Assembly (NCBI GenBank): GCA_020052415.1
Contig: JAGVPB010000092.1
Location: 1-50,880, forward strand
DNA from: Bacteroidales bacterium
GTDB lineage: Bacteria > Bacteroidota > Bacteroidia > Bacteroidales > JAADJA01
Length of the DNA: 50,880 bases
Direction of reading: 5' to 3'
Shown here: one piece after another, positions 1 through 50,880 of the stretch
How the letters are laid out: each line of letters opens with the position of its first letter
Numbering within the stretch: the stretch's first letter is position 1
The notes under the pieces: model-generated
Told to the model about the DNA's origin: nothing
The model's database searches: none
Seen by the model: the letters and a program-made list of their open reading frames with translations, nothing else
Position numbers and translations under genes: made by a program

Positions 1-1322
1 ATCATAAAAATGGCTATAAAAAACTGAATTATTACCAGTATTTTCCGCAATAATCCGGTTTTCCTGCCTGATTTGGCGACGCTTCCTTTTAAAACGGATA
101 TGGGTTGAAAAGAAGAAAGATAAAAAGCCGGGTAACTGCCGGAGATCAATCCGACAAAAAAAGCAATACATAATATTTCGACATAAATGAAAATATTACC
201 GGCAGGATTAAGAGAAAGCATTTTATCAGTGAAATAGTTGAAATCAGGCAGCAACAATACAACGGCCAATATTGCAATAATCAGCGCAAGGAGTGATAAG
301 ATAATGGATTCACTGATGAATTGACGGATCAGTTGTCCTTTGTCGGCGCCAAGAACTTTGCGGATTCCAACCTCCTTTGCCCTGTTGGCTGATCGTGCAG
401 TCGCCATGTTCATATAATTGATTGAAGCGATCGAAAGGATAAACACAGCGACCAGGGAAAAGATCAGTATATAAGCTTTGTTTCCGGTGGGGCGCTCAGC
501 GCCCAATCCCTGGCGAAAGTGTGTTTGTGCAAGAGGAGTTGTCATCAGGGTAAAACTTAAATGAAACTGATCTCCCAGCGCCTTCATGTATTTTTCATAA
601 AACGCAGGAAATTTGGCATATATACCGTCAATCGAAGAACCTTCAGTTAGCAAAATATAGGTAAAGGTCCCGATCTTCCAGAAACGGCTGGGTTTTGTGG
701 TACTGTAAGTTTCCGCATCCGTTGAAATGGAAACCAGAGCATCAAATTTCAGGTGTGAATTGCCCGGCAAATCCTTTATAACTCCGGTAACCTGGTAATT
801 ATGACCGGTCCCTGAGGTGAGGAATTCACCTACAGGATTTTTGTAACCGAAGTATTTTTCTGCGGTTTTTTTTGTTAATATAATAGAATTCGGTTCGGTC
901 AGGCTTTTTACAGGATTGCCATAAAGAAAGTCATGTGTGAAAACTTCAAAAACGGTTGAATCTGCAAGAAAAAAATTAGACTCATAATATTCTTTTTCTC
1001 CGTACCGGAAAGCCAGGCCACCCAAAGGATCGAGCCTGACAAACTGTTCTATCTCAGGCATTTCGGTTTTCATTGCAGGGCCGAGGGGAATGGGAATTGT
1101 TGCATAAAGATTATGATTACCCCCAACGGCAATATCCGTTTCAAGCCGGTAAATTCTTTTATAATTTCGATGGTGTTTGTCATAATTCTGTTCATCCTGA
1201 ACATACATCAGGATGATCAGGGCGGTTGCAAATCCAATGGAGAGGCCGGTCACATTAAGTGCTGAATAAAACTTATTCCCTGTTATGTTTCGGAACAGGC
1301 TTCTGAGATAGCTTTTAAACAT
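1..1322 (-). CDS. ABC transporter permease, FtsX/MacB family (partial, cut by window edge)
   Basis: The reading frame opens at the ATG whose complement is at 1320-1322 and runs without a stop for 440 codons to the left edge of the window, so the C-terminal half is missing. The visible part has an N-terminal membrane segment at about residues 20-40, a periplasmic MacB_PCD-like domain, an FtsX block (about 285-410) with the INYMNMATARSANRAKEVG motif, and the SGSYPAFYLSSF motif that precedes the second half in this family. It closely resembles the next gene, much more than the third. Such permeases work with a MacB/LolD-type ATPase to move substrates or transmit signals across the inner membrane. 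No ATPase gene is visible here. Substrate unknown. Confidence 0.88.
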   Translation of the reverse strand, partial: MFKSYLRSLFRNITGNKFYSALNVTGLSIGFATALIILMYVQDEQNYDKHHRNYKRIYRLETDIAVGGNHNLYATIPIPLGPAMKTEMPEIEQFVRLDPLGGLAFRYGEKEYYESNFFLADSTVFEVFTHDFLYGNPVKSLTEPNSIILTKKTAEKYFGYKNPVGEFLTSGTGHNYQVTGVIKDLPGNSHLKFDALVSISTDAETYSTTKPSRFWKIGTFTYILLTEGSSIDGIYAKFPAFYEKYMKALGDQFHLSFTLMTTPLAQTHFRQGLGAERPTGNKAYILIFSLVAVFILSIASINYMNMATARSANRAKEVGIRKVLGADKGQLIRQFISESIILSLLALIIAILAVVLLLPDFNYFTDKMLSLNPAGNIFIYVEILCIAFFVGLISGSYPAFYLSSFQPISVLKGSVAKSGRKTGLLRKILVIIQFFIAIFM

Positions 1323-1540
1323 AATATAACCGGCAGATTAATTGCTGACAATTCTGATCATAAGTAGCCTGGATCACCGGATATCAGGCACAAATGAAAT
1401 TTTCAATGTCAGGCTTGTGAAAACGATGAATCAGGCGTGTAAAGATAATGGATATTTATTTCTTAAAGACATCAAATATCCCGACTTTTTAACATCTGGT
1501 TTAATGCTTACGGATGAGTACATCAGGCTAACAGGTTACA

Positions 1541-1557
1541 AAAAACCTTTTAGGTTG
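1541..1557 (-). terminator. weak intrinsic terminator after the second permease
   Basis: Read on the minus strand this is AACCT, a short loop, AGGTT and a run of T. It lies about 50 bases past the stop of the 1605-4031 gene, which fits a terminator, although the stem is only 5 bp. Confidence 0.4.
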
Positions 1558-1604
1558 TATATCTATCAATATCTATTAATTTCTATCAATTTCCATCCTA
1601 TCAC

Positions 1605-4031
1605 TCATTCATACTTTATCGCATCCACAGGATTACCGGAAGCCACCCTGATGATATAAAAACTAATGGTTCCCATACCGATGACAAGAGCAAAAATGCC
1701 GGCTAACAGGAAAGAAGTCCACTTTAACGGTTCATGATATATGAAACCTTCGTCGAGCCAGATGCCCAATCGCCACCAGGCAACAGGTACGGCTATTATA
1801 AAGGCAATGATGATCAAAAGGGCGAATTCCCTGTAAAGCAATTGCAATACTGAACCCACCGATGCTCCTACGATCTTGCGGATACCTATTTCTTTGGTTC
1901 GTTGTTCGGCAATGTAAGAGGATAGTCCAAGCAGACCTAATAATGCAATGAAAATAGTTAATAAAGTGGCAATCTGTATAATGCTGCCAATCTTCTCGTC
2001 AGCCTGGTACATCTCGTCGAGGTTTTCATCAAGGAAATGATAATTGAAAGGCCGTTTGGTTTCATATTCATTCCATTTCGACTCCATATATGCCAGCGTT
2101 TCTTTCCTTTTGTCGGGATTGATTCTGCAGGCAAGTAACCACCCTGGATTTTCGTTGATAAACAAAATGACAGGCTCAATTTTATTATGCAGTGATCTGA
2201 AGTGAAAATCTTTAACCACACCTGTCACTTTTAACATCCTTCCCCCTGAGCCATCGAGTTCAAAACCATAATGAATTTTTTTACCAATCGGATTATCGGT
2301 CCAGCCAAGTTCCTTTACGCCTGTTTCATTGATGATGACAGCTTCCAGTGCGTCGGTTCCCATATTGCGGTCGAAATCCCTGCCCTGAACTATCTCAAGT
2401 CCCATTGTTTGAACAAAGTCATAATCGGCCTGATTCAAAATAATGGCATGATCGGTCATTTTATCTTCTTTTTCTACCCGCATCACCTGTATCCAGTTAA
2501 TATCTCCAGGTACTCCGGTAGAATTGGTGGCAGAAACAATGTCAGGATTATTCAGTAATTCCTTTTTAAAGGTCTCGATTTTCTTTCTGAAAGTGGAATC
2601 CTGTATTTCCATGACCACCAGGTTTTCCTTATTAAATCCAAGATTCTTGTTCTTCAGGTAGTTAATCTGCGTCGAAACTACTATCGTACCAATAATCATT
2701 ATAATAGCAATAAAAAACTGGAGCACAACAAGTATTCTCCGGAGGGCGCCACTTTTTTTCCCGGCCCTCGTCATTGTTCCCTTCAACACTTTAACAGGAA
2801 GAAAGGATGAAAGGTAGAAAGCGGGATAGCTTCCGGAAATTAAACCCGTTAATAAGGTTATGAGAACGATTTCAAAAATGATCATTGGATTTTCTGCAAA
2901 GTTGAATGAGAGCTCTTTTCCAGATAAGGTATTGAATTCAGGCATCAGCAAAGTCACAATCAGGATGGCAATAAGCAGCGCTGCGAAGGCAAGTGTCAGT
3001 GATTCTGAAATAAATTGGCGGATCAACAGTATCTTATGAGCGCCAAGTACTTTTCGAATGCCGACTTCTTTGGCCCGGTTCACTGACCGGGCTGTAGCCA
3101 TGTTCATATAATTGATCGCTGCAAGTAATAAAATAAAAGCGGCAACGGCAGAAAAAATTACAATATAGGCTTTATTGCCGGTCGGCAGGTCAGCATCCAG
3201 CCCCTGCCTGAAATGGGTATCAAGGAGCGGTGTTGACATCAGGTTGAAACTGGCGTTAATTTGTTCACCGATTGGCTTCATATACTTATCATAAAAAGGC
3301 CCGAACTTTTCGTGAATGCTTTGCATGGATGAGTTTTCCTTCAAAAGAAGGTATGTATAAATACCAATGTTCCAGAACCGCATGGGCTCGAGACTGTTAA
3401 AATCTTCTGCCCCCTGTTCGGCAATCAAAGACATTCCGGAAATAAGGGCGTCGAATTTTAAATGTGAGTTACCCGGCGGATTTTCAATGACTCCGGTAAC
3501 TTTGTAAATTCTGCCGCTTCCCGATGTAATTATGCTATCCATGGGATTGGCTGCACCATAATACTTTTTTGCAATTTTTTCTGTGAGAACTATTGTATTT
3601 GGCTGGGTTAAAGCAGTTGTTGGATTACCTGTAATAAACCGATAGGTAAATATATCGAAAATTGTAGAATCGGAAAAGTAAAAATAATCTTCGTAATATT
3701 CTTTATCCCCGGTTCTGAAAAGAGAATTTCCGGCACTGAATATTCTTACGAATCCTTCTACTTCAGGGAATTCAATCTTAAGTGCAGGTCCCATAGGTAT
3801 TGGGACTATTGCAAACCGGTCGTGCTTGTTGCTTATATTAAAATCAGACTCTATCCGGTAAATTCGCTTATGTTTTTCGTTATGCTTGTCATACGACATT
3901 TCATCCTGAACATAAAGGAGAATAAAGATTGCAGATGCTATTCCAACAGAAAGCCCTGTAATATTAAGAATGGAATAAAACCTGTTCCTGATAATATTCC
4001 GGTAAAGGCTCAAAAGATAGTTTTTTAACAT
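1605..4031 (-). CDS. ABC transporter permease, FtsX/MacB family
   Basis: This is a full-length 808-residue protein of the Bacteroidota double-unit permease type: N-terminal membrane helix (about 20-40), MacB_PCD periplasmic domain, first FtsX block with three helices (about 285-410), a second helix at about 430-450, a second periplasmic domain, and a C-terminal FtsX block (about 680-800) ending in NPVDAIKYE. The RTKEIGIRKIVGAS motif is typical of the cytoplasmic loop of FtsX domains. ATG start. It is a close paralogue of the partial gene to its left and of the gene to its right, all on the same strand. The 282-base gap to the first permease and the hairpin after its stop suggest that the first permease may have its own promoter. 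Function as a transporter subunit is known for the family; the substrate is not evident. Confidence 0.93.
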   Translation of the reverse strand: MLKNYLLSLYRNIIRNRFYSILNITGLSVGIASAIFILLYVQDEMSYDKHNEKHKRIYRIESDFNISNKHDRFAIVPIPMGPALKIEFPEVEGFVRIFSAGNSLFRTGDKEYYEDYFYFSDSTIFDIFTYRFITGNPTTALTQPNTIVLTEKIAKKYYGAANPMDSIITSGSGRIYKVTGVIENPPGNSHLKFDALISGMSLIAEQGAEDFNSLEPMRFWNIGIYTYLLLKENSSMQSIHEKFGPFYDKYMKPIGEQINASFNLMSTPLLDTHFRQGLDADLPTGNKAYIVIFSAVAAFILLLAAINYMNMATARSVNRAKEVGIRKVLGAHKILLIRQFISESLTLAFAALLIAILIVTLLMPEFNTLSGKELSFNFAENPMIIFEIVLITLLTGLISGSYPAFYLSSFLPVKVLKGTMTRAGKKSGALRRILVVLQFFIAIIMIIGTIVVSTQINYLKNKNLGFNKENLVVMEIQDSTFRKKIETFKKELLNNPDIVSATNSTGVPGDINWIQVMRVEKEDKMTDHAIILNQADYDFVQTMGLEIVQGRDFDRNMGTDALEAVIINETGVKELGWTDNPIGKKIHYGFELDGSGGRMLKVTGVVKDFHFRSLHNKIEPVILFINENPGWLLACRINPDKRKETLAYMESKWNEYETKRPFNYHFLDENLDEMYQADEKIGSIIQIATLLTIFIALLGLLGLSSYIAEQRTKEIGIRKIVGASVGSVLQLLYREFALLIIIAFIIAVPVAWWRLGIWLDEGFIYHEPLKWTSFLLAGIFALVIGMGTISFYIIRVASGNPVDAIKYE

Positions 4032-4062
4032 GGTTGTATCGTTTACTTTTTAGTCATGTTCA

Positions 4063-6474
4063 TTATTCATATTTTAGTGTAGTCACCGGATTCGTTCTCG
4101 AAGCGAGGAAGGCCCTGAAGCTGGTTATTGCAAGCGCCACAAATAATGCAAATGCTGCCGCTAAAACAAAGATCATCCAGTTCATTGTAGTTTGGTAAGG
4201 AAAACGATTGAGCCAGTCGGTCATAACAAGATATCCAAGTATCCAGGAGATGAAGCAGGATAACAGGATAAGCCAGATAAATTCTTTTGAAATCGTAGTG
4301 ATGATGCTCAGGCTTGTAGCGCCAAGTACCTTGCGGATTCCGATCTCTTTTGTCTTCTGGTCTGCAAGGAATGACGAAAGGCCTAGCAATCCGAGCACGG
4401 CAATAAATAAAACAATCAGTGAAAAAATCAGGCTGAGTTTGCTCAGGTTCTCTTCATCCTTATAAAGTGTCGCCAATTCCTTATCAAGGAAAAAATATTC
4501 GAATGGCCTTCCAGGCGCAGTTTTATTCCACATTTTTTCAATAATAGCCAGTGCATTGTTTTCAGTCCCGGGATGTACTCTGATCACAAGATACTTCAGG
4601 AACCAAAGTATTTCACCCGGAAACTCTTTCATATTAAGGACAAAAGGCCCTGCCTGCTGGTGAAGCGAGGTGGGATGAAAGTCATTGAATACTCCAATTA
4701 CCTTCTCATCCCCGTTTAACGACCTGAATTTTTTTCCTAATGCCTTTTCCGGCGATTCCCAGCCAAGATGTTTTACCATCGCTTCATTGATAAGGATTCC
4801 TTTCGAGGGATCGGTCTTATTTTCTTCTGCATAATCCCTGCCAGCAACAATTTGAATATCAAATGTCTTTACAAAATCGTAATTGACAACCATGGCCGGA
4901 TAGAATTGCCATTTATCTTCAGGATGCCCTTCCGGTCGGAATTCATGAGTATTATGTGAAGCTCCGAAAATATCATCCATTGCTGTTACACTGACGATGT
5001 TCGGATTATTCAGGAGTTCCCTTTTGAATGCGGGAAAAATGTTTGCGACCGGAGTTTTGTTGATCGGAATTACAATGATGTTTTCTTTTTCGAATCCAAG
5101 TTCGGAGCTTTTCATAAAATCAAGTTGCTTGCGGATTATTACGGTTCCGATGATCAGCATTATGGATATTGTAAACTGCAGCACCACGAGAATTTTCCTG
5201 GGTAATCCGCTTTTAGTGCCAGTCCGGAGCTTACTCTTTATGACTGTTACCGGGTCGAATGATGAAAGATAAAAGGAGGGATAAATTCCGGATAAAAAGC
5301 CAATCAAAAGTCCAATAAAAATGATGAAGATAATATTCCGGATTTCAAAAATTGTAATCAGCGAAATTGATTTTCCGGTTAGATCATTGAAAAAAGGCAA
5401 TGCGAATTCAGCAATTATTAAAGCAAAGACAAGAGCTATAAAACTCAGAAAGGTTGATTCACCCAGAAACTGCCTTATTAATTGAGGCCGGTAAGCGCCT
5501 GTTACTTTCTTGATACCAATTTCCTTTGCCCTTGTAGCAGATGTGGCTGTAGCAAGGTTCATATAATTGATGACAGCTATTAATAAAAGAAAAACCGCAA
5601 TTGCCGAAAATATATAAACTGAAGCGATGTCATTATTCGGCTCAATTTCATAATCGAGCTTTGATTTAAGATGAATATCGGTTAACGCCTGAAGATACAA
5701 AGTGATGTTTTCCTTTTCTGCGTCGTGAAAATATTTTTGAATAAATTCTGGAAATCGCGCTTCAAGTGACTTTGGATTCACATTTTTATTGAGCTGAAAA
5801 TATGTCCAGCAGGGATTCCAAACCCAGGTTTGAGGGAGCTTACCACCGAACTGTGTTCTCAGGCTCGACATGGAACCGATAAAATCAAATTTAAAATGGG
5901 ACTGATCGGGTACATCATTAATAATACCGGTGACATGCAACTCCAGTTTTGTTTCGAACCGGATTGCCTTACCCATCGGGTCTTCGTTACCGAAATATTT
6001 TTCAGCTATTGATTTGGTAATAACAACGGAGCCATTTTCATTTAAGGCTGTCCTGGAATTACCCTGAATAAATTCATAATCAAAAATTTCGAAGAAGGTT
6101 GAATCTGCAAAGAAAAATCTCCTTTCATTAAATTTATTTTCCTTGTATTCAACAAAACTCCTCGGCGCCTGAAAATTAAATACTCTAACCACATTGCCGA
6201 CCATATCGGGGTATTCATTCTTTAAAGTAAATGCCACCGGGAATGGTGAACTAGCGGAATTTTCGCCTACTCCTTCAAAATCATATACATTTACCAGCCG
6301 GTAAATATTGTTTGAATTGGAATGATACCTGTCGTAACCAAGTTCATCTGATATATAGAGGTAGATGATCAAAAAGCTTGCTATGCCTGTTGCAAGACCA
6401 AGTATATTAACCAGGGAATAGGTTTTGTGCTTGATTAAATTCCTGAATGTAGTTTTAACATAATTCCTGAACAT
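4063..6474 (-). CDS. ABC transporter permease, FtsX/MacB family
   Basis: The 803-residue product has the same architecture as the two permeases downstream: TM helix near the N terminus, two MacB_PCD-like periplasmic domains, two FtsX blocks, the INYMNLATATSATRAKEIG motif, the KTKEIGIRKVLGAT loop motif and the conserved end NPVTTLKYE. It is more divergent than the other two are from each other. Only 31 bases separate its stop from the start of the next permease, so the two are probably co-transcribed. Tandem arrays of such permeases are common in Bacteroidota and usually need an ATPase encoded nearby. None is visible in this window, so it may lie beyond the left edge. Confidence 0.92.
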   Translation of the reverse strand: MFRNYVKTTFRNLIKHKTYSLVNILGLATGIASFLIIYLYISDELGYDRYHSNSNNIYRLVNVYDFEGVGENSASSPFPVAFTLKNEYPDMVGNVVRVFNFQAPRSFVEYKENKFNERRFFFADSTFFEIFDYEFIQGNSRTALNENGSVVITKSIAEKYFGNEDPMGKAIRFETKLELHVTGIINDVPDQSHFKFDFIGSMSSLRTQFGGKLPQTWVWNPCWTYFQLNKNVNPKSLEARFPEFIQKYFHDAEKENITLYLQALTDIHLKSKLDYEIEPNNDIASVYIFSAIAVFLLLIAVINYMNLATATSATRAKEIGIKKVTGAYRPQLIRQFLGESTFLSFIALVFALIIAEFALPFFNDLTGKSISLITIFEIRNIIFIIFIGLLIGFLSGIYPSFYLSSFDPVTVIKSKLRTGTKSGLPRKILVVLQFTISIMLIIGTVIIRKQLDFMKSSELGFEKENIIVIPINKTPVANIFPAFKRELLNNPNIVSVTAMDDIFGASHNTHEFRPEGHPEDKWQFYPAMVVNYDFVKTFDIQIVAGRDYAEENKTDPSKGILINEAMVKHLGWESPEKALGKKFRSLNGDEKVIGVFNDFHPTSLHQQAGPFVLNMKEFPGEILWFLKYLVIRVHPGTENNALAIIEKMWNKTAPGRPFEYFFLDKELATLYKDEENLSKLSLIFSLIVLFIAVLGLLGLSSFLADQKTKEIGIRKVLGATSLSIITTISKEFIWLILLSCFISWILGYLVMTDWLNRFPYQTTMNWMIFVLAAAFALFVALAITSFRAFLASRTNPVTTLKYE

Positions 6475-6640
6475 GAGTAGTTTGCATTGAGTTTAGAGAA
6501 ATGTCATCTTTTATGCCAAAGAGATTAAAGGATTGTCGCACAAAAATTTATACTTTGAAATAACAACCAGACGGGCTAAAAGTGTTCGTTGAGCAACAGG
6601 TGTTGTACAAAACTGAACGATTTACTTCATATTGAAAGAA

Positions 6641-7597
6641 TTATATTTTCCCCTGTCCGGTTACAACTCTGAGGCTTCGCGGTATTATTTCAAAGGTAAA
6701 GGGAGAGTGCCCAAGGGATTCTCCGTCTGCTTCGAGATATATGAGCGGATCCGACTTAATATGAAATATATTCGAAACAAAAGTTTGTACCCTGGGATGG
6801 TTGATAAATGAGCCGTCGTAAAGGTTTTTAACCTCTTTAAGGACTGTAAATTTTCCAAGTTTTTTTATCAGGGTCATATCCAGTAATCCGTCGTCAGGAA
6901 TGGCAAAAGGAAGCTGTTTCATACCTCCGCCGTTGTATTTGCATATTCCAATGCTCATGCTGAATGTTTCGTTTTTATAAGGCTCCGGTTCATCTCCGAC
7001 TTTAATTTCTGTTTTGGTGAATTTATAAAAGACCAGACTTGTAAACAGATTTTTCAGGTAGGATAACGGACCGCCTTTGCCCAACTCTTTGTCCTTGTTG
7101 GTCTTTGAAGCGACAATGGCATCATAACCCATACCGGCTACATTTATAAAATATCTTTTTGAGGATTTGGCCGAATTATAATAATGAACCAGCCCAACGT
7201 CCTGTAAAAAGGTCTTCTCTTCTTTAATGATTTTAATTGCATCAAAGTAATTAAAAGGAACATTGAACATTCTGCACCAATCATTTCCGGTACCAATAGG
7301 GATTACTGCAACTAAAAATTCAATTACAGGAATTTCTTTTTGAATAAAAATGCCATTTAGCACTTCGTTCAGGGTGCCATCTCCGCCGACTATAATGAAT
7401 TTTCTGAATCCCTTTTTGATAAACCTTGTAGTAAGTGCAATGGCATGTTCCTTATGTGTGGTAAAAATATACTCGAAATCAATATTAAAATCCCCAAGCA
7501 ATTTATTTATTTTATCCCAATCTTTTTCACTTTTTTTTCTTCCTGCATTGGGATTTACAATAACCATCCAGTTCTTTTTATTAATTAATTTATCCAT
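6641..7597 (-). CDS. Diacylglycerol/sphingoid lipid kinase family protein (DagK/YegS-like)
   Basis: This 318-residue protein carries the nucleotide-binding signature of the diacylglycerol kinase catalytic family: VNPNAG at residues 15-20, GGDGTLNEV at 71-79 and PIGTGNDW further on, followed by a beta-rich C-terminal domain. Members phosphorylate diacylglycerol or related lipids using ATP at the cytoplasmic face of the membrane, recycling lipid or making precursors of phospholipids. The exact lipid substrate cannot be read from the sequence. Its ATG lies inside the end of the upstream glycosyltransferase gene (8-base overlap), so the two are translationally coupled in an envelope-lipid operon. 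The length is normal for the family. Confidence 0.9.
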   Translation of the reverse strand: MDKLINKKNWMVIVNPNAGRKKSEKDWDKINKLLGDFNIDFEYIFTTHKEHAIALTTRFIKKGFRKFIIVGGDGTLNEVLNGIFIQKEIPVIEFLVAVIPIGTGNDWCRMFNVPFNYFDAIKIIKEEKTFLQDVGLVHYYNSAKSSKRYFINVAGMGYDAIVASKTNKDKELGKGGPLSYLKNLFTSLVFYKFTKTEIKVGDEPEPYKNETFSMSIGICKYNGGGMKQLPFAIPDDGLLDMTLIKKLGKFTVLKEVKNLYDGSFINHPRVQTFVSNIFHIKSDPLIYLEADGESLGHSPFTFEIIPRSLRVVTGQGKI

Positions 7598-8609
7598 GGT
7601 TAGTGATTTTCGCGATTAGCTTATCATATACTGTTTCGGGAGTGATCAATTCCATACATTCACAGGAATTTTCTTTTCTGCATTTGGAACAATATTTTTC
7701 GAGCACAATGTAATCAGCCGTCTCTCCCAATGGTGCCCAACGCCCGGGGTGCATGGGTTTTATCGGAGGATAAATCCCCAGTGCATATTTACCTAAAGCA
7801 GCTGCAATATGAAGCGGACCTGTGCTGGCTGCTATTATCCCATCAATTTCACTTATAAAACTGATGAGTTGGGTAAGGCTTAATTTACCGGTCAGATCAA
7901 TTACATTGGGATGTTTATTGAAAATTTCGTTGTTTATCATTTCTCCCTCCTGTGCCGTTCCGGTTATGAAAACTCTGAATTTGTCAGGGGGTAATATGCC
8001 GATCAGTTTCGAAAAGTTAGCAATACCCCATTCTCTTGCACTTCCTCTGGATTTGGGATGTAAAACCAGGTTAAATTTATCAGGTTCGATTAGCTTTTTT
8101 ATTGAGGTATCAAGAGGTTCGGAGATTTGAAAACCATAATGAATCCGGATATCTTCCTTAGAATAAAAATTCAGGCCACCTAAAGGTTTAATCAGTTTCA
8201 GGTTCAGCTGAGCTTCATGCAACTCTGAATGTCTCCTGGAAATTGCAACCAGTTTATTGCAGGTAAAATAATGGTAAAATCTTCCTGTCGTACCAATCCG
8301 GATAGGTATCCTGGCTTTGTATGCCAGCATGGCAATTTCTCTCACCGGAAAAATATGAATTATTGCATCGGCATGAAGTTTTGTAATTTGTTGCAACTGA
8401 AATTCAAAGGCATGGCTTTTAATCTCCTCCCAATCCACAAAATGATCTATGTTTGAAGAGGCTTCTGCAATTTCCCGTGTGTATGACCTCCCCAGGAAAA
8501 TTATATGACATCCGGGAATTAATTTTTTCAGTATGCCTGCAACGGGCAGAGTCAGCACAACATCACCGATACTATCAGTCCGGCTGATTATAATTTTTTT
8601 CACATCCAT
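7590..8609 (-). CDS. Glycosyltransferase family 9 (LPS heptosyltransferase-like)
   Basis: The protein is 339 residues from the ATG complementary to 8607-8609. A TTG one codon earlier also lies in frame but is less likely. The N terminus (ISRTDSIGDVVLTLPVAG) matches ADP-heptose:LPS heptosyltransferases, as do the HPKSRGSAREW block, the ASTGPLHIAAALG motif that binds the nucleotide sugar, and a cysteine cluster near the end (YCSKCRKENSCECM). Family members add sugars to the LPS inner core at the cytoplasmic face of the inner membrane. The gene sits between a family 2 glycosyltransferase and a lipid kinase in one tight operon, which supports a role in LPS or lipo-oligosaccharide core synthesis. 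The acceptor is unknown. Confidence 0.88.
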   Translation of the reverse strand: MDVKKIIISRTDSIGDVVLTLPVAGILKKLIPGCHIIFLGRSYTREIAEASSNIDHFVDWEEIKSHAFEFQLQQITKLHADAIIHIFPVREIAMLAYKARIPIRIGTTGRFYHYFTCNKLVAISRRHSELHEAQLNLKLIKPLGGLNFYSKEDIRIHYGFQISEPLDTSIKKLIEPDKFNLVLHPKSRGSAREWGIANFSKLIGILPPDKFRVFITGTAQEGEMINNEIFNKHPNVIDLTGKLSLTQLISFISEIDGIIAASTGPLHIAAALGKYALGIYPPIKPMHPGRWAPLGETADYIVLEKYCSKCRKENSCECMELITPETVYDKLIAKITNHG

Positions 8610-8612
8610 CAA

Positions 8613-9377
8613 TCAGCTTTTGTTTTGTTGATCGCAGAGCTGTTTTAATTTGATATATTTCAGGAAAGTGGCATGAGCAGAAATCCGGCATATTACAAAT
8701 CCATAATAGCCATCGAGAAAGCCAAAATGGAAGAAATAATTTCGGATGAATTTGAGAGCCGGACTGAAGAATATTTTTAGGAAACCTGACTTTTTCCCAT
8801 TTTCAAAAGCTGCACCCGCAGTAAGGTTTGTAAAATGATTTGCCTGATTTACATGCTGGGAAATTGTTTTAAATGAATAATGCAGCAAGTCGCCTTTAAG
8901 GTGCCCTTTTGTGCATCCTTCAACCAAAGTGAATCGTTCATGAATTTTACTTCCTGTCCATTTACCTTTTCGTCTGTCATAAAGCCTCAGTTTCATGTCA
9001 GGATACCAGGCGGAATGTTTAATCCATTGCCCGCAGTAGTTGGTCATCCGGTTCATGGAATAGCCATCATTTTTCCAGTATTTTTTAGTGTTTCGGATTG
9101 ATTCCCGCAAATCATCGGAAAGTGCTTCGTCAGCATCAAGAACAAGGATATGATCATAGGTGGCTTTCAGGTCAGCAAATTGATGTTGAACAACATAATC
9201 AACAAACTTGTTTTGAATAAAAACAGCTCCTTTCTCAGTTGCAATAGCCCCGGTTTTATCAATAGAAAAGGAATCTACAACTATGATTTCGTCTGCAATT
9301 TCTTTTACAGAGTCAATACAGCGACCTATATTTTTTTCTTCATTAAGGGTGATAATTACAATAGATAATTTGGGCAT
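8613..9377 (-). CDS. Glycosyltransferase family 2 (WaaE/KdtX-like)
   Basis: The 254-residue protein starts with the GT-A fold signature LSIVIITLNEEKNIGRCIDS and has the metal-binding region LVLDADEAL, followed by WYPDMKLRLYDRRKG and WTGSKIHERF, which are typical of the WaaE/KdtX group. These enzymes transfer glucose or another hexose to the LPS core. A hydrophobic segment near the C terminus may dock the protein to the membrane. It is the first gene of a three-gene minus-strand operon, with its stop only 3 bases before the ATG of the GT9 gene. The 333-base AT-rich gap upstream holds the promoter and also serves the divergent regulator gene. Confidence 0.87.
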   Translation of the reverse strand: MPKLSIVIITLNEEKNIGRCIDSVKEIADEIIVVDSFSIDKTGAIATEKGAVFIQNKFVDYVVQHQFADLKATYDHILVLDADEALSDDLRESIRNTKKYWKNDGYSMNRMTNYCGQWIKHSAWYPDMKLRLYDRRKGKWTGSKIHERFTLVEGCTKGHLKGDLLHYSFKTISQHVNQANHFTNLTAGAAFENGKKSGFLKIFFSPALKFIRNYFFHFGFLDGYYGFVICRISAHATFLKYIKLKQLCDQQNKS

Positions 9378-9710
9378 TTATTTAATTTTCAAATATTTGA
9401 ATTTTCAAAATTAAAAAAAATCTTATTTCAACGACGATAATATTATGAAAGAAATGAATTCCTTTGGACATCAAGGAATAGGTTTAATATTAGATGGACT
9501 GCGGATTTCAATGAATTATTATCATTTTTTTTGTTTGAACAGTCTGCAATTTTATTATTTTTTTTGAATTTTCAAAAGTTTAGCTTTAATTTGTTTACAT
9601 CTAAATTCAATTTATAACTGAATATCCCTGATTCGTTGAATGTTAAACTTTTCAGCTATATAATTGTTAATTACAAAATTAAACATCTGATTTGGAGAAG
9701 GAATATTTAT
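9378..9710. other. Divergent AT-rich intergenic region
   Basis: No gene is visible here. The region lies between the minus-strand glycosyltransferase operon and the plus-strand MerR/CarH-like regulator, so it must hold both promoters. Two copies of a motif shared with the region before the sigma factor lie here: TGTTTACA at 9592-9599 and TGTTAAAC at 9641-9648. They may be operators for the regulator acting on its own gene. A TAGCTTTA sequence at 9581-9588 is a poor match to the Bacteroidota -7 element. Confidence 0.5.
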
Positions 9711-10595
9711 ATGGCAAACTATTCAATAAAAGATTTGGAAAACTTTACCGGAATTAAAGCACATACGATCAGAATTTGGGAAAAACGATATAATATTGTT
9801 CAGCCAAAAAGAACATGTACCAACATCAGATATTATGATGATGAGGATTTGAAGAAATTGCTCAATATTTCTATTCTGAACAGACATGGGGTTAAGATAT
9901 CAAATATTGCCAGTATTGCAGAGGAGTCAATCACAGAGAAAATTTTGAACTTTTCGCAATCCAAAAATGATGTTGAAAGCCAGATCGAAGGGCTTGTCCT
10001 TGCGATGATAGATCTGGATGAGATGAAGTTCGAAAAGATTTTTAATAATTCCGTTATGAACCTGGGATTTGAGGAAGCTATATTAAAACTCATTTATCCA
10101 TTTTTTGAAAAGATCGGAATCCTATGGCAAATTGGAACAATCAATCCTGCCCAGGAGCATTTTATTTCTAACCTGTTAAGGCAAAAACTGCTGGCAGCAA
10201 TTGACGGTGTTGTTAAAATGAACAACGGAAATATTAAATCTTTTGTTCTGTTCCTTCCGGAAGGCGAATACCACGAACTTGGATTGATATTTATTCATTA
10301 CATCCTCCGGAAATACCAGCATAGGGTGTACTATCTCGGAGAATCATTACCTGTTAATGGATTAATTGAAATTGTAAATATTAAAAAAATAGATTACTTA
10401 ATTACATCCTTTGTTTCGTCAATGTCGGGCGATGAAATTAACAATTACCTTCATAAATTAGCAAATCATTTTGTTGACCAGACAATTTTTCTGACAGGCC
10501 CGCGAGTCAAAAGTCTTGATTTTACACTTCCCAAAAACATCATCCCAATTTTAAATATTAGTAAATTCAAAGAAGAGCTGGAAAAAATCGTTTAA
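9711..10595 (+). CDS. CarH/LitR-like MerR regulator with cobalamin-binding domain
   Basis: The chosen ATG at 9711 is preceded by GGAGAAGG; an in-frame TTG at 9636 would add 25 residues unlike the family. The 294-residue protein has a MerR winged helix (residues 4-72, SIKDLENFTGIKAHTIRIWEKRY), a helical cap domain and a Rossmann-like B12-binding domain. The CarH photosensing motif is complete: Trp139, nine residues, then Glu149-His150. The B12-binding ExHxxG motif is present as Glu186, His188, Gly191. The late GG motif is changed to Gly263-Pro264. In CarH and LitR, adenosylcobalamin binding makes a DNA-binding tetramer in the dark and light disrupts it. An ECF sigma gene follows, as in known light-response pairs. 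That this protein senses light is inference from motifs; some family members are B12-independent. Confidence 0.85.
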   Translation: MANYSIKDLENFTGIKAHTIRIWEKRYNIVQPKRTCTNIRYYDDEDLKKLLNISILNRHGVKISNIASIAEESITEKILNFSQSKNDVESQIEGLVLAMIDLDEMKFEKIFNNSVMNLGFEEAILKLIYPFFEKIGILWQIGTINPAQEHFISNLLRQKLLAAIDGVVKMNNGNIKSFVLFLPEGEYHELGLIFIHYILRKYQHRVYYLGESLPVNGLIEIVNIKKIDYLITSFVSSMSGDEINNYLHKLANHFVDQTIFLTGPRVKSLDFTLPKNIIPILNISKFKEELEKIV

Positions 10596-10830
10596 TGTGC
10601 TTTCTTCATCTATGTTAAACACTTTGAACGTTTTGTTTAATGTTATAAATAAATGGTGAAACATTTAACAAAAATTTAACAATTTTTATATTATTGATAA
10701 ACAATATTTTAGATTATTATTTCATTTTTTTATTTAAAATTAATCTAAATAACTTGTTTAATTAATAATTCGTGTTTATTTTTGCCTGCAGTTAGTTAAA
10801 CATATAAATTAACTTTATAAATTTAAAATT
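10596..10830 (+). promoter_or_regulatory. Sigma-gene control region with repeated TGTTWAA motifs and a promoter
   Basis: TTG at 10754-10756, a 20-base spacer and TATTTTTG at 10777-10784 match the Bacteroidota primary promoter. The region also holds repeated motifs on both strands: TGTTAAACA at 10613-10621, TGTTTAA at 10634-10640, ATTTAACA at 10663-10670, TTTAACAA at 10675-10682, TAAACAA near 10698, TTGTTTAA at 10754-10761 and AGTTAAACA at 10794-10802. These may be operators for the upstream CarH-like regulator, with one overlapping the -33 element. The DNA is very AT-rich, so some copies may be chance. Confidence 0.6.
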
Positions 10831-11337
10831 ATGACTGCAATTGAGTTCAACCACAAATTGCTTAGCCTGAAAGATAATTTGCAATATTTTGCTTACTCTT
10901 TAACGGCTAACCATGAGGATGCTAACGACCTGATTCAGGATACTTATTTAAAAGCAATTGTACATAAAGATAAATTTGACCCGGCAACAAACCTGAAAGC
11001 CTGGATTTATACCATCATGAAAAATACTTTTATTAATAAGTACCGAAAAGACATAAAAGTCAATACCATAATTGATAATACCAAAGACCTGTATTATCTG
11101 AATAATTCAGGACAATCAGATATCGTGACACCGGATTCAAAATATAATCATTCTGAACTGGTAAAGGTAATTGATAACCTGGAAGATGAACACCGGATCC
11201 CTTTTCAGATGCATTTTCAGGGATATAAATATAAAGAAATAGCAGAAACTTTAAATCTTTCGATAGGGACTGTTAAAAGCAGGATTTTCTTCAGCAGAAA
11301 AAAACTAATGGAAAAATTGAAGGATTTTCAAAACTAA
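10831..11337 (+). CDS. ECF-type RNA polymerase sigma factor
   Basis: The 168-residue protein has sigma-70 region 2 (about residues 12-70, with DANDLIQDTYLKA and NLKAWIYTIMKNTFINKYR) and region 4 (about 115-162, with YKYKEIAETLNLSIGTVKSRIF), and lacks regions 1 and 3, as expected of ECF sigma factors. No anti-sigma gene follows. It lies downstream of the CarH-like regulator, an arrangement seen with light-induced sigma factors (LitS in actinobacteria, and similar pairs in Bacteroidota). The regulator probably represses this gene in the dark, and the sigma factor would then drive a light regulon. That regulation is inference from gene order and promoter motifs. Confidence 0.92.
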   Translation: MTAIEFNHKLLSLKDNLQYFAYSLTANHEDANDLIQDTYLKAIVHKDKFDPATNLKAWIYTIMKNTFINKYRKDIKVNTIIDNTKDLYYLNNSGQSDIVTPDSKYNHSELVKVIDNLEDEHRIPFQMHFQGYKYKEIAETLNLSIGTVKSRIFFSRKKLMEKLKDFQN

Positions 11338-11381
11338 CAAGGAACATACAAGAGAAATTTAGGTTTATAATATTTAGTTTT

Positions 11382-11415
11382 AAAAGGCGTTCGACGATCA
11401 GGAGGATGCCTTTTT
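11382..11415 (+). terminator. Intrinsic terminator after the sigma gene
   Basis: The arms AAAAGGC (11382-11388) and GCCTTTT (11408-11414) flank a 19-base loop and end in a T run. It lies 45 bases past the sigma stop codon and separates the sigma gene from the pterin genes. Confidence 0.6.
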
Positions 11416-11474
11416 CATTTCATAAGAATCCTTTTTCTCTGGTCGTAACGCGGCACATGTAATTTTCAAAATTA

Positions 11475-11502
11475 TTGGTTACTCTAAAGAAATGTATCTT
11501 TG
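11475..11502 (+). promoter_or_regulatory. Promoter of the pterin genes
   Basis: TTG at 11475-11477 and TATCTTTG at 11495-11502 (TAnnTTTG) are 17 bases apart. The element is followed by the 6-pyruvoyl-tetrahydropterin synthase gene, giving it a promoter independent of the sigma gene. Confidence 0.55.
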
Positions 11503-11559
11503 CCAAACCATAATATAAATGTATATTATTCTGCAATTACTTCTTATTTAGTATTGACT

Positions 11560-11970
11560 ATGTTTATAACACGAAGAGAAAGATTCAGTGCGGCTCACCG
11601 GCTGTTTCGCGAAGATTGGACCGATGAAAAAAACCTGGAAGTTTTTGGAAAGTGTTCTAATCCAAACTGGCATGGACATAATTATACATTATTTGTTACA
11701 GTCGAAGGAGAAGTGAGCCATGAAACCGGATTTGTACTTAACCTGAAAATTTTAAGCAGCTTAATACAAAATAAAATAATTGATAAAGTTGATCACAAAA
11801 ACCTGAATATTGAAGTGGATTTTATGAAAAATAAAATCGTTTCGACCGAAAACATTGCCATTGCTTTCTGGGAAGAACTTGAAAACGACATTATTCAATC
11901 AGGTGGAAGGCTGCATTGTATTAAACTGGTAGAAACAGAAAATAACTTTGTTGAATACTTTGGTAAATAA
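11560..11970 (+). CDS. 6-pyruvoyl-tetrahydropterin synthase family protein (PTPS-like)
   Basis: The start at ATG 11560 gives 136 residues, the usual family length; an in-frame start at 11500 would overlap the promoter. Zinc ligands are visible as His13, His38 and His40 (HGHNY). Cys32 and the Asp78-His79 pair match the catalytic residues of 6-pyruvoyl-tetrahydropterin synthase. The surrounding [15 protein letters not shown] segment and the DHKNLN and STENIA blocks look more like the tetrahydrobiopterin-type PTPS of animals than like bacterial QueD. PTPS converts 7,8-dihydroneopterin triphosphate to 6-pyruvoyl-tetrahydropterin; QueD would instead make a queuosine precursor. The next gene, 11 bases on, is folE, which makes the substrate, so the two form one pathway step pair. 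Confidence 0.85.
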
Positions 11971-11981
11971 AAAAATCAGAA

Positions 11982-12623
11982 ATGACAAACGATAAAATAA
12001 AGGCCCTGGCTGATATTGATCTATCAGATGGTTATGAAAAAATTGATTTATATAATGAAAAAAATATTAAAAAACTCGGAAGCCATTACAGCGAAATTTT
12101 AAAATTGATCGGTGAGGATCCGCAGCGCGAAGGATTGTCAAAAACTCCTGAAAGGGTAGCCAAATCAATACAATTTCTGACCCATGGATATTTACTTGAT
12201 CCCGTGGAAATTCTTAATTCCGCTAAATTCAAAGAAGATTACAGAGAAATGGTGATCGTAAAGGATATTGAAATTTATTCTATGTGCGAACATCATCTGA
12301 TCCCGTTTATAGGTAAAGCTCATGTGGCATACATCCCAAATGGATACATAACAGGCCTTAGTAAAATTGCAAGGGTTGTGGATGCCTTTGCGCGGAGGCT
12401 GCAGGTTCAGGAAAGGCTTACAACCCAGATCAAGGATTGTATTCAGCAAACGCTTAAACCCCTTGGTGTTGCCGTGGTAATTGAAGCTCAGCACCTGTGC
12501 ATGATGATGCGCGGGGTTCAGAAACAAAACTCTGTTTCCACGACTTCTGATTTTACCGGTGCATTTCGTAATGTTGAAACCCGCGAAGAGTTCATTCACC
12601 TTATAGGTACAAAACTTCATTGA
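11982..12623 (+). CDS. folE: GTP cyclohydrolase I
   Basis: The 213-residue protein converts GTP to 7,8-dihydroneopterin triphosphate, the entry step for folate and for tetrahydropterins. Zinc ligands Cys102, His105 and Cys173 are present, together with the catalytic His104 in the MCEHHLIPF motif and the [10 protein letters not shown]-like block (here [13 protein letters not shown]). The N-terminal 30 residues are a variable extension. It is in an operon with the PTPS-like gene 11 bases upstream, and both lie beside a CarH-like regulator and ECF sigma factor. folE has been reported among LitR-controlled light-inducible genes in Pseudomonas, as I recall, so co-regulation here is plausible but unproven. 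Confidence 0.95.
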
Positions 12624-12638
12624 TGATTTTTTGAAACG

Positions 12639-12666
12639 AACTCAGAACTCAGAACTCAGAACTGAG
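12639..12666. repeat. Four 7-bp tandem repeats (AACTCAG)
   Basis: Four consecutive copies of AACTCAG follow folE; the last copy has one change (AACTGAG). The rest of the 145-base gap shows nothing else recognisable. Confidence 0.85.
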
Positions 12667-12768
12667 AACAGCCAGAAGCATTTTAAAATCCGCTAATAAC
12701 CGCGAATTATTTCAGGCACTAAATTTGAAGGTAGGCCGTTCAATCTTTAAAATTAAAAATTGACTGAC

Positions 12769-13491
12769 ATGATTACAAAGAATAATTTTTATCAGACTTC
12801 ACAGGCCGGACTCGGAACCAAATCACTGGCAAGGAATTTTATTTCCAATGTCTTTTCCTGGATGGGAATAGCCCTGGCACTTACTGCATTTACGGCCTAT
12901 TACTTTGCTAATTCACCTGAATTGATTTCATCGCTCATAACTGAAAACGGAATGACCCTATTGGGTTGGGTTGTCATGTTGTCACCCATTGGATTCGTCC
13001 TAGCAATGACATTGGGATTTCAAAGGTTTTCAATAGGAACGCTTACAATTTTATTTGGGGTCTATTCTGTATTGATGGGCGCAAGTTTAAGCTTCATCCT
13101 GCTTATTTATACATCTTCCTCAGTTTTCCAGACTTTTGCTGTTACAGCTGGGATGTTTGGGATAATGGCGTTTGTAGGTTATACCACAAAGACTGACCTT
13201 ACTAAGTTCGGTTCCATCCTGATGATGGGTGTAATTGGTTTAGTGATCGCCAGCCTGGTGAATATGTTTATGAAAAGCGCCACATTTGATTATATCATCA
13301 GCTTTATTGGTGTTTTGATCTTTACCGGGTTAACAGCTTATGATGTTCAAACTTTAAAACGGATTGGAACCGGAGCCGAATATGGAGCAGAAAACACAAG
13401 AAAACTTGTCATCCTTGGCGCTTTAAGACTTTACCTCGACTTCATTAACTTATTCCTCTTCCTGCTCAGGTTTATGGGAGACAGGAAATAA
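12769..13491 (+). CDS. BAX inhibitor-1/YccA family membrane protein
   Basis: The ATG at 12769 gives 240 residues; a TTG three codons earlier is less likely. The protein is almost entirely hydrophobic, with about seven membrane helices, and has the typical family end: a TAYDVQTLKRIG segment followed by ALRLYLDFINLFLFLLRFMG with charged residues at the very C terminus. Bacterial members (YccA, YetJ) sit in the inner membrane; YccA modulates the FtsH protease and YetJ is a pH-sensitive calcium channel. Which role applies here cannot be read from the sequence. The gene stands alone and ends at a strong hairpin shared with the convergent tdh gene. Confidence 0.9.
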   Translation: MITKNNFYQTSQAGLGTKSLARNFISNVFSWMGIALALTAFTAYYFANSPELISSLITENGMTLLGWVVMLSPIGFVLAMTLGFQRFSIGTLTILFGVYSVLMGASLSFILLIYTSSSVFQTFAVTAGMFGIMAFVGYTTKTDLTKFGSILMMGVIGLVIASLVNMFMKSATFDYIISFIGVLIFTGLTAYDVQTLKRIGTGAEYGAENTRKLVILGALRLYLDFINLFLFLLRFMGDRK

Positions 13492-13515
13492 TTTGAATGT
13501 TTAGACCTAAAACTA

Positions 13516-13548
13516 TAAGCCCGATGAAAATTGCTTTCATCGGGCTTA
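13516..13548. terminator. Bidirectional terminator between convergent genes
   Basis: A perfect 14-bp stem (TAAGCCCGATGAAA at 13516-13529, complement at 13535-13548) with a 5-base loop lies between the BAX-inhibitor-like gene and the convergent tdh gene. Confidence 0.85.
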
Positions 13549-13568
13549 AATGTTAAATAAAAATTGTC

Positions 13569-14531
13569 CTATTTATATTTTATTCCCAGCTTTTTGCTGA
13601 TCATATTGAGCATATCTATAGTCATTTCCGGCAGCCTGTATTTCGGATTCCAGCCCCATTCCTTGCGTGCAGCAGAATCGTCCATGCTGTTTGGCCAGGT
13701 TTCGGCAATGGCTTTTTTCATCGGATCAACATTGTAATCCATTTTAAAATCAGGAATATGCTTTTTAATTTCAGCAGCAATGATCTCGGGATCAAAACTC
13801 ATAGCTGAAACATTGAATGCATTACGGTGCTTCAGCTTTGAAGGATCAGCCTCCATCAGATCAACGGCAGCATCAAGTGCATCCGGCATGTACATCATAT
13901 CGAGAAATGCACCGGCAGGCAAAGGACAGGTGAATTTTTTATGTTTGATCGCTTCATAGAAAATTTCTACTGCATAATCTGTGGTCCCGCCGCCTGGCAA
14001 GGTAACATTTGAAATGATTCCGGGGTAACGCAACCCTCTTGTATCAACGCCAAAACGCTTGTAATAGTAATCGCTTAGTAACTCGCCGGCAACTTTTGTA
14101 ACACCGTACATGGTAGTCGGACGCTGAATGGTATCTTGCGGAGTATTATCCAGAGGAGTAGTCGGACCAAAAGCGCCAATTGAGCTTGGAAAAAACACTG
14201 CACATTTGTGTTCGCGGGCAACTTCGAGGATATTAAATACGCCATTCACACCCACATTCCACGCGGCCTGGGGTTTGGATTCTGCTACGGCTGAAAGCAA
14301 AGCGGCAAGATTGTAAATGGTATCAATTTTATATTTCTTAACAACCTCATTCAGTTTCTCAACATCCGTTGCATCTACTCTTTCCAGCGGACCCGATTTG
14401 GCAAGCTCTTCCGAAGGTTGCGTACTGCGATAACCTGCTACAACATGGTCATTGCCATAGATTCTTCTTAAATGCATGGTCAGTTCGGAGCCAATCTGCC
14501 CTACAGACCCGATAATCAGTATATTTTTCAT
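13569..14531 (-). CDS. tdh: L-threonine 3-dehydrogenase, short-chain (SDR) type
   Basis: The 320-residue extended SDR protein has the NAD-binding Gly8, Gly11, Gly14 pattern, Ser115/116 in FFPSSIGAFGP, and the catalytic Tyr141-x3-Lys145. The segments GLRYPGIIS and TDYAVEIFYEA are typical of the SDR-type threonine dehydrogenases rather than sugar epimerases. The enzyme oxidises L-threonine to 2-amino-3-ketobutyrate with NAD+. Its strongest support is the neighbour: glycine C-acetyltransferase (kbl), which cleaves that product, is transcribed divergently from the same 161-base gap. Together they degrade threonine to glycine and acetyl-CoA. Confidence 0.9.
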   Translation of the reverse strand: MKNILIIGSVGQIGSELTMHLRRIYGNDHVVAGYRSTQPSEELAKSGPLERVDATDVEKLNEVVKKYKIDTIYNLAALLSAVAESKPQAAWNVGVNGVFNILEVAREHKCAVFFPSSIGAFGPTTPLDNTPQDTIQRPTTMYGVTKVAGELLSDYYYKRFGVDTRGLRYPGIISNVTLPGGGTTDYAVEIFYEAIKHKKFTCPLPAGAFLDMMYMPDALDAAVDLMEADPSKLKHRNAFNVSAMSFDPEIIAAEIKKHIPDFKMDYNVDPMKKAIAETWPNSMDDSAARKEWGWNPKYRLPEMTIDMLNMISKKLGIKYK

Positions 14532-14572
14532 TCTTTTATTTTTTTAGTGTTAATTAATTCACAATTTTGTGG

Positions 14573-14652
14573 CAAAAATAAATATTTTTGCACGCCATCA
14601 AAATATTTTAAAAATTGGTTATCTGATTTATATTCAATTAATAATATTTTTG
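14573..14652. promoter_or_regulatory. Divergent tdh/kbl promoters
   Basis: For tdh on the minus strand, the complement of CAAAAATA at 14573-14580 is TATTTTTG, with a TTG (complement of 14599-14601) 18 bases upstream. For kbl on the plus strand, TATTTTTG occurs at 14645-14652, 40 bases before the ATG; another copy at 14583-14590 overlaps the tdh promoter. The arrangement would allow joint control. Confidence 0.6.
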
Positions 14653-14692
14653 CGAACGCAAGGACACAAGTAATAACTAAAAATATTAAGAC

Positions 14693-15886
14693 ATGTACGG
14701 TAAATTAAAACAGCATCTCGCAACTGAACTGGCGAATATTAAAGAAGCCGGTTTATTTAAAAATGAACGGATCATCACTTCTCCGCAGGGAGCAGAAATA
14801 AAATTGAACACCGGTCAGGAAGTATTGAATTTCTGTGCCAACAACTATCTCGGCTTATCAAATCATCCCCGCCTGGTTAAAGCAGCCAAGAAGGCTACTG
14901 AGACTCATGGATTTGGAATGTCATCCGTGAGGTTTATTTGCGGAACACAGGATATGCATAAGAAACTGGAGCAAAAAATTGCTGAGTTCTTCGGAACAGA
15001 GGATACGATTCTTTATGCAGCTTGTTTCGATGCAAACGGCGGAGTTTTTGAACCGCTGTTCGGCGAGGAAGATGCCATCATATCCGATTCTTTGAACCAC
15101 GCTTCCATAATTGACGGAGTAAGGCTTTGTAAAGCACAGCGCTTCCGTTATGAGAACGCCAACATAGCCGATCTGGAAGAAAAACTGAAAGAAGCTTCCA
15201 AGACTGCAAGGTTTAAAATCATTGTAACCGATGGTGTATTTTCTATGGACGGAAATGTAGCTCCAATGGATAAAATAAATGTTTTGGCAAAACAATACGA
15301 TGCTTTAATCATGATTGATGAGTGCCATTCGGCAGGTGTTGTCGGCAAAACCGGCCGTGGTGTAACCGAGTTATTCAATATACGCGGAGAGGTTGATATT
15401 ATTACCGGAACTTTAGGTAAAGCTTTTGGAGGCGGTATTGGTGGATTTACGACCGGTAAAAAAGAGATTATTGAGATGCTCAGGCAGCGCTCAAGGCCAT
15501 ACCTGTTTTCCAATTCATTGATTCCTGCTGCTGTTGGCGCCGGGATTGAAATGTTCGACATGATGGCTGAAACCCATGAATTGCAGGATAAACTTCATTG
15601 GAATACCGATTATTTCATGGAAAAAATGAAAGCAGCAGGTTTTGATATTAAGCCATCCAAGTCAGCTATTTGCGCTGTTATGCTGTACGATGCTAAATTG
15701 TCGCAGGACGTAGCTTCAAAACTTCTTGAAGAAGGCATTTATGTCATTGGTTTTTACTACCCGGTAGTAGCCAAGGGTCTGGCCAGGATACGCGTTCAGC
15801 TTTCTGCAGCTCACGAAAAAGAACATCTGGATAAATGTATTGCAGCATTTACCAAGGTTGGGAAAAAACTTGGCGTAATAAAATAG
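14693..15886 (+). CDS. kbl: Glycine C-acetyltransferase (2-amino-3-ketobutyrate CoA ligase)
   Basis: This 397-residue PLP enzyme of the alpha-oxoamine synthase family is alignable along its whole length with E. coli Kbl: NFCANNYLGLSNHP, GFGMSSVRFICGTQ, NHASIIDGVRLCKA, DGVFSMDG, DECHSAGVVG, the PLP-lysine motif GTLGKAFGG, and RQRSRPYLFSNS. It converts 2-amino-3-ketobutyrate and CoA to glycine and acetyl-CoA. It is divergent from tdh, its pathway partner, and ends at a strong terminator. The close resemblance to Kbl argues against a role in capnine or sphingolipid synthesis, even though those enzymes belong to the same family. Confidence 0.95.
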   Translation: MYGKLKQHLATELANIKEAGLFKNERIITSPQGAEIKLNTGQEVLNFCANNYLGLSNHPRLVKAAKKATETHGFGMSSVRFICGTQDMHKKLEQKIAEFFGTEDTILYAACFDANGGVFEPLFGEEDAIISDSLNHASIIDGVRLCKAQRFRYENANIADLEEKLKEASKTARFKIIVTDGVFSMDGNVAPMDKINVLAKQYDALIMIDECHSAGVVGKTGRGVTELFNIRGEVDIITGTLGKAFGGGIGGFTTGKKEIIEMLRQRSRPYLFSNSLIPAAVGAGIEMFDMMAETHELQDKLHWNTDYFMEKMKAAGFDIKPSKSAICAVMLYDAKLSQDVASKLLEEGIYVIGFYYPVVAKGLARIRVQLSAAHEKEHLDKCIAAFTKVGKKLGVIK

Positions 15887-15903
15887 GTTGAAATGAATCA
15901 TTC

Positions 15904-15942
15904 AAAGGGCCTGACGCTTTCAAAAAGTATCAGGCTTTATTT
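15904..15942 (+). terminator. Intrinsic terminator after kbl
   Basis: GCCTGA (15909-15914) pairs with TCAGGC (15930-15935), with an inner CTTT/AAAG extension and a long T run after it. The T run leads directly into the promoter of the next gene. Confidence 0.85.
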
Positions 15943-15945
15943 TTT

Positions 15946-15953
15946 TATTTTTG
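15946..15953 (+). promoter_or_regulatory. -7 element of the cysteate-synthase-like gene
   Basis: TATTTTTG matches TAnnTTTG and lies 27 bases before the ATG at 15981. This decides the start: an in-frame TTG at 15951 falls inside the promoter element. Confidence 0.6.
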
Positions 15954-15980
15954 CCGGTTTCCATTCAGAATAAGAAGAAC

Positions 15981-17279
15981 ATGAAATTACAATTCAATAA
16001 AACGGAATATACGTTACAATCTCTTGTTTCGGGGAAAATCTTTACCGATTCCGGTTGGCTTCTTGATGCTCCGGGTGAAAGTACTACCGGACTGCTCCGG
16101 GCAATTTATCATAATAAGCAAATCCGGGTGAAAGAAGATGCTTATGGGATTTACAAGTTTGCTGATTGGCTTCCTGTTGGCCGCCTGCTTGAAGGTTCTT
16201 CAGCTCCGGTTACTTTTAAAAGTGAAGCATTAGCCAATGAACTCGGATTGGAAAACCTGTACATCACTTTCAATGGATACTGGCCGGAAAAAAATGCCCT
16301 GATGACAACATGTTCCTTCAAGGAAACTGAGGCCTATTCGGTTTGCGCAAGGCTTGATCCAAAACAAAATAAAATTTTGGTGGTTGCTTCTGCCGGAAAT
16401 ACAGCCCGCTCTTTTGCAAGGGTTTGTTCGGATAATGACATTCTTTTATTGCTTTGCGTGCCCGAAGACAACCTGGATGCTCTTTGGTTTGATGAACCCA
16501 TTAAAGAACATGTTAAACTTGTTGCTTCACGCTCTGGTGGGGATTATTTCGACGCCATTCACTTGTCCAACATTGCCAGTCAGATTGATGGATTTATTCC
16601 TGAAGGCGGTGCAAAAAACGTTGCCCGGCGCGATGGCATGGGAACATCGGTTCTATCAGCGGCAACCTTTATCGGAAAGATTCCGGATTATTATTTCCAG
16701 GCAGTAGGGAGCGGCACCGGTGCCATTGCAGCCTGGGAAGCAAACATAAGGCTGCTTGCAGACGGCCGTTTTGGGAAAAACAAGATGAAGCTGCTGGTTT
16801 CGCAAAATTATCCATTCAAACCGATGTACGATGCATGGAAAGCGGGATCGAGGGCAATGCTGCCACTGGATGATGAGTTGGCGAGAAAGCAGGTTGAAGA
16901 AATTGATGCCAAGGTTTTATCGAACCGCAAACCACCTTATTCCATCGCTGGCGGACTTTATGATGCCTTGGTGGATACCCGAGGAGATGTATTATTAGCT
17001 GATAATTTTGAAGCTAAAAGTGCGGCTATCATGTTTGAATCGCTTGAAGGTATAGACATTCATCCTGCAGCAGCTATAGCTACTGCATCCCTGATCAAAG
17101 TCGTTGGTGAAGGGAAGATTGATCCCACATCGGTTATTATGCTGAACATTACAGGAGGAGGAGAAAAAAGGTTTAAGTCGGATAAAGATCTGTTTTATTT
17201 AAAGCCAGCCTTAATCTTTGATATTAATCCTGATGCTGAGGTTGTAATGGAAAATGTTAAAAGGTTGTTCAACAAATAA
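15981..17279 (+). CDS. Threonine-synthase-fold PLP enzyme, probable cysteate synthase
   Basis: The 432-residue product belongs to fold-type II PLP enzymes of the threonine synthase group. Lys114 in TCSFKETEAYSV is the likely PLP lysine, ASAGNTARSFARVC is the phosphate/substrate loop, and GSGTGAIAAWEA binds the PLP phosphate. The N-terminal block and SFKETEA resemble cysteate synthases, which make L-cysteate from O-phosphoserine and sulfite in methanogens (coenzyme M) and, in Bacteroidota, are proposed to feed sulfonolipid (capnine) synthesis. A threonine synthase paralogue is the alternative. It is followed by cysS with an 80-base gap; kbl upstream is separated by a terminator. The assignment rests on remembered family features. 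Confidence 0.65.
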   Translation: MKLQFNKTEYTLQSLVSGKIFTDSGWLLDAPGESTTGLLRAIYHNKQIRVKEDAYGIYKFADWLPVGRLLEGSSAPVTFKSEALANELGLENLYITFNGYWPEKNALMTTCSFKETEAYSVCARLDPKQNKILVVASAGNTARSFARVCSDNDILLLLCVPEDNLDALWFDEPIKEHVKLVASRSGGDYFDAIHLSNIASQIDGFIPEGGAKNVARRDGMGTSVLSAATFIGKIPDYYFQAVGSGTGAIAAWEANIRLLADGRFGKNKMKLLVSQNYPFKPMYDAWKAGSRAMLPLDDELARKQVEEIDAKVLSNRKPPYSIAGGLYDALVDTRGDVLLADNFEAKSAAIMFESLEGIDIHPAAAIATASLIKVVGEGKIDPTSVIMLNITGGGEKRFKSDKDLFYLKPALIFDINPDAEVVMENVKRLFNK

Positions 17280-17359
17280 AATAGTCCGAATTCTGAATTC
17301 TTTAATCTTCGTCCTGAAATCAAATCCGCTTAACATCTATTTATTTGTAATTTTGAATC

Positions 17360-18829
17360 ATGGAAAATAATCTGACAGTTTATAATACCCTTTCGCGCCG
17401 TAAGGAAAAGTTTGAGCCGATGAACCCGCCGTTTGTCGGGATGTATGTTTGCGGTCCGACGGTGTATGGTGACGCCCACCTTGGTCATGCACGGCCCGCC
17501 ATTACTTTTGATCTTGTTTACAGGTACCTGAAACACATTGGGTATAAGGTGAGGTATGTCAGAAACATTACCGATGTCGGGCATCTTGAACATGATGCCG
17601 ATTCAGGTGAGGACAAGATTGGCAAAAAGGCGCGTCTTGAGCAGCTTGAGCCAATGGAAGTGGTTCAGTATTTTACTGATCGCTACCATCAGAACATGTC
17701 GGCTCTAAATGTGCTCAGTCCGAGCATCGAGCCAAAAGCTTCCGGGCATATTATTGAGCAGATCGAAATGATCAGGAAAATACTGGAAGCCGGATTTGCT
17801 TACGAAGTGAATGGTTCGGTCTATTTCGACGTTGTAAAATATAATCAGAACCATAACTATGGGATTCTATCGGGAAGGGTATTGGAAGATTTGATGACGG
17901 CTACCCGTGAGCTTGAAGGTCAGGAAGAAAAACACAATCCTGCCGATTTTGCCCTTTGGAAAAAAGCACAACCCGAACACATCATGCGCTGGCCCTCGCC
18001 CTGGAGTGACGGTTTTCCGGGCTGGCACCTGGAATGCTCGGCTATGGGCACAAGGTATTTGGGTGAGCAATTCGATATTCACGGAGGAGGAATGGATCTG
18101 TTGTTCCCTCATCACGAATCGGAAATTGCACAATCGGTGGCGGCCAACAGCAAAGCCCCTGTCAAATACTGGCTGCACAACAATATGATCACCCTGAACG
18201 GGCAGAAGATGGGAAAATCTTTGGGCAATGCAATTTCCCTTTTTGATTTTTTTGCAGGTAATCACAATCTCCTGCAACAACCTTATAGTCCGATAACCAT
18301 CCGGTTTTTTATCCTTCAGGCACATTACCGCAGTACACTCGATTTCTCGAACGAAGCGTTGCAGGCTGCGGATAAAGGTTTGAAAAAACTGATGGCTGCT
18401 CTTGCAACTTTGGATAAACTTGCAGTTTCCGAAAAATCAACTTCCAATATTACAGAGCTTCGTAAGAAATGCTATGATGCGATGAACGATGATTTCAACA
18501 GCCCTATTGCTATTGCCCAGCTTTTCGAGGGGGTGCGGATCATCAATTCGGTGAAAAATAAAAAGGAAACCATCACCGATACCGACTTGGAAATTCTCAA
18601 AAAAACAATGATTGATTTCGTTTTTGAGATACTCGGTTTGAAGCAGGAAGAAGCAGGGAGAAGCAATGAACTGATAGATGAACTGATGGGAACCATTTTA
18701 ATCCTCCGGCAAAAAGCGCGTGAAAGTAAGGATTTTGCAACTTCCGATCTGATACGTGATCATCTGGCAAAACTGAACATCATTGTGAAAGATACAAAAG
18801 AAGGGGTGGAGTGGAGTTTGGAAGAGTAA
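17360..18829 (+). CDS. cysS: Cysteinyl-tRNA synthetase
   Basis: The 489-residue class I synthetase attaches cysteine to tRNA-Cys. Zinc-binding Cys31 lies in YVCGPTVYG, the HIGH-like motif is His40-Leu-Gly-His43, and WHLECSAM and [11 protein letters not shown] supply the other zinc ligands. The KMSKS loop reads Lys283-Met-Gly-Lys-Ser287. The glycine in place of the first serine keeps both lysines, so it should still function. The C-terminal DALR-like helical domain is complete. The gene has no obvious partner in an operon and is followed by a repeat-rich gap. Confidence 0.97.
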
Positions 18830-18853
18830 GGTGATAAACTGCTAAATGGTTTG

Positions 18854-18960
18854 CCGAAGGCATCCCTTCGGGAAAATTGTTGGATTGTTAAATTGGATAA
18901 ACTGGTTGAATCGGTTAAATTGGTTAAATCGGTTAATTGGTTCCGACTGCCGACTGTTTA
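18854..18960. repeat. Hairpin and degenerate GGTTAAATCG tandem repeats
   Basis: A 7-bp perfect hairpin (CCGAAGG at 18854-18860, CCTTCGG at 18865-18871) is followed by about five degenerate copies of a 10-11 base unit close to GGTTAAATYG (18883-18950). The hairpin may terminate cysS, although no T run follows. The remaining bases to 19032 show nothing else. Confidence 0.65.
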
Positions 18961-19032
18961 TTGCAGACTGGCTTGTTAAATCGGTTCATTTATTTCCCGT
19001 ATGTGGTTTTAAGTGTTCATAAATAATTCAGG

Positions 19033-20169
19033 ATGAGAAAATTATTCATTTTCCTTAAGAATATCTGGATCATATTGGGTATTACATTGCTGATGCTTGT
19101 GCTGATCGAAGCGGGTTTTTCTGTTTATTACCATTTTCATCAAACCCAGGATTCCCGTGTAACTGCGGACTGCTATTCCGGAGCGGATTGGGTAGCAAAA
19201 TATTATGAAGAATTCAATGAATGCAGTGTCGAGCATTGGACACCTTATGTTTACTGGAGCCGCAATCCGTACACGGGAAACTATATTAACATTGATGATG
19301 ACGGGCTAAGAAGAACCGTTTTTAAAACCGACAGTAAAGTCAAAGTTAAAAAGCAGTTAAGAATATTTATGTTTGGCGGTTCAACTCTGTGGGGAACCGG
19401 CGCCAGGGATGAATTCACCATTCCATCGCTTGTGGGCTCGGAACTGAGTGAGAAAGGATTTAATGTTGAAGTTTTGAATTTTGGCGAAACGGGATATGTA
19501 AATTCACAGGAACTTATTCGTTTCTACACCGAACTTCGAAAAAACAATCTTCCCGACCTGGTGGTTTTTTACGATGGTGTCAATGATGTGTTCAGCGCTT
19601 ATCAGCAGGGAATTGCCGGAAATCCGCAGAATGAATTTAACAGGGAAAGGGAATTTAATGCAACCAAAGGAAAGAAAAAATCAAGCAGAGTGTTAATTGA
19701 ATCACTTATGACCCTTTCCTCTGCCAGATTCCTGACCGGATTAATAAAGCGCGAAATTAAAATTAAACAATATACTGAACAGGAAACGGATGAACTTGCA
19801 GGTGAAACGAGCGCTATTTATTTTGAGAACGTAAAACTGATTTCATCTCTGGAACCGGAATATGGCTTTAAGACTTTGTTTTACTGGCAACCCATCATTT
19901 TCAATAAACAAAGCCTAACCCGATATGAACAGCAGGAAATTGAGAAAGTAGATTATATCAAACAATTTGCCGCCACTGTCAGAGAAAAGATCAGAGAAAA
20001 CCTGATCTCTGGATATTCCGGGAAAGTTCAAGATATCAGTGATATATTTAAGAATCTAAAAGAACCGGTGTTTACTGACTTCTGTCATATCAGCGAGTAT
20101 GGTAATTCATTAGTAGCGCAAAGAATTGCCACAGATATTGAAATTGCACTTAATAATCAGGAAAATTGA
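19033..20169 (+). CDS. Membrane-anchored SGNH/GDSL hydrolase family protein
   Basis: The 378-residue protein has one N-terminal hydrophobic anchor (about 10-28) and a periplasmic SGNH-fold domain. The nucleophile serine is Ser117 in FMFGGSTLWG, the glycine block is NFGETGYVNSQE, the asparagine block is VVFYDGVNDVFSAY, and the catalytic pair is Asp349 and His352 in DFCHISEYGN. SGNH hydrolases remove acetyl or acyl groups from sugars, lipids or peptidoglycan; substrate cannot be predicted. A class I methyltransferase follows 7 bases later, so the two are probably one operon that may modify a surface glycan. The overall layout resembles the membrane-anchored SGNH proteins often found beside glycan genes. 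Confidence 0.85.
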   Translation: MRKLFIFLKNIWIILGITLLMLVLIEAGFSVYYHFHQTQDSRVTADCYSGADWVAKYYEEFNECSVEHWTPYVYWSRNPYTGNYINIDDDGLRRTVFKTDSKVKVKKQLRIFMFGGSTLWGTGARDEFTIPSLVGSELSEKGFNVEVLNFGETGYVNSQELIRFYTELRKNNLPDLVVFYDGVNDVFSAYQQGIAGNPQNEFNREREFNATKGKKKSSRVLIESLMTLSSARFLTGLIKREIKIKQYTEQETDELAGETSAIYFENVKLISSLEPEYGFKTLFYWQPIIFNKQSLTRYEQQEIEKVDYIKQFAATVREKIRENLISGYSGKVQDISDIFKNLKEPVFTDFCHISEYGNSLVAQRIATDIEIALNNQEN

Positions 20170-20176
20170 TTAAGCT

Positions 20177-20971
20177 GTGAGTTTAAAGGAATCTGTAAAA
20201 TGGATTATTCCGGTTGAAATTCGTCCGGTAGTGAAAAGGGTAGTATTTCGATTGTTGTATTTCGGTAATCGGTACCATTGTCCTGTCTGCCGTTCGAATG
20301 TGAGGTTGTGGAAACCGTTGGGATACGATCTTCCTGTGATCACCGAAAAGCAAATCATTGGGAGCGGATTGCGCAATGCCTTGTGTCCCGTGTGCGGATC
20401 ATCCGACAGGGTGCGGCTTTTGTATTTATTCATGAAACAAAAAACCAATCTATTTGGAGGGAAATTAAAATTGCTGCACATAGCTCCCGAAGATCAGCTG
20501 AGGAATATTTTTCTAAAAGCGCCCAATCTGGATTATCTCACTGCTGATATTGATCCCATGAAAGTGATGCAGCAAATGGATATTACTCAAATCAATTATC
20601 CTGAAAACACGTTCGATGCAATTCTTTGTAATCACGTCCTCGAGCATATTCCAGACGACAGTAAAGCAATGAGTGAATTATTCCGTGTTCTAAAGCCCGG
20701 TGGCTGGGCGACATTGCAGGTTCCAATTTCAAAATCCCTGGAGAAAACCCATGAAGACTTTTCGATTACCTCTTCACAAGAAAGAGAAAAGCATTTCGGC
20801 CAAAAAGATCATGTGAGGATTTATGGTAAAGATTATACTAATAGGTTGAGAGAAGCCGGTTTTAAGGTGGAGGAATACAAATGGATTCTTGATCAGAATT
20901 TTAAAAATCAAAATAATAAGCACGGTTTGAATGAGGATGAGACGGTTTTTTATTGTAATAAGACACTATAG
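20177..20971 (+). CDS. Class I SAM-dependent methyltransferase with zinc ribbon
   Basis: The likely start is GTG at 20177, 7 bases after the stop of the hydrolase gene, giving 264 residues. A four-cysteine ribbon is visible: Cys35-x2-Cys38 and Cys70-x2-Cys73 (CPVCRS, CPVCGSSDR). The methyltransferase domain (about 95-235) has LLHIAPE, LTADIDP, FDAILCNHVLEHIPDD and LKPGGWATLQVP, the normal order for the Methyltransf_11 fold. The SAM-binding motif I is atypical: HIAPEDQL in place of a glycine-rich loop, a variant seen in proteins of this zinc-ribbon group. Substrate unknown; a glycan or lipid is suggested by the operon. Its 3' end overlaps by 6 bases an antitoxin-like gene on the other strand. 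Confidence 0.85.
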   Translation: MSLKESVKWIIPVEIRPVVKRVVFRLLYFGNRYHCPVCRSNVRLWKPLGYDLPVITEKQIIGSGLRNALCPVCGSSDRVRLLYLFMKQKTNLFGGKLKLLHIAPEDQLRNIFLKAPNLDYLTADIDPMKVMQQMDITQINYPENTFDAILCNHVLEHIPDDSKAMSELFRVLKPGGWATLQVPISKSLEKTHEDFSITSSQEREKHFGQKDHVRIYGKDYTNRLREAGFKVEEYKWILDQNFKNQNNKHGLNEDETVFYCNKTL

Positions 20972-21208
20972 AACATGAAATACTTTCGCTTTTAAATCAT
21001 TGTGCGAAATAACCCTTCCGTTTTTTTTATCAAGTTTGGCCTGGTCTATCATTTCATGGAATTCGGTTAACGACATGGGTTTAACTTCCTGCTCATTATG
21101 TTTCTTGTTTTCAGTTTTTATCAATGAATGCAATTTATCAATGATGCCTTCGTCTGAAATCTTAAGAAACTCTTCAATAAGCGCTAACTTTCTTGCTTGT
21201 ATATTCAT
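20966..21208 (-). CDS. Orphan antitoxin-like small protein
   Basis: The 80-residue charged protein has the pattern of Bacteroidota addiction-module antitoxins: an N-terminal LALIEEFLKISDEGIIDKL segment and a C-terminal GRVISHNDLKAKV segment of the form SHxDLK. Such proteins normally neutralise a RelE/ParE toxin encoded immediately downstream. Here the downstream side is occupied by the convergent methyltransferase, whose end it overlaps by 6 bases, so no toxin partner exists in this window. It may be a domesticated antitoxin or the remains of a lost module. The family call is from pattern memory only. Confidence 0.6.
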   Translation of the reverse strand: MNIQARKLALIEEFLKISDEGIIDKLHSLIKTENKKHNEQEVKPMSLTEFHEMIDQAKLDKKNGRVISHNDLKAKVFHVL

Positions 21209-21287
21209 TGTACTTTATAAATTCACTACAAAAATAACGAGTTTTTTTCAGATAAATGATTTAACCCATAATCGTTTTACTATTCCT

Positions 21288-21340
21288 TGCAGGATTCAAA
21301 CTTCGTAGTTTTTACTTTGGCTGTTTGGTGTTTGTAATTT
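21288..21340. repeat. Dispersed repeat, copy 1 (GCAGGATTCAAACTTYG type)
   Basis: The sequence starting GCAGGATTCAAACTTCG and continuing with TTTACTTTGGCTGTTTGG recurs in degenerate form at 24867 and 25714, always beside small accessory genes. Confidence 0.7.
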
Positions 21341-21384
21341 CTCCCGGGTTTGCCGAAGTATGCGCGGGCAAGGGAAATGAATTC

Positions 21385-21687
21385 TTAATTCGGATCAGTA
21401 TCTTTAACCAAACCATAGGCAAAGTACAACGGCAGAAAAGTCAGCTTTTGATCCGGCAGTTGTCTGAACGGCGCTGATTATAAAACAAATCCCTGATCAA
21501 TTTGCGGATAGCATTTTAACAAAAGATGCATGCTTCTGAGTTTACCGGCTGCACCGTCCTTAATCTCTATGGGTATATCCTGTTCTCTTTCCCAAACAGA
21601 TAATCTACTTCGGCAGAACTGCTCTTTGCTTCTCCCGACCAATAATAAAGATTGTCCATTATTAATGAATTTAGAAATGCAAGGCAA
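21385..21687 (-). pseudogene. Fragment of an AAA ATPase with DUF4143 C-terminal domain
   Basis: The minus-strand frame contains IPIEIKDGAAGKLRSMHLLL followed by CYPQIDQGFVL. This matches the end of DUF4143 ATPases, which usually read IPIEVKSGAAGSLKSLH and go on to a YSGPY segment. A TAA at 21478-21480 sits where the tyrosine codon (TAT) belongs. Beyond it the same frame continues with SAPFRQLPDQKLTFLPLYFAYGL to a stop at 21385, which is the normal family ending. The N-terminal ATPase part is missing and the 5' side is scrambled. This is a decayed relic. Confidence 0.7.
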
Positions 21688-21698
21688 TTATCAGGGCC

Positions 21699-21953
21699 TC
21701 ACTTTCGAAATACAAGGCAATAGGTGGATATTTTAGTCATGAGGACCTCAACAGGAAGGAATGTTTTGACCGGATTGTTATTAGCATGAGTTGACCGATC
21801 CTTTTCTTGTTTGTATTTCTTGAGCCAATAGTTGAAGGTTGATGAGGACAGCTTCTCTTCTTTACAAAACCGGTTTTGGGATATCCCACTTTGTTGCCAT
21901 GATTCTATCCAGGCAACCATCTGTTCTTTCGTAAACTTCTTATTATTTCGCAT
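21699..21953 (-). pseudogene. Truncated IS66 accessory protein (TnpA-like)
   Basis: The 84-residue frame begins with an HTH of the IS66 orfA type: FTKEQMVAWIESWQQSGIS, then NRFCKEEKLSSSTFNYWLKKYK. The family-like part ends at about FLPVEV; the last 13 residues are unrelated and join the ATPase relic beside it. IS66 elements also need tnpB and tnpC, which are absent, so only a remnant of the insertion sequence is left. The 288 bases upstream to 22246 hold no gene. Confidence 0.75.
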
Positions 21954-22142
21954 GGAACAAAAGTAGCCCGGCTATGTTGAGCTCACAAGACGGGGTTGGT
22001 AGAAGGGAAACAATATTTTGGTGAAAATCGTTTATCAGTTGCTATCGACAGGATTGCTGTTTTATTCCTGATCCTTTTCCTGTCTTAATTCATTTCGTGG
22101 ATATTTGGTGAGGGGTTTTAAGGCTTTAGCCTTGCGGGATAT

Positions 22143-22189
22143 GTTCGAGTGAGGCGGAGGGCCGAACGGGCACGAGCGAGTATGCTCGC
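22143..22189. repeat. Two small hairpins in a GC-rich gene-free stretch
   Basis: GTTCG (22143-22147) pairs with CGAAC (22163-22167), and GCGAG (22176-22180) pairs with CTCGC (22185-22189). The surrounding 21954-22246 shows no gene. Composition is far more GC-rich than the toxin/immunity genes next to it. Confidence 0.5.
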
Positions 22190-22246
22190 ACAAGCTATGG
22201 GGAAAGCCAACGCTACACAGTCTTGTTACTTTATCTGAAGAAATAA

Positions 22247-22945
22247 CTATCTATGTTTAATGAACACTTCTTCTTTGAATCTATAATCTACTTTTTCACC
22301 ATTTACCATAGCTGGAATCCAATGCAGTTTTTTGAAAAAATCTGAAACTGTTGAAATCAATTCCTTTTTACAATTATAATTTGTTATTTCAATTTTATCA
22401 ACAACACCCTGGCTATTAATACTTATCCAACACAATAAGTTAATATCTTTTGTTGATTGTATATTATTTGATAATGAGTCTAGTTGAGAATAATAAACAT
22501 CCTCCCCAATAATCGGCCTAGCCCTAGTACCATTAAAAGTTTCCGAATTAATTAATGAACTATAACGTCTATCATAAAATGATACTTTTGAACTGATATC
22601 TTGATCAGATAAATTAGTCAATAAATTTACAATACTATCAATTGACATTTTCTGATTTAATTTATCTTCAACAATACTATAATAACACGAGTCTTCTGTA
22701 CTTAAATCCATTTTTCTAGTCACTGAAACATGAAATTTTTGCCAAATATAATATTCATCAACAACAGTAAATCTATTTATAGTCCTTACATTTAAACGAA
22801 TATCAGCACAATCACAAAATAAGGAATCAACATTAATTAATTCTGAACAATTCACTTTATTTACTAAACTATTACAACTTGAGGTCAGACTCAATATAAA
22901 AAGAATAATAATGAGCTTGCAATTAGCTAAAGATATATGTATCAT
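22247..22945 (-). CDS. Putative immunity lipoprotein with TonB-C-like end
   Basis: The ATG at 22945 gives 232 residues; a longer in-frame start would run into the upstream gene. A lipoprotein signal is visible (hydrophobic stretch, then LTSSC with Cys24 as the lipidation site). The C-terminal 70 residues (CWISINSQGVVDKIEITNY to LHWIPAMVNGEKV) have the pattern of the TonB C-terminal domain, seen in many small Bacteroidota lipoproteins. The gene starts 4 bases after the RHS toxin tip, the usual place of the immunity gene of a polymorphic toxin. An immunity role is inferred from that position. Composition is AT-rich, like the toxin tip. Confidence 0.55.
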   Translation of the reverse strand: MIHISLANCKLIIILFILSLTSSCNSLVNKVNCSELINVDSLFCDCADIRLNVRTINRFTVVDEYYIWQKFHVSVTRKMDLSTEDSCYYSIVEDKLNQKMSIDSIVNLLTNLSDQDISSKVSFYDRRYSSLINSETFNGTRARPIIGEDVYYSQLDSLSNNIQSTKDINLLCWISINSQGVVDKIEITNYNCKKELISTVSDFFKKLHWIPAMVNGEKVDYRFKEEVFIKHR

Positions 22946-22949
22946 ATTT

Positions 22950-24173
22950 TTAATCTTTACTAAGTTTTTTATTAAAAATCTTTTCGGCATATTTGAATTT
23001 CCCAGTATAAGATCCCATTCCATAAGCTTTCTCTGCTTCTTGCTTTGACATACCTTTTCTTATATGGTATTCTTTGTATGTATTTGAAACAGCTTCTGCA
23101 TAACTATAAGTTTCGTTTTCAAATTGACTCCATTGTTCTTGAGAAACACTCCCATTTTTAAAGTCTTTAACAAACTCATCAAAACCAGCATAATTAAATT
23201 CATCATTAAATCCTTCTATTGCACCAGTAATTTTTGCTTCTATTTCAATATCTATTTTACTCGGTTTGTTTGATCCATAATAATCTGTTTGTCCAGCGTG
23301 AAAAGTTTCTTCAAATATTGTAGAGGTACTTTTATATCCTTCAATTCCTTTTAAAAATTCATAATTGAAATTTATTATATAGGGGTCCGCTTTTGTTCCT
23401 GCGTGGGTAGGATCAAATCCACCATTTGCCTCAAGGTTATTTTTTGACCATGCTCCGGAGACACCTCCTTGAGTAATATCGGTCTCAGTAAATCTAAAGA
23501 TATTTGAAGAATTGACTAATTGAGAATAAACAATTTTATAAATGTCGGATGATTTTAACATATTGGTAATTACTTGATGAAAAGATTCTCCATGAGTACC
23601 TGTCAAACCACCAGTAAAATATGGATATGTTGTCCAAGAAAACCAACCATAGCCCCATTGTTTAAAATAAGGCTCAATTTCTTTGCCATTTGGGTCCGTA
23701 AAGTATAGCGGACTATTAACTCCAAAGCAATAAGGAGAATGTGAAGGGTATATATTTCTCAAAGGATCTAATGCCATCCATCTTCCAATCCTACTATCAT
23801 AAATTCTTGCCCCAAAATCCAAATGACTCCCCGTCACTCCTGTAATCTCATCATCCTTTTCCTGCCCGTTAAATCCAAACCTGTACTCCGCCGGGTTGTA
23901 TTTGCGTCCGGGCATGAGCATGCCAAAGGGGTAGTAGTCCTGGGCGGATTCAATCACGGCTTCAAAGGCGGGGTTCTCACCGGCAATGCGCTTATTGCGG
24001 TCGCTGATGGTGGTGAGGACGTTGCCAAGGTGGTCGGTAAGTTCGTACTGTTTTAAACCCAGAGCCCGGGATGCCCGGCCACCTGGCGGCGGTGTCCAGG
24101 TTATCAGTTGCCTAAACGCATCGTTTAGTCCGATCCTGCTGCTGCCGTAAATCATTTGCTCGCTTATCTTCAT
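22950..24173 (-). CDS. RHS C-terminal tip with zincin-like toxin domain (5'-truncated)
   Basis: Residues 1-165 are the RHS repeat-associated core (YGSSRIG, YYPFGMLMPGR, YRFGFNGQEKDDEI, ARIYDSRIGRWMALDPL, YCFGVNSPLYFTDPNGK), which normally ends a protein of well over 1000 residues; here the long N-terminal shell is missing and a stop lies just upstream. Residues 166-407 are a variable toxin domain. The FEETFHAGQ segment (Glu288-Glu289-Thr-Phe-His292) recalls a zincin HExxH helix with the first His replaced by Glu, and ExEAK at 310-314 could be the third-ligand helix. RHS tips are delivered toxins. A displaced tip like this usually acts as a donor for recombination or is silent. The metallopeptidase call is a motif-level guess. 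Confidence 0.7.
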   Translation of the reverse strand: MKISEQMIYGSSRIGLNDAFRQLITWTPPPGGRASRALGLKQYELTDHLGNVLTTISDRNKRIAGENPAFEAVIESAQDYYPFGMLMPGRKYNPAEYRFGFNGQEKDDEITGVTGSHLDFGARIYDSRIGRWMALDPLRNIYPSHSPYCFGVNSPLYFTDPNGKEIEPYFKQWGYGWFSWTTYPYFTGGLTGTHGESFHQVITNMLKSSDIYKIVYSQLVNSSNIFRFTETDITQGGVSGAWSKNNLEANGGFDPTHAGTKADPYIINFNYEFLKGIEGYKSTSTIFEETFHAGQTDYYGSNKPSKIDIEIEAKITGAIEGFNDEFNYAGFDEFVKDFKNGSVSQEQWSQFENETYSYAEAVSNTYKEYHIRKGMSKQEAEKAYGMGSYTGKFKYAEKIFNKKLSKD

Positions 24174-24191
24174 ATACTCACGAGTTTTGTA

Positions 24192-24614
24192 TTACTCTTC
24201 GTCGTACTTTTTATAACCTATCCGGTTTCTTTTGTCCTTATCGGTTTGTTGTTGCTTTGATTCTTCGGCTTGTTTTAAGTATTCAAATATCAATAATATC
24301 TGTTCGTTATGATCCGAAAGCTGTCGTTTTATACTTCCCATTTCGAGCAAAATGTCTTTATTTAGCAATAAGGCCTTTCTTAATATAGTAAATGTCCTCA
24401 CAATGGCTATATTTATTTCAATGGCTTTTTTGCTGTTCAATATTCCTGACAGCATAGCTACTCCATTTTCAGTAAAAGCAAAAGGAACTGCTCCGCCAAA
24501 ATACTTTTTGGAAGCGATAATAGTTTCTTTCGGTATGGTTGCGATTTCTTTTTTAGCCATTTGGACAAAATTCGAAAAAAATAGTAATTGTATTATTTTT
24601 TTTTTAAAATTCAT
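24192..24614 (-). pseudogene. C-terminal half of an ORF6N (KilA-N-like) DNA-binding protein
   Basis: The segment GAVPFAFTENGVAMLSGILNSKKAIEINI, continuing into AIVRTFTILRKALL, is the conserved second half of ORF6N-domain proteins, followed by a coiled-coil-like region (about 75-125) and the family end RNRIGYKK. The first half of the ORF6N domain is absent and replaced by an unrelated hydrophobic start; an internal ATG at 24560 (MAKKE) could start a shorter form. The RHS tip begins 18 bases downstream. ORF6N proteins are common in phages and mobile islands. Probably non-functional. Confidence 0.65.
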
Positions 24615-24650
24615 TAGGGAATTTCTACCTTATTCACCGGATACCGGCAA

Positions 24651-24671
24651 GGTATCACAAATTGTGATACC
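24651..24671. repeat. Perfect 21-base palindrome
   Basis: GGTATCACAA and TTGTGATACC flank a single central base. The form is that of an operator for a dimeric DNA-binding protein, and it lies 37 bases before the ORF6N remnant on the minus strand. No T run follows, so it is not a clear terminator. Confidence 0.7.
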
Positions 24672-24866
24672 ACCACTTCCCGACTGGCCCATGAGGGTGA
24701 ATTCGGCAATTGTCTGCCAGCATTGTGCTAAGTTGACTTGTGCCTTGTTTACTCGCATTAATTATTTGAAATCTGTATTTGATAATCATGAGTCAAAAGT
24801 AAGAATTTTAAAGAATAGAAAGGGAAAGTAAAAACACAAAACAAAAAATGAAAAAGTAAAAAGTGG

Positions 24867-24916
24867 TTGCAGGATTCAAACTTTGTACTTGTAAATTGCA
24901 CTATTTGGTTTTTGCC
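24867..24916. repeat. Dispersed repeat, copy 2
   Basis: TGCAGGATTCAAACTTTGTACTT repeats the start of the copy at 21288 with one change, then diverges but keeps CTATTTGGTTTTTG in the equivalent place. Confidence 0.65.
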
Positions 24917-24939
24917 ATAGAATGCGCATGTAAGGGGGA

Positions 24940-25338
24940 CTATTGTATTTTATGGATTTCTTGTTCAATTAGTTTTATCATTTCATCGACAGGTTCGAAC
25001 AATGGCAACACCGATTCGCGGTTATATTCGAAAATGTTTTCATAATCGCCTCTCTGCCGCCAGTCGTAAAGTTCTGATAACAGTCTTCCGTATTTCTTAT
25101 CAAACTTACCGGTTTTAACAAAATACTCTGAGAATTTGCTTTTTGCAGATGAATGGGATTTAGTTTGTATGCTGTTAAGGACAAGGAGTGCATTAACAGC
25201 GTAATAAAGAGAATAATACAGGCGATTAACGGCCGAATTCCAAAATCCGTTTTCTGCTAACACTCTGGCAGCATCATAGGTAGTATGAGCCGATTCGAGG
25301 CGATAGCGAACATATTCCTGCCGTTCATCCTGTTTCAC
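24940..25338 (-). CDS. HEPN domain protein (toxin partner of MNT)
   Basis: The 132-residue helical protein has the HEPN pattern: YRLESAHTTYDAARVLAENG, then FWNSAVNRLYYSLYYAVNALL and SHSSAKSKFSEYFVKTG. In MNT-HEPN modules this subunit is usually an RNase toxin. The classical RX4-6H active site is not evident; the equivalent place reads DWRQRGDYENIF with no histidine, as in the COG1895 subgroup. Its start overlaps the stop of the nucleotidyltransferase gene by 4 bases, which shows translational coupling. Known MNT partners silence HEPN toxins by adding AMP to a tyrosine near the active site; Tyr99 in GDY is a candidate by position. Confidence 0.85.
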   Translation of the reverse strand: MKQDERQEYVRYRLESAHTTYDAARVLAENGFWNSAVNRLYYSLYYAVNALLVLNSIQTKSHSSAKSKFSEYFVKTGKFDKKYGRLLSELYDWRQRGDYENIFEYNRESVLPLFEPVDEMIKLIEQEIHKIQ

Positions 25339-25652
25339 AACCTGATCCCTTCCCCGATGACGTTGCGGTAAAACGGGCTGATCCGCTGGGTTGAATGCCA
25401 GTCGTTTTTAGAGTAAACGAAAACCGAAAGTGATTCTCCTGATTCCAGTTCCAGGTCATACAGTTTGTCGCGGAATTTTCTTTCTACTATAAGGTCTGCC
25501 TGTCCATCAGTCAGGATCAGGATGTCCCAGTCCGAATCCTGCCGTTCATCGCCGCGTGCACGGGAGCCGTAGAGGATAACTTCAGCTGTAGGGTCAACGG
25601 CATTTACATATTGCCTGATTTCCTGTGCTATATGCTGTGAATTTTTATTCAT
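25335..25652 (-). CDS. MNT-type nucleotidyltransferase (antitoxin partner of HEPN)
   Basis: The 105-residue protein has the minimal nucleotidyltransferase signature GSx10DxD: Gly29-Ser30, then Asp41 and Asp43 in GSRARGDERQDSDWDIL. In type VII MntA/HepT modules this enzyme AMPylates the HEPN toxin and so neutralises it. It is encoded first and overlaps the HEPN gene by 4 bases. The pair sits in an accessory island with other toxin-related genes. The size and motif are normal for the family. It may alternatively belong to the large group of MNT-HEPN pairs with no proven toxin activity. Confidence 0.9.
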   Translation of the reverse strand: MNKNSQHIAQEIRQYVNAVDPTAEVILYGSRARGDERQDSDWDILILTDGQADLIVERKFRDKLYDLELESGESLSVFVYSKNDWHSTQRISPFYRNVIGEGIRL

Positions 25653-25713
25653 AACACAAAAATACGCATTTCAGTGAAATTGTCAGGGTTCTGAGAATGG
25701 CAAAATTAAAAAA

Positions 25714-25770
25714 GTGGTGCAGTCTTCAAACTTTGTCCTTTTTACTTTGGTTGTTTGATATTTGTAATTT
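25714..25770. repeat. Dispersed repeat, copy 3
   Basis: GTGGTGCAGTCTTCAAACTTTG followed by TTTACTTTGGTTGTTTGATA is close to the copies at 21288 and 24867. It lies just upstream of the MNT gene. Confidence 0.7.
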
Positions 25771-25827
25771 ATTTGGTTTTGATTTTAAGGCACGAGTTAC
25801 AAGCTCGCGTCAGCGAAGGTTTGACTT

Positions 25828-26280
25828 TTAATTGAAAAGATACATCGTCCTTGCCTGTTCATCAGGCTTTCCAATTATATTGTTGATATAATCCTTACTG
25901 CTTACAAAGCTTCCTTTCCGTATATACCCTTCCCCATAAGGCATGCAAATACCCCAGGAACTTGATTGGCTGCAATTTTCAAAATCGGTGACTTTAACAA
26001 TCGTGTGCGCTTCAACGATTATGATACAGTATTTGTACTGCTTCGCTTCTGTCAAAACATCCCTGATGTTCGTCCCGGTAATGCTTATCGTTTTTGCAGC
26101 TTTTTGCTTTGCAATGTTATTAATACTTTGAATAGTAACCAATGAACTAATTTTTTCATTTTCAAATGCAGGGATTCCTTTCAGGAATTCTTTCATTGTT
26201 TCTCCGTCTGAACTCTGAGCCCAGAGATGCGAAAAACTCAGTGCCAAAACACCAATAATGACAGAATTAATTTTTTTCAT
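25828..26280 (-). CDS. Small exported protein of unknown function
   Basis: The 150-residue protein has a clear signal peptide (MKKINSVIIGVLALSFSHLWAQ, cleavage probably after about residue 21). I do not recognise a family. Two cysteines (in FENCSQ and GICMPY) could form a disulfide in the periplasm, and two short segments (YCIIIVEAHTIVKV and WGICMPYGEGYIRKG) look like beta strands. No operon partner is close. It is probably a periplasmic protein; the function is unknown. Confidence 0.6.
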   Translation of the reverse strand: MKKINSVIIGVLALSFSHLWAQSSDGETMKEFLKGIPAFENEKISSLVTIQSINNIAKQKAAKTISITGTNIRDVLTEAKQYKYCIIIVEAHTIVKVTDFENCSQSSSWGICMPYGEGYIRKGSFVSSKDYINNIIGKPDEQARTMYLFN

Positions 26281-26585
26281 AAATATAAGATTTAATGTTA
26301 TTACTCTTTGATTGATAATATACTTGGGTGTACTCTCATTGTTTATTTATATGGCTATTTTTGCTTTTAAAAGTGCTGTAAATTTTTTTCAGCTAATTCT
26401 GGCATATCTTGAGTGCAAACTCTCTTTGCAACTGCCTACAGGTTACAAAATAAATACTTTATGGATTATAAAAAATGTTGTTGAAGCTCATAAGTCAAAG
26501 ATAAATATTTTTGATTAACCAAGCATAAGTCTGCCACGCTGAAACCTTCACACATGAAACCTTAAACTTGAAACCCGGAACAACA
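26281..26585. other. Gene-free stretch with AAACCTTGAAAC-type repeats
   Basis: No gene is supported. The right part (26541-26613) is made of degenerate copies of a unit close to AAACCTTAAACTTTG and continues into the last codons of tyrS. Confidence 0.65.
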
Positions 26586-26613
26586 TCAAACCTTAAACTT
26601 TGAACCTTGAACC
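26541..26613. repeat. Degenerate short tandem repeats reaching into tyrS
   Basis: Five or so units such as GAAACCTTCACACAT, GAAACCTTAAACTT, GAAACCCGGAACAACAT, CAAACCTTAAACTTT and GAACCTT follow each other. The array crosses the tyrS stop codon at 26586-26588. Confidence 0.7.
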
Positions 26614-27902
26614 ACCACAAGGTAATAATTCTTCTTTCCTTTCTGCACCAGAATATATTTGTTGTTTAGAAGATCATTGGTTGTAATTTGCGATTCTTCC
26701 TTCGCTTTTTCCTTGTTTACTGCCACGCCGTTATCCTTCAGCATCCGGCGGGCTTCACCTTTGGAGAGAAAAATGCTGGTTTTTTCGGTAAGGAAATCAA
26801 CGATATTGATGCCTTGTTCCACTTCAGTCCTTGAAATCTCACTTTGAGGAACACCTTCGAAAACACTTAGAAGAACATCTTCCGGCAATTTTTTAAGAGT
26901 TTCGGTAGTGCCTTTTCCGAAAAGTATTTCGGATGCTTCCACTGCCTGATTGTAATCTTCTTCCGAATGAACCCGGATAGTAACATCCTTTGCCAGCGAT
27001 TTCTGCAGCAAACGGAGATGCGGAGCTTCTTTGTGCTGCCTGGTTAATTCTTCAATTTCCTCTTTCGAAAGCAGAGTGAAGAATTTGATCCACTTTTCAG
27101 CATCTTCATCTGAAGCATTAAGCCAATATTGGTAAAATTTATAGGGTGATGTCTTTTCAGGATCGAGCCAAACATTTCCACCTTCGCTTTTGCCGAACTT
27201 GGTTCCGTCGGATTTGGTAATGAGGGGGCACGTAAGTGCAAAAGCCTCAGCCTCGCCTTCTCCATCGGCGCTGTATTTACGGCGGATTAGCTCGGTTCCG
27301 GTAACTATGTTTCCCCATTGATCGGAACCGCCAAGCTGGAGTTTGCAGCCTTTGTTTTTGTAAAGCCAGTAATAATCATATCCCTGAACCAGCTGATATG
27401 TGAACTCGGTAAACGACATCCCGCTATCGAGCCGCTTTTTCACAGAATCCTTTGCCAGCATATAGTTGATGGTGATGTGCTTTCCCACATCGCGGATAAA
27501 ATCGAGAAAGCTGAAATCCAGGAACCAGTCGAAATTATTGACAACCTCAGCTTTGTTTTCTCCATCTCTGAAATTAAGGAACTTCATCAGTTGGTTTTTC
27601 TGACATTCAAGATTATGGTTGATCTGATCCACTGATAAAAGCTGGCGTTCTTCTGTTTTTCCCGAGGGATCGCCTACCCTTCCGGTTGCTCCTCCAACAA
27701 GGACAAACGGTTTATGGCCGCAACGCTGTAAATGAACCAGCAACATCACCGGAACAAGGTTCCCGATATGCAATGAATCGGCAGTGGGATCAAATCCGAT
27801 ATAACCGGAAGTCATCTCTTTTTGCAATTGCTCTTCTGTCCCGGGAGTCATATCATGGATCATGCCCCTCCAGCGGAGTTCTTCAACTAAATTCAGTTTC
27901 AT
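26586..27902 (-). CDS. tyrS: Tyrosyl-tRNA synthetase
   Basis: The ATG at 27902 gives 438 residues; a longer in-frame start is less likely. The class I motifs are present: HIGN in [13 protein letters not shown] and KFGKS in [13 protein letters not shown]. Tyrosine-binding segments ([33 protein letters not shown]) are intact. The C-terminal S4 domain (about 370-430, [17 protein letters not shown]) binds tRNA. The last residues (VQGSKFKV) are encoded by a short tandem repeat that continues beyond the stop, so this tail is probably a recent addition. It charges tRNA-Tyr in the cytoplasm. Confidence 0.97.
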
Positions 27903-28031
27903 GCTACAGAAAAATTTTTGCAAAGATAAACGGATGGAATTTATGATGTATGATTTAAGATATTTGATTTTAGATTGGAGTTTTCAAAACTAGATCTTTC
28001 CCACTAAATACTTTGGACTAAATACTCAAGA

Positions 28032-29804
28032 CTAATAAAACCTTTCGTCATCCTGCATGGGCTTAATATCCTTGATATTCAGTTGAAGATTTACAACGCC
28101 ATTCCATTCATTTTCTTCAATATGATAACAAATTCTGCAGGGTTTATTCCGGCTGATGTATTCAAGATGTTCGCTTTGCTGAAAAGCGATTGCGGGTATC
28201 GGGTAACCCCTGATATTCTGATGTACTACTTCGAGTTTGAGATGGTTTTTACCGACCGTCCTGGCAAAGCCGGTATCAATAACGTTGCTGGTTTGGAATA
28301 CCGGCGACATATTACCCGGGCCGAAAGGTGCAAACTGTTTTAATATCCTGAAAAACTTCTTTGTAATATCGTTAAGGCAAAGTTCTGAATCCACTTCCAC
28401 TTCGGGGGTCATCATTTTTTCCTGGATATGGTTACAAACATATTCTTCGAATCTGTCAATGAAAGTGGTAAGATTTTCAGGTTTCAAGGAAAGTCCTGCC
28501 GCATATTTATGGCCACCGAAATGTTCTAACAGATCGCTGCAATGATCTACCGCATCATAAACATCGAAGTCTTTAACCGATCTGGCAGAGCCGGTAATAA
28601 ATCCGTTGGATTTTGTCAGTACGATCGTCGGCCGGTAATATGTTTCAATCAACCTTGAAGCCACGATACCGATAACCCCTTTATGCCAGGTCGGATTAAA
28701 AACCACAGTGGATTTGGCTTTTTGCAGCCTGTCGTCATGAAGGATCATCTCCATGGCTTCCATTGTCGTTTGAGCGTCGAGGTCCTTACGTTCGGTATTA
28801 AAATCATTGATCATAGTCGCAAACTTTTCGGCTGATTCAATGGTTTCGGCGATCAGAAGCCTGACAGAGTTTTTTGCGCTTTCAATTCGCCCGGCAGCAT
28901 TGATGCGGGGTCCGATGAGAAAAACAAGATCGCTTATGGTTAGATCCCTGCTGAAAATATAATCATTATCATCAATCACCGATTTTACTTTCCGGTTTAT
29001 ACCGCTATATTTTAATATTGCCTCAATACCAGGCCTGGGGTTGGTGTTGACAAGCTTAAGTCCGTAATGGGCAAGGATCCTGTTTTCGCCTGTAATCCTA
29101 ACTATATCAGAGGCAATGCTTACAACAACAAGATCGAGATATTTTTCAAGTTCTTTAAACGGAATGCCATTTCTGACAGAATATGCCTGGACAAGCTTGA
29201 ATCCAACTCCGCATCCTGATAATTCATCATAAGGATAAGTGCTGTCGGGTCGTTTGGCATCAAGTACTGCAACAGCTTCGGGAAGCTGATCGCCGGGACG
29301 GTGATGGTCGGCTATGATATAATCAATGTTTTTACTTTTTGCATAAGCAATTTTTTCAACGGCCTTGATACCGCAATCGAGAACAATTACCAGTGAAAAA
29401 TTGTTGGCTGCAGCAAAATCCACGCTTTTAAATGAAATACCATATCCTTCCTCATATCTGTCCGGGATATAAAAGTCAACGTTGTTATAAAAGCTTTTCA
29501 AAAAAGTAAAAACCAGCGCCACAGCAGTTGTCCCATCCACATCGTAATCCCCGTAAACCAGTATTTTTTCTTTATTCCTTATGGCTATTTCAAGACGGTC
29601 AATAGCTTTATCCATGTCTTTCATAAGGAAAGGGTCATGGAGTTCATCGAGGGTAGGTCTGAAGAATGATTTTGCTTCATCAAAAGTATTAATCCCACGC
29701 TGAACAAGTAAATTCGCCAGGTTATAATCAACATTCAATGCATCGGCAAGATGTTGAACCGTCTCCCTGTCTCCCTGACTTTTTAAGACCCAGCGTTTGA
29801 CCAT
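28032..29804 (-). CDS. recJ: Single-stranded-DNA-specific exonuclease RecJ
   Basis: The ATG at 29804 gives 590 residues, the usual length. Metal-binding motifs of the DHH phosphoesterase family are present: YGDYDVDGT (Asp86, Asp88, Asp90) and ADHHRP (Asp166, His167, His168). The GPRINAAGR motif, the DHHA1 motif HFGGHKYAAGLSL and a C-terminal OB-fold-like region complete the protein. RecJ degrades single-stranded DNA 5' to 3' in recombination and mismatch repair. It is separated from the upstream permease gene by 175 bases and ends near a short repeat (ACTAAATACT units at about 28007-28025). Confidence 0.96.
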   Translation of the reverse strand: MVKRWVLKSQGDRETVQHLADALNVDYNLANLLVQRGINTFDEAKSFFRPTLDELHDPFLMKDMDKAIDRLEIAIRNKEKILVYGDYDVDGTTAVALVFTFLKSFYNNVDFYIPDRYEEGYGISFKSVDFAAANNFSLVIVLDCGIKAVEKIAYAKSKNIDYIIADHHRPGDQLPEAVAVLDAKRPDSTYPYDELSGCGVGFKLVQAYSVRNGIPFKELEKYLDLVVVSIASDIVRITGENRILAHYGLKLVNTNPRPGIEAILKYSGINRKVKSVIDDNDYIFSRDLTISDLVFLIGPRINAAGRIESAKNSVRLLIAETIESAEKFATMINDFNTERKDLDAQTTMEAMEMILHDDRLQKAKSTVVFNPTWHKGVIGIVASRLIETYYRPTIVLTKSNGFITGSARSVKDFDVYDAVDHCSDLLEHFGGHKYAAGLSLKPENLTTFIDRFEEYVCNHIQEKMMTPEVEVDSELCLNDITKKFFRILKQFAPFGPGNMSPVFQTSNVIDTGFARTVGKNHLKLEVVHQNIRGYPIPAIAFQQSEHLEYISRNKPCRICYHIEENEWNGVVNLQLNIKDIKPMQDDERFY

Positions 29805-29979
29805 GATAGTTTTTTGATTGCGTAAAAATAGCAAAAATTTTGCGGGCTATTGAAAAAAAATAATTCTCAATTTACTCAATTTCCGGGTAATTTAATCCTT
29901 TACAGAAAACACAATTAATCCGTGATTTTCTTAATCGCGACAGCTTTTGGGTGATTTAATAACTTTTTCAGTTATCTGA

Positions 29980-31221
29980 CTAAAAAGTGGATCGCATAGC
30001 TTCAACAGGATCCAGCCGCGAGGCAATATAAGACGGAACAATGCCTGCGATCAGTCCTATTGTAATTGACACAGAGACTCCAATAATTATATTAAGCAGT
30101 GTAAGGTGCAGTGTGAAAGGAAAATTCTGCGACATCAAAACCAGCGAATAAATTATCAATAAACCAACGATACCGCCAAAAAGTGACAAGAATACCGCTT
30201 CGAATAAAAACTGGAACAATATGAAAAATTTCTTGGCTCCCAGCGACATCTGGATACCGATTTGGCTAGTTCTTTCCTTTACCGAAACAAACATGATATT
30301 GGCTATTCCAAATCCTCCAACTAACAATGAGAAGCCACCAACAATCCAGCCGACGATAGCAATTACTCCAAAAAAAGCATCAAATTCCCGGGTTATTATG
30401 CTTGTTTCGTTAACCGCAAAATCGTCTTCAGCCTGTGGCTTTAATTTACGAACCGAACGCATTATCCCTGAAAGTTCGTCCCGCAATTCATCGTTTGAAA
30501 CCCCGGGCTTGGCCTTGACAAGTATTGTAGTTCCGACATCCTGAATGTCAATATAATTACGGGCAAAATTAGCCGGTATAATGGCCTGGTTGTCGGCAGA
30601 ATTACCGAAAAGATCATCTCCTTCTTTTTTAGCTATACCAATGACTTCAAGTTTACTTCCGAAAATTTTAACCTCTTTTCCAATCGCAGATGTTCCAGCA
30701 AACAATTTTTCAGCTATATCATTTCCCAGAATTGCCACATTATTTCCGCTTTGTGATTCCATTGGAGTAAAGTACCTTCCTTCAGACAGGTCAACAGGCA
30801 TTACCCTGTCAAAGTCGTGTGAAACGCCAAGAATTGAAACTTCTTCAATGCTGTTGTTTTTATACTTAACGGTCCTGCGAACTTCAAACATAAAGGCGCT
30901 TGCTTCAGCAGCGAGGCTTCTGCGCTGAATTTCACGCAAATCGGCGAGCTTGGGTTCAGGGCGTTTCCAGTATTTCCACCAGGGATAATCACTTCCTCCT
31001 GCCCAGGGCCATTTTTGAATAAAAAGAACATTGTCGCCCAATTCTTCAATGCTGTTCCTGATCGCTATTTCCATCGAATCAAATATGGTAAGGACCGAGA
31101 TCACAGAAAAAATTCCAATTGATATTCCTAAAAGGGAAAGAATAGTCCTTACTTTATTGACTATGATGGCCTGAAAGGCAAAAATGAAACTTTCGTTTAT
31201 TAGTTTAAGAATGAGTTTCAT
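29980..31221 (-). CDS. ABC transporter permease, MacB type
   Basis: The 413-residue protein is a standard four-helix MacB/LolE-like permease: N-terminal helix (about 22-45, RTILSLLGISIGIFSVISVL), MacB_PCD periplasmic domain (about 50-260), and an FtsX block with three helices near 285-310, 335-365 and 375-400, ending in ASRLDPVEAMRS. It carries the segment VSVKERTSQIGIQMSLGA typical of the family. No ATPase or membrane-fusion gene is adjacent, so its partners must be elsewhere. It could export a small molecule or peptide; the substrate is unknown. It is single-unit, unlike the double-unit permeases at the left end. Confidence 0.92.
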   Translation of the reverse strand: MKLILKLINESFIFAFQAIIVNKVRTILSLLGISIGIFSVISVLTIFDSMEIAIRNSIEELGDNVLFIQKWPWAGGSDYPWWKYWKRPEPKLADLREIQRRSLAAEASAFMFEVRRTVKYKNNSIEEVSILGVSHDFDRVMPVDLSEGRYFTPMESQSGNNVAILGNDIAEKLFAGTSAIGKEVKIFGSKLEVIGIAKKEGDDLFGNSADNQAIIPANFARNYIDIQDVGTTILVKAKPGVSNDELRDELSGIMRSVRKLKPQAEDDFAVNETSIITREFDAFFGVIAIVGWIVGGFSLLVGGFGIANIMFVSVKERTSQIGIQMSLGAKKFFILFQFLFEAVFLSLFGGIVGLLIIYSLVLMSQNFPFTLHLTLLNIIIGVSVSITIGLIAGIVPSYIASRLDPVEAMRSTF

Positions 31222-31342
31222 CGTTATTGTTCATTCAAATAAAACAGTAAAAATAAATTATTTGCCCCGAACAATACAAACAAATTTAATTGTTACTTTG
31301 TGCCATTCTTAAAATGATGTTGCAAATGTACAAGGAATCAGT

Positions 31343-32860
31343 ATGATGAAGAAAATTAACAGTGCCCTGATTTCGGTTTTTTACAAAGACAGATTGGAGG
31401 AAATCGTTAAGCTGCTTCAGCTGTTAAAAATTAAAATTTACTCTACAGGTGGAACTTTTGATTTTATATCCGGACTCGGCATTGATGCTGTTACCGTTGA
31501 ATCACTGACTTCTTATCCCTCTATTCTTGGCGGTAGGGTTAAAACCCTCCATCCAAAAGTTTTCGGCGGTATATTAAGCAGGCGCGGTGATCCCGGTGAT
31601 ATGGATCAGTTGAAACAATTTGAAATTCCCGAGATTGACCTGGTAATAGTGGATTTATATCCTTTTGAGCAAACCGTCGCAACCACAGCAGATGAAAATG
31701 AGATCATTGAAAAAATAGACATTGGCGGTATCTCATTGATCCGGGCTGCCGCTAAAAATTATAAAGATGTAGTGATCATTTCTGCAGTTGACCAATACGA
31801 TGAGCTGATACAACTGTTAAAAGAAAAGAATGGATTTTCAGACATCACCGACAGGAAATCCTTTGCCGCAAAGGCTTTTCATGTTTCTTCGCATTACGAT
31901 ACTGCAATTTTCAATTATTTCAATAAAAACAGAGAGGATGTTTTCAAGCAGAGTTTGGTGAATCCCGTTCATCTCAGGTATGGGGAAAATCCTCACCAAA
32001 AAGGAATGTACTTCGGTGATTTGAACAATATTTTTGAGCAGTTGCATGGTAAAGCCATTTCCTATAATAATGTGGGAGACCTTGATGCGGCCATTGGCCT
32101 GATTGATGATTTTAATGAAACTACATTTGCGATTTTAAAACATAACAATGCCTGTGGTGTTGCCAGCCGACCGAAGCTTGCTGATGCCTGGAAAGCAGCG
32201 CTTGCCGGAGATCCCGTTTCAGCCTTTGGCGGGGTTCTGATTACAAATGCTGAAATTGATAAAAATACTGCAATTGAAATTGACAAATTGTTTTTTGAGA
32301 TCATTCTTGCCCCGGGGTATCTGCCAGAGGCCCTGGAAATATTAAAATCAAAGAAAAACAGGATTATATTATTACGAAAACCGTTTCACCATCCTCTCCG
32401 TCAATTCAGGTCGGCTTTGAATGGGGTTATAATGCAGGACAGGGATATGAAAACCGAGAAAGCAGATGACCTTAAAGTTGTGACAAAAATTTCTCCTGCG
32501 GAAAAAGAGATTACCGAATTACTTTTTGCGAATAAGATCGTAAAACATACCCGGTCGAATGCCATCGTTATAACAAAAGATAAACAATTATGCGGGAGTG
32601 GTGCGGGTCAGACATCGCGTGTGGATGCGCTGAAGCAAGCGATTACAAAAGCCAGGGAATTTGGTTTTAATATTAATGGCGCTGTATTGGCATCGGATGC
32701 ATTTTTCCCTTTTTCCGATTCTGTTGAACTGGCACACAATGCGGGAATAAGTACAATTATTCAGCCGGGCGGCTCTGTTCGTGATCAGGATTCTGTTGAC
32801 TATTGCAATGCACATAATATGAGCATGGTATTTACAGGATACCGTCATTTTAAACATTAG
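31343..32860 (+). CDS. purH: Bifunctional AICAR transformylase/IMP cyclohydrolase
   Basis: The 505-residue protein catalyses the last two steps of IMP synthesis. The N-terminal methylglyoxal-synthase-like cyclohydrolase domain (1-190) has YSTGGTFDFI, GGRVKTLHPKVFGGIL and VVDLYPFE. The C-terminal transformylase domain has LRYGENPHQKG, KHNNACGVA, DPVSAFGG and the end ASDAFFPFSDSVELA with QPGGSVRDQ. A weak promoter (TTACTTTG at 31293-31300) lies 42 bases before the ATG. The following mreB gene is 84 bases on and may be transcribed from its own promoter. Confidence 0.97.
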   Translation: MMKKINSALISVFYKDRLEEIVKLLQLLKIKIYSTGGTFDFISGLGIDAVTVESLTSYPSILGGRVKTLHPKVFGGILSRRGDPGDMDQLKQFEIPEIDLVIVDLYPFEQTVATTADENEIIEKIDIGGISLIRAAAKNYKDVVIISAVDQYDELIQLLKEKNGFSDITDRKSFAAKAFHVSSHYDTAIFNYFNKNREDVFKQSLVNPVHLRYGENPHQKGMYFGDLNNIFEQLHGKAISYNNVGDLDAAIGLIDDFNETTFAILKHNNACGVASRPKLADAWKAALAGDPVSAFGGVLITNAEIDKNTAIEIDKLFFEIILAPGYLPEALEILKSKKNRIILLRKPFHHPLRQFRSALNGVIMQDRDMKTEKADDLKVVTKISPAEKEITELLFANKIVKHTRSNAIVITKDKQLCGSGAGQTSRVDALKQAITKAREFGFNINGAVLASDAFFPFSDSVELAHNAGISTIIQPGGSVRDQDSVDYCNAHNMSMVFTGYRHFKH

Positions 32861-32889
32861 TTTTTATTAGTATCAATTAATTTAGTTTG

Positions 32890-32897
32890 TACTTTTG
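32890..32897 (+). promoter_or_regulatory. -7 element of mreBCD
   Basis: TACTTTTG matches TAnnTTTG and lies 47 bases before the mreB ATG. No good -33 TTG was found at the expected distance. Confidence 0.45.
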
Positions 32898-32944
32898 AAG
32901 GTTTCAATTTTTTAATTATAAAATCGTCATAATTCAATATAATC

Positions 32945-33967
32945 ATGGGTCTGTTTTCATTTTTAACTAAAGAAATTGCTATTGATTTAGGAACTGCCAA
33001 CACGATAATTATATATAATGATAAAGTTGTTGTTGATGAGCCGTCAATTGTTGCCATTGAGCGGCAAACCGGAAAGATCATAGCTGTGGGTAAGAAGGCG
33101 ATGATGATGCATGGCAAAACCCATGAAAATATTAAGACCATCAGACCGCTGAGAGATGGTGTTATTGCCGATTTTCAGTCGGCTGAATACATGATCAGGG
33201 AACTCATAAAAATGATCTGGACCAAAAAACCACTTTTTCCGCCTGCCCTGAAAATGGTAATTTGTATTCCTTCGGGTATTACCGAAGTGGAGGAACGCGC
33301 AGTAAAGGATTCGGCAGAGCAGGCAGGGGCAAAGGATGTTAAGCTGATTCATGAACCCATGGCCGCTGCCATAGGAATCGGAATAGATGTTATGGAGCCG
33401 ACAGGAAATATGATCATTGATGTGGGCGGCGGAACCAGCGAAATTGCCGTTATTGCCCTCGGAGGAATTGTCAATAATAAATCCATCAGGATTGCAGGTG
33501 ACGATTTTAACATGGATATCGAAGAATATATGCGTAAGCAGCACAATATCAATATAGGCGAACGTACGGCAGAAAGAATAAAAATTGAAGTTGGTGCGGC
33601 TTTAACCGAAATTGATAATCCCCCTGATGATTATGCGGTTCATGGCAGGGACATGCTGACCGGGATACCGAAAGAAATCATGGTTAATTATGCAGAAATT
33701 GCACATTGTCTTGATAAATCCATTTCAAAGATTGAAGCAGCCGTTTTAAATGCACTCGAAATGACTCCTCCGGAACTTTCTGCAGATATTTTCAGGACGG
33801 GGATTTACCTTGCCGGCGGTGGCTCTATGCTTAGGGGTTTTGATAAACGCATCCATTTAAAAACCAAGTTACCGGTTCATATTGCTGAAGATCCTTTGAG
33901 GGCAGTTGCACGAGGTACGGGTATTGCGCTGAAAAACTTTGATAAGTTTAATTTCCTGATCAAGTAA
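32945..33967 (+). CDS. mreB: Rod shape-determining protein MreB
   Basis: The 340-residue actin homologue has the N-terminal membrane-binding GLFSFLTKEIAIDLGTANT, the phosphate loops MIIDVGGGTSEIAVI and LAGGGSMLRGFD, and an IHEPMAAAIGIG segment matching other MreB proteins. It polymerises with ATP under the inner membrane and directs the elongation machinery. It is followed by mreC and mreD in close order, so this is the elongasome operon; however, the usual next genes encoding PBP2 and RodA do not follow mreD. Confidence 0.97.
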   Translation: MGLFSFLTKEIAIDLGTANTIIIYNDKVVVDEPSIVAIERQTGKIIAVGKKAMMMHGKTHENIKTIRPLRDGVIADFQSAEYMIRELIKMIWTKKPLFPPALKMVICIPSGITEVEERAVKDSAEQAGAKDVKLIHEPMAAAIGIGIDVMEPTGNMIIDVGGGTSEIAVIALGGIVNNKSIRIAGDDFNMDIEEYMRKQHNINIGERTAERIKIEVGAALTEIDNPPDDYAVHGRDMLTGIPKEIMVNYAEIAHCLDKSISKIEAAVLNALEMTPPELSADIFRTGIYLAGGGSMLRGFDKRIHLKTKLPVHIAEDPLRAVARGTGIALKNFDKFNFLIK

Positions 33968-34015
33968 GCCCGAAGCCGCAATGATTATGAATTAATTTCA
34001 CAATAACAAACTGAT

Positions 34016-34834
34016 GTGCGGAATTTATTTGCATACATACTAAAACAGTACTTTTTTTTCCTCTTTCTGTTATTAGAGATTGTCGCTTTTTCCTTTGTTT
34101 TACAAAACAACTACCAACAGGCTACTTTTTTAAACTCCACCGGAAAAGTAGTCGGAACTGTCCTAAGCACATTCAATAATATTTCAGGTTACTTTTCACT
34201 CAAAAAAGCCAATGAATCGCTGATCAGGGAAAATGCCAGATTAAGAAATAAAATGGCCGATAAATTTTTACTGACCGACACTTTGGTTTACTACCATGTA
34301 GATTCATTGTTCAGATATATCGGCGCCAAAGTAATAAGCAGCACGATCAGCCACCAGAAAAATTACCTTGTTTTGAATAAAGGCAGTCTTCATGGTATAA
34401 AAAAAGATATGGGCGTTATTACAATGAATGGGATTGTAGGTACCGTTGTAGATGTTTCCCGTAATTTTTCAAGAGTGATGTCGGTTTTACATGTCAATAA
34501 TAAAATCAATGCGAGGATCAAAAAGAACAACCATTTGGGAACGCTTGAATGGAATGGAAATGATTACCGTTATGGTTATCTCACCGATATTCCAATGCAT
34601 GTTGACTTAGAGCCCGGAGACACAATTGTAACCAGTGGTAACTCTTATATTTTCCCCGAAGGTCTTATGATTGGAACCGTTGAAGAATATTATAAGCAAC
34701 CCAACGAGAAATTCAATAATGCCCTTATTTCTTATTCGGTTGATTATAACAATGTTTATTTTGTGTATATTATAGTCAATCTGAAAAAAAGCGAATTAAT
34801 GAATTTAGAAAGAACTCAATTAAATGACAGGTAA
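34016..34834 (+). CDS. mreC: Rod shape-determining protein MreC
   Basis: The frame starts with GTG at 34016, two bases inside an out-of-frame ATG; that ATG gives only a 10-codon peptide, so GTG is the true start. The 272-residue product has one N-terminal membrane helix (about 12-30), a coiled-coil (about 60-85, ANESLIRENARLRNKM) and the beta-rich periplasmic MreC domain (NYLVLNKGSLHGIKKDMGVI, GIVGTVVDVSRNFSRVMSVLH, GDTIVTSGNSYIFPEGL). It links MreB to the wall synthesis enzymes. Its end overlaps mreD by 11 bases. Confidence 0.94.
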   Translation: MRNLFAYILKQYFFFLFLLLEIVAFSFVLQNNYQQATFLNSTGKVVGTVLSTFNNISGYFSLKKANESLIRENARLRNKMADKFLLTDTLVYYHVDSLFRYIGAKVISSTISHQKNYLVLNKGSLHGIKKDMGVITMNGIVGTVVDVSRNFSRVMSVLHVNNKINARIKKNNHLGTLEWNGNDYRYGYLTDIPMHVDLEPGDTIVTSGNSYIFPEGLMIGTVEEYYKQPNEKFNNALISYSVDYNNVYFVYIIVNLKKSELMNLERTQLNDR

Positions 34835-35339
34835 GGTAATCATAAATATTTTCAGGTTTTGCATTCTTGTATTCCTGCAGGTACTGATACTGGACAATAT
34901 CAATTTCAGAGGTTTTGTAAATCCGTATCTGTATGTTTATTTTATACTCCTTCTTCCGTTTGAAGTACCGGGTTGGTTGTTATTATTTTCGTCATTTGCA
35001 ATCGGATTCTGCATTGATATTTTTAACGGGACCCTCGGAATACACACGGCATCTTCTGTACTTTTGGCTTTTTTTCGCCCAATAGTAATTAACAGTATTA
35101 CAAGCAGAAAAGAATTTGAGCCTGGCATGAAGCCCTCAATCAGCGACCTGGGATTTCAGTGGTTTTTTTCTTATTCCATTATTCTTATCTTTGTACATCA
35201 TCTTGCATTGTTCTATATCGAGGTTTTCAGGTTCTCTGATTTTTTTGTCACCCTGAGCCGGGTTATTTTCAGCACAATTTTCACCCTCTTACTTATTATT
35301 CTTTCGCAATACCTTTTCTTTAATCCTTCAAAGAAATGA
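34824..35339 (+). CDS. mreD: Rod shape-determining protein MreD
   Basis: This 171-residue integral membrane protein has about five hydrophobic segments and the pattern of Bacteroidota MreD (LDNINFRGFVNPYLYVYFIL, then GFCIDIFNGTLGIHTASS and RVIFSTIFTLLLIILSQYLFF). It is translationally coupled to mreC. MreD stabilises the MreC/MreB complex. There are 122 bases without a gene before the M14 protease; no terminator was seen there. Confidence 0.92.
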   Translation: MTGKVIINIFRFCILVFLQVLILDNINFRGFVNPYLYVYFILLLPFEVPGWLLLFSSFAIGFCIDIFNGTLGIHTASSVLLAFFRPIVINSITSRKEFEPGMKPSISDLGFQWFFSYSIILIFVHHLALFYIEVFRFSDFFVTLSRVIFSTIFTLLLIILSQYLFFNPSKK

Positions 35340-35461
35340 AATTTGATTCATGGTTTTATGTTGCGGATCATGAATAATGACAAGTGAAATAAGTGCAACC
35401 TTTTATAAATATGCAATGTCTTTTCACTGTTTTGTTGGCTGGAAATTAATACCCTTACAAT

Positions 35462-38400
35462 ATGGCAAAATTTTTACTGATTTTTATAACTTTCTTTTCT
35501 ATTTCAGTTGCTTATTCCGGTAGTTGGCGGCCCGGTGAGCGTCAGGTAAAAATTCATATTGAAAATCATGATCAGGTTCTAACCCTGAATCAATTAAATA
35601 TAAATTATGAGCCTTGTGCAACAGATACAGTAAGGGCTTATCTTATACAAAAAGAATTCGACCGGTTAATTAACCATGGTTTTCAGATTGAAACAGAAAT
35701 AGAAGACCTGAATAAATACAATCTTAATTTCTGGCAATCCAAGGATGCTTATCATTCCTACCAGGAGATCATTGATCTGGCTGATAGCCTTGAAACCTTC
35801 TTCCCGTCTATATGCAAGCGTTTTTATTATGGTATGGATGCTTCAAACCAGTATGTTCTGTCCGCCATTAAGATCAGCGATAATGTCATCACTGATGAAC
35901 CTGAGCCGGAAGTTTTTTTTGACGGTGGTATTCATGGTGATGAGATCGGAGGTTCCGAAAATATCATCCGGTTTGCCCGCGACCTTTGCCTGGATTATAA
36001 TGAAGATCCCGATATCACCTACCTGGTCAATAATCGTGAAATTTGGCTCTATCTCATGGTGAATCCTTATGGAAGAGATGCGAGCCCGATAACCCGGTAT
36101 AATGCCAACGGTGTTGATTTGAACCGTGACTGCGGTTATATGTGGGACGGTGATGGAAGCACTTATGGCGCTTTTCAGGAGGTTGAATCAAAGGCGCTCA
36201 GAACCTGCAATCTGGAAAACCAGTTTGTAATTTACACATCTTATCACAGCGGGACAGAATTCGTATCCTACCCCTGGAGTTACCGCCCCAATGCCTCCAA
36301 TGATAATGCCCACATCAATCAGCTTGCGAGTGTTTATGTAAATGAATCTGGTTACGCTAATCTTCCTTATAGCCAGGGTTACAGCGGTATGTACCCGATC
36401 AATGGAAGCACCAAAGATGCGTATTACGGGATCACAGGATCTGTATCATGGAGTATTGAAATTTCGTATAATAAACAACCACCCGCCAGTCAGATCATGA
36501 CTTATTACAATTATAATAAGCCGGCTATGATCGCCCTGATTGAATATTCAGGTTACGGATTATCAGGCACTGTGACCGACTCAAATACAGGTGATCCTGT
36601 TGCTGCCGTTGTATTTGTAAATAATTATTATCCATGTTATACCGATCCGGTTGCAGGTGATTATCACAAATATGTGCTTCCCGGAACCTATTCCATCACT
36701 TTTATTGCAAATGGATATGAAGCACAGACCGTCCCTAATGTCACCGTTACTGCAAATAATTCAACCGTCACCGATATAGCATTAGTACCTGAAGAAGGTC
36801 AGTATGTTTACAAGTTGGTAGCGGTACGAATTCCGGGGAATAATTTTTCAGATGAAGGATTTACACCTGCAACTATTGGTCCGCCCGACGAAATCAATTA
36901 CTCAATCGGGAAAAGCGGCTGGTGTGTACTTGATATGCAAAATCCGGTTTTTGATGGTCCCGGATCTGACTTAATCGTTTATGAAGGAGATGCCACACCC
37001 GAAGGATTTACATGCTACGCGGGATCTACAATAGATGGTCCCTGGATCAGCCTTGGAACCGGATCCGGTACAACACAGTTCGATATAGCAACGAGCGGAT
37101 TACCTGAAGCCCAATATATAAAAATACTCGATGATGGAGATGGTACGGCCGGTTCAGCCAATGCCGGATTTGATCTCGATGCTGTTAAAGCGCTCGAGCC
37201 GGTTTCTGGAATTTACCTTGCACTATATGATTTTGAGATTGATGACAGCAACGGCAACAACAACGGCCAGATAGATCCGGGCGAGACCATTGATATCATA
37301 GTTACATTAAAAAATAATGGCGACATAACAGCTACCAATGTTGTTGGTGAAATCAGTTCAACTTCCCCCTTCATAACTTTGGTAAATGCAAGCGCAACAT
37401 TTGGTGATCTCGGACAAAATGAAACTGGCGAAGGTACCTTCACCTTAACAGCAAATGCGGGCACACCTCCGGGTGAGGCTGTGGAAATAAACCTTGAAGT
37501 AAGCGCCAATAGCGGAACATATACCAATGCATTCACAATGAATTTTGTAATCGGGCTTATTGTTGAGGATTGGGAAACAGGTGATTTCAGCCAGTATGAA
37601 TGGGAATCAGGAGGAAACAGCAACTGGACCATTACTGCCACCAATCCCTATGAAGGAACTTATTGCGCACAATCCGGTAATATTAATGATGATCAAACTT
37701 CTTTCCTTAGCATATCCTATGATGTTCTTGCCGCTGGTGAAATCTCTTTTTATAAAAAGGTCTCGTCCGAAGGCAATTATGATTACCTGTCTTTTTATAT
37801 TGATGATGTTTTGCAGGAACAATGGTCAGGAGAAATTGGCTGGGGTTTGGCGCAATACAATCTAACTTCGGGCCAGCATACCTTTAAATGGGAATTTGCC
37901 AAGGATTATTCGGTTTCAAGCGGATCTGATTGCGGATGGATTGATTATGTCGTACTTCCTTCAGGAGCTTCGCAATCTCTAACTGCACTGTTCACAGGCG
38001 ATCCAACCGATTTGTGCGAAGGGGAAACAGTTAATTTTACCGATTATTCAATTGGAAATATTGTTTCATGGAGCTGGAGTTTTCCCGGAGGGGATCCGTC
38101 ATCTTCAGGTTTCCAGAATCCTTCAGTTGCATATTTTAACGCGGGCAGTTTTGATGTCTCCCTCACTGTTTCTGATGGAACAGATTCTCAAACATTGACT
38201 ATTGAGGATTATATAAATGTTGCTGCAATACCGGCCATTCCTGAACAACCGGAAGGTGAAGAATTTCCAATGTCATTTCCGGGAATGTTATGGGATTATT
38301 CTACTGCTATTGTCGCTGGTGCTACTTCCTATGAATGGATTGCCGAACCGGCTGATGCAATCGAAACACTGACAAACAATGGTAACACGTGTACAATTGA

Positions 38401-38776
38401 TTTTACCGATTATTTTATGGGCCTGGTCTCGCTTAAGGTAAGAGCCTTGAATGAATGCGGGGAAAGTGCATTTTCAGAAGCATTTGATCTTAATGTTTTT
38501 TGGGAAGGCATCAATGAAATTGACCATAATGGTTTGATCATTTATCCAAACCCTTCATCCGGCCACATAACTGTTAATTTTGGCCAGCCAATAAATGATC
38601 AAATTGATATTCGGGTATTGAACAATCTTGGAATAGAAATACTTAAAAAAAATAATATCAAATCCGAAAATAACTTTATCTTTGAGATTGACCTTGGGAA
38701 TTTTCAGCCAGGGATCTATTTTATGGAAATTTGCAGCGATAGAAAGAATGTAACAAATAAATTAATAATTAAGTAA
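35462..38776 (+). CDS. M14 zinc carboxypeptidase with T9SS sorting domain
   Basis: The 1104-residue exported protein has a signal peptide (1-19), an M14 carboxypeptidase domain (about 90-365) with zinc ligands His158, Glu161 (HGDE) and His262 (SYHSG) and catalytic Glu333 in WSIEISY, then a carboxypeptidase-regulatory-like domain (about 365-445). Next come a lectin-like region (450-575), a CARDB-like repeat (about 590-690), a jelly-roll domain (EDWETGDFSQYEWES, about 697-835) shared with the next gene, a PKD domain (about 845-925) and a C-terminal T9SS type A domain (about 1028-1104, IIYPNPSSGHITVNF, ending KLIIK). It is exported to the surface by type IX secretion and probably trims peptides. 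Confidence 0.94.
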   Translation: MAKFLLIFITFFSISVAYSGSWRPGERQVKIHIENHDQVLTLNQLNINYEPCATDTVRAYLIQKEFDRLINHGFQIETEIEDLNKYNLNFWQSKDAYHSYQEIIDLADSLETFFPSICKRFYYGMDASNQYVLSAIKISDNVITDEPEPEVFFDGGIHGDEIGGSENIIRFARDLCLDYNEDPDITYLVNNREIWLYLMVNPYGRDASPITRYNANGVDLNRDCGYMWDGDGSTYGAFQEVESKALRTCNLENQFVIYTSYHSGTEFVSYPWSYRPNASNDNAHINQLASVYVNESGYANLPYSQGYSGMYPINGSTKDAYYGITGSVSWSIEISYNKQPPASQIMTYYNYNKPAMIALIEYSGYGLSGTVTDSNTGDPVAAVVFVNNYYPCYTDPVAGDYHKYVLPGTYSITFIANGYEAQTVPNVTVTANNSTVTDIALVPEEGQYVYKLVAVRIPGNNFSDEGFTPATIGPPDEINYSIGKSGWCVLDMQNPVFDGPGSDLIVYEGDATPEGFTCYAGSTIDGPWISLGTGSGTTQFDIATSGLPEAQYIKILDDGDGTAGSANAGFDLDAVKALEPVSGIYLALYDFEIDDSNGNNNGQIDPGETIDIIVTLKNNGDITATNVVGEISSTSPFITLVNASATFGDLGQNETGEGTFTLTANAGTPPGEAVEINLEVSANSGTYTNAFTMNFVIGLIVEDWETGDFSQYEWESGGNSNWTITATNPYEGTYCAQSGNINDDQTSFLSISYDVLAAGEISFYKKVSSEGNYDYLSFYIDDVLQEQWSGEIGWGLAQYNLTSGQHTFKWEFAKDYSVSSGSDCGWIDYVVLPSGASQSLTALFTGDPTDLCEGETVNFTDYSIGNIVSWSWSFPGGDPSSSGFQNPSVAYFNAGSFDVSLTVSDGTDSQTLTIEDYINVAAIPAIPEQPEGEEFPMSFPGMLWDYSTAIVAGATSYEWIAEPADAIETLTNNGNTCTIDFTDYFMGLVSLKVRALNECGESAFSEAFDLNVFWEGINEIDHNGLIIYPNPSSGHITVNFGQPINDQIDIRVLNNLGIEILKKNNIKSENNFIFEIDLGNFQPGIYFMEICSDRKNVTNKLIIK

Positions 38777-38866
38777 TACATTAATTCAGTTTTTGGTGAT
38801 TGGAAATCCTGAATACTGTATCTCATGAACCGAAATGTTGAAAATAATAATCAAAAACATAAAATT

Positions 38867-41800
38867 ATGAAACTGCTCAGACAAAATTTAAGAACTTTAG
38901 TTTTACTGGTTCTTATTGCTATTACAGGAAGTATTAATGCGGATGAATTCAAATATTCCGACAGTTGGGGAAACCAGGGTTTTAATCTGAAGAACCAAAA
39001 AACGACAGGTGTTGAAGTAATTTATTCAATTCAGTCATTTGAGATTGCCAAAGAAGTTATAAACGGGAAATCAATGGATGCAATCCGGCTACCAGGGAAT
39101 TTATTGCCAAACAATGAAGGTGCTCCGGATTTACCCGGATCGGGCCGTTACATTGCTATTCCTCAGGGTGCAAGCGCCAACCTTCAGCTTGTCTCATTAA
39201 GGACAGAGAAATTTACCAATATTGATTTGGCACCGGCTTTTAGGATTCCCTGGGATACAGAAAACGGACCTTTACAATACAATGAAGATCCGGCGATTTA
39301 TTCAAAAAATGAATTTTATCCTGCCCAACCGGTAATTCTTTCTGAAGTGACCCAAATACGGGGAGTGGATGTCGTGATGCTCGGAATTACGCCCTACCAG
39401 TATAATCCTGTAACCAAAGAACTGATTGTTTATCGCGATATCGAAGTAAAGATTGATTTCGAAGGTGGCAATGGATATTTTGGTGAAGATCGTCTCAGGA
39501 GCCGCTGGTGGGACCCGATGCTGTCAGATATGCTCCTGAATTTTGAATCACTCCCCAAAGTGAATTATAGCAAGTCCTACCAGGCTACAGATGAAACAGG
39601 TTGTGATTATCTCATCATCACACCCACCGGCGCTGAATTTCTTCAATGGGCAGATACCATTAAAAAATTCAGGACTTTGCAGGGTATATGCACAGATATT
39701 GTCACCGTTGGAGATATAGGCGGTAACAATGCAACAACAATTGAAAACTACATAAATACTGCTTATAGTACCTGGGATATTGTACCCGCCGCCTGCCTGA
39801 TATTGGCGGATTACGGAACTAATCCTGCCACCAGCATCACGTCACCGATCTGGGATAGTTACTGTGTTTCGGATAATATTTATTCGGATGTGAATAACGA
39901 CGATATGCCGGATATCATTTTCGCAAGGATGACGGCTCAAAATGCTGCTCAGCTTCAGGTTATGGTAACAAAGTTTATTAGTTACGAAAAAAATCCACCC
40001 ACGGATCCTGATTTTTATGATCATCCTATAACTGCTCTCGGCTTCCAAACTGAACGCTGGTTTCAGATTTGTTCAGAAGCAGTAGCCGGTTTCTGGGAAG
40101 AGGCTCAGGGTAAATCCCCTGTAAGGATAAATGCTGTTTATGCAGGTAATCCCCAATCCGATCCGTGGTCCACTGCAACCAATACAAGCACTGTTGTTAA
40201 TGTTTTTGGCCCGAACGGATTGGGTTACATTCCTGCAACACCAGGACAGGTAAACTGTACATGGAACGGAACTGCTGCAAATGTTGTGACTGCATTAAAT
40301 AACGGAGCATTCATGCTTCAGCATCGCGACCATGGCTTCGAACAAGGATGGGGTGAACCTGCCTTTTCAAGCAGCAATATCAGCAGCCTTACAAACACAG
40401 ATCTGACATTTGTCTGGTCAATCAATTGCCTTACCGGTAAATACAATTACAGCAGTGAAGTCTTTTCTGAAAAATTCCACAGATATACCTATAGTGGTCA
40501 GAATGCAGGTGCATTAGGGCTTAATGCAGCATCTGAAGTATCTTATTCCTTTGTAAATGATGCCTATGCATGGGGTGCATTTGATAATATGTGGCCCGAA
40601 TTCCTTCCAACTTATGGTTCAACACCTGAACCGCGAGGAGTACTTCCCGCTTTTGCATGTGCAGCAGGTAAATATTTTTTACAGGCATCGTCCTGGCCTT
40701 ATAATACAAGTAATAAAGAAGTTACCTATAATCTTTTCCACCATCACGGAGATGCATTTTCGACTGTGTTTTCTGAAGTTCCTCAGGCTCTTACAGTAGT
40801 TCATAATCCGATCATCTACGCAGGTGTAACAAGTTTGGATATAACCGCCAACGCTAATGCTTTTATCGCGCTTACAGTTAATGGTGAGATCATTGGAACC
40901 GCTGAAGCTACAGGAGGACCTATCTCAATCACCATACCGCCTCAGCAACCACCGGATCAGATTTTGGTTACCATTACATTACAGAATTATTACCGCTACG
41001 ATTCCTGGATTGAGGTTATCCCGCCCGAAGGTCCGTATATTGTGCAAAATGCTGTAGAAATTAATGACGATGCAGGAAACGGAAACGGCATTATGGAAAC
41101 TGACGAATCCATTCTGGCTTCAATTACCGTAGAAAACGTCGGTATCGAGGATGCACTTAATGTTGTCGTAACCATCGCAACAGCCGATGAATATATAACT
41201 TTAACTGACAATACCGAAAACTATGGAACAGTTGCAGCCGGTTCCATTGCAGTAGTACCTGATGGTTTTGGCTGGGATGTCGCCGATGATATTCCCGACA
41301 TGCACCTGGTTATTTTTGAAATGAATGCCACTGATGGTGTGGATACTTGGACCACCTATTTCTCAGTTCAGGGACATGGCCCGCTGCTTGAAGTCGGTGC
41401 GCTGACCATTGATGACTCCCAGGGAAATGATAACGGCCGCCTTGATCCGGGTGAAACTGCCGATCTTGTTATACCGACATATAATAACGGTTCATACCAT
41501 GCCATAGGGGCAATCGGAAATTTAAGTTCATCGAGTGGATTTTTGACCCTGAACAATACAACATACGATTTTAATGTAATTGGCGCAGGACTTATGGAAG
41601 AGGCCGTATTTAACGTTACAGTCGCTCCTAATGCACCCATCGGAACCGCTGTAAGTTTAATGTATGAAGTTATTTCGGGAGGTTACGAGCTTCAGGAAAA
41701 TTTTGCCACCACTATAGGCCTGATCGTTGAGGACTGGGAAACAGGAGATATGTCTCAGTATAACTGGCAAACCGGCGGGGACGGAAACTGGGCTGTTTCA

Positions 41801-43450
41801 AATCAGAATCCCTATGAAGGAACATATTGCGTTAAATCCGGTAATATTGATGATGGAGAAGACTCGTGGATTTCTCTTGAATATGATATTTTCAGCAACG
41901 ATAGTATCTCTTTCTGGTTTAAAGTATCTTCCGAAAGTTCGTATGATTACCTGAGGTTTTACATTGATAATGTTGAACTTTCTTCATGGTCCGGCGAAGT
42001 CGGATGGGCTAGGATGGCTTATGCTGTAACAGCGGGAACCCATATTTTTAAATGGCAGTATGATAAGGATTACAGTGTATCAAGCGGTACCGATTGTGGC
42101 ATGCTGGATTTTATTATTTTACCAGCACCGCCTATGACAACTGCTTATGCAGGCATAGATGGTACAATTTGCGAAGGGGATAATTATCCCTGCGAAGGTT
42201 CAGCAACACTTTATAATGCTATTCACTGGACTACTTCGGGAACAGGAACATTCGATGATAGTCAGAGTCTGACACCTGTTTATACTCCGGGAGTCCTGGA
42301 TATAGAAAACGGATCTGTGGTATTGACTCTCACAGCTTATGGCCCTGATTACAACGTTACTGATAATATGACTTTAACAATCAACGGAACACCAACGGCT
42401 CTTGCAGGGGAGGATGATGTAGTATGCGCTGTGGGTTCCTATGAATTGATCAACGCAGTTGCTGAGAATTATGTGTCGGTAGAATGGACTACTGCAGGTG
42501 ATGGTTTTTTTGACGACAATTATATCATTAATCCTGTTTATACACCAGGCACAGGCGATTTGGAAGCCGGACTGGTTACATTGTCCTTCACAGTTAATGG
42601 AAATGATCCATGCGGTTCGGCCAGTGATGAGATACTGCTGACATTCACAGATGCTTCAACCGCCTATGCCGGAGATGATTCTGAAACATGCAGTAATGTA
42701 CCCTTCTCCTTAAATTCTGCAACTGCTGAAAATTATTCATCTTTGGAATGGACAACAGCCGGGGACGGGACTTTTAACGAAAATCTGACACTCAATCCGG
42801 TTTATACTCCCGGAACTAATGATGCCACCACAGGCAATGTTACCCTGACACTTACTGCCTTTGGCAATGCCAACTGCCCTGAAGTTACTTCGGTAATAAT
42901 ACTAACCATCAATGCGGTTGCTTCGGCATTTGCCGGTGTGGATTCCGGGATATATTCCGATGAAACCTATACTGTTTCTGATGCAACAGCTTTGAATTAC
43001 TCTTCATTACTCTGGATAACCTCCGGGGATGGTACTTTTGATGATGCTGCTATTCTGAATCCAACTTATACACCCGGATCAAATGACATTACCGCGGAAC
43101 AGGTTACTCTTACTCTCACCGCTGGAAATGAAGATTGCGGCGATGTGGCTGATAATATGGTTCTTACGGTAAATACCAGTGGCTTGAATGAAAATCAGGC
43201 AGGATTGGATTTTGCAATTTATCCTAATCCGAACAAGGGAAGTTTTGCTATAGAACTAAATAGTGTGATCAATGAAGTGATTAGTTTCAGTATCGTAAAT
43301 TCCCATGGTAAATTAGTTTACAGCGATGAAAATATTAAGATCGCCACCACTTATTCTAGAACTTTTGATCTGGATATCGAACCCGGTATCTATTTCATCA
43401 GGATCGAAAGCATGGAAATTTCTGTAACTAAAAAACTTGTTATAAATTAA
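38867..43450 (+). CDS. Gingipain-like C25 protease with repeats and T9SS sorting domain
   Basis: I chose the ATG at 38867 because it opens a signal peptide (MKLLRQNLRTLVLLVLIAI); the in-frame ATG 14 codons earlier does not. The 1527-residue protein has a C25 propeptide (about 30-210), a gingipain-like catalytic domain (about 215-620) with His489 (RDHGFEQGW) and Cys521 (SINCLTGKY), FN3/CARDB-like modules, the jelly-roll domain EDWETGDMSQYNWQT also found in the M14 gene, four ~88-residue repeats (about 1090-1435, each with WTTxGxGxF and PVYTPGxxD), and a T9SS type A domain ending KKLVIN. Gingipains are secreted cysteine proteases. A good terminator follows. Confidence 0.92.
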   Translation: MKLLRQNLRTLVLLVLIAITGSINADEFKYSDSWGNQGFNLKNQKTTGVEVIYSIQSFEIAKEVINGKSMDAIRLPGNLLPNNEGAPDLPGSGRYIAIPQGASANLQLVSLRTEKFTNIDLAPAFRIPWDTENGPLQYNEDPAIYSKNEFYPAQPVILSEVTQIRGVDVVMLGITPYQYNPVTKELIVYRDIEVKIDFEGGNGYFGEDRLRSRWWDPMLSDMLLNFESLPKVNYSKSYQATDETGCDYLIITPTGAEFLQWADTIKKFRTLQGICTDIVTVGDIGGNNATTIENYINTAYSTWDIVPAACLILADYGTNPATSITSPIWDSYCVSDNIYSDVNNDDMPDIIFARMTAQNAAQLQVMVTKFISYEKNPPTDPDFYDHPITALGFQTERWFQICSEAVAGFWEEAQGKSPVRINAVYAGNPQSDPWSTATNTSTVVNVFGPNGLGYIPATPGQVNCTWNGTAANVVTALNNGAFMLQHRDHGFEQGWGEPAFSSSNISSLTNTDLTFVWSINCLTGKYNYSSEVFSEKFHRYTYSGQNAGALGLNAASEVSYSFVNDAYAWGAFDNMWPEFLPTYGSTPEPRGVLPAFACAAGKYFLQASSWPYNTSNKEVTYNLFHHHGDAFSTVFSEVPQALTVVHNPIIYAGVTSLDITANANAFIALTVNGEIIGTAEATGGPISITIPPQQPPDQILVTITLQNYYRYDSWIEVIPPEGPYIVQNAVEINDDAGNGNGIMETDESILASITVENVGIEDALNVVVTIATADEYITLTDNTENYGTVAAGSIAVVPDGFGWDVADDIPDMHLVIFEMNATDGVDTWTTYFSVQGHGPLLEVGALTIDDSQGNDNGRLDPGETADLVIPTYNNGSYHAIGAIGNLSSSSGFLTLNNTTYDFNVIGAGLMEEAVFNVTVAPNAPIGTAVSLMYEVISGGYELQENFATTIGLIVEDWETGDMSQYNWQTGGDGNWAVSNQNPYEGTYCVKSGNIDDGEDSWISLEYDIFSNDSISFWFKVSSESSYDYLRFYIDNVELSSWSGEVGWARMAYAVTAGTHIFKWQYDKDYSVSSGTDCGMLDFIILPAPPMTTAYAGIDGTICEGDNYPCEGSATLYNAIHWTTSGTGTFDDSQSLTPVYTPGVLDIENGSVVLTLTAYGPDYNVTDNMTLTINGTPTALAGEDDVVCAVGSYELINAVAENYVSVEWTTAGDGFFDDNYIINPVYTPGTGDLEAGLVTLSFTVNGNDPCGSASDEILLTFTDASTAYAGDDSETCSNVPFSLNSATAENYSSLEWTTAGDGTFNENLTLNPVYTPGTNDATTGNVTLTLTAFGNANCPEVTSVIILTINAVASAFAGVDSGIYSDETYTVSDATALNYSSLLWITSGDGTFDDAAILNPTYTPGSNDITAEQVTLTLTAGNEDCGDVADNMVLTVNTSGLNENQAGLDFAIYPNPNKGSFAIELNSVINEVISFSIVNSHGKLVYSDENIKIATTYSRTFDLDIEPGIYFIRIESMEISVTKKLVIN

Positions 43451-43506
43451 AGGCTATTGAAAGATTTTTAACAGAATTCAAAAGAGTATGACTTACTCGT
43501 TTAAAA

Positions 43507-43537
43507 AAACCCTGTATAAATTTCACGGGGTTTATTT
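43507..43537 (+). terminator. Terminator of the C25 protease gene
   Basis: AAACCC-TG (43507-43514) pairs with CA and GGGTTT (43524-43533) with a small bulge and loop, followed by a T-rich stretch. Confidence 0.7.
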
Positions 43538-43571
43538 ATAAAAATAAATTACCGTCCGATTATTTTATTAT

Positions 43572-43579
43572 TATATTTG
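43572..43579 (+). promoter_or_regulatory. -7 element of the Omp28-like gene
   Basis: TATATTTG matches TAnnTTTG and lies 41 bases before the ATG at 43621. It supports transcription and translation starting upstream of the TGA codon. Confidence 0.55.
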
Positions 43580-43620
43580 CATACTGATCGAATAAAGTAT
43601 AATCTTAATAATCAACAATT

Positions 43621-45264
43621 ATGAAACACATTTTACTTTCTTTCCTCACTGTAATAATTGCAGGCGCAATTATTGCCCAGCAAGTTCCCCGTGACAAGGT
43701 TGTCGTTGAAGAGGCAACCGGCACGTGGTGAAGTTTCTGTCCAAGCGCAGCACAAGGAGTTGCAGCTTTGGTAGCCAATGGAGATCCTGTGGCTCCGATA
43801 GCCAATCACAATGGGGATCCTTATGCAAATACGTATTCCAATGCCCGTAATTCTTATTATGGAATTACCGGATATCCTACCGTTAAATTCGACGGTATTT
43901 TACAGCAGGTAGGCGCCAGCGGCAATATGTATCCGACGTACAAAGCCAAGGTAAATCAGCGAATGGCCGTCCTTTCTGATTTTACAATTACCATGCTTGG
44001 TTATAACAACGGTTTAAATTATACGGTACTTGTCACCGTTGAAAATGTTGAACCCTATTCAGGAACCAATCTGGTTATGCAGTTTACCGTAACAGAATCC
44101 CACATTCCTGAAAACTGGGGCGGACTCACCGAAGTGAACCATGTAAACCGGTTGATGGTACCGAACCAGAATGGAACACCCCTTGATTTTTCCAGCCAGA
44201 CAACCCAATCAATCCAATTGAACTTCAATATCAATGCAGGCTGGGATGTTGACAATATGGAATTTGTTGCTTTTGTGCAGAACAATACCGGTAAAGAAGT
44301 TTTACAGGGAATGGTAGTTGCCGTCAATGACTTACTGCCGATGGTTTACAACAACGCCGGATGCACGGCTATGCACATGGTTCCTCTTACGAATTGCTCC
44401 GGGGAAGTTGCCCCGCAAATAAATGTATGTAATGAAGGCGCTGAAAATCTGACTACCGTTGATATTAATTATTCGGTAAACAATGAACCGGTAAGTACCT
44501 TTCCGTGGAGTGGCAATTTATCCTATGGAGAAAGCGTGCTTGTTGATCTGCCTGCGATTTCGTTCAATCTGCTTGATGAAAATGATCTGCTTATATACAC
44601 ATCTAATCCAAATGGCAATCCCGACGAGGATACGTCCAACGACACACTTGTTTCGACATTTGTTTCAGCATTGGAAGTAGTTCCGAGTATTTATTCTTTT
44701 ATAAAACTCGATGATAATCCTGAAGAAACCACATGGGAATGCAGGAATTCTGCAGGCGTTGTGTTGTATTCAGGCGGGCCTTATACTGTTGCACAGGAAT
44801 TTGTTAAGGATACGTTTTACCTTTCGGATGATGATTGTTACACATTTACCATTTATGATTCCGGTGGCGATGGCCTCGTTGGAGGGACGTCGGGCTATAC
44901 TCTACGGCAAAATGATTTCAGCATGATTTACCAGAATAATGATTTTGAAAATACAGAAGAACTGGTACAATTCGAAATAGACCAGGTTTCAATATCAGAA
45001 ACGAATCAACCTGCCGATCTTACAGTGTATCCCAATCCATTTGCTGATCAGCTTTGGGTGACATTCAAAAACACATCGGCTGAAACCATTGAATTAACAA
45101 TTTATAATTCAACAGGTAAAACCGTTTATTATTCAGATTACGGGAAAATGGATGCAAGATATCACAGTTTGATGATAGATGCTCAGACTTTTGCTCCGGG
45201 GATTTATCTTCTTAATCTGAAAGCCGGAGATAAAATTTTTACAAAGAAGATTTCTTCGTACTAA
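43621..45264 (+). CDS. Omp28-like thioredoxin-fold protein with UxxC (probable selenoprotein) and T9SS domain
   Basis: Reading from ATG 43621 gives a signal peptide (1-20), then KVVVEEATGTW and a TGA at codon 37 (43729-43731), then Ser-Phe-Cys40-Pro. Homologues of the Omp28-related family have a Cys in that place (TGTWCxxCP), so reading TGA as selenocysteine yields a UxxC redox motif. The downstream frame is intact for 510 codons: rest of the thioredoxin-like domain (to about 240, with NHNGDPYANTYSNARNSYYG), CARDB-like region (about 260-360), a small beta domain (FVKDTFYL, CYTFTIYDSGGDG) and a T9SS type A domain (about 470-547). Without readthrough there is no signal peptide. The alternatives are a point nonsense mutation or a sequencing error. 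A SECIS-like hairpin follows the TGA. Confidence 0.7.
43741..43771 (+). promoter_or_regulatory. Putative bacterial SECIS hairpin
   Basis: CCAAGCGCA (43741-43749) pairs with TGCAGCTTTGG (43761-43771) as nine base pairs with bulged A64 and T67. The 11-base apical loop starts with G (43750), 18 bases after the TGA. Bacterial SECIS elements typically have a G at the start of the apical loop about 16-37 bases from the UGA. The pairing was done by eye. Confidence 0.6.
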
Positions 45265-45285
45265 TTAAGATTTGAACTCATATAC

Positions 45286-45317
45286 AAAGCGGCAACCTTA
45301 TGGCTGTCGCTTTTTTT
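45286..45317 (+). terminator. Terminator of the Omp28-like gene
   Basis: AAAGCGGCAACC (45286-45297) pairs with GGCTGTCGCTTT (45302-45313) with one G-T pair and one mismatch, a 4-base loop and a T run. Confidence 0.85.
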
Positions 45318-45476
45318 ATTGTCCGTGCGTAAAATTTGCAAATGTTATGAAATATTAATTAATATTTTTGATATTTGCACTGTTGGAAACTCATGATACA
45401 AAGTACACCCTCCATGAGAAGATTTCAGGTGTGATATTCGGGATTGACTTCCAGCGATAAATCTAAATCATTTTTT

Positions 45477-46754
45477 ATGGAAAGATTTACGGGATTAATT
45501 GGCCTGGTGATGATCTTCGGGCTTGCCTTCTTAATGTCGAACAACAGAAAAGCGATCAATTATCGCCTGATCATTACCGGACTTCTTCTACAGATTGGGC
45601 TTGCCGTTTTTATTCTGAAGGTTCCACTCGGACAGGAAATATTCTACTGGATTGGCAAAGCCATAAACAAGATCCTTGATTTTTCGAATGAAGGAGCTTT
45701 GTTTGTATTTGGCGACCTGACCAAAGTAACACAAATCCTTCCTGATGAATTTGTAAAGAGGGGCATGTTTATTTTCATCCTTCTTCCCACTATTATATTT
45801 GTTTGTGTTCTGGTCGCAATTGCCTACCATATCGGTCTGATGCAGCGTATTGTTGCTGTTATTGCGCGATTTGTTCATTGGGCTATGCGCGTCAGCGGAA
45901 GCGAGGCTCTGTCGAATGTGGCGAGCGCATTTGTCGGACAGGTCGAGGCTCAGATCATGATCCGCCCTTATCTAAGCGGGATGACGCGCTCCGAACTCCT
46001 GGCATCTATGGCCGGAAGTATGGCCTGTATTGCCGGTGGCGTTATGGCAATCTATATTTCTATGGGCGTGCCTGCATCCTACCTGCTGGCGGCCAGCCTA
46101 ATGGCGGCACCCGGAGCGCTTGTCATTGCAAAAATTGTTTTTCCCGAAACCGAGGAATCCGAAACCAAGGGAAAAGTAAAGCTTGAAATTAAAAAAGAAC
46201 ATTCCAATATTATGGATGCCATAAGCCATGGGGCAAGTGATGGAATGAAGGTGTCCATCAACGTAATTGCAATGCTTATCGGTGTAATCGCTTTGATCGC
46301 CCTGATAGATGCTTTGCTCGGATATTTCGGTCATTTTCTTGCATGGACTGGTCTTTCGCTTGACCTGATTGGTATTGATTTAACCCACATGAGGCTTAAA
46401 GATATTTTTGGTGCAATGTTCTCAGTATTTGCCTGGGGTATGGGAGTTCCTTCCGGTGATATTCAAACTGTTGGCGCATTAATGGGAACCAAAATGGTGA
46501 TTAACGAATTTGTGGCTTATACCGATCTGACACCGATGATAGCTTCCGGCGCACTCTCAGCAAAAGCAGCAATAATTGCCAGTTTTGCACTTTGCGGTTT
46601 TGCCAATTTCAGTTCCGTAGCCATCCAGCTTGGCGGTATTGGCGCTCTTGCTCCAAACCGAAAAGCCGACCTCGCTAAACTTGGCCTGAAGGCGATGGTC
46701 TGCGGAACACTCGCCTCCTACATTTCTGCTACACTTGCCGGTATGCTTATGTAA
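45477..46754 (+). CDS. Concentrative nucleoside transporter (CNT/NupC family)
   Basis: The ATG at 45477 gives 425 residues; an in-frame TTG 11 codons upstream is less likely. The protein has about ten membrane segments and the CNT motifs ASAFVGQVEAQIMIRPYL and AGGVMAIYISMGVPASYLLAASLMAAPG, then FCGFANFSSVAIQLGGIG-like sequence (ALCGFANFSSVAIQ). CNT proteins import nucleosides with Na+ or H+. The gene sits alone between two T9SS-cargo genes; it has its own promoter region and is followed by a small hairpin. Which nucleosides are carried cannot be read from the sequence. Confidence 0.92.
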   Translation: MERFTGLIGLVMIFGLAFLMSNNRKAINYRLIITGLLLQIGLAVFILKVPLGQEIFYWIGKAINKILDFSNEGALFVFGDLTKVTQILPDEFVKRGMFIFILLPTIIFVCVLVAIAYHIGLMQRIVAVIARFVHWAMRVSGSEALSNVASAFVGQVEAQIMIRPYLSGMTRSELLASMAGSMACIAGGVMAIYISMGVPASYLLAASLMAAPGALVIAKIVFPETEESETKGKVKLEIKKEHSNIMDAISHGASDGMKVSINVIAMLIGVIALIALIDALLGYFGHFLAWTGLSLDLIGIDLTHMRLKDIFGAMFSVFAWGMGVPSGDIQTVGALMGTKMVINEFVAYTDLTPMIASGALSAKAAIIASFALCGFANFSSVAIQLGGIGALAPNRKADLAKLGLKAMVCGTLASYISATLAGMLM

Positions 46755-46807
46755 TTTTAGGATTCGGTTTTGTAACGAACATTTGATTACCGGATTTACT
46801 TAAGACT

Positions 46808-46825
46808 AACCTAAAATAGGTTTTT
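46808..46825 (+). terminator. Weak terminator after the nucleoside transporter
   Basis: AACCTA (46808-46813) and TAGGTT (46817-46822) form a 6-bp stem with a 3-base loop and T's after it. Confidence 0.45.
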
Positions 46826-46963
46826 GACTGTTTTGTAACACTGCGGTTGGATAATTCGTAATACCATCAATTTAGACAGATTCAAACAACTATTTGAATT
46901 GATCATTTGTCTTGATGTTGCAAATTCAGCCTTATAATGATTTCTTAATTTTTATACTTTAAT

Positions 46964-49288
46964 ATGAAAAAATTCCAACTGTTAATTTTAGCTTTAGTTT
47001 CTGTATTTCTGGTCAACGCCGGTGTCGTTGAAAAAACTTATTATTTTGAGAACCCAGCGGTGATCTCCGCCGGTGAATTTCAATTGATTAATTTTGAAAA
47101 CACCCAATTATTTGGCAGGGTGGGCGAACCCGCATTGCCTTATCATTCGGTTCAGCTTTTGCTTCCTCCCGGAGAGACGGCTGTTTCGATCGAATTTATT
47201 GGTGGTGAAGAAATTCAGCTTCCCGGTGAATATAATATTTACCCTCAGCAGGCTTCCCGGCCATTATCGCTTCCGGGAAACGGTTCATTCGCATTAAATG
47301 AGCTGGTTTACAAATCCAATGGTAATTACCCGGCAACTCCAACAGGTGAGCTTATCACAAGCCATCTGAACGGCTATGCTTTTGCCTTGTCAACATTTAC
47401 TCCGGTAAAATACAATCCGGTGACAGGCATTGTTTCGGTTTACAGGAAAGTGACGATAAAAGTCACCACTGAGCCTTCGGATCAATCAGCCATTGCATTG
47501 AATAATCTTAAACAAAGTTCAGGTATTTTGGATAAAGTGAATGCTTATGCTCAGAACCCGGAAATGATTTATCAATATCCTGCGGCTCCAAAGACCAATG
47601 ACGATTATCAGTTACTGATCATCACACCATCACAGTTTGCAGGTAATTTTGATGAATTGATTGCTGTTTATCTTGAAAGAGGCATAAAAACACAGGTCGT
47701 TTCAAGAGAAACTATTAATACCGGCGGAACCGGACAGGACCTCCAGGACAAGATCAGGAATTATATCATACAGGAATACCAGGATCACAGTGTAGAATAT
47801 GTGTTATTGGGAGGCGATGTTGAGCATGTTCCATACAGGGGTTTTTATTGTTATGCAGTGTCGGGTAGCGGATATGAAGATAATAATATCCCGGCCGATC
47901 TTTATTACTCGGCCCTGGATGGCAACTGGAACACCGACGGCGATAGCTATTGGGGTGAACCGGGCGAGGATGACCTGTTGCCCGAAGTTGCTGTCGGACG
48001 TTTTTCGTTCAGCAATATAACCGAACTGAACGCCATGCTTCATAAAACCATTTTCTACCAAAACAGTCCGGTATTGGGCGAGTTTAACAATGCCCTCTTT
48101 GCAGGCGAATGGTTGTACGGAGATCCCGAAACCTGGGGCTCCGACTACCTCGAACTGTTGATCGGCCATCGCACAGATAATGGCTACGAAACTTATGGAA
48201 TACCCGAAACCTATAACTTCATGAAACTCTATGAAGAAAACCAATCCTGGGGAGCCAATGATTTAATTACAGCCATCAATACCGGGAAGCAATATGTTCA
48301 TCATGTAGGACATGCCAACTCCAACTATGTAGCCTATATGAGCAATTCCGATATCACCAATGGAAATTATTATGGAGCTAACGGTGTTGACCACAATTAT
48401 ACGATTTTTCATTCTCATGGCTGTATTTGCGGAGCTTTCGACGACAGCGACTGCATCATGGAAAAAATGGCTTCTATTGACAATTTCGCTGTTGCAGTGG
48501 TGGGAAATTCAAGGTATGGCTGGTTCAATGAGGGACAGACCGAAGGCCCTGCGGCTCATTTACACCGTGAAATGGTGGATGCCATGTATCACGAAAAAAT
48601 AAATCACATCGGCGCAGCTTTCGCTGAAGCCAAGATTCAAACTGCTCCCTGGGTTACAGCTCCGGGACAATGGGAAGAGGGCGCATTGCGCTGGAATTTC
48701 TACGATATCAATATCCTTGGCGACCCGACACTGTCTTTATGGACGGCTGAGCCTGTTTCAATTGAAACTGCTTATGAAAGCGAAATCCTGATCACCGCTG
48801 CGTCTGCTTCAGTGACGGTTACGAGTGGCGGCAATCCGGTGGAGAACTTTAGCTGCACCATTCTGATGGATGGTGTATTATATGGAACTGCAAAAACCGA
48901 TGCTTCCGGTGTGGCGCTGATCAATTTTGAAACAGCCTTTCCTGCTGCCGGTGAAGCCCAGTTGATTGTTTGCGGATACAATTGCTTGCCGACCTCTTAT
49001 GTTATTTCCATTGTTTTAGATACAGGTATTGATGAAACCGGTGATTCCGGATTAACTGTTTATCCCAATCCATCGAACGGCTTTATCTCTCTCGGCTTTA
49101 TCAACGATGCTCCGGAAGTTCAAATAACGGTTTTAAACCTGATGAACGAAGTGGTATTTACAAATAAGGCCGAAAGCCGGAATAACATGGCAATAAACCT
49201 CGATCTTAGCCATCTTTCCAAAGGAATTTACTTTATTAAACTGAGTTCCCGCGGGCAGGATATAACAAGGAAAATAGTTATTCAGTAA
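46964..49288 (+). CDS. Gingipain-like C25 protease with T9SS sorting domain
   Basis: The 774-residue protein has a signal peptide (1-19), a C25 propeptide (about 25-200), a catalytic domain (about 210-600) with His450 in VHHVGHANSN and Cys487 in HSHGCICGAFD as the likely dyad, a short Ig-like domain (about 600-690, ASVTVTSGGNPV) and a T9SS type A domain (about 697-774) ending KIVIQ. A second cysteine (Cys489) lies two residues from the nucleophile. It is an independent paralogue of the larger C25 protease upstream, without the repeats. It is probably exported to the surface through type IX secretion. A long inverted repeat follows the stop. Confidence 0.92.
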   Translation: MKKFQLLILALVSVFLVNAGVVEKTYYFENPAVISAGEFQLINFENTQLFGRVGEPALPYHSVQLLLPPGETAVSIEFIGGEEIQLPGEYNIYPQQASRPLSLPGNGSFALNELVYKSNGNYPATPTGELITSHLNGYAFALSTFTPVKYNPVTGIVSVYRKVTIKVTTEPSDQSAIALNNLKQSSGILDKVNAYAQNPEMIYQYPAAPKTNDDYQLLIITPSQFAGNFDELIAVYLERGIKTQVVSRETINTGGTGQDLQDKIRNYIIQEYQDHSVEYVLLGGDVEHVPYRGFYCYAVSGSGYEDNNIPADLYYSALDGNWNTDGDSYWGEPGEDDLLPEVAVGRFSFSNITELNAMLHKTIFYQNSPVLGEFNNALFAGEWLYGDPETWGSDYLELLIGHRTDNGYETYGIPETYNFMKLYEENQSWGANDLITAINTGKQYVHHVGHANSNYVAYMSNSDITNGNYYGANGVDHNYTIFHSHGCICGAFDDSDCIMEKMASIDNFAVAVVGNSRYGWFNEGQTEGPAAHLHREMVDAMYHEKINHIGAAFAEAKIQTAPWVTAPGQWEEGALRWNFYDINILGDPTLSLWTAEPVSIETAYESEILITAASASVTVTSGGNPVENFSCTILMDGVLYGTAKTDASGVALINFETAFPAAGEAQLIVCGYNCLPTSYVISIVLDTGIDETGDSGLTVYPNPSNGFISLGFINDAPEVQITVLNLMNEVVFTNKAESRNNMAINLDLSHLSKGIYFIKLSSRGQDITRKIVIQ

Positions 49289-49299
49289 TCCTTATTTTT

Positions 49300-49346
49300 A
49301 TTCACGGGGTGACTTATATGCCGGACAATATAGTCACCCCGTGAAT
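49300..49346. repeat. Long perfect inverted repeat (15-bp arms)
   Basis: ATTCACGGGGTGACT (49300-49314) and its complement AGTCACCCCGTGAAT (49332-49346) flank 17 bases. It lies just after the C25 gene and could terminate transcription, but no T run follows on the plus strand. Confidence 0.85.
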
Positions 49347-49554
49347 GTTAAGGCATCCACCGGCGCAAGTCTTGTGTGCCTTCCTTTATACGCTTCTGGC
49401 TTGTGCCTTGCTTGCTCATTTAAATTTTGTTTTGTACTCCTAAGCCAAAAGTAAAGATTTTTCCGCGTAAGTTAATCCGGTACAAATCATCTGCACTAAC
49501 CACAAACGCTTAAAACTTGTTCGTTGAGTTGAAAAAAATACTGTATGTTATTTT

Positions 49555-50496
49555 TCATTTTATTTCCTCCTTTCTAAAATCACTTTCGAAAAAGAGCGTA
49601 TCATTGACATTGTTATTTATCGCTATTATTCCATAGTCAGTGGTTTTTCTAATACTAAAGACTACTTTATCTGGAAGTGATATTTTATATTTGAGTCCCT
49701 TGTTTAAATTATAGTATATTTTATCTTCTGAATCTGGATAAACAAGGCCAATTTCAACTATATTTCCATGATGACGAACACCAATGTCTTCATAACCTGA
49801 GTCAAATTTTTCTTCATAAATAATTTTCTTTTGTACAACAGAATATATCAAATATCCTAAACTATCAAAATATCCAATTTCACTATCATTTCCACCAAAG
49901 GTGCAAAAGAAGAATTTTCTGTCACTAGTTATTGTAAATTCATTACAATTATAACTCATTGAATTAATTTCATCAAGCAAATTACCAAATTGATCGTAAA
50001 TATAAAATATAGAACTAGCTGCTATGGCGTCATCATTTCCAATCCAAGCTTCAAAATTGAGAACTAAAGTAGAGTCAATTAACTCCCAAGAATGGTAAGA
50101 AAGTAAAGTCACCTCATTAATCCACGCATTCTCATCGAAATACTTATTAAATACAAGCTTACCTTCGGGAATTTCAAGGTCTTTCAACCTGACATTTTGT
50201 ATTTTGTATTGATTATAATTTTTGAATGTTGCATACGAGGTTCTGTCCCTTAACTCAAACTTAAGGTGATTAAATGGATTCAGTGAAGCCATGTTTACGG
50301 TTTTATAAACAGATTTTGTTTGAGGATCAATAAATTGAACTTCGATTAAATTGTCAAAATCATCACGCCCATCATATAATAGTCTAAAATATTCATTGCC
50401 GGAAATTGATTGGCCACTTACTTCTTTTTTTGTATTAAAAATAAGTAGAAATCCAAAAAACAGAATGATAAAGGAAACATCAATAGATTTTTTCAT
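49555..50496 (-). CDS. Exported protein of unknown function
   Basis: The 313-residue protein has a signal peptide or signal anchor (MKKSIDVSFIILFFGFLLIF). The rest is beta-strand rich with repeated aromatic segments (SSIFYIYDQFGNLLDEI, GNDSEIGYFDSLGYLIYSV) that suggest a propeller or similar repeat fold, but I do not recognise a family. AT-rich composition and a position between a repeat block and a transposase fragment suggest acquisition by transfer. Function unknown. Confidence 0.65.
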   Translation of the reverse strand: MKKSIDVSFIILFFGFLLIFNTKKEVSGQSISGNEYFRLLYDGRDDFDNLIEVQFIDPQTKSVYKTVNMASLNPFNHLKFELRDRTSYATFKNYNQYKIQNVRLKDLEIPEGKLVFNKYFDENAWINEVTLLSYHSWELIDSTLVLNFEAWIGNDDAIAASSIFYIYDQFGNLLDEINSMSYNCNEFTITSDRKFFFCTFGGNDSEIGYFDSLGYLIYSVVQKKIIYEEKFDSGYEDIGVRHHGNIVEIGLVYPDSEDKIYYNLNKGLKYKISLPDKVVFSIRKTTDYGIIAINNNVNDTLFFESDFRKEEIK

Positions 50497-50526
50497 ATCA
50501 ATTTCTTTTTAAGTTATTAATGCGAA

Positions 50527-50688
50527 TCAAGGGTTAAAAATTAAGTAAATAAATGCGGCCGCTAATTTACCAAACACATGTACAAGAAGTCCTTTAGTTG
50601 ACCGCACCTTGCTCGCTCTTTGAAAATCTGTTTTTTCGATTAACCAGTTAAATAATCCTTCAATAGGTTGGCGAACCTTAGGTTTCAT
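50527..50688 (-). pseudogene. C-terminal fragment of a DDE transposase
   Basis: The 53-residue frame reads RQPIEGLFNWLIEKTDFQRA and RSTKGLLVHVFGKLAAAFIY, the typical end of an IS4/IS982-like DDE transposase; the Glu in PIEGLFNWL fits the last catalytic residue. The N-terminal part is missing because a stop lies upstream in the same frame. It is an insertion-sequence remnant. Confidence 0.7.
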
Positions 50689-50692
50689 GATT

Positions 50693-50797
50693 CTATTTAT
50701 TTATTTGATTTTCCAAATATTTAATTCTTTCATCCTGCTTTATTATATAGAGGGTTAATTCTTCAATTTTTTGTAATAATATTATTCTACTCCCCAT
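50693..50797 (-). CDS. Very small coiled-coil ORF, fragment of a larger protein
   Basis: The 34-residue frame contains KIEELTLYIIKQDERIKYLE, a coiled-coil ending seen in many Bacteroidota tail-fibre-like surface proteins. A stop lies just upstream in frame, so it is most likely a remnant left by the insertion beside it. Expression is doubtful. Confidence 0.3.
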   Translation of the reverse strand: MGSRIILLQKIEELTLYIIKQDERIKYLENQINK

Positions 50798-50880
50798 TTT
50801 TTAGACCACGAAATTACTTTTCTTAATTGAAATTAATAATATTAGTTGTTGTTGTATTGCTGTTAATATCGGGAAATAAC

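Follow-up and report, generated by a model that had tools for sequence, protein, structure and literature searches.

One gene of the Bacteroidales genome analysed here very probably encodes a selenoprotein that receives its selenocysteine (Sec) through SelB and an RNA hairpin, is exported by the type IX secretion system and likely has a redox role resembling that of HBP35. That it is a genuine selenoprotein is strongly supported by comparative sequence tests, apart from the hairpin of this particular copy, which is weak. The window, i.e., the whole stretch of 50,880 nucleotides that was analysed, is an entire contig (C75) of a 4.67 Mb assembly (G000; 94 contigs, 97.4% complete, 3.67% estimated contamination). 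The gene lies at positions 43621–45264 of the forward strand, from an ATG at 43621 to a TAA ending at 45264, and its 547 codons contain one single in-frame stop, a TGA at codon 37 (43729–43731) in the context ATGTW-U-SFCPSA. A first-pass annotation had placed this TGA at the first Cys of a CxxC motif, ahead of an open frame of more than 500 codons with a type IX sorting domain at its end. Both observations hold: the TGA is the first codon of the motif U-S-F-C (UxxC, 43729–43740, preceded by TGTW), 510 codons are open 3′ of it, and the sorting domain at their end scores over its cut-off. Standard ORF calling recovers only a 498-aa piece of this gene starting with TTG (43768–45264), while on the joined frame, read through the TGA, both the Pfam Omp28 and Por_Secre_tail domains were found.

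The first 19 residues (43621–43677) were recognised by eye as a putative signal peptide, in agreement with the normal signal peptide previously annotated. Residues 76–236 (43846–44328) match Pfam Omp28 (PF11551, 53.7 bits against a cut-off of 34.9), and this domain together with the UxxC part makes up an HBP35-like unit. It is followed at about residues 238–352 (44332–44676) by a CARDB-like beta domain (model match to 3idu_B, Z 11.0, 109 aligned residues, rmsd 2.9), and residues 469–544 (45025–45252) form the sorting domain Por_Secre_tail, which is over both cut-offs (PF18962, 50.6 vs. 27 bits; TIGR04183, 44 vs. 23 bits) and whose model matches 8glk_D (Z 11.0, 75 aligned residues, rmsd 1.9). 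The signal peptide would serve for export, and the C-terminal sorting domain would then direct the protein through the type IX system onto the surface of the cell or into the medium. The gene is surrounded by a cluster of type IX-tailed peptidases (35462–49288), all encoded on the forward strand: an M14 carboxypeptidase (35462–38776), a gingipain-type C25 peptidase directly upstream of the selenoprotein gene (38825–43450) and a second C25 peptidase (46964–49288). Nor is the window gene alone in its genome, which contains at least seven genes of the exported type with an in-frame TGA, six of them with a type IX tail. In the remaining one, an Omp28 paralogue on contig C56, no type IX tail was found by Pfam, and this copy would suit a different scenario in which the window protein, although a selenoprotein, is a folding helper in the periplasm whose tail is not used for export. 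We regard this as improbable, since the tail scores above its curated threshold both in the window protein and in five of the genome's six other TGA genes, and the three neighbouring peptidases bear it as well.

The AlphaFold2 model of the window protein (mean pLDDT 93.9, pTM 0.57) matches, with its first 223 residues, best to HBP35 (5y1a; Z 24.7, 218 aligned residues, rmsd 2.3, 16% identity), the second structure match of the N-terminal part being 2axo (Z 19.3). Positions 6–23 of the family profile pair with HBP35 residues 36–53, and by these matched ranges the TGA column (18) falls on residue 48. The two proteins thus share the fold, an active site (the CxYC of HBP35 being aligned to UxxC) and a C-terminal domain for surface export, while HBP35 has Cys in place of Sec and is shorter (344 residues). 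According to the accessible parts of the literature, HBP35 of Porphyromonas gingivalis is a cell-surface protein with a reducing activity above that of Escherichia coli thioredoxin, and its thioredoxin activity is abolished when C48 and C51 are both mutated (PMC2907840; a further paper on HBP35 is PMC3120885). Omp28 of the same species (2r2c, by its entry title a domain of an outer membrane lipoprotein) has the Omp28 domain in common with the window protein (Z 10.3, 115 residues).

From the fold match to HBP35 and the activity of the latter we infer that the window protein is a Sec-based extracellular thiol-disulfide oxidoreductase. Read as selenocysteine, UGA 37 would supply the U of a thioredoxin-type UxxC site, whose selenolate would attack disulfides faster than a thiolate; outside the cell the protein would most likely act as a reductase or isomerase like HBP35. 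It is a reasonable guess that its task is the reduction of disulfides in extracellular proteins or that it keeps the flanking type IX-tailed peptidases active, the idea of a helper of extracellular proteolysis being suggested by the position of the gene among these peptidases. C25 peptidases showed no association with the Sec form, as they were present in 4 of 18 regions around Sec copies and in 4 of 20 around Cys copies. The regions compared spanned 5.9 to 20.9 kb, being cut where contigs ended, and the Cys loci were hand-picked and mostly top-listed. The peptidase-helper idea remains a guess. The main job might alternatively be the binding of a ligand such as heme, with the active site being secondary: HBP35 binds hemin, the site reportedly lies in its residues 135–344 (PMC2907840), and the fold match covers part of this region. 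We consider this quite improbable, because both columns of the UxxC/CxxC motif (U written as C) are invariant in 54 aligned rows and because a residue as costly as Sec would scarcely be retained if binding were the only function.

Six genes with an Omp28 domain are present in G000, and four of them, located on C75 (the window gene), C56, C39 and C41, carry a TGA, always at the same aligned codon. The fifth adjoins the TGA copy on C41 and is a Cys form (CGWC), and C31 carries the sixth, which lacks a TGA. The expectation that Omp28-related proteins have Cys at the TGA position was confirmed in 79 of the 80 named relatives that scored best among 401 confirmed ones, the remaining one, from the same genus as the window, having TGA; of the two scan patterns used for this count, one contained W-C, which TGA copies would escape. 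When 393 genomes of the order were searched, 125 matched, and TGA copies occur in at least 12 genomes among the matches listed. The 15 copies examined from 11 other genomes all have TGA at the same UxxC codon, so that a stop is found at this codon in 19 copies from 12 genomes and is TGA every time. Recurrence in four own and 15 foreign copies argues that the TGA is not there by chance and makes a sequencing error very unlikely. Among 395 genomes drawn more broadly from the phylum, 74 matched, with a TGA inside the match only in G000.

The TGA copies are strongly associated with the Sec machinery. SelA was searched for in the best 80 of the 125 matching genomes of the order and found in 29; it is present in 12/12 genomes with a listed Omp28 TGA copy, compared to 17/68 without (Fisher p = 8.6e-7), where the genomes scored as lacking TGA may hold weaker copies, as the match list extends to about 4.5e-55. 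In G739, selA, selB and, 258 bases further on, the Omp28 selenoprotein gene follow each other on one strand of one contig, which makes the link independent of binning. G721, a genome of the same genus as the window (89% complete) in which selA was not found, has an Omp28 gene with TGT that stands between C25 peptidases like the window gene. In G655 and G563, which belong to this genus too, Omp28 genes likewise have C25 peptidases beside them. In a tree of 18 of the 19 Sec copies (L174 was left out) and 40 Cys copies, the Sec and Cys forms are intermixed with at least four state changes. The well-supported branches force just one change, and a repeated origin of the Sec form is therefore not demonstrated by the tree. 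A DNA pattern run on the 80 genomes matched 30 times in 18 genomes, compared to 10 matches for a reversed control; 14 of the 30 are known Omp28 copies and the origin of the other 16, some in genomes without a selA match, is untraced, and no count given here is drawn from this search.

For the insertion of Sec, SelB, bound to a hairpin just 3′ of the TGA, would deliver the Sec-tRNA. We scored the folding energy of stretches after the TGA against synonymous recodings in 19 Sec and 79 Cys copies. Between +12 and +48 the mean z was −1.76 in the Sec and −0.07 in the Cys copies (Mann-Whitney p = 2.8e-6), and between +3 and +51 it was −1.34 and −0.03 (p = 2.2e-5), these p values ignoring the kinship among the 19 mutually related Sec copies. 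From +3 to +39 both groups were alike (p 0.26), and two control regions leaned towards more structure in the Sec copies without significance (p 0.077 and 0.11). The strongest hairpins belong to six Sec copies of a single genus (three genomes), which have a hairpin of their own (z −2.9 to −4.1). Four Omp28 selenoprotein copies with hairpins far stronger than that of the window copy occur in G570 (L177, L181, L182, L183) and represent a lineage expansion.

By comparison among the 11 Sec copies that could be aligned, a candidate SECIS hairpin of 10 pairs with a loop of 7 nt was placed at 43742–43770 (forward strand) of the window. In these copies 89.1% of the cells are paired and eight cells, located at three pairs, are changed on both sides; 500 shuffles never equalled these copies in paired share, in doubly changed cells or in covariation score, while pairs with double changes and further pair types were no more numerous than usual (190 and 249 of 500 shuffles as high, respectively). 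Versions of the hairpin slid along the alignment were 18–47% paired. On the same columns the Cys copies are 72.5% paired, which indicates that much of the stem is dictated by the protein sequence. A synonymous third-base pair is kept in 10 of 11 Sec copies compared to 26 of 72 comparable Cys copies, i.e., those in which the loop is preceded by an Ala codon and followed by one for Ala or Val (p = 0.0008). The hairpin of the window copy itself is no stronger than its synonymous recodings (z −0.03) or shuffles (z −0.78 to 0.73). The bacterial SECIS consensus includes a G in the first two loop positions, and the window hairpin has none in these two. The Rfam SECIS model had no match in 43600–43950, and a scan for promoters and terminators gave nothing usable.

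That this hairpin is not distinctive, and that standard gene calling ends at the TGA, would be in line with a true stop that arose by nonsense mutation or assembly error, the gene then being a CxxC Omp28 gene that has recently become a pseudogene. We judge this very improbable, and pseudogene and assembly error were rejected on the frame that stays open for 510 codons, on the recurrence of TGA, and of no other stop, at the same codon in the 19 copies, and on the association of these copies with selA. The genome moreover possesses the genes to read the codon as Sec, a check that had been proposed along with the first-pass annotation: tRNA-Sec (58.8 bits, above the Rfam cut-off; assigned by ARAGORN as SeC with anticodon tca), selA (524 bits) and selB (306 bits), both above cut-off, are present, and yedF and selD were recognised by eye beside selA and selB. 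TRNA-Sec, selA and selB form one cluster on contig C79, in the order family 2 (see below), tRNA-Sec, selA, selB, yedF, selD. That this is another contig than that of the window gene counts against the reading, in an assembly of 94 contigs with some estimated contamination. The cluster is flanked by proteins that by eye resemble type IX cargo, which fits an origin from the same phylum as the window. Decoding of TGA as Cys, Trp or another residue, by suppression or a changed code, is extremely unlikely even with Cys at this column in the relatives, and a general code change was rejected, given the Sec genes, the way TGA copies track selA across genomes and the use of TGA as terminator in 7 of 31 long ORFs of the window (selected by hand), which argues against a general reassignment. 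With the conserved TGA, the Cys relatives and the sel genes, the selenoprotein reading proposed at the outset is the one that is strongly supported.

The first-pass annotation knew of no described selenoprotein with a type IX sorting domain, and this stands so far. It needs amending in that the gene is not an isolated case in its genome and in that an Omp28-related UxxC family is already catalogued as NF045500, the hypothetical protein GOS_C with UxxC of a 2026 inventory (PMC13188914, as far as its text was accessible). GOS_C was described from 74 sequences in marine metagenome reads from the ocean, with a suggested thiol-based redox function (PMC2398784, accessible part). As far as these sources describe it, it shares with the window protein the Omp28 relationship (by NCBIfam name), the thioredoxin-like fold, the UxxC motif and the existence of Cys relatives; the comparison was made by description and profile score. 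The kinship has to be qualified, since the window protein is far under the family cut-off (76.8 bits against a curated 200), the other TGA copies of the genome score 57–75, and none of the 393 genomes of the order reached the cut-off. Sec is likewise the first residue of UxxC in thioredoxin, DsbA-, DsbG- and Prx-like bacterial selenoproteins, for which the accessible text of the inventory mentions no type IX sorting domain (PMC13188914); the words “bacteroid,” “T9SS” and “type IX” are absent from its text. The same source, in its accessible part, includes Sec proteins of the outer membrane, namely a TonB-dependent receptor with FCYXU and an MtrB/PioB-type barrel (PMC13188914), and selenoproteins of the envelope as such are thus not unheard of.

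The window protein looks like a new relative, with a type IX tail, of a family already catalogued, and like part of an apparently larger exported selenoproteome. In the literature searched, as far as its texts were accessible, no paper joined Omp28 with a selenoprotein and none tied type IX secretion to selenoproteins, the sole co-mention of selenoprotein and T9SS being in a paper on a P. gingivalis CRISPR array. Within that literature, a type IX tail on a selenoprotein and the two further exported selenoprotein families of this genome are provisionally new. If the reading is true, selenocysteine would reach the surface or the outside of the bacterial cell by a secretion system that was not found linked with selenoproteins in the literature searched. 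It would also add at least one selenoprotein family whose Sec-bearing core is not recognised at cut-off by any Pfam or NCBIfam model, and account for genes that come out truncated or split in ordinary ORF calling. As Sec and Cys forms exist on one scaffold, some within a genus, the advantage of Sec over Cys would be directly testable.

Considering these further families, we find it somewhat more plausible than its opposite that bacteria of this order run their Sec system largely for the cell exterior, with at least three type IX-tailed families making up a surface selenoproteome for extracellular redox reactions. When genomes with a TGA copy of any family are taken together, selA is present in 21/23, compared to 8/57 others (p = 8e-11), the selA associations of the second and third families being drawn from the same 80 genomes as the Omp28 test. 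The third family is ResA/AhpC-TSA-like, combines UxxC with a type IX tail and has two TGA copies in G000 on C2 and C52 (L298:297–1640, reverse strand, and L299:290–1081, forward strand). Of the 80 genomes, 13 more have copies with a TGA, with UxxC confirmed in 12 of the 13 (G491 being the thirteenth), and there are many other matches without any stop. In G655 a copy (L191:11126–12400) lies just past ORFs that resemble yedF and selD by length and order. UxxC copies with TGA were also found in two genomes, G427 (L300) and G537 (L301), in which selA was not found, and incomplete assembly may or may not be the cause. Judged on the TGA copies alone, the RNA after the TGA leaned towards structure in both families, with a mean z of −1.49 in the third family (n = 14) and of −1.70 in family 2 (n = 12).

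Family 2 was recognised in sel neighbourhoods read with TGA open. Its copy in G000 (C79:178439–180229, equivalent to L018:10440–12278, where it is on the reverse strand) encodes 613 aa with the motif GCYCVD-U-GLTPPG (in general GC[YF]Cxx-U-GxTPPG) and a type IX tail; the tail region is the only one to reach Pfam or NCBIfam cut-offs. The search of the 393 genomes of the order gave, in 13 of them, 17 long matches that cover at least about 500 of the 597 profile positions, each with one TGA, and a partial match with one TGA in G468. The TGA lies inside the Sec motif in 12 of 13 loci scanned, L258 not fitting the motif, and a fragment in G727 has TAG instead of TGA. All 14 genomes with a family 2 TGA have selA (p = 5e-8 among the 80 genomes), and in 11 of the 14 the gene, by its coordinates, precedes selA on the same strand by at most 1.7 kb. 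The C-terminal half of family 2 is common to larger proteins at all 13 loci examined (L261–L269, L271, L273–L275), and the Sec loop is absent in three alignments of such larger relatives. Two more matches to the C-terminal half, in G563 and G655, lie by their coordinates inside ORFs of C25 peptidases.
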